Below are positions 1 through 22,921 of a stretch of 22,921 bases of DNA, one piece after another. Both the position numbers and the translations under genes were made by a program. Origin of the DNA: a virus. The stretch's first letter is position 1. Each line of letters begins with the position of its first letter. The notes beneath the pieces were generated by a model, which saw nothing but the letters and a program-made list of their open reading frames with translations, had not been told where the DNA came from and did no database searches. Location: the IMG/VR virus record IMGVR_UViG_3300034050_000227, positions 1-22,921 of that record. One strand, written 5' to 3'.

Positions 1-2
1 AA

Positions 3-2822
3 CAAGTTAATAATGCCAGACTTAAGGACATGGGTATTCCTCCTGTTAGGATGAACAAACAAAAGTTAGGTATCCCAACTCAGAATCCTTTAGCTGGTAC
101 TGGAATGTTTAAACAAGGTCAACGTAACCTTGCTCAAGCTCCTATCTTCCAAGCACAAGGTACTGATACAGTCCCTGCTATGCTTACTCCCGGAGAAGCA
201 GTTATTCCTAGGGCTGCTGCACAAGACCCTAAAAATAAAAAAGCTATTAAGCGTATGGTGCAAGAAGGTCGTAAGGCTAATATGCGTGACGGTGCGGTAG
301 ATGTACATTACTCTGATGCTCCTGGACAAGCTAAGTATCATGCAGATGGTACTAGCGGTGTACCTTCATTAGCCTATCGTCATCCAGACGTACCCGGCTC
401 TTCATTCATGCATGGTACAATGAGTGTACCTGACTTTAGCCGTGGCTCTTCTGCTCAAGAAAATTATTCTAATGGTACATATGGTATAGTACCTCAACAA
501 GTGCAGTCTGCGGCAGGTTATGATGATGGTACTGAGAATGTGTCTTATGTAGATAGATTTCTTAACTTCTTAGGAGGTCAACAAATCCCCGCAACACAAC
601 CTGTTGCACCGTTAGCTTCAAACAATCCTACTGAAGTGTCTAAAGAAGATTTCTTTAAGATGAGATCTTTTGCAGAGGCATCTAATGATCCTAAAGCAAA
701 GAACCCACAACTTAATCAAACAGCTTCTAGCCTTACTGGAACTACTGCTGGTACTTTACCTTTGTATCAAAAGATTAATCCAAAGCTTCAAGGTGTTACT
801 CATAATTCTGAAGCTTATTTTAAGCCTGAGTTTCAAAGAGAATTATCTAATACTCAATATGATGATTATGCTAAACAACTTAAACAAAAAGGTTTACCTT
901 TAACAGTAGAAAATCTTTATGCTGCTGGATTTGGTCCTCGAGGTGTGTCAGCTATTGCGGCTAAAGATGATGAGCCTTTAGCTAAACATTTTACTGAAAA
1001 TGAATTAAAACAAAATAAATATTTTGGTAAAACAGCTGGTGACTTTAAAAAGTTTGTTGCTGAAAAAGCAACTAAAGCAGGTAAGTCTTTAGCACAAGCG
1101 GCTACAGATATTATTCCATCAGCACAAGCTGGAACATTGCCTGTTAATGAAGTACCTGTTGTTACAACTCCTGTGTCAGCAGTTCCTGTACCTGTTTCTG
1201 TACCACAAGTTCCAGCTAAACGTTCTGGTTTTTCTTTTGCTCGTGATAACATAATGGATTCAGGATCAACAACTGCTCAAGTACCTCCTGTAAAAGAAGC
1301 ACCTTTGTTTAATCAAAATCAACAAGATCTTATTAGATTAAGTGAAATTATTAATGATCCAGCTACCACAAACAACGATAGGAAGTGGGCTTACTCAGAA
1401 ATTAATCGTATCACTCGTAATGGTGAACCAGTAGTTCCAACAGGAACAATGACTAGCCAAGAACGTATTCGACAAGTAACTGGCTCAAATGTATTACCTG
1501 AAAAGATTAATAAACAAATAGAAGCTTCACAACCAGTTCCTGAGATTGTTCCTGATGTACCTAAGCCTGATTCTGGTATGACTGTTAACAAACCAGTTGA
1601 CGATGAAAAGTTTAATTCAATGCTTGGTCAATATGCACAACAAGTTGCTCCACAATTAGAAGTCGTTAAAGAAGAAGCTAAAAAGATCCCTGATCCTGTT
1701 GAACAAAAAAGTTTCCTTGAACGATCTATTGCTAGTTTGTTTGGTAAATCAGGTTTGTTTGGTGATCAAGAGTTAATTAAGTTTGCTTTGTTAGCCGCTG
1801 GTGGTATGCTTACAGGCGGTTCTGTTGGTGGCTCACTTAAGTTTGCTGGATTAAATACATTACAGTCTGCTGAGAAACGACAAGCTGTTGAAGCCGCTTC
1901 TAAAGCAGAAGCTGTTAAGAATACTCGTGAACTACGTGAACGATTAGACAGTGATTATCGTACTGCTCTTGGTGAGAATGTATCTCCTGAAGTACGAAAG
2001 AAAGCTATGGAACTTTATAGTCAAGCAACTACTGAAGCTCAACAACGTGCTGTTATTAATCTTCTTAAGTCTAATAAGAATGTTGAAGATAAAGATGCAG
2101 CTAAGCCCGGTACTCCTGATCAAGGTTTCTTTGATGGTAAGCCGATAACCTACAGAAGTTTTAAAGGTAATATTCAAACTGTTAATCCAAAAACAGGTGA
2201 ATGGTCAGAGATTAAACCAGCAGAATTAAATCGTTTTGAAACAATAGAACGATATGAAGCTAACAAAAAGAATATGAAAAATTCTGCTGTAGACCGTTTA
2301 ACTCCTATTTTACGCAATGCGTTTGGTAAACAAAAAGAATATCGTCCAGAAGAAGAAGCTAAAGGTTTGGCTGAAGCTTTTCTTTTACTTAAAGAAGATC
2401 TTGGTCCAAATATTTCATCAACTTCTTTTGCTAAGATGTCTGAAAACGCTACAAGAGCCGCAGTAGATTCTACTTTAAGCTCAGGTAAAACAACATTAAC
2501 AGAAGAAGCTCTTCGCAAAGCTTTCTTTGGTAATGCTGTTATTGAAACACGTATGACTGATAGTAGTCGTGATTTGTATGTAACTAAAGGTGATAAAGGT
2601 AAGCTTCAGCTTCCTTCTGCTGAGTATCAGGTTGCCTTAGGAACTGCATTAGATGTATATAAGAAACAAGGTATTCCTTTAAGCCAAGCAAGTGAACAGA
2701 TTGAAAATCGTTGGAATGGGTTAAGTCCAGCTGATAAGAAAAAGTTTACTGATATGTCTAAAGGCGCACCCGGATCAACACCCATGTTATACTGGTTAAG
2801 GACAACTGGTGGTAATATTTAA
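3..2822 (+). CDS. Ejection/internal virion protein with lytic-transglycosylase-like domain (5' partial)
   Basis: The frame is open to the left edge with no stop before the first ATG at 30, so the start lies outside the window. Residues are counted from that ATG. Near residue 44 is a GTDTVPAMLTPGE segment of the kind common in phage tape-measure and internal virion proteins. Four GT-x-x-V type repeats follow at about 105-170. Residues about 208-355 resemble phage lytic transglycosylase domains: a candidate catalytic Glu216 in SFAEASNDPKAKN, a central LYAAGFGPRGVSAI helix, and a closing FGKTAGDF segment. Such a domain would open the peptidoglycan during DNA entry. A hydrophobic glycine-rich stretch at about 581-608 could enter a membrane, and charged helical sequence follows. 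Two similarly large ejection-type genes lie downstream. The family role is inferred and the transglycosylase call is moderate. Confidence 0.7.
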   Translation, partial: QVNNARLKDMGIPPVRMNKQKLGIPTQNPLAGTGMFKQGQRNLAQAPIFQAQGTDTVPAMLTPGEAVIPRAAAQDPKNKKAIKRMVQEGRKANMRDGAVDVHYSDAPGQAKYHADGTSGVPSLAYRHPDVPGSSFMHGTMSVPDFSRGSSAQENYSNGTYGIVPQQVQSAAGYDDGTENVSYVDRFLNFLGGQQIPATQPVAPLASNNPTEVSKEDFFKMRSFAEASNDPKAKNPQLNQTASSLTGTTAGTLPLYQKINPKLQGVTHNSEAYFKPEFQRELSNTQYDDYAKQLKQKGLPLTVENLYAAGFGPRGVSAIAAKDDEPLAKHFTENELKQNKYFGKTAGDFKKFVAEKATKAGKSLAQAATDIIPSAQAGTLPVNEVPVVTTPVSAVPVPVSVPQVPAKRSGFSFARDNIMDSGSTTAQVPPVKEAPLFNQNQQDLIRLSEIINDPATTNNDRKWAYSEINRITRNGEPVVPTGTMTSQERIRQVTGSNVLPEKINKQIEASQPVPEIVPDVPKPDSGMTVNKPVDDEKFNSMLGQYAQQVAPQLEVVKEEAKKIPDPVEQKSFLERSIASLFGKSGLFGDQELIKFALLAAGGMLTGGSVGGSLKFAGLNTLQSAEKRQAVEAASKAEAVKNTRELRERLDSDYRTALGENVSPEVRKKAMELYSQATTEAQQRAVINLLKSNKNVEDKDAAKPGTPDQGFFDGKPITYRSFKGNIQTVNPKTGEWSEIKPAELNRFETIERYEANKKNMKNSAVDRLTPILRNAFGKQKEYRPEEEAKGLAEAFLLLKEDLGPNISSTSFAKMSENATRAAVDSTLSSGKTTLTEEALRKAFFGNAVIETRMTDSSRDLYVTKGDKGKLQLPSAEYQVALGTALDVYKKQGIPLSQASEQIENRWNGLSPADKKKFTDMSKGAPGSTPMLYWLRTTGGNI

Positions 2823-2840
2823 TTTAAACAAGAGGAATCT

Positions 2841-5800
2841 ATGAGCACATTAGAAGAAGACGCACGAGCATTAGCACTGGCTAATAAAAACGTTGCAGGG
2901 TCTCCAGTAACCACTATAGATGGTAAGCCTGTAGATTCCTCTGTTAAAGTAATTGACCCTGATACTATTAGGGTTGGCAATACTTCTTATCGTCTTAGGG
3001 GATTTAATGCCCCTGAGACGGCTAAGTTACAAGGCGGTATATTTGTTCCTAATCAAGTAAAGAATGATACATCTCAAGAGGATGTTAATACTATTGCACA
3101 ATTAGGTGGGTATACTAATCTTGAAACAGAAGGTAGAGACCCCTACAATCGAGTATTAGCTCGACAAACTAATAAATTAGGTGAATCACTTGGTGACACA
3201 CTTACTGCATTAGGTTTGCAAAGAACTGATTTAAATAGTTCAGATGAGGCTGTACAAAGAAATGCTACATTAAACGCTATCTCAAGAGTAATACCTGAGC
3301 TAACAAATGCTGATCCTATGTTACGACTTGCTCGTGAACGTAAAGAAGAAGCCATTGCTAAAGCTGGTGGTAACCCTTTATATGTTCCAAAGATAAACGT
3401 ACATGATGAAAAGCTTTATGCTGCAATTAAGAATTCTACAGGTATTCCTGCTGTTAAAGCAGAGCAGGAAGAGATTGCTCGTCTTGAAAGAATACTTAAG
3501 ACTGAAGAACTTAAACCAGAAACTAGAACTAAGATACAACAACAATTACAAACATCTAAAGAACGTTTATACTTAGCCGCTACAACACCTGATTTAGTAG
3601 GTGGTGTTATGATTCGCCATGGTGATCGTACTATGATGAATCAAGCTTATGACCAGTTTAGTACTACACTTCATAGAGCATCTCTTGATATGTACAAGAG
3701 TCTTGGTGGTTTGTTACAAATGACTGGTGATAAGTCCGAATGGGAATGGCTATCGGATAAAGGTCAGACAATGGTTCGGTCTACTAAAGTAGAACAAGAA
3801 GAATTAGCTGACACATTAACATCTTTTAAAGACATTAGGACTAATGATCCTTGGTCAGCTATTAAAGATACAGCTACTTATTCAGGTAACCTTGTTGCAG
3901 GTACATTACCTAGTTTAGCTCTTATGCTAGCCTCTACTGCCGCAACTGGTGGTGCAAATATCCCTGCATTAATGGCTTATGGATTGTCTACTGTTCCTAC
4001 CTCTTTAGCTTATGCTGGTGGGTTTTATGCAGATCAACCTGACGATAAAAAGAATGCTAGCTTAGCAGTGTCATTAGGTATTGGATCTGCTGTGCTTGAT
4101 AGACTAGGTCTTGAAGGTATGCTTATTGGTGGTAATGTACTAACTAAAGCTGGTCGAGATGAAATTACAGATATATTAATTAAATCTGGCAAAGCAAGCA
4201 CACAACAAGAAGCTATGAGTTTAATTGAACAAGCTACTAAACGTGAGATTGTTGATATGTCCAAGGCTGGTGCCGCATTAGCTAAACAACAATACGCATC
4301 TACTGAAGCAGCACTAAGAGGATTAGCTAAAGTTACTACATCTACAGGTGTTGAAGCATTAACAGAATCATCTCAACAATACCTAGAGATGATGGCTACT
4401 ACTGGTGTATGGGATACTGATATCCAATATGAACGTAATTTCTATCAGAACCTTATGGATGCCGCTATTGGTGGTGGAACTATGGGCGGTATGTTTGGAA
4501 CAGCAGGACAACTAAAAACTAATGCTGAGTGGCAGTCATTAGCAAATGCTCGTAGTGAATTTAATAGAGAGTTAAGTGCTGAACAATCATTTAATAATGA
4601 TCAGGTATTAAGAGTAAAAGAAGGTGATCCTAACGCTTACAATAATACAGTGAGTATGGTTAGGTCTATTAAAGATGAACCTACAAACAAACCAATTGCT
4701 TCTCTTAAAAGCTTACCTGCTTTAGAAGGTGCTTGGAATGGTTTTAAATCTATTGTTACAGATCCTGGTCGTCTTGTTAGACAACTTGTTGATACTGCCA
4801 TACCTTCTATTGTTAACGAAGATGGTACATTTAAAACTAATTTAGCTTATCTTAAGTCTATTATTGGTGGTAAAGGTATTTTACCCGGAGATAATTACTC
4901 AGGCTTTAAACAACGTCTGCAAGGTAGTTTTGCGGGTAATACTGCTGAAGAATTATCTAGTAATCTTAAGACTGATACTGCAACAGCTAATAGGATGGTT
5001 AAAGAAGCATGGCAAAGCACATGGTCTAAGGGTCAAAAGTTACCAGCAACTTCACCTCAAAATATTGAGTTACAAAACTGGAAAGATAATCTAGATACAA
5101 CTCTTATTCGTATGAAGACAGAAGCTAATAGATTTAATACTACTAGTTCTGATTTAGATTCTTCTAATCCTTTATTTGAATCTTCTACAGTTCACCCTGC
5201 TACTCTTATGGCTAATCGTGAAGCTGTTATCAGTACAATGATAAGCAATGGTAGTAACAGACGCCAAGCTAATGAAGCAGTAAACAATATTGTTTCAGGT
5301 GATGTTGACCTAGCTAAAGCGGCTAGAGACTGGATGTCTCAGTATGGTGTGTTTGCTGACCCTAAACTTAATCATGTGTTTGAAACTAACTTGTTTAATA
5401 GCATGGAGAATCTTAAAGAAAGTGTTTCTCACAGAATTGCCAATGAAGTTTTTCTTGGTAGAGATGGTGCAGTATTAGCTAAATTGCTTAAAAAGGCTAA
5501 AGATAATAATGAGTTTGAGAATGATCAACAGTACATGGATACTGTTAAGAATGTAAGAGACTGGCATGATATTGTTACTGGTAATTATAATCCATTAACT
5601 AAGTATCCTAAGCTAGAAAAGATTATTGGTTGGGGTACTACTTTAACTATGTTAGCTTCTCTTGGTAAAGCAGCTATCAGCTCTCAAGCAGAAGCAGCTA
5701 TGGCTACTTTAGGTACTAATGGTGACCAAGTAAAAGATCAATTAAAGCTTTACTTTGATACTCTTAAAACAGAGCTTGCTAGTGATCTTAATGCTGGTGC

Positions 5801-7028
5801 ATCCTTTACATCAGCACAATTAGGTATATCTTATGCTCGATACAGTCCTCATGCTACTATAAGAAAACAAATAGATGATCTTGAAAATAAGTTAAATGAT
5901 CTTCAATCTAAACCCGGAGATCATACCAAAGAATATGCTAAGATATCTTCTCAAGTAGAAGGTTTATTCCGCAAATCTTTTGGTCGTTCTTTGTTTGAAC
6001 ACTTAGGCTATAATGAAGCAGGCTACAATACACAAGCTAAATTTGAGTTACCTAACAGTAACATGAGAAAATCTATGCAAGTGTTTGCGGCTATCATTGG
6101 CTTGAGAGCTACTACAGATGCTACTCGTATATCTGCTTTGTCATTCGCTTCAGATGCTGTTGTTACTAAGCTACAAAGCTTAAGAGCTATCCCATCAGAA
6201 GATAGAGTTAAAGCTATTACTACGGGCATTGGTTTAACTAATCAACAAGGTCAAGCTGTAAAAGAACTACAAGAGTTTGGTATGGATATTTTAGGTGTTA
6301 TGCAAGTACTTGATAATATTGAAGCTAAGAACTTAAATCCGTATGAATTCTTTTCAGAACAAAACCTTACTAAAGATACTTTTCCAATTGGATCTAATGC
6401 TAAATTTCTACAAGAAAATGTATTAACTACATTAGGTAATATGATTGATGGTAAGATTGTTAATCCACAACCACATAATTTACCTAAGTATTATCATGAC
6501 CCACGACTACGTTTGATTACTGCTATGACTCGCTTTATGGCTGGTCTACATAGTACCGTGTTACCACGATTGTATCGTAATTATATTATGGAAGGTAGTG
6601 TTGGTATGCGTTATCAAGCTTTCTCTGTAGTAGCTATGGCTATTTTGTTTTCTATGATTGCTAATACTATTAAAGATGAACTATCTTATGGTGAAGAGAA
6701 TCCATATATCAAAGGTAATGTAGCTAACATACAACGTACTATTTATGGTTCAGGATTGTTAGGTCAATACGAACGATTAGTAGATGGTATTATGCCTCTC
6801 TACCCACAGAACAAGCCTTCTGTGCTGGATAACCCAGCTAAATGGTCTTATGAAACATTGAAAGATATTTCACCAGTAGTGTCATGGGCAGATAAACCTG
6901 TTCGTGGTGCTTATATGATTAGCCAAGGTGATACTGCCGGAGGTGCTGCACAGCTTGCTCGTGCTACACCTATTATTGGTAGTTTCCCTATTGTCGCTAA
7001 AGAACTTAAAGAATCTCTTAAGGAATAA
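2841..7028 (+). CDS. Large ejection/internal virion protein with N-terminal SNase-like domain
   Basis: This is a 1395-residue protein with an AGAGGA ribosome site 6 bases before its ATG. Residues about 35-125 look like a staphylococcal nuclease (thermonuclease) fold: VIDPDTIRV (Asp39, Asp41), [11 protein letters not shown] (Arg51, Glu59) and DPYNRVLAR (Arg104). These match the known enzyme's Asp21, Arg35, Glu43 and Arg87, but its calcium ligand Asp40 is Asn56 here. The rest has no catalytic motif I can name. There are long hydrophobic, small-residue-rich segments at about 340-435, charged helices, and a probable membrane helix near 1261-1277 ([13 protein letters not shown]). Size, hydrophobic segments and position between two other giant virion-type genes point to a DNA-ejection protein comparable in role to T7 gp15/gp16. 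Whether the nuclease-like domain cuts or only binds nucleic acid is unknown. Confidence 0.7.
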
Positions 7029-7032
7029 ATAA

Positions 7033-10000
7033 ATGGCTACACAAACTAAAGTTGCACCTTTAGGCTCGCCAAGAACGGGCATCTCTGCTGAACAACTACT
7101 TGCCTTACAAGGTGTTTCTACTGATATAATGGGTCAAGTACCTGCACCAGTAGAAGATCCTAATAAGGTAGTACAGGCACAGGTAGAACAATATATGCCT
7201 CAGCCTTTGGAAGTACCACAACCTACTGGTTCTTCTGAGGCTATGCTTATGCAAGCACCTCCTATCAGGACTGCTGAAGATGTTGCTATCGCTTCTCGTT
7301 CTAGGTTTGGTGCTCGTGAAGTACAAGAACCTATGATGGATGCAATGGGTAATCCTGTTGTTGATCCTGAAACAGGTCTTCCCCAATTACGTACTATTAC
7401 CCCAACAGACTACAATGCTCAACTAGAAATGGAAAAGGCTTCCCAGTTAAATACTATGGAAGCCATGCAGGGTATGTCTGCTGATCCTTATGGTCAGTCT
7501 AAAACAGCTACTGCTTCATTGTTACAAGGTCAACAAGACACTATGTTCAATGCCAGTGCTCGTCAGATGTCTAAACAGAATATGTCTGAAGATGAGATTG
7601 ATAGGTACTCAGATAAGACTGCGACAGCACTAGCTAATATTGTATCACAAACAAATGATGCATTGTTTACTTCTAATGCACGTATCAAGAGTGAAATGGC
7701 TTCGGCTGATGGCTCACCAGTACTTATTGCGGCTGGCCTTAAAGCTGCAGCAGAAGATGGCTTTACTTCTCCAGAAGAATTAGCTGATTTTGGTCTTGTA
7801 TTTGGTGTATCATTAGCTAAGTCTGCTACACAAGGTAAGGTAGAAAAGGGCGATAAAGAAGGCACAGGTCGAGTTATCTCTGATTCAGGATCAGCTATTG
7901 ATGATGCAACTTATATGCTTGACTTTATTAATTCTGTTAAACACTTTGCTACTAATGGTTTAAATCGTATTGGTAAAAAGGTATCACCTAAAGCTATCAA
8001 TGCAATGTCTAAAGCTATTGTTCAAGATGCTATTGATCGTGGTGCTATTAAAGTATTCCACGTTAATGATCGACCAGTAGTTCAAATGAGTTCTGATCTT
8101 AAAGACATTGCTCGTGACTTACAAACTGCATCAGAAGCTCTTGTAGGTGACTACAGTAGACGTAAGTCTAGCACTACACCTAACCGTAGTGGTGCTTCAT
8201 TTGCGGCTAACCGACAACAACTTACTAAGAGATCTATACGTAAACCGGGTCTTGTAATGGATGCGGCTGAAGCTACTAAAGATATTCTTGGTTCTATTGG
8301 CTTAATGTTTAATGTTAAAGATGTTCAGTATAAAGAGATTGAGTTTGGTTTAATTACATTAGATCAATACTTAGATAAAGATGAACAAGGCAAAATTAGA
8401 TGGAGTAACCATTGGGCTGCTAAACGTAACGGTGTTAGCGAAAAAGATTTCATTGCGGCTAAATTAAAAACTAGACCCAAAAAAGACTTTGATGCATCAA
8501 ATGAAAATGATGTACAACAGTTTGAAGCTCAACAAGAAAGACAAGCAACAGAAGTAATTAATAATAAACTTAAGACTCTTGAGTTTGATATTATGAATGC
8601 TAAGAATGCTCCGGGTATTCGTTACTCAGAGTGGATTCACAGTTTGTCTAATCAACGTTTCTTTCCCAACAGTTATGATACTGATTACATGGGTTCTAAG
8701 AATGGTATTAGGGATATGATTGGATTTGCATCTAAAGATTATGTCACTGGTGACAAACTTTTTGATGATAAGAAAATAGAACAACTTAAACAAACAGCTG
8801 TTAAAATCCTTCGTATGCCTGGAGAACAACAACACAAAGCTTTGGAGGCATTAAGCCCTTCTGACCGTGGTGCTATTGGTACTATGCTTAATAGTGTTAT
8901 TTATTTCTTCTCTGCTGTTGATGGCTCTGATCCTAACATTGTTAAACAATCTCCAGCAAATATTGTTGTTAAATATAATTCAAATATTGGTAATAAACTT
9001 GCAGAGTTAGGTAAAGACTTTGAACAATTCTTAGTTGACCCTGAAAATGCAACAGACAATATTCAATCTCTTCTTGCGGGTATGGAGAAGGGTGAGGCTA
9101 TGGGTGCTAAGAATCTTTGGACTGATATGTTTAATCTGAAGACTAATTTTGATAACCCTGCTACTGCTCGTGTTCATGTACCATTAACCCATCATTCATT
9201 TGATGACGGTAATCAGAATGGTATTTTCTTACAAGCTCTTTTCTTTGGTAGCCCTGATAATGCAGTACGATTAGGTACGTTTAACCCTTCCTTAGATGAC
9301 ATGCGTGAATACGCTATGAATACTATGGTAGCTAATCTTGAGCAGATGCTTAAGGATCGTCCCGAAGCTAATTCAGCTTGGATGAATTTCTTTAAGTCTC
9401 TTAAGGATGACATGGGTAAATCAGAGATTGCTAAAGAATTCTTTAAGAAACCTTTGATGCAAAATGCTTATGGTAAAGATGCATCTATGTTTAAAGAAAT
9501 GATGGTTGAATTACTTGCTGATTCATTTCAAGATAAGGCTGCTGAGTATTTACTCAATAGTCCTGCTTATAGTAATGATTTAGAGAAAGCCGCAAGTGAT
9601 CTTAATGATGCACTTGAATCTACACTCCGTGAAGTAATTAACTCTAAGTCAACTCAGGTTCTTAAAGATATTGGTAGGTATACATCTATTCTTAATACAA
9701 CTGTTATGATGCCGGGTATTACTGGTGATACCTATTTGCTAACACCTGTAGAAGTAACCCCTGTTAATAAAGCAAATGATACTGGAGAAGTGTTACCTGT
9801 TAAGCTTAAAGATGGTTCAACAGTAATGGTTAAGTATAAGTCTTATGAGACAGATACATTCATTAATTCTGCTGGACAGTCTGTAGAGATTGAGTCAACT
9901 CAGATGGGTGCTAGTCCTGCTGCAACTAAAGGTGTTCAGTTATTCTTTGATACTCGTACTAAGAAGTATGATGCGTTTAATAATGCTATTGGTACAAGTC

Positions 10001-10818
10001 AAGCACGACAAATGGTTGTGATGCCTATTCAATCTATTGACGGTGACTTAGTTAAAGCTACTACGTTGTTTGTTAACAAAGAAAAGAAGATGCCAACACC
10101 TGCATTGTGGGTTCATGACTCTATTATTTCTTCTGCTGGTGGTTCTTTGATTTATCGTAATGCTTATAACAACATTTCTATTCCTCAAGCTATCCCACAG
10201 ATTGCTAAGTTTGGAGATAAGTTTGCTAAGGTTATTAATGATGCTGAACAAGCAGAGTTTAACCGTGTTATGGATATAAGGCGTCCTGTAGGTATTGGTG
10301 ATAAGGGTGACTACCCTGCTCTTGGTGCTTACTTAGATGAACAGTATGATCGTATTCAGGATGATGGTGCTTACAAAGAACTATTCTTGAGTCGTAAATA
10401 TAATTCACAGGAAGCATGGTTAAAGTATCAACAACGTGTTAGTCAAATGCTTAAAGAAGCAGAGGCTAATGGGTGGCGAGCACCAGGATCTATACCTGAT
10501 ACTGATAGTATGGGTGGAGAACACATTAGACAACACCTTGCTGTTACACCTAGCCAATTTAAAAAGCTTGCTTTGTTAACAAAAGAAATGTTAAAGCTTA
10601 GTGGACCTGCTAACAGGTTAGATTCATGGGTACGTAACTTTAGTAATAACGTTAATAACACTGCATCTATGCTTATGACTGCGGCTAAGAAAGAAGGCAT
10701 TGGACAAATGACTTATGGTGCTACTGGCTCTCGTGCTAATATTAATAAATCAAAAGACATATATAATAAAACTGAAGATGAACGTACATTAGCATTCATT
10801 AAGAAGTATGAAGATTAA
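7033..10818 (+). CDS. Probable virion-packaged single-subunit RNA polymerase (N4 vRNAP-like logic)
   Basis: This 1261-residue protein starts 4 bases after the upstream stop, with an AAGGA ribosome site. It carries the single-subunit RNA polymerase motifs in order. A degenerate T/DxxGR motif is SNQRFF (Arg542). Motif A is PLTHHSFDDGNQNGI, with Asp725 aligning to T7 Asp537. Motif B is KKPLMQNAYG, with Lys805 and Tyr813 spaced exactly like T7 Lys631 and Tyr639. MPIQSIDG near 1000 resembles the T7 APNFVHSQDG block. Motif C is ALWVHDSI, with Asp1029 aligning to T7 Asp812. The N-terminal 350 or so residues are unrelated to T7 RNA polymerase and look like a virion-protein extension. It is the last gene of the ejection cluster, while the replication arm carries a different 733-residue RNA polymerase. 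By analogy with N4 it could be injected with the DNA to transcribe early genes. The polymerase fold is well supported; packaging is inferred from gene order. Confidence 0.82.
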   Translation: MATQTKVAPLGSPRTGISAEQLLALQGVSTDIMGQVPAPVEDPNKVVQAQVEQYMPQPLEVPQPTGSSEAMLMQAPPIRTAEDVAIASRSRFGAREVQEPMMDAMGNPVVDPETGLPQLRTITPTDYNAQLEMEKASQLNTMEAMQGMSADPYGQSKTATASLLQGQQDTMFNASARQMSKQNMSEDEIDRYSDKTATALANIVSQTNDALFTSNARIKSEMASADGSPVLIAAGLKAAAEDGFTSPEELADFGLVFGVSLAKSATQGKVEKGDKEGTGRVISDSGSAIDDATYMLDFINSVKHFATNGLNRIGKKVSPKAINAMSKAIVQDAIDRGAIKVFHVNDRPVVQMSSDLKDIARDLQTASEALVGDYSRRKSSTTPNRSGASFAANRQQLTKRSIRKPGLVMDAAEATKDILGSIGLMFNVKDVQYKEIEFGLITLDQYLDKDEQGKIRWSNHWAAKRNGVSEKDFIAAKLKTRPKKDFDASNENDVQQFEAQQERQATEVINNKLKTLEFDIMNAKNAPGIRYSEWIHSLSNQRFFPNSYDTDYMGSKNGIRDMIGFASKDYVTGDKLFDDKKIEQLKQTAVKILRMPGEQQHKALEALSPSDRGAIGTMLNSVIYFFSAVDGSDPNIVKQSPANIVVKYNSNIGNKLAELGKDFEQFLVDPENATDNIQSLLAGMEKGEAMGAKNLWTDMFNLKTNFDNPATARVHVPLTHHSFDDGNQNGIFLQALFFGSPDNAVRLGTFNPSLDDMREYAMNTMVANLEQMLKDRPEANSAWMNFFKSLKDDMGKSEIAKEFFKKPLMQNAYGKDASMFKEMMVELLADSFQDKAAEYLLNSPAYSNDLEKAASDLNDALESTLREVINSKSTQVLKDIGRYTSILNTTVMMPGITGDTYLLTPVEVTPVNKANDTGEVLPVKLKDGSTVMVKYKSYETDTFINSAGQSVEIESTQMGASPAATKGVQLFFDTRTKKYDAFNNAIGTSQARQMVVMPIQSIDGDLVKATTLFVNKEKKMPTPALWVHDSIISSAGGSLIYRNAYNNISIPQAIPQIAKFGDKFAKVINDAEQAEFNRVMDIRRPVGIGDKGDYPALGAYLDEQYDRIQDDGAYKELFLSRKYNSQEAWLKYQQRVSQMLKEAEANGWRAPGSIPDTDSMGGEHIRQHLAVTPSQFKKLALLTKEMLKLSGPANRLDSWVRNFSNNVNNTASMLMTAAKKEGIGQMTYGATGSRANINKSKDIYNKTEDERTLAFIKKYED

Positions 10819-10831
10819 TATCTAAATAAAA

Positions 10832-10875
10832 AACCCCTACTAGGATTATTCCTAATAGGGGTTATTTTTTTTTTT
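10832..10875. terminator. Bidirectional rho-independent terminator between convergent arms
   Basis: The arms are aacccctactagg (10832-10844) and cctaataggggtt (10851-10863), around a 6-base attatt loop. They pair at 12 of 13 positions on the + strand; the C-A mismatch becomes a G-U pair in the - strand transcript. An 11-base T run (10865-10875) follows on the + side. The A-rich run just before the stem gives a U tract for - strand transcripts. It lies between the stops of the + strand polymerase gene and the - strand 84-residue gene, so it should end transcription from both arms. Confidence 0.93.
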
Positions 10876-11128
10876 AACTATATTCTTTTACTTGTGCACG
10901 AGCTTCACCAGCTAACTGATCAGCCATAGTGAGAGCACTATTACTATCCATACCACGGTTAATGTAAGCGTCATAATTTTCTTTGTGCATAGCTTTAATA
11001 GCAGCCTCATTAATCTGAGGAGTGTTAGCTAAACTAGGGTCAAGACCAAGTGTAGAGCATACATCTTGATCTGTTGTTTGAGTATCACCACGAAGGGCAA
11101 AGATATTATAATGTTTTAATTCATTCAT
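10874..11128 (-). CDS. 84-residue protein of unknown function
   Basis: This is the last gene of the - strand arm, and its stop codon overlaps the T run of the terminator. The ATG overlaps the stop of the Dps-like gene as ATGA, so translation is probably coupled. The protein is soluble and mostly helical in appearance, with a segment around ICSTLGLDP-type sequence (DVCSTLGLDPSLANTPQIN) and a C-terminal half rich in Ala, Met and Asp (ALTMADQLAGEARAQV). I do not recognise a family or catalytic motif. Genuine coding is supported by the tight overlap, the position in the operon and the terminator directly after it. Confidence 0.75.
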   Translation of the reverse strand: MNELKHYNIFALRGDTQTTDQDVCSTLGLDPSLANTPQINEAAIKAMHKENYDAYINRGMDSNSALTMADQLAGEARAQVKEYS

Positions 11129-11601
11129 TTAAAACTCTTTCCAAGTGTTGCTTTAACTTTCCAATTCAATTTAGATAAGTCTTTAATATAATCGCCAATT
11201 AATGTAGCCAAACCACCTTGACTGCTGAGGTCAGCATCATCATACAATGTTTGTGAATACTCAATTAGGCAATCAAAGTCTTTGTTTAACCATGTAAACA
11301 TTTCTTTACTTGTCTTTTGTGGGCTATCACATTCAATAATTTCAGTCATCTTTAAGACTTCTTTAAGAGAGCATGGTACTGCCTTATCCATTTGACGGAT
11401 CTGTTCTCCAAGCATATCATGTTGTGCCCACAAGAAATCATAGATCTCTTCTAGTAGTGCATGATCTTGAGCAAACATTGGACCTTCTACATTGAAGTGG
11501 TATCCATGAGACTTGTAGTATGTTACAAAGTTATCAGCATAAAGTTGAGTAAGTTGTGTAATCAAACTATTACTCTTTGGTTGGGGTGGTGTCATTGCCA
11601 T
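11125..11601 (-). CDS. dps: Dps-type miniferritin (ferroxidase/DNA-protection protein)
   Basis: This is a 158-residue protein, close to the usual Dps length. The ATG at 11601 was chosen because AAGGA lies 8 bases before it; the frame also runs up to a TTG at 11649, which has no ribosome site. The N-terminal helix and turn FVTYYKSHGYHFNVEGPMF matches the Dps signature. All ferroxidase ligand positions are filled with exact spacing: His35, His47, Glu51 (Asp67 in E. coli Dps), Asp62 and Glu66, equivalent to E. coli His51, His63, Asp67, Asp78 and Glu82. The C-terminal helix KDLSKLNWKVKATL also fits. In the family, 12 subunits form a shell that oxidises and stores iron using peroxide, often protecting DNA. 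The N-terminus has few lysines, so DNA binding is uncertain. It sits among small unknown genes at the end of the operon. Shielding phage or host DNA from oxidative damage is an inference. Confidence 0.88.
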   Translation of the reverse strand: MAMTPPQPKSNSLITQLTQLYADNFVTYYKSHGYHFNVEGPMFAQDHALLEEIYDFLWAQHDMLGEQIRQMDKAVPCSLKEVLKMTEIIECDSPQKTSKEMFTWLNKDFDCLIEYSQTLYDDADLSSQGGLATLIGDYIKDLSKLNWKVKATLGKSFK

Positions 11602-11716
11602 CTTGTTTTTCCTTTTCTTTTTCCTGACCTTCAGGAGGTTTCTTGCCAAAGATCAAGTCATAATTGCTTTGGAATTTGTTTTCATCGGTTGGTCTACGAC
11701 CACTACCTTTACCCAT
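11570..11716 (-). CDS. 48-residue protein with SGRRP motif
   Basis: The ATG at 11716 overlaps the stop of the preceding gene (ATGGGTAA) and has AAAGG 5 bases upstream. A GTG at 11761 would extend it by 15 residues inside that gene and is less likely. The N-terminus MGKGSGRRPTDENKF followed by YDLIFGKK resembles a short protein type seen in many T7-like and marine podoviruses, whose function I do not know. The C-terminal half is a low-complexity charged tail rich in Lys, Glu and Gln. Its last 32 bases overlap the start of the Dps-like gene in another frame. Confidence 0.75.
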   Translation of the reverse strand: MGKGSGRRPTDENKFQSNYDLIFGKKPPEGQEKEKEKQDGNDTTPTKE

Positions 11717-11906
11717 AATAGCCTTTGCTAATATTAAACTCGTAGGATCTAACGTTTTCACCTAGGATATACTTACCCCATACCTCAGGAAACTTTAGCC
11801 CCTGTAGCTCAATATCGTACCAATAGGCTCGATCATCATATAGGATTTCTTCCTCTGTTTTATAGTATTCAGGGCATAGATCCTCAATATCATATTTATT
11901 AATCAT
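11709..11906 (-). CDS. 65-residue acidic protein of unknown function
   Basis: The chosen ATG at 11906 has AGGA 8 bases upstream and overlaps the end of the preceding gene by 8 bases. An in-frame ATG at 11921 is possible but has a poor ribosome site. The protein is acidic and unusually rich in Tyr (for example CPEYYKTEEEILYDDRAYWY), with no membrane segment or recognisable motif. It lies in a run of tightly overlapping small genes between the thioredoxin and Dps-like genes, which supports it as real coding. No function can be assigned. Confidence 0.7.
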   Translation of the reverse strand: MINKYDIEDLCPEYYKTEEEILYDDRAYWYDIELQGLKFPEVWGKYILGENVRSYEFNISKGYYG

Positions 11907-12234
11907 CTTCGTCTTCCTCATCCATCATAGCTAACAAGCTTTTACCTTTGTTCTTTTCTTTTAATTCAAAATAATAATCATGGTGATTATCCATAAATTC
12001 TTTTAACAAAGTTAATTCTTTAATTAATAGATTTAGTTTATCAGATTTTTCTTTGAATGATTTCTTATCATATACATGCAGATCAAGCTCTGCTTTACGA
12101 TAGCAGTCAGAAATACATACAGTACCGCCCATAGAGTAAGCAGAGATATCTACACATGCTTCGATCATTGCAGTACCTCTAGACTTATTAAGGAATTTCC
12201 TTGAGTAATATTGAGGGTGTTTTTGTTTAGCCAT
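11899..12234 (-). CDS. 111-residue protein with acidic tail, unknown function
   Basis: An ACACAGGA ribosome site lies 8 bases before the ATG. The protein starts with a basic segment (MAKQKHPQYYSRKFLNK), has a central part with possible strands (TVCISDCYRKAELDLHVYD), then a helix and a strongly acidic end (MMDEEDEDD). Short phage proteins with this 'FLN... ISDCxR' layout occur in other podoviruses without a known role; I give that from memory only. It is the first gene after the tRNA-like element. An acidic tail can mark interaction with replication proteins, but nothing else here supports that. Confidence 0.75.
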   Translation of the reverse strand: MAKQKHPQYYSRKFLNKSRGTAMIEACVDISAYSMGGTVCISDCYRKAELDLHVYDKKSFKEKSDKLNLLIKELTLLKEFMDNHHDYYFELKEKNKGKSLLAMMDEEDEDD

Positions 12235-12258
12235 ATTGTGTCCTGTGTTAATAAAGAA

Positions 12259-12332
12259 GGGAAGGAGTGGGATTCGAACTCACATTCCAAGAAAAAATCT
12301 TGATTTTACCGATTAAAATATCCTGTGTTCCC
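12259..12332 (-). tRNA. Degenerate tRNA-like element (possible tRNA-Lys UUU, broken acceptor stem)
   Basis: Read on the - strand, this contains a T arm with the hallmark TTCGAAT loop (GTGAG/CCCAC, one A-C mismatch). It also has a D arm TTTT-AATCGGT-AAAA containing GG, and an anticodon arm TCAAG-ATTTTTT-CTTGG that would give UUU. The acceptor strands are GGGAA-CACA-GGA and TCCTTCCC, which pair perfectly over 8 positions only if four bases, CACA, bulge out. Other odd points are a 3-base variable loop, T at position 37 and no encoded CCA. It lies in the only intergenic gap of the - arm (12235-12386). It may be a decayed tRNA gene, an unusual functional one, or a tRNA mimic used as an RNA-processing signal. 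Confidence 0.5.
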
Positions 12333-12386
12333 TAATGACGCCTTTTACTGTAGCGGCAAACAGTCCTAAGGTGGATTCTGTTTCTA

Positions 12387-12641
12387 TTAGGTACCTGCTA
12401 AGAAAGGTTTAACCTTAGTAGGTGTAAACCCTACAGAAGTTCTGAGTACCTGATCATTGTCATCAACCATAATCATGGTAGGTACTGTACGAACCCCATA
12501 GTAGGATACTGTATCTGTATTGTTTTCAATAGGCATATTGACAAGCTCTATTTCAGGGTATTCCAACAAGGCTTCTGCTAGGAATGCATCTAATTGTTTA
12601 CATGGTTGGCACCATGCTGCAGAGAATTTAAGTAGTTTCAA
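12387..12641 (-). CDS. Thioredoxin-like redox protein
   Basis: This is an 84-residue thioredoxin fold with the active site WCQPC (Gly replaced by Gln compared with the usual WCGPC) and the cis-proline segment RTVPTMIMVD. There is no ATG. The TTG at 12641 shares TTGA with the stop of the reductase gene and gives the typical start KLLKFSAAWC; a GTG at 12650 is the alternative. The arrangement implies translational coupling to the ribonucleotide reductase, whose C-terminal cysteine pair needs a reductant of this type. In T7, host thioredoxin is also the DNA polymerase processivity factor, so this protein might serve the phage polymerase too. It is shorter than bacterial thioredoxin (about 108 residues), as is usual for phage versions. 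Confidence 0.9.
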   Translation of the reverse strand: MKLLKFSAAWCQPCKQLDAFLAEALLEYPEIELVNMPIENNTDTVSYYGVRTVPTMIMVDDNDQVLRTSVGFTPTKVKPFLAGT

Positions 12642-14509
12642 ATCTCGCACCCACCAGCTGTACAAGCAAGTGCTTGAGCACCTTCTACATTATCACGGTC
12701 TTCAGAGAAGAGAGACCAATTAATAACAGGCATATTCATTTCCATAAATTGTTCTTTGTTAATGTCTTCATAAGGAGCTTGGCGATATGTACCACCATCA
12801 TCTGGTAGGAAAGAGATACCAGTACATTCATCAAAGTGTTCATATACCCATGCACCTACTTCAAGCCACTCATGATCTTTAACTGATATAGTTACTGAAG
12901 GCTTATGCTCACACCAGTAGCGTTGGTATGCCAACCAGATATTAAGGTGTTCAATAGCATTGATATCCTTACGGGTAAATCCTGGTGAGTATTGTGGGAA
13001 ACTAAATACAGCTGTCTGGTCTGGCTTCATAACACAGTCTTCATGAGGCACACCTTGATCAATCAAGAATTGAGTCAATGGGTCTTTCTTATCCTGACGA
13101 ATACGTCTGATATAGTATGGTGCATGACCAGCATGAATACCGCTGGATGTCTGTGTAAGTTGTGACACAGTACCTTCAGGCTTAACACAAGTAATAGCGG
13201 CTGACTCAGGAACACCTAAGATGGATGCCCACTCTTTGTTAGTCTCACGGGCTACATCACGGAGTTGTTCAAGAACATCACGTAGACTATGACTTGTGCT
13301 GCTACCACGAAGAATGTGGTTGTCAAGAATACCAGTCATTGATACACCCAAGAGACGTTCTTGTTCTGTATTCTTTTTCCAGATGTCACGAAGGTAAGGG
13401 AAGTCAGTCAGTGTAGACTGCATAGTACCCATAATAGTAGCTAAGCGAACTTTAGTTTTAAGAGATGCAAGAGTATCATCAGGAGACACAACAATAGTAG
13501 ACAAGTTACAGAATTGATATGGCTTAAGAATAATCTCTGAGCATGGGTTAGTACCGTAGTCAGTGCTGATATCTCTACGACCCCACTTAGCGGCTTGCTT
13601 TTGTGATGCTTCACGATTGAAGATACCACGTTCACCTGAGTGACTGTTGTAGATATCTAACCATTCCTTCATGAACTCACCAATAGAAGGTTTACTGTTG
13701 TACACTGCTGAGTTATTAGCTAATGCACGTTCACCATGTTGTTCCCACCAAGTACCTGTCTTAGCTGTTGCATGGTCATAGTCACCTAAGTCACCAAGGG
13801 AAATCATAGCTGATCTACGTACACCACCTACAACAACTACTTCACCGATCTTACACATGATATCGTGTGCTTCAATAGACTTAAGTTTGCGACCTGATGC
13901 GGCTTTAAACTTATCTACTGTATACTGGAACAAGTCAATCAGTGGACCAGGACCCGAGGCACGACCACCAAAGGTTTTAAGGGGAGCACCTGCTGGGCGC
14001 ACTAAGGATACATCCCACGATGGAATAAAACCTTGGTACAAGTTATCAATCAACATCTTATATGCTTGGCACCAGCCTTCTTTAGAGTCTGCTACTACAA
14101 GTGTAGCTCCAGATTCAAAACTAGAGGGTACAGTAGGTAACTGGTTAACATATTGCTGTTCACATGAAAAGCCTACACCAGTACCACACAATAAGATATA
14201 CATAGCTTCATCAAAACAACGTTGATTATCTACAGGAAGGTAGCTACAGTTATATGCGGCTACGTGTGTACGCTTAAGAGCTTCACCAGCAGTCATAACA
14301 GACCGCATAGATGGGAGTACTGACAAGTTATTAATGCTTGTTCCTAAGATATCCCAAATAGTATCTTGGGTATTGATCTTATCTTTAAGTTGTTCCTTAA
14401 AGAAATCTACCCATCGAGTAGAGGTTTCATCCCAGTTCTCTCTACGTTTTTGCTCAGGTAGGTATCGAGCGTATCTTGATTTTGCAATGAGTTGTTGATA
14501 AGAGTTCAT
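12638..14509 (-). CDS. nrdJ: Class II (adenosylcobalamin-dependent) ribonucleotide reductase, monomeric type
   Basis: This 623-residue enzyme turns ribonucleotides into deoxyribonucleotides for DNA synthesis. It matches the monomeric B12-dependent triphosphate reductase typified by Lactobacillus leichmannii. The opening SRYARYLPEQKRRENWDET is characteristic. Cys88 (AAYNCSYLP) and Cys334 (YQFCNLS) form the likely active-site redox pair. NPCSEI supplies Cys323 (thiyl radical) and Glu325, with the 11-residue gap to Cys334 exactly as in the family. The C-terminus CTAGGCEI gives the shuttle pair Cys616/Cys621. No class I small subunit or class III activase is seen nearby. AAAAGGA lies just before the ATG. 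A 40-base gap separates it from the RNA polymerase gene, and the thioredoxin gene follows with a 4-base overlap. It is shorter than the L. leichmannii protein (about 739 residues). Confidence 0.95.
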   Translation of the reverse strand: MNSYQQLIAKSRYARYLPEQKRRENWDETSTRWVDFFKEQLKDKINTQDTIWDILGTSINNLSVLPSMRSVMTAGEALKRTHVAAYNCSYLPVDNQRCFDEAMYILLCGTGVGFSCEQQYVNQLPTVPSSFESGATLVVADSKEGWCQAYKMLIDNLYQGFIPSWDVSLVRPAGAPLKTFGGRASGPGPLIDLFQYTVDKFKAASGRKLKSIEAHDIMCKIGEVVVVGGVRRSAMISLGDLGDYDHATAKTGTWWEQHGERALANNSAVYNSKPSIGEFMKEWLDIYNSHSGERGIFNREASQKQAAKWGRRDISTDYGTNPCSEIILKPYQFCNLSTIVVSPDDTLASLKTKVRLATIMGTMQSTLTDFPYLRDIWKKNTEQERLLGVSMTGILDNHILRGSSTSHSLRDVLEQLRDVARETNKEWASILGVPESAAITCVKPEGTVSQLTQTSSGIHAGHAPYYIRRIRQDKKDPLTQFLIDQGVPHEDCVMKPDQTAVFSFPQYSPGFTRKDINAIEHLNIWLAYQRYWCEHKPSVTISVKDHEWLEVGAWVYEHFDECTGISFLPDDGGTYRQAPYEDINKEQFMEMNMPVINWSLFSEDRDNVEGAQALACTAGGCEI

Positions 14510-14549
14510 AGTTCCTTTTAATTAATTGTTGTCTGGTATTAGGCACCGA

Positions 14550-16751
14550 CTAGCAGAAGAAGTATTTAGAGTCCATAACTTCATTAAGAACTAGGCTACC
14601 TAGTTCTGGTTGATTGAACGTGAAGGTATCCTTATTATCCATAAGGTTATCTTGAAGTATGTTAAAGAAGTTTTCTACATCATACTGTGCTATGAATGTC
14701 ATCTTAGTTACTTCTTGTAGGAAATCAACTTCATCCGCATGTGTACTGAAGCTATCATGGACTGCTCCAAAAGAACCGTTAAAGCTGACGATAGTATTTG
14801 CCATGTGAGCAGCGTCATATGAGTGAACAACGTTAGGGCTGATACCAGAAGCAAAGGAACGTCTACAAGGCACACGTTCACCAGTCTCTTTGTTAAGTAC
14901 GTCAACCTTAATAACGTGCATGACCCTTCCGTCTTTATTTCCTTGAATACCTTTGATAGTTCCTCTTTGTTTCCGTTCATGCTGGAGGTAAGCCTTATAT
15001 ACCACTGGGAACCCCGAGGGTGTTGTCCATGTAAGGAGGTTTCTTCCTGAGTTGAGTTCATGTTCTGCAATCTTCTGTAAATACTTGGTTGTCTTAAGTG
15101 GTCCTGCACAGACTGTATTAATAGCCTTGATTAAGTTACCTGCTAGTACGTCACACTGGTCTTCAGTGATGTTGTATTTAACAGTATAACCTTCTACGTG
15201 ACAGTCTTCGTACATGTTCTTTGCTATACGCATCTTACCTGCACTATATGCACGAGTCATTGAGCCTCTCTTAGCTATACCTTTTCTGATATGTTTCATA
15301 GGCATATCTTTGATCTCAAAGTACTCAGGCATAATACCAATAAGTTCTTTGGCAACAGCTACGTAGAAGTCTTTCTGGATAGGTGTAGGAACAAGTGACA
15401 CCAGCGTACCAGCTTGTTTGTCTTTAGACATAGCCGCTAAGTGTTGCCATCCGTTATTACTACCATCGATAGGGATAGGTAGTCCAGACATGAACTCTTT
15501 ACCTTCCATTTTAGATCTCTTGTATCCTAGTAACTCATTACAACAAGCTAAAAAGCTATAAGACTTTTCAGCATCAGTATGTATAGTCTTAGTACGAGCT
15601 ACATCATAAATAAACTCAATGTTGTTATCTACCCATGCAACTCTATCTTCAAGAGTCATCTTGTCTACTGATATAGTATCAAGACCTTCACCCTCAAGAT
15701 AAGCTCTATAGTCTGTCTTAAAGTACTTAGGTATATCACTGATGATAAAAGACTTATTAAAGCAAGCTGCTGTATGTACCTTGATCCAGAATAAACCTCT
15801 CTCAGTAACCTTCTTTTTGTTAGCAAACATAAACAAGCTACGAGCTAAATCACTACCTTGGAACTCTAAGAATGATTCTGCATAATATACTCTACCTCGG
15901 TAGTCACAAGAGACTTCCTGAAAGAAAGTTCTTTCACCAATCATCTCAGCTTTCTTAAGCACTTGCATGTACTCAAAGTATTTACTCATCATACGTTGTA
16001 GCTTAGGATCTTTCTTACCAAGGAACTTAGTACCATCTGTATGAGATAGTTTCTTAGGTAGCTCTAGGTTTTCATGGTGTATATTGTATTCTCTTACAAC
16101 ACCATCTTCATCGATCAACTCAAGGATTTCTTTAGGAGTCTGTGCTTGCATAGCATTTAACACTGGTATGTTAAGCTTCCAAGACTGCTGACGAAGGGTC
16201 TCAAGGGATCTTACAAAGGTTTTATTAAGGTTATCATGGAATAGCTTAGAGTTAGTCCAGCCCTTAATAAAAGGTTCTTTAGTTAATGGGCTATAGAGAC
16301 CCATGATAGGTAACAAAGGTTCAAACGATGTACCAATTAATGTTGGCTTAATATCATCTGCTTGATTAACAATACGTACCATATAGGGAGCTTTGTATCC
16401 TGCATATTCCCTGAAGATGTCAATCAGTCCATCTTGAAGGAACGTTTCGAGAAGAAGATCTCCAAGCGATAGAGTTGACTTGATATCAAGTTCGTCAGCT
16501 CCAATAGCTCTTGCAATTCTTTTTCCGATAAGGTCAGAAGCAAAGGTGAGTTTAACAGAGGCGCTATGCGTTGCGTTCTTGTTACGAATGCAGTATCTAA
16601 GGAGGGTATCCCAAGACTCGTTGATAAATCTTTCAAGTTCATATTCCCATGTTGGGTAGTGTGCTAGAAGGCGAGCACCCTCATTGTAGATCTTATCTGA
16701 GTTGGGGACAACCTTCGATACACGTTCAGTAAGATAATTTAATGGATTCAT
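14550..16751 (-). CDS. T7-like single-subunit RNA polymerase (733 residues)
   Basis: This DNA-dependent RNA polymerase of the T7/mitochondrial family shows all core motifs: CDYRGRVYY (DxxGR, Arg287), motif A IDGSNNGWQHLAAM (Asp429), motif B KRGSMTRAYSAG (Lys494, Tyr502), the SPNVVHSYDAAH block and motif C VHDSF (Asp666). T7 has YG after motif B's Tyr; here it is YS. The C-terminus DSKYFFC is aromatic like the T7 foot. At 733 residues against 883, most of the loss is in the N-terminal promoter-binding region. That makes it closer in size to the combined two-part N4 RNA polymerase II. Its ATG follows the primase-helicase stop directly (TAAATG) with no clear ribosome site, suggesting re-initiation. 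It probably transcribes middle or late phage genes; its promoters were not identified. Confidence 0.96.
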   Translation of the reverse strand: MNPLNYLTERVSKVVPNSDKIYNEGARLLAHYPTWEYELERFINESWDTLLRYCIRNKNATHSASVKLTFASDLIGKRIARAIGADELDIKSTLSLGDLLLETFLQDGLIDIFREYAGYKAPYMVRIVNQADDIKPTLIGTSFEPLLPIMGLYSPLTKEPFIKGWTNSKLFHDNLNKTFVRSLETLRQQSWKLNIPVLNAMQAQTPKEILELIDEDGVVREYNIHHENLELPKKLSHTDGTKFLGKKDPKLQRMMSKYFEYMQVLKKAEMIGERTFFQEVSCDYRGRVYYAESFLEFQGSDLARSLFMFANKKKVTERGLFWIKVHTAACFNKSFIISDIPKYFKTDYRAYLEGEGLDTISVDKMTLEDRVAWVDNNIEFIYDVARTKTIHTDAEKSYSFLACCNELLGYKRSKMEGKEFMSGLPIPIDGSNNGWQHLAAMSKDKQAGTLVSLVPTPIQKDFYVAVAKELIGIMPEYFEIKDMPMKHIRKGIAKRGSMTRAYSAGKMRIAKNMYEDCHVEGYTVKYNITEDQCDVLAGNLIKAINTVCAGPLKTTKYLQKIAEHELNSGRNLLTWTTPSGFPVVYKAYLQHERKQRGTIKGIQGNKDGRVMHVIKVDVLNKETGERVPCRRSFASGISPNVVHSYDAAHMANTIVSFNGSFGAVHDSFSTHADEVDFLQEVTKMTFIAQYDVENFFNILQDNLMDNKDTFTFNQPELGSLVLNEVMDSKYFFC

Positions 16752-18356
16752 TTATTCAAAGTCAACAAAAGTTGTTTGCATTAAGCGACCAGTGTCAGCG
16801 TCATACCTAGTACTACCGCAGTCACCTGTCATACCCGTGAATCGAGACTTCAATACACGAAGCTTAATTGTGTTACGCATCTGTTCTGACTCAGCAATCA
16901 TGTTGCGTGAGAAAGCAATGATGTCAAATGAGATTTGTTTAATAGAGCCTGAGCCTTTGATATCATCAATGGTTGGCAAGTGACCTTCTTCAAAAGGCTT
17001 TTCACCCTTACGTAGGTGAGACACAACGCCTAACCAGACATTATGTTTCTTACAGATCTTAAGTAGATCACTCATGACTGAGTCAACTGCCTCATTACCT
17101 GTACGACCTTTAGCACCCTCAGACACAGCAATAGTGATATGGTCAAGGATGATGTACTTACAACCCATCAGGGCTAAGTGTTCAAGCTTGTCTATAAGAG
17201 ACTCATCTCCTACAGATCCTTGGTGATCAAGCAGTACTAAACGTTCATCACCAAATACTTGTTGGTGTGCTGCATACATCTCCGCTTCAGTTACTTTATT
17301 AGACACAAGGTTCTTACGCAACTGCATACCAATAAACTTCTCAGCAGAATCACCAATAGATTCTTCGAGTGATACCATACCGATCATATCAGTTGTCTTA
17401 GCTAAGATCTCAAGTACAATCTCTTTAATGACTGTACTCTTACCTGAGCCTGTGCCTGATGTGAACAATACAATCTCACCTAAGCGAAGACCATGTATCT
17501 TATCATTGAGAGTCTTTAAACATTCAGGGTAAGGTAAAGATGTAGTCTCTTTCTTACGTTTGAATTGTTCCCAGATAGCCTCACCCTTAACAACACCTGC
17601 TGGACTGAATGTACGTGCATCAAAGATACAGTTCATTAGTGTAGCAGAGTTATGTTTGATTAGTACATCACAAGGATCTTTCTCAGGTAGTGTTGCTACC
17701 TTAACCTTATCATAGCCAATGATCTTAGCGGCTTGATCTGTAGCTTTTTTACCCGCATCATCTTGATCGAACATTAATACGACTTCATCGAAGTTACGTA
17801 ACCATTCACGTTGTTCAAGGATCATTGATGTAGCAGACGCTGATGGTAAGGCTACTACTGGGTAGAATCTACCATACTTATCATGTTGAGCTTGAGCTAC
17901 AGCTAACGCATCTAGCTCTCCTTCCGTGATGATAATGCGCTTACCACCCGTTGAAACGTTCTGACCGAATAACTGTACACCTTTAAACTCACCGTGAATA
18001 AGAAAGGTTTTAGGTAGTTTACGCTCTTTATAGGCAACAACACTATTGTCTTTAGTATATGGATAAAAATGACTACTAATAGTACCATCCTCAGCATACG
18101 AAACTTTAACACCGTAGTAAGCTGATACGGGTTTTGTGATACCTCTCTCTTGAAATCCTCTTGTGTCATACTCTTTGATCTCCTCTATTGTGTGCATATC
18201 GTAGTTTTCTTTATGATAAACTGTTGGTTTAAAGTTAGGGTCTGTTGGTGCTGACTTGCAGCATGAAAAGCAGTATCCAAACTCATCATCTTCTTTATAT
18301 GAAAAGGCATCTGATGAGCTACACTTAGGGCAAGCGGTATGAATCCACCTTGACAT
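16752..18356 (-). CDS. DNA primase-helicase (T7 gp4-like)
   Basis: This 534-residue fused primase and replicative helicase is close to T7 gp4 (566). The N-terminal zinc ribbon uses Cys9, Cys12, Cys29 and Cys32 (CPKC and CFSC) to read the priming site. The TOPRIM primase core follows, with Glu145 in IIITEGELDALA and Asp197/Asp199 in MFDQDD. The RecA-like helicase has Walker A TSGTGSGKST (Lys306), a Walker B-like YIILDH (Asp405), VVSHLRK (His447) and KSRFTG with a probable arginine finger. The long acidic C-terminal tail of T7 gp4, which docks the polymerase, is reduced to a short end, TTFVDFE. It starts 3 bases after the 52-residue gene with a poor ribosome site and abuts the RNA polymerase gene. 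Confidence 0.95.
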   Translation of the reverse strand: MSRWIHTACPKCSSSDAFSYKEDDEFGYCFSCCKSAPTDPNFKPTVYHKENYDMHTIEEIKEYDTRGFQERGITKPVSAYYGVKVSYAEDGTISSHFYPYTKDNSVVAYKERKLPKTFLIHGEFKGVQLFGQNVSTGGKRIIITEGELDALAVAQAQHDKYGRFYPVVALPSASATSMILEQREWLRNFDEVVLMFDQDDAGKKATDQAAKIIGYDKVKVATLPEKDPCDVLIKHNSATLMNCIFDARTFSPAGVVKGEAIWEQFKRKKETTSLPYPECLKTLNDKIHGLRLGEIVLFTSGTGSGKSTVIKEIVLEILAKTTDMIGMVSLEESIGDSAEKFIGMQLRKNLVSNKVTEAEMYAAHQQVFGDERLVLLDHQGSVGDESLIDKLEHLALMGCKYIILDHITIAVSEGAKGRTGNEAVDSVMSDLLKICKKHNVWLGVVSHLRKGEKPFEEGHLPTIDDIKGSGSIKQISFDIIAFSRNMIAESEQMRNTIKLRVLKSRFTGMTGDCGSTRYDADTGRLMQTTFVDFE

Positions 18357-18359
18357 ATA

Positions 18360-18518
18360 TTAATTCCAGTCTCTGTTATCTTTATACTCTCTAATACGTT
18401 CTCTTCGATCTTTAGCTTCTTGTTGAGTTTCTTTCTTACGTTTAAATTGATTTTTGAAATCTTCTTTTAATGAAGGGATTTCTTTTTCAAGTGGTTTAAT
18501 AGGCTTATTCTTATTCAT
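18360..18518 (-). CDS. 52-residue highly charged protein, unknown function
   Basis: This small gene fills the gap between the endonuclease and the primase-helicase. Its ATG overlaps the endonuclease stop as ATGA and its TAA is 3 bases before the helicase ATG. The protein begins MNKNKPIKPLEKEIP and is then an almost continuous run of Lys, Arg, Glu and Gln, ending in DNRDWN. This is consistent with one charged helix or coiled coil that could bind nucleic acid or a replication partner. Its perfect fit between neighbours supports real coding, and it may also carry ribosomes towards the helicase start. No family is recognised. Confidence 0.65.
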   Translation of the reverse strand: MNKNKPIKPLEKEIPSLKEDFKNQFKRKKETQQEAKDRRERIREYKDNRDWN

Positions 18519-18931
18519 GATTTAGGTTTTAAAAACTTGACGGCTCCAATGTTGCCATTGTACCAGAGGCGCTCTCCATCAGGAGTTTCATCTCTTGAAA
18601 GGACTTCACACGACCATTGCTCTTGGACTTCCCTATACGTAAGCATCCCTCTTCCGTATACCCAGTCATATATAACAAAAGTAAATGTTTCAACTCCATA
18701 CAACTCAATATCATCAAGGAGTTCTCGACAGGAGGATCTGTAAGTTCTCCAATCAGACTCTCTTCGAGTCTTAACTCTGCGCTTTGCTCCTGTAGGTAAT
18801 CTGGATGTTTCACTTATGAGTTGCTTTCTTCCGATGTATTGTCTTCCAGTTGGTCCAAAGACTGCATAGATGAATCCGAAGGCGTTGGCTGGTCGCTCTG
18901 TGAGGGCAATCCAGTGTCCGTAGTCTTCCAT
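18515..18931 (-). CDS. GIY-YIG endonuclease
   Basis: This 138-residue protein has a GIY-YIG nuclease core. FGFIYAVFGPTGRQYIGRK holds the two signature strands (Tyr22, Tyr32, Gly34), with arginines at about 51-57. SDWRTYRSSCRELLDDIELYG is the segment common in phage versions, and Glu101 or Glu104 in YREVQEQW is the likely metal-binding Glu. AAAGGA lies 9 bases before the ATG at 18931, which fixes the start even though it lies 118 bases inside the exonuclease gene in another frame. It sits between the exonuclease and helicase genes where T7 relatives often keep a recombination nuclease, so it may resolve branched DNA or degrade host DNA. A free-standing homing endonuclease is the alternative. 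Confidence 0.75.
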   Translation of the reverse strand: MEDYGHWIALTERPANAFGFIYAVFGPTGRQYIGRKQLISETSRLPTGAKRRVKTRRESDWRTYRSSCRELLDDIELYGVETFTFVIYDWVYGRGMLTYREVQEQWSCEVLSRDETPDGERLWYNGNIGAVKFLKPKS

Positions 18932-19662
18932 GATAGTCGTTCCTTTAGTTCTTCAAATGTTAGTGGCTTAAGGTCATCATCACTCTCTCTAATGTATATG
19001 CAGTTAGCACATTTCAAAAAGAAAGGTTCCCAATTATCACCACATTTTTCTTTCCAGATGTCAATAACCCTTGACCACAAGAGGTTATTAGGTACACCAT
19101 TAATAAGCTTCTCAGCTGTCTTTGGTCCTACTCCTCTTAAGCCTTGGATGTTATCTGTAGCATCTCCTGTTAAGATCTGCATCATAAGAAACCTGTAACC
19201 GTCTTCTGGTTCAACATAGTATAACGTATCTTTGCGGAAGTTATAATGCCATCCAGGAATACAGTCTAAGTCTTTATCTATATGGCATACAATATAACGC
19301 TTGTTATCCTGTAATGCTAAGTCAGCGGCAATACCACAGTAATCATCTGCTTCACCACCATCTGACTGTATGCTAAAGTCTTTACAGTACTCATACAGAT
19401 CGTCAATACGATCTTTAACTTCAGGTTCAATGGTATCTTTACGATTACCTTTGTATGCGGCATCTACCTCATACCTGAAGTTGTCTTTACCTTTAATAAA
19501 CACTGCACCACTAATAGCTCCAGTGTTAGTCATAATCTCTTTTAACTTATCGTCAAGAGCTTTACGGCATAACGCTGGAGATGGTTGCATGTAAGCAATC
19601 TGATACAGAATACTATCTGCATCTATAATTGCAATGTCGAATTGATCATCTGATTCAATCAT
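18814..19662 (-). CDS. 5'-3' exonuclease (T7 gp6/flap nuclease family)
   Basis: This 282-residue protein shows the metal-binding acidic clusters of the 5'-nuclease family: AIIDADSILY (Asp14, Asp16), GGEADDYCG (Glu104, Asp106, Asp107), HIDKDLD (Asp129, Asp131) and GDATDNIQG (Asp167, Asp170). The helix-hairpin-helix GLRGVGPKTAEKLI binds DNA. In T7-like phages this enzyme removes RNA primers and degrades host DNA. AGAGGT precedes the ATG by 6 bases, and the start shares one base with the polymerase stop (TGATG). The last 40 or so residues are a Ser, Gln, Pro and Asp-rich tail lying in the stretch shared with the endonuclease frame, which suggests the tail is a late, little-constrained addition. 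Confidence 0.92.
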   Translation of the reverse strand: MIESDDQFDIAIIDADSILYQIAYMQPSPALCRKALDDKLKEIMTNTGAISGAVFIKGKDNFRYEVDAAYKGNRKDTIEPEVKDRIDDLYEYCKDFSIQSDGGEADDYCGIAADLALQDNKRYIVCHIDKDLDCIPGWHYNFRKDTLYYVEPEDGYRFLMMQILTGDATDNIQGLRGVGPKTAEKLINGVPNNLLWSRVIDIWKEKCGDNWEPFFLKCANCIYIRESDDDLKPLTFEELKERLSWKTTDTGLPSQSDQPTPSDSSMQSLDQLEDNTSEESNS

Positions 19663-21509
19663 CAGTGTACCTCTGCATATGTTTTACCTGTATGTGCGTC
19701 ACCACCCATGCACTCGATACCAAACCATTTAGGTGCTTCGGTGAATGCTTCGATAGATAACTCAGCTACCTCTTCTGCATACTCATCTTTAGTTACAACA
19801 GCAACCTCATCATGATAATGCAATACAAAGTAGTGTGGGATGTTACGTTCTTTTAGTTTGTCTCTGAGATATACTGCTGCCGCTTTGCAGCTGACACCTT
19901 CAGCAGTCTGTAATAGATAGTTAAGTACTTGATGCTGAGAGCTTACGAATACCATACGACCATCAATACCCCTGATGAAGGCTTTATCCTTACCAAATGT
20001 ATTAGATGTCTTATCAAAGAGACTTGATAGATTATCTTTAAGTTCTTTTAATCCTGGGATTGAGTTCTCAAACTTTTCTTTAGCAGTTCTACCCGTCTTC
20101 GCATCCGTCTTGCCCGTAAGTATGAGGCCAAGTTTACCATCACCACCCCCAAACAAGAAAGCATAAAGAAAAGGCTTAGCCAGCTTGCGACTTGTACCAA
20201 GAGCATCTGCATTTCGTTGATGGACATCTCCATTGATTACCTCATTAGTAAACTCATCATTCCGTATGTAATGGCAAAGACCACGCATCTGATTTCCAGC
20301 CGAGTCAGCACCGACAATGGTTGTTCCTGCTTCGGATACAAGAAGGCTTCGCATCTCTTTCCCATATACAGAGTCAACAGAAGGGAGATTAGCAACGACT
20401 TCATGACGACACCTAAAAGTAGGTGTGCCAATAGTCCACATACGACCATGAAGACGATTGTCTTTACTGTTCTTGACTTCATTGATCCAACCCTCAAGAA
20501 TACCTTTACGACTTCTAATTGTATAGTATTCACTAACAAGCATAGCATCAGGGCCAAGCTTCTCAAGAGAAGATTCAGTAATTTTAGGTGATTTGTTAAC
20601 AAACTTACCATTGATTTTCTCTACGTTCCATTCATCAGGTATCCAGCCAATAGAATACAACCAGTCTTTAACTACTTCGATTGATCCGACTTTACCTTGT
20701 TCAAAGGAGATTCTACAGTAGGATCCTTCAATAGGTCTTTCAGTTCTTCCCGACTCTTGCGGTAAATTAAAGTGTTTAACAGTGGCGACTGTATAGCACC
20801 CGTCTTTTCGCCATGCGGGTTCTTTGAATTCGTCTTTTCCATCTGTCTTAATACACCTCATTCCGATCTTAGGTTCGAGTACTATTTCAATAGCATCTAA
20901 CTTGTTGTTGATCTCTGTTAATAGTGTTTGAGCAGAAGCCATATCAAACATCCAGCCCTTAGCTCTGATGTCAGCTTCGATCTTAGCAAACTCAGTCTCA
21001 ACTTCAATACCTTTCTTATACATAGGGTATTTACGAATTAAGTTAGTAGCTTCTTCGGTTAATACCTTGTATACCTTAACGTTGAGTTCAACATCTCGGA
21101 TACAGTATGTAAGCATTTCTTTACTGTAGTTATTAAACTCAGTGAAGTCTAGCTTAGGATAGTTTAGTTTAGCACCCCATCCCTCAAGCCCATGTTTATG
21201 TTCACGCCTATACTGATTTAGTTGGGATAAAACCCATGTGTCAATTACCTTAACAGTGTTTGGTAGTTTGAATCCAAGGATGTAGTCTAGTACTACTAAG
21301 TCATAACCGATAATGTTATGACCAAAGATTATATCTGCCTTGGATATGAAGTCAAGACCTTCAGACAAGCTTGGTAGCTCATCGTCATAGTCTGAGAATG
21401 AATAGACATTTCCGTTGTCTGAATCAACAGCAACAAGACACCAGATTTTATTTACATCTGGAATAAAACCATTGGTTTCAATGTCTACACATAGCCTTAG
21501 TTTATTCAT
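19662..21509 (-). CDS. Family A DNA polymerase (T7 gp5-like) with 3'-5' exonuclease
   Basis: This is the 615-residue replicative polymerase. The proofreading exonuclease is complete: Asp9/Glu11 (VDIETN), Asp70 (FGHNIIGYD) and Tyr135-x3-Asp139 (YCIRD). Polymerase motif A is VGADSAGNQMRG (Asp402), motif B SRKLAKPFLYAFLFGGG (Arg441, Lys445, Tyr449) and motif C HYHDEV (Asp567, Glu568). Tyr449 matches T7 Tyr526 (E. coli Pol I position 762). The position of the T7 steric-gate Glu480 is Gln407. Between the thumb helix and SFEQGKVGS lies a segment of roughly 57 residues where T7 has its thioredoxin-binding loop of about 75. Like T7 it ends in His. GGGAG precedes the ATG, which overlaps the metallopeptidase stop by 8 bases. 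Confidence 0.96.
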   Translation of the reverse strand: MNKLRLCVDIETNGFIPDVNKIWCLVAVDSDNGNVYSFSDYDDELPSLSEGLDFISKADIIFGHNIIGYDLVVLDYILGFKLPNTVKVIDTWVLSQLNQYRREHKHGLEGWGAKLNYPKLDFTEFNNYSKEMLTYCIRDVELNVKVYKVLTEEATNLIRKYPMYKKGIEVETEFAKIEADIRAKGWMFDMASAQTLLTEINNKLDAIEIVLEPKIGMRCIKTDGKDEFKEPAWRKDGCYTVATVKHFNLPQESGRTERPIEGSYCRISFEQGKVGSIEVVKDWLYSIGWIPDEWNVEKINGKFVNKSPKITESSLEKLGPDAMLVSEYYTIRSRKGILEGWINEVKNSKDNRLHGRMWTIGTPTFRCRHEVVANLPSVDSVYGKEMRSLLVSEAGTTIVGADSAGNQMRGLCHYIRNDEFTNEVINGDVHQRNADALGTSRKLAKPFLYAFLFGGGDGKLGLILTGKTDAKTGRTAKEKFENSIPGLKELKDNLSSLFDKTSNTFGKDKAFIRGIDGRMVFVSSQHQVLNYLLQTAEGVSCKAAAVYLRDKLKERNIPHYFVLHYHDEVAVVTKDEYAEEVAELSIEAFTEAPKWFGIECMGGDAHTGKTYAEVH

Positions 21510-21999
21510 TAAGAATACTCCCGTAGAATGATGTGTATGGAGCCTCTAACATTCGAGCCTCCATTTCTGAGGGATCAAAGAAGTATTGCTCTCTTAAATC
21601 TTTTTTATCGTAATTTAGTTTATTAAACTTTGGTATTTTACGATTGCATAAGTACTGACATGCATGTACTATTTCATGGGCAAGAATGTTAACAAACTTA
21701 TCCATGACAAAGTGGTTTGGAGTCCAATCGTTTAATAGTGGATCTCTTAATTGAATTAAAATACGTCTGTCTGCTTCATTGTATATGGTTAATCCTTGTT
21801 CATTACAATTTTCTTCATACTCAATCAGACAAATATGTACTACAAACTTTTTATCCGTGATAGCTACCTTGAAACGTTTGCTGTAATCATTAAGGCAATC
21901 AAAGAACATTTGCCTTACGTCTTTTTCAGCATCAGGTAGGCAAGCTACTGTTACACGAATATTCTTAGGTCTGTCATAGGTTTTCTTTGATTTTATCAT
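21502..21999 (-). CDS. Putative zinc metallopeptidase-like protein (HExxH)
   Basis: This 165-residue protein has the ATG at 21999, preceded by AAAGG at 6 bases; a TTG one codon earlier is less likely. It contains VNILAHEIVHACQYL, a clear HExxH zinc-binding helix inside a hydrophobic frame as in zincins. Downstream, DPSEMEARML could supply a third ligand or a catalytic-fold glutamate. The N-terminal half (VTVACLPDAEKDVRQMFFDCL, then ILIQLRD) looks like a mixed strand/helix domain without a name I can give. The size is similar to SprT-like or other small phage metallopeptidases. The substrate is unknown. Its place just before the DNA polymerase suggests expression with the replication genes. 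Activity is inferred from the motif alone. Confidence 0.72.
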   Translation of the reverse strand: MIKSKKTYDRPKNIRVTVACLPDAEKDVRQMFFDCLNDYSKRFKVAITDKKFVVHICLIEYEENCNEQGLTIYNEADRRILIQLRDPLLNDWTPNHFVMDKFVNILAHEIVHACQYLCNRKIPKFNKLNYDKKDLREQYFFDPSEMEARMLEAPYTSFYGSILNE

Positions 22000-22174
22000 C
22001 AACTACCTTTACATTAGGTGACCCAAGTTCTTGTAGTTCTTTAGCCATCTCCATGACCATCTCAAGGAAGTTATCGAGTTGATCGTTAAGACCTTGAATA
22101 ACTGTATGAAGGTGCCAGTTGTATGCACCTAAAGCAACTAAAGTAATTGCAAGTAATGCTGTTGTTTCAGTCAT
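21974..22174 (-). CDS. 66-residue single-pass membrane protein, unknown function
   Basis: The N-terminus TETTALLAITLVALGAYNW is a good membrane helix or signal anchor. A coiled-coil-like helix follows (LDNFLEMVMEMAKELQEL), then a charged end. An AGGA ribosome site lies 10 bases before the ATG. The gene overlaps the deaminase stop by 8 bases and the metallopeptidase start by 26 bases. The layout resembles a small inner-membrane spanin-like or membrane-tethering protein, but it lies in the nucleotide-metabolism arm away from any lysis gene, so a lysis role is not supported. It could alternatively modify the host membrane early in infection. Confidence 0.7.
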   Translation of the reverse strand: MTETTALLAITLVALGAYNWHLHTVIQGLNDQLDNFLEMVMEMAKELQELGSPNVKVVDDKIKENL

Positions 22175-22622
22175 TGTTGTATAGTCCTGTGTTAATTAGC
22201 AACATTGGATCAATGAATGCTTCGTGGATTTGTGTGTTGTTAATGATAACACCTTGGCTAGTTAAGAACTCAGTCCCTCTAGAGCATTTATAATTGTCTC
22301 TAAAAACCACTCGATGAATCCCAACAGCGTATATAAGCTTAGCGCAATCAATACAAGGGGAAAGAGTGCTATAGAGAGTAGCACCCAAAGTAGATTGATT
22401 AGAACGGGAAACTTTGGCAATTGCCTGAGTCTCTGCATGGAGAACCTCGTGTACTTGGGTATCATTGTTAGTCCCTCGTGGTGTACCGTTGTATGAGAAT
22501 GAAATGATGTTATCATCTTTGACAATGATAGCACCAACCTTACGATCTTCTGCATACGATTGCTGAGATATTAAGTTAGCAATACGCATGTAGAATAAAT
22601 CCCAATCACTTTGCGATTTCAT
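22167..22622 (-). CDS. dCMP deaminase-like cytidine/deoxycytidylate deaminase
   Basis: This 151-residue protein has the zinc-dependent deaminase core: VLHAETQAIAK (zinc-binding His and catalytic Glu) and LSPCIDCAKLI (two zinc-binding Cys). It also has SYNGTPRGTN, the substrate-binding loop typical of deoxycytidylate deaminase. The enzyme would convert dCMP to dUMP, the precursor of dTMP, which suits an AT-rich phage genome. AGGG lies 9 bases before the ATG, and the first 17 bases overlap the 53-residue gene. Neighbours are the MazG-like enzyme upstream and, further on, the ribonucleotide reductase, making a nucleotide-supply set. No thymidylate synthase is seen within the window. Confidence 0.9.
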   Translation of the reverse strand: MKSQSDWDLFYMRIANLISQQSYAEDRKVGAIIVKDDNIISFSYNGTPRGTNNDTQVHEVLHAETQAIAKVSRSNQSTLGATLYSTLSPCIDCAKLIYAVGIHRVVFRDNYKCSRGTEFLTSQGVIINNTQIHEAFIDPMLLINTGLYNND

Positions 22623-22767
22623 TTTCTATTTCCCTATCATAGTCATACTCAAGTTCAGCTATACTATCTAGAATATAGTGTAGCTTATACTCAAGTTCAT
22701 CTGTCAGTGGAGTAAAGAAGTCAATAGTAACTCGTACTACACCTTCTTGTGCTGTATCAATTAACAT
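22606..22767 (-). CDS. 53-residue acidic protein, unknown function
   Basis: This short gene lies between the MazG-like gene and the deaminase. The ATG at 22767 lies inside the end of the upstream gene (11-base overlap) and the TGA lies 17 bases inside the deaminase gene. The protein starts MLIDTAQEGVVRVTIDFF and continues as an acidic Glu, Asp and Tyr-rich helix ending in IENEIAK. The tight overlaps at both ends fit the pattern of the rest of this arm and favour real coding. No family is recognised. Confidence 0.6.
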   Translation of the reverse strand: MLIDTAQEGVVRVTIDFFTPLTDELEYKLHYILDSIAELEYDYDREIENEIAK

Positions 22768-22921
22768 AATAGGCTTTCCATTTTAACCATGTGTTGGCTT
22801 TTTGATTGTAGGCTTCCATAATGTTGTCTTCATCTAGATCAAGATCATCGATCAAATGATTAAGACAAAACATTAGTTGACCCATTTCTTCCTCAAGCTT
22901 ATCTCGATTACTTTCTTTACC
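22757..22921 (-). CDS. MazG-like nucleotide pyrophosphohydrolase, C-terminal fragment (cut by window edge)
   Basis: The frame is open to the right edge, and only the last 54 residues are visible. DKLEEEMGQLMFCLNHL, then DLDLDEDNIMEAYNQKANTW, matches the C-terminal metal-binding helix (EExxxxL...) and the following helix of MazG/all-alpha NTP pyrophosphatases, where conserved Glu and Asp residues hold magnesium. Such enzymes hydrolyse nucleoside triphosphates to monophosphates; phage forms may clean the nucleotide pool or feed dCTP/dUTP towards the deaminase route. The start, the other catalytic residues and the exact subfamily (MazG or dimeric dUTPase-like) cannot be judged from this fragment. 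Confidence 0.65.
   Translation of the reverse strand, partial: GKESNRDKLEEEMGQLMFCLNHLIDDLDLDEDNIMEAYNQKANTWLKWKAYYVN

Follow-up and report, generated by a model that had tools for sequence, protein, structure and literature searches.

A compact single-subunit RNA polymerase, a candidate virion enzyme, encoded beside ejection-type proteins in mostly uncultured phages

Introduction

Does the last of three large genes in a mostly uncultured group of phages encode an RNA polymerase that travels in the virion? The documented cases of a single-subunit RNA polymerase carried in the virion come from the N4-like phages (Schitoviridae), where the enzyme is about 3500 amino acids long, and a length of 2083 amino acids is reported for one phage (PMC11705849). 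A survey of N4-like viruses dropped proteins resembling the N4 virion RNA polymerase (vRNAP) that were shorter than 2500 amino acids (PMC10654107). Compact forms would escape such a survey because of its cut-off, which may explain why they are missing from published reports.

The DNA analyzed here, which we call the window, is a virus fragment of 22,921 bases from IMG/VR; the early end of the genome lies beyond its reach. A first-pass annotation, made from the sequence alone, took one of its proteins to be a single-subunit RNA polymerase that is packaged and injected, with roughly a third of the size of N4 vRNAP, and the size comparison is correct (1261 versus about 3500 amino acids). If true, a form of 1261 amino acids would show the minimum that is needed, with the polymerase separate from the delivery parts, and would provide a more tractable enzyme for transcription from hairpin promoters. 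The start of transcription in this phage group would become testable using the isolate CRP-7.

Results

The gene closes a conserved cluster of three large genes

Three large genes run rightward in the window, encoding proteins of 930 (p1), 1395 (p2) and 1261 amino acids, with the polymerase as the third (Table 1). The order p1-p2-polymerase is kept in the family loci with enough flanking sequence, and in phage CRP-7 the three-gene set closes an operon running from terminase through portal, capsid and tail genes. The sequence of the terminator that follows the polymerase gene is also present 3′ of that gene in three related genomes (G002, G003 and G007). Beyond it lie leftward genes that include those for thioredoxin, B12-type ribonucleotide reductase, a T7-type RNA polymerase, primase-helicase, exonuclease and DNA polymerase A.

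Table 1. Positions of the polymerase gene, its motifs and neighboring features in the window
Feature	Position	Strand	Basis
p1, 930 aa, first in the cluster of three genes	30..2822	+	relatives upstream in family loci
p2, ejection-type protein, 1395 aa, upstream neighbor of the polymerase	2841..7028	+	family loci with enough flank; matches of relatives
Staphylococcal-nuclease-like N-terminal region of p2	2943..3170	+	D39, D41, T42, R51, E59 and R104 invariant
Candidate virion RNA polymerase of compact single-subunit type, 1261 aa	7033..10818	+	motifs, family conservation, predicted fold
Codon of R542, followed by invariant K556 and R560	8656..8658	+	42/42 in family
Motif A FDDGNQNGI, residues 723-731, with D725 and with G730 corresponding to T7 G542	9199..9225	+	D725 44/44; register with T7 D537
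Motif B KKPLMQNAYG, residues 805-814, with K805, M809 and Y813	9445..9474	+	compare T7 KRSVMTLAYG and N4 KNPLTITIYG
IQSIDG block, residues 999-1004, equivalent of T7 VHSQDG	10027..10044	+	profile register and family conservation
Motif C WVHDS, residues 1026-1030, with D1029	10108..10122	+	D1029 44/44; predicted strand-turn-strand
Family signature NAYNN downstream of motif C	10159..10173	+	YNN 44/44; served as DNA probe
Intrinsic terminator between the polymerase gene and convergent leftward genes	10832..10863	.	stem of 14 pairs and a T tail
Copy of the dispersed element, TTAGCAGGTACCTAATAG, putative promoter for the T7-type polymerase	12384..12401	-	one copy in the window
Ordinary T7-type RNA polymerase, 733 aa	14550..16751	-	PF00940 5.7e-57; phrog_414 4.2e-98

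The neighboring protein p2 is informative. Three of its relatives hit PHROG 6958, "virion structural protein" (4.5e-23 at best), and four of 20 match phrog_2206, which is N4 vRNAP (1.4e-8, 1.7e-6, 3.4e-4 and 0.037). The latter matches involve the middle part of the p2 relatives and fall at profile positions about 190-470 (191-471), which in N4 are the N-terminal domain, with a nearly constant offset; the window's own p2 has no phrog_2206 match. Comparing p2 with a nine-sequence alignment of the N4 N-terminal region gave a weak collinear profile match in the same register, while a three-sequence alignment gave no match, and a blast search with the N4-like region of p2 returned only a marginal match (E 0.06), in Pseudomonas phage tf, to one of its virion structural proteins. 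The N-terminal domain of N4 vRNAP has membrane helices predicted at residues 224-278 and, when isolated, inserts into membrane nanodiscs (PMC12633501). The profile matches are suggestive of a split N4-like arrangement in which a part resembling this domain would lie on p2. An AlphaFold2 model of residues 1-1200 of p2 was poor (pLDDT 64), in contrast to that of the polymerase described below, and its PDB matches were meaningless.

The catalytic residues are conserved in a divergent family

Searches with the polymerase sequence gave no match in Pfam, PHROGs or PDB sequences, and a profile of the family found nothing relevant among the PDB sequences. Its sole relative among 50,697 phage records is gp33 of Roseobacter phage CRP-7 (QBQ72826.1), which lies in a matching neighborhood. 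The first-pass annotation had expected "internal virion protein" as the automatic label, and this nearest annotated isolate relative is instead called "hypothetical protein". Viral contigs were scanned with three queries (the whole protein, the conserved NAYNN block and the alignment), yielding about 45 distinct family proteins that are about 16 to 95% identical to the 1261-amino acid protein. Their contigs reach up to 64 kb, and CRP-7 is the only isolate. A scan of genome contigs found no cellular or prophage relatives. No description of the family was found among the papers that our literature search covered, and the consulted passages of the CRP-7 description do not mention gp33 (PMC6918029).

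Checking the translation placed D725 of motif A, K805 and Y813 of motif B, the IQSIDG block, D1029 of motif C and R542 at the residues first assigned to them. A degenerate T/DxxGR motif had also been read around R542; the sequence there is SLSNQR, in which such a motif is unrecognizable and the arginine alone is conserved. It is the probable equivalent of T7 R425 and N4 R424. In the family alignment D725, Q728, Y813, D1003 and D1029 are present in 44 of 44 proteins, and R542, K556 and R560 in 42 of 42. Position 805 is lysine in 35 of 44 and arginine in nine, all of them in the CRP-7 clade. Motif A reads xDDGxxxG or xSDGxxxG in the main clade and ExDAxxxN in most of the CRP-7 clade, where the motif A glycines are changed and neither G730 nor M809 is kept. 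The arginine at 805 may weaken or abolish activity in that clade. The gene is under purifying selection, with dN/dS of 0.08 and 0.09 against its two closest relatives.

The predicted fold is that of a single-subunit RNA polymerase

When a profile of the family was compared with that of the T7-type polymerases, residues 724-1037 aligned with T7 536-820, and all four motifs (A, B, HSxD and C) fell in register. The score of 41.9 compares with a best of 23.8 from 60 column shuffles and 21.8 for the reversed profile. Against the N4 vRNAP profile the score was 38.8 (shuffles at most 22.5), confined to the region of motif C. The stated probability of the match to T7 was 17% for the family and 96% for N4 vRNAP, and the family is clearly more diverged from T7 than N4 vRNAP is. 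PF00940 matched neither the window protein nor any of 41 family members, and phrog_2206 left the polymerase unmatched in 41 members. With so low a probability for the T7 match, sequence alone is insufficient to settle the identity.

Structure prediction takes the matter further. From 41 family sequences, AlphaFold2 modeled residues 62-1261 with a pLDDT of 86.4 and a pTM of 0.86, and the model displays the right-hand polymerase fold. The best 50 PDB matches found by Foldseek are all single-subunit RNA polymerases, among them the yeast mitochondrial (6.6e-13), T7 (1.3e-11) and N4 (1.9e-9) enzymes, and the TM-score against T7 (3e3j) is 0.56 by target length. Named matches in a library of viral structures are mostly RNA polymerases. 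In the model, as in T7, a strand ends at D725, the helix that contains K805 is closely followed by Y813, and H1028-D1029 forms the turn of a strand pair. The register and topology suggest that D725, K805, Y813 and D1029 would converge in one site. The family-wide conservation of the catalytic residues, the confident predicted fold and the exclusive class of the best PDB matches bear out the original claim, and we regard the identification as a single-subunit RNA polymerase as firm. For the clade with lysine at 805 the fold together with an intact active site is close to certain, and the compact polymerase is very probably active in catalysis.

We considered whether the protein might rather resemble a family-A DNA polymerase, given that PF00476 picks up seven of the 41 members, with an E of 0.0019 at best. 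Set against this, the profile score with the phages' own DNA polymerase A is 25.0, near background; the phage encodes that enzyme separately; and the best 50 PDB matches include RNA polymerases only. Motif A of the main clade has glycine, not glutamate, at the sugar-selecting place, and G730 and M809, at the places of T7 G542 and M635, form an RNA-polymerase signature there. These two residues and the near-background score favor an RNA polymerase over a DNA polymerase. The family-A identity was rejected, and we give it almost no weight.

A second polymerase and its putative promoter

The T7-type RNA polymerase encoded leftward in the window went unnoticed in the first-pass annotation. It is found in 21 of 24 family records; the three contigs without it may be incomplete. 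In several genomes the intergenic regions carry a dispersed element, TTAGCYGGTACCTAATAGRRAA, which is presumably the promoter of this enzyme. In oriented genomes the leftward genes begin about 3-6 kb upstream of its first leftward copy, a stretch that we call immediate-early.

Hairpins precede immediate-early genes in relatives

Two hairpin elements with conserved loops and compensatory stem changes recur 25-45 nt ahead of start codons in the immediate-early stretch of most relatives that were examined. Type 1 is NNAGC-G(N)TCTT-GCTNN with the loop G(N)TCTT, as in AGAGC-GATCTT-GCTCT, and type 2 has the loop GGTANGTA, as in CTTGG-GGTAAGTA-CCAAG. Their counts are descriptive, as the elements were defined post hoc and homologous copies are not independent events: the type 2 loop has 94 matches in about 590 kb, nine of them with a fully complementary 4-bp stem against 0.37 expected, and 10 of 11 type 1 matches lie at the early end. 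Each of the nine stem-forming type 2 matches lies on the coding strand at the early end, and three different stems occur among them (TTGG/CCAA, CAGG/CCTG and AGAG/CTCT). The ten early type 1 matches all have complementary outer pairs (AG/CT or AC/GT); in the eleventh, located elsewhere, the outer pairs are not complementary. A second, variable hairpin often adjoins the early hairpins, which are confined to immediate-early genes without the T7-type element.

Strict scans found neither hairpin in CRP-7, G004, G009, G002 or G011, of which G002 and G011 may miss that part of the genome, and within the window's own clade one member only (G003) has a hairpin. Hairpins of N4 style (6-bp stem, 3-nt loop) were not commoner than in shuffled sequence. 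The hairpin promoters of N4 vRNAP combine conserved bases with variable stem bases that need only pair (PMC4496689), and by analogy the early hairpins are candidate promoters of the virion polymerase. The early end of G003 also has four sigma-70-like matches at 10/12 or better, against 0.6 expected, while eight of nine scanned early stretches have at most one strong match, about the level of shuffled sequence.

Discussion

A scheme for the start of transcription

We propose that a compact, highly diverged single-subunit RNA polymerase would be produced late, enter the virion along with two further large ejection proteins and be injected together with the DNA. In the cell it would transcribe the immediate-early genes, for which it would probably use hairpin promoters. 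This would lead to synthesis of the second, T7-type polymerase, which would then transcribe the middle and late genes, with the dispersed elements as its own promoters. The enzyme would work in the manner of N4 vRNAP, with the membrane or ejection part on the neighboring gene and the N4 C-terminal domain absent. The assignment of each polymerase to its element is one that we infer. Taken whole, this N4-like scheme of a late-made, packed and injected enzyme that starts early transcription seems to us reasonably probable.

Its parts differ in strength. Of the three large late genes this one comes last, and the adjacent p2 is similar to virion structural proteins and weakly so to the N-terminal domain of N4 vRNAP; the inference of packaging is thereby better supported than before, and from position, gene order and these similarities we consider it likely that the polymerase is carried in the virion. 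The case for packaging is circumstantial, though coherent, and some early regions have sigma-70-like matches; the protein might instead be an active enzyme that is made late and acts in the cell within the same round of infection. Such a role is unlikely, given the place of the gene at the end of the late trio beside p2 and the presence of a T7-type polymerase already available for middle and late genes. One might also envisage a virion ejection protein that has the polymerase fold and has lost activity, or uses the fold only to grip or pull DNA. The replacement of K805 and of the motif A glycines in the CRP-7 clade would fit, as would a divergence from T7 much greater than that of N4 vRNAP. 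Yet the metal-binding aspartate pair, the tyrosine and the arginine are invariant in 42-44 proteins and the lysine in the 35 outside the CRP-7 clade, and the low dN/dS points the same way, making an inactive protein improbable.

That the compact polymerase transcribes the immediate-early genes is slightly the better bet; that it does so from the hairpins falls somewhat short of an even chance. Sigma-70-like matches at the early end of some relatives mean that the host polymerase could perform early transcription, and the hairpins might then be leader structures in the RNA of host-polymerase transcripts, with roles in stability, translation or antitermination. Their distance from the start codons, the adjoining variable hairpin and the matches upstream in G003 all suit RNA leaders, an explanation that we also place a little under even. 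It does not account well for the restriction of the hairpins to immediate-early genes without the T7-type element, nor for the near-shuffle level of strong sigma-70-like matches in most early stretches.

Comparison with known systems

A close parallel is with N4 vRNAP (gp50, phrog_2206). Both have the single-subunit RNA polymerase fold, a motif B of the form KxPL....YG and an arginine with lysine and arginine downstream. In both phages the gene follows those of two ejection proteins and ends the late cluster, the genome encodes a second, T7-like polymerase, and hairpins are found at early genes (here in relatives). The differences are substantial. N4 vRNAP combines N-terminal, polymerase and C-terminal domains in one chain, while the compact polymerase has no room for an N4-type C-terminal domain, and the N-terminal-domain-like part lies on the neighboring gene, if the weak match is real. 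There is no significant sequence match to the polymerase, the N4 vRNAP motif A ExDGxxxG (PMC10654107) does not describe the family, the hairpin loops are 5-8 nt rather than 3 nt, and the genomes are about 58-64 kb.

With the T7 RNA polymerase family (PF00940, phrog_414) the protein shares motifs A, B, HSxD and C in order and the predicted fold. It differs in a longer N-terminal part, in the lack of a PF00940 match and in its place in a late operon beside ejection-type proteins, and a genuine PF00940 member is encoded separately in the same phage. CRP-7 gp33 belongs to the same family and neighborhood in an isolated phage, with about 18-24% identity, arginine for the motif B lysine and DARQSNA in motif A. 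The T7 internal virion proteins gp14-gp15-gp16 are likewise a consecutive trio of ejection proteins that follows the tail genes, but none is a polymerase, and the window proteins gave no match to gp15 or gp16 when profiles were compared.

Judged by sequence, the compact polymerase is outside both PF00940 and the N4 vRNAP family, and from the latter it is also set apart by size and domain plan. It probably functions as N4 vRNAP does. The fullest reading, of widespread podovirus-like phages with an independent lineage of virion-carried single-subunit RNA polymerase that is apart from its membrane anchor, has a third of the length of N4 vRNAP and recognizes hairpin promoters of two classes (loops G(N)TCTT and GGTANGTA) before immediate-early genes, is tentative and in its entirety rather doubtful. 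The protein is best filed as a new compact form of virion-type single-subunit RNA polymerase.

Early hairpins and a dispersed element

In the genomes of relatives, outside the window, we find two types of hairpin on the minus strand upstream of immediate-early genes. Type 1 has the form NNAGC-G(N)TCTT-GCTNN, with outer pairs AG/CT and AC/GT. Type 2 has a conserved loop, GGTANGTA, carried on stems of three different sequences, each of which is complementary. A further element, TTAGCYGGTACCTAATAGRRAA, occurs once in the window and at many intergenic sites of relatives; the T7-type polymerase probably uses it as its promoter.

Positions of hairpins, the dispersed element, genes and polymerases (G, genomes of relatives, each rotated to start at motif C with the polymerase on the plus strand; L, records of the polymerase family)
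Feature	Location	Strand	Pfam match
Type 1 hairpin	G003 29171	-	
Type 1 hairpins	G005 25222/25508	-	
Type 1 hairpin	G006 25754	-	
Type 1 hairpin	G007 29017	-	
Type 1 hairpins	G010 24813/25100/25309	-	
Type 1 hairpins	G012 24002/24243	-	
Type 2 hairpins	G005 24437/24834	-	
Type 2 hairpins	G006 24992/25372	-	
Type 2 hairpin	G007 28461	-	
Type 2 hairpin	G008 24401	-	
Type 2 hairpins	G010 24058/24434	-	
Type 2 hairpin	G012 23596	-	
TTAGCYGGTACCTAATAGRRAA	window 12384-12401	-	
Phage-encoded ferritin-like (Dps-type) protein	window 11125-11649	-	PF00210 2.7e-12
SegE-type GIY-YIG endonuclease-like gene	window 18515-18931	-	PF19835 3.2e-26
Third-subfamily polymerase	L095 678-4514		
Third-subfamily polymerase	L096 7670-11506		

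Other genes of the window

The N-terminal part of the 1395-aa ejection-type neighbour of the polymerase contains a staphylococcal-nuclease-like segment (IDPDT...RLRGFNAPE...YNRVLA; window 2943-3170), within which D39, D41, T42, R51, E59 and R104 are invariant in 26 aligned sequences. This domain may enter the cell along with the phage DNA. Among the leftward genes, the SegE-type endonuclease-like gene adjoins that for the exonuclease.

Active-site variants of the polymerase

All nine polymerases of the clade of Roseobacter phage CRP-7 (L001, L008, L011-L015, L018 and L053) have arginine instead of lysine in motif B, and in all nine the DG of motif A has become DA, with loss of G730. L095 and L096 form a third subfamily, with the motifs LDATQSG, KQPIMQFFYGKPA, VIHQLDNA and IIYDA. 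Its motif C has tyrosine in place of histidine, and the position of T7 H784 is occupied by histidine.

Follow-up and report, generated by a model that had tools for sequence, protein, structure and literature searches.

A Dps-type miniferritin with an intact-looking ferroxidase site at the end of the replication block of an uncultured phage clade

Why a phage would carry a gene for a miniferritin, and whether the iron site of the encoded protein is still fit to work, are the questions raised by the dps locus of a 22.9-kb virus fragment (IMG/VR record IMGVR_UViG_3300034050_000227, positions 1 to 22,921; this whole stretch is called the window). The gene lies on the minus strand, from an ATG at 11601 to 11125 with the stop codon included, and encodes 158 amino acids. 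Dps is a small iron-oxidising protein with which bacteria guard their DNA. A preliminary description, made from the letters alone, had named the product a Dps miniferritin, and the search against protein families led to the same identity. The curated score of Pfam Ferritin (PF00210) was passed with E = 2e-12 and 47.7 bits against a cut-off of 24.5, and PHROG 3636 was matched with E = 1.2e-26, residues 9-154 lying on positions 4-148 of the 149 of the profile. The best PDB match by sequence was TpF1 (2fjc, E = 6e-14), and further matches were the Dps of V. cholerae (9e-13) and NapA (2e-12). The scores against three NCBIfam Dps equivalogs, NF041388, NF006975 and NF052461, were 27.3, 19 and 13.7 bits, far under the respective cut-offs of 170, 114 and 300, so the protein is a Dps placed outside those named subgroups.

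The AlphaFold2 monomer model of the phage protein (pLDDT 87.5, pTM 0.83) contained helices at residues 10-37, 43-70, 79-85, 98-125 and 129-155. This is a four-helix bundle in which the short helix 79-85 occupies the B-C loop and there is no fifth helix, that is, the Dps arrangement. When the model was compared by Foldseek and VIA-align, Dps proteins were ranked at the top, with Dps structures at Z of about 20-23.5; TpF1 was superimposed with Z 23.5 and rmsd 1.5 along 150 residues. The ranking of structures agreed with the profile search in pointing to a Dps-type miniferritin and not to another helical bundle.

In Dps proteins the ferroxidase site is built by two histidines and an acid of one subunit together with an Asp and a Glu of its mate. 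The five residues proposed earlier for this site were all found at the spacings claimed for them (12, 4, 11 and 4 residues): His35 (codon 11497..11499), His47 (11461..11463), Glu51 (11449..11451), Asp62 (11416..11418) and Glu66 (11404..11406), all on the minus strand. The pattern H-x11-H-x3-[DE]-x10-D-x3-E occurs a single time in the protein. In the Dps of Listeria the metal is coordinated by His31, Asp58 and Glu62 (PMC8389677), and by the alignment offset these are H35, D62 and E66 of the phage protein; the same offset places His47 and Glu51, the fifth ligand, at His43 and Asp47 of LiDps. H35, H47, D62 and E66 were invariant in the 44 distinct sequences of the clade, in 34 other viral Dps and in 30 bacterial Dps. 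Position 51 was much more labile: within the clade it was Glu in 15 sequences, Asn in 13, Gln in 7, Gly in 7 and Lys in 2, while Glu was present in 8/34 other viral Dps and in 27/30 of the sampled bacterial ones, and 17 changes between acid and non-acid were counted on the Dps tree. Thus five of five Dps-spaced residues are present in this protein and four of five are invariant in the clade. The ferroxidase residues of the phage Dps look intact, as the preliminary description had it, and selected, although E51, intact here, is no feature of the phage family, and in phages only the other four are equally constrained.

The clade has signatures of its own around this site. The replacement of the host Trp beside the first His by Phe, noticed before in this one protein, was confirmed as Phe36 in 39/44 clade sequences, against Trp in 29/30 sampled bacteria. 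Trp58 was considered as a stand-in for the lost Trp36 and rejected, since many other Dps likewise have an aromatic residue at position 58. His61 (11419..11421, minus strand), adjoining Asp62, was present in 44/44 clade sequences and in 0/64 elsewhere, and corresponds to one change on the Dps tree; Lys148 was found in 39 of the 44. Counting back from Trp147, the bacterial proteins had Asp at W-19 (30/30) and Glu at W-18 (21/30), a region that in Dps forms the lining of the threefold pore. The clade had at most one acid there in 44 sequences, mostly Tyr and Gly, and D137 (W-10) was retained in 42/44. From these residues we infer that the iron entrance of the clade Dps is changed, a view tempered by the fact that NapA too has Thr at the W-14 place, which in the PDB alignment is the position of Listeria Asp130, a residue described as part of the pore (PMC8389677). 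The loss of E51 in most relatives and the missing pore acids could result in slower or different iron handling. Carried further, the labile E51, the lost W-19 acid and the invariant His61 beside D62 would fit a cage that binds metal and is catalytically altered, for example with a mono-metal site or with another metal; however, this protein retains all five ligands, NapA shares the Thr at the place of Asp130, and we regard such a cage as highly improbable.

DNA binding by a Lys-rich tail is not universal among Dps proteins. In the phage Dps there is one Lys before helix A and a short C-terminus (KVKATLGKSFK), and the protein has a net charge of -7 and a pI of 5.0, in line with the weak tail noted previously. 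Given the net charge, DNA coating through a lysine tail is probably not part of its action.

The context of the gene is that of phage replication. On the minus strand the order is DNA polymerase, exonuclease, GIY-YIG endonuclease, primase-helicase, single-subunit phage RNA polymerase (14550..16751), class II ribonucleotide reductase and thioredoxin (12387..14509 together), small ORFs, dps and u84, so that dps and u84 end a block of genes that share one direction. One of the small ORFs (11570..11716, minus strand, beginning MGKGSGRRP) overlaps the start of dps in another frame and matched no Pfam or PHROG family. The 84-aa ORF u84 (10874..11128, minus strand) likewise had no Pfam or PHROG match; it follows dps in many relatives, and its start overlaps the dps stop in an ATGA, which suggests translational coupling of the two. 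Relatives of u84 occupy the corresponding position in other contigs, apparently also in L040, a contig which itself has no dps. After u84, between the convergent modules, there is an intrinsic terminator-like hairpin of 14 pairs (10832..10863, minus strand), and facing it a 1261-aa ORF on the plus strand (7033..10818), regarded as a virion protein because of where it lies and of its likeness to Roseobacter phage CRP-7. In the virion block, the N-terminus of a 1395-aa ORF (window 2841-3320) resembled a staphylococcal nuclease by eye, and this was rejected, as no Pfam match appeared even at E < 10. Within the window no tRNA genes, no evident phage-specific promoter repeats and no other iron or peroxide genes were identified. 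The long relatives are contigs of 59-64 kb, and the fragment comes from a phage of roughly 60 kb. The earlier wording "small lytic phage" was therefore inaccurate as to size; the nine long relatives checked, none of which showed a tyrosine integrase, do no more than suggest a lytic life style.

With this Dps protein as query 21 relatives were found, and by profile search at least 392 viral stretches encoded some Dps relative, 80 of which were kept. Purifying selection on the gene is strong: dN/dS was 0.02-0.17 for close dps pairs, and the window compared with L001 gave dN 0.016, dS 0.69 and dN/dS 0.023. When the RNA polymerase was used as query, which does not select for the presence of dps, the gene was found in 17/18 contigs spanning the junction (read by eye from the gene table, some near-identical contigs included), at a single conserved site that closes the replication block. 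The exception is L040, where the flanking small genes are present and dps is absent at the site. The alleles at this locus move. Over a stretch of more than 8 kb ending at the start of dps, L032 and L033 share about 98% identity; beyond it they are unrelated, and the dps and virion block of L032 match L106 and L108 at 87%; L014 and L086 have an RNA polymerase similarity of 1.0 and a Dps similarity of only 0.55. The locus often trades one Dps allele for another and seldom loses dps, and this ongoing replacement rather than loss indicates that the function is wanted.

Considering that the break between L032 and L033 falls at the dps start, dps moved there together with the virion block, and, once RNA polymerase had been corrected for, the Dps distances weakly followed those of the virion protein (partial r 0.28, 2/2000 permutations). 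Both observations would be expected if the cage served the virion or its DNA, by uptake into the head or a role in DNA packaging, with iron oxidation secondary or protecting packaged or injected DNA. In other phages the gene is in fact found among head genes. In L115:3086-3538, L134:5538-6230 and L135:1324-2055 it immediately follows a portal or portal-like gene, and in L115 and L135 it precedes scaffold-like or major head genes as well, in a slot that is often occupied by a prohead protease; in BFVD, Dps-like folds occur in proteins named prohead protease. L117:5569-7980 is an 804-aa ORF inside a head module with a Dps domain at 146-292 and a zeta-toxin-type kinase domain at 592-766, and this fusion also matches the PHROG annotated as minor head protein. 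The Dps of L135:1324-2055 carries a HiPIP-like iron-sulfur domain fused at its C-terminus (PF01355, with 23.0 bits and a cut-off of 22). On the other side, in this clade dps is a free gene whose transcription goes with the replication block and runs counter to the virion genes, from which it leads away; its linkage to them may reflect mere physical closeness, and Dps tracks RNA polymerase too (partial r 0.24, 115/2000 permutations). A service to the virion is for these reasons unlikely in our opinion. In a fuller version Dps would be linked to the virion or the head module in several unrelated phage lineages, and in this clade the cage, re-tuned by its labile fifth ligand, the new His61 and a different entry pore, would travel with the virion block on account of its work with the particle or its DNA. 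This seems to us slightly less plausible still. The presence of Dps in the head modules of other phages nevertheless raises the question of whether the protection of phage DNA would take place inside the cell or inside the particle.

The same anatomy would also suit a cage that buffers or withholds iron, storing it for the phage or denying it to the host instead of detoxifying it, and the demand for iron might be thought to differ with the ribonucleotide reductase, since a class I enzyme replaces class II in some relatives. The reductase of the window is of class II (B12-dependent), and dps occurs with both classes, so there is no visible link to iron demand; we find this explanation very doubtful. 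A tie of dps to the class of reductase was rejected on the same ground. As observed by eye, in L038, L041, L043 and L044 the class I reductase stands downstream of the RNA polymerase in place of class II and thioredoxin, represented by ORFs that resemble NrdA and NrdB and by a glutaredoxin-like tail.

We consider it fairly probable that the gene encodes a catalytically competent Dps whose ferroxidase cage would limit Fenton damage during phage replication, because sequence, fold, invariant ligands, strong purifying selection and conserved locus agree with this role. Under this proposal dps would be made during infection and the product would assemble into a 12-mer with inter-subunit sites; the 12-mer would oxidise Fe(II), preferably with H2O2, and hold the Fe(III) inside, and the replicating phage DNA, like whatever else loosely held iron attacks in the dying cell, would suffer less Fenton damage. 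The labile E51, the missing pore acids, the failure to identify another iron or peroxide gene in the window and the absence of dps in L040 speak against a competent Dps. Taken as a whole, the preliminary description stands as regards a phage-encoded Dps-type miniferritin with intact-looking ferroxidase residues, and has to be corrected in that the fifth residue is labile, the pore region differs from that of bacteria and the phage is not small. If the protein is active, members of an uncultured phage clade maintain a defence against iron and peroxide almost as a core gene while swapping its alleles, and iron or oxidative stress during infection would then be a constant source of selection for these phages.

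As to its origin, the tree placed the 44 clade sequences in one group (SH-aLRT 89), with bacterial and viral Dps largely apart. A recent capture from a host was not supported, given this separation and a scan of genome contigs that gave one bacterial relative, with 31% identity; the bacterial side of the tree was sampled from 398 genomes belonging to one phylum, chosen around a single Micavibrio match. An old viral lineage of Dps is likely on these grounds.

The closest isolate by RNA polymerase, CRP-7 (MK613349), is a distant relative, 31.6% identical in that protein. The order DNA polymerase-exonuclease-primase-RNA polymerase, followed by convergent large ORFs, is shared with it (PMC6918029), whereas no dps was found in the CRP-7 genome. 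In CRP-7 the class II ribonucleotide reductase (L023:35552-37245; 35552-38170 in the record) is annotated as a pair of ORFs separated by a hypothetical one, an arrangement that hints at an intron or a comparable insertion. By comparison with bacterial TpF1 (2fjc), V. cholerae Dps (3iq1) and NapA (3t9j/1ji4), the phage protein has the same fold, length, BC-loop helix and ferroxidase ligands at about 30% identity, and it differs in the Phe in place of Trp, His61, the lost W-18/W-19 acids, Lys148 and in being encoded by a phage. Our search of largely open-access literature for phage-encoded Dps or ferritin returned no directly relevant paper. Phage Dps are nonetheless already known from PHROGs, annotated phages and BFVD: those of PHROG 3636 (Synechococcus phage S-EIV1 and Aeromonas phages LAh_8 and LAh_9) and that of an uncultured Caudovirales in BFVD are likewise phage-encoded members of the same family with the same ligands. 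With the annotated phage Dps records the present protein shares about 25-30% identity, and it forms a separate lineage with its own signature and another gene context; what is new here is this lineage with its clade-specific changes.
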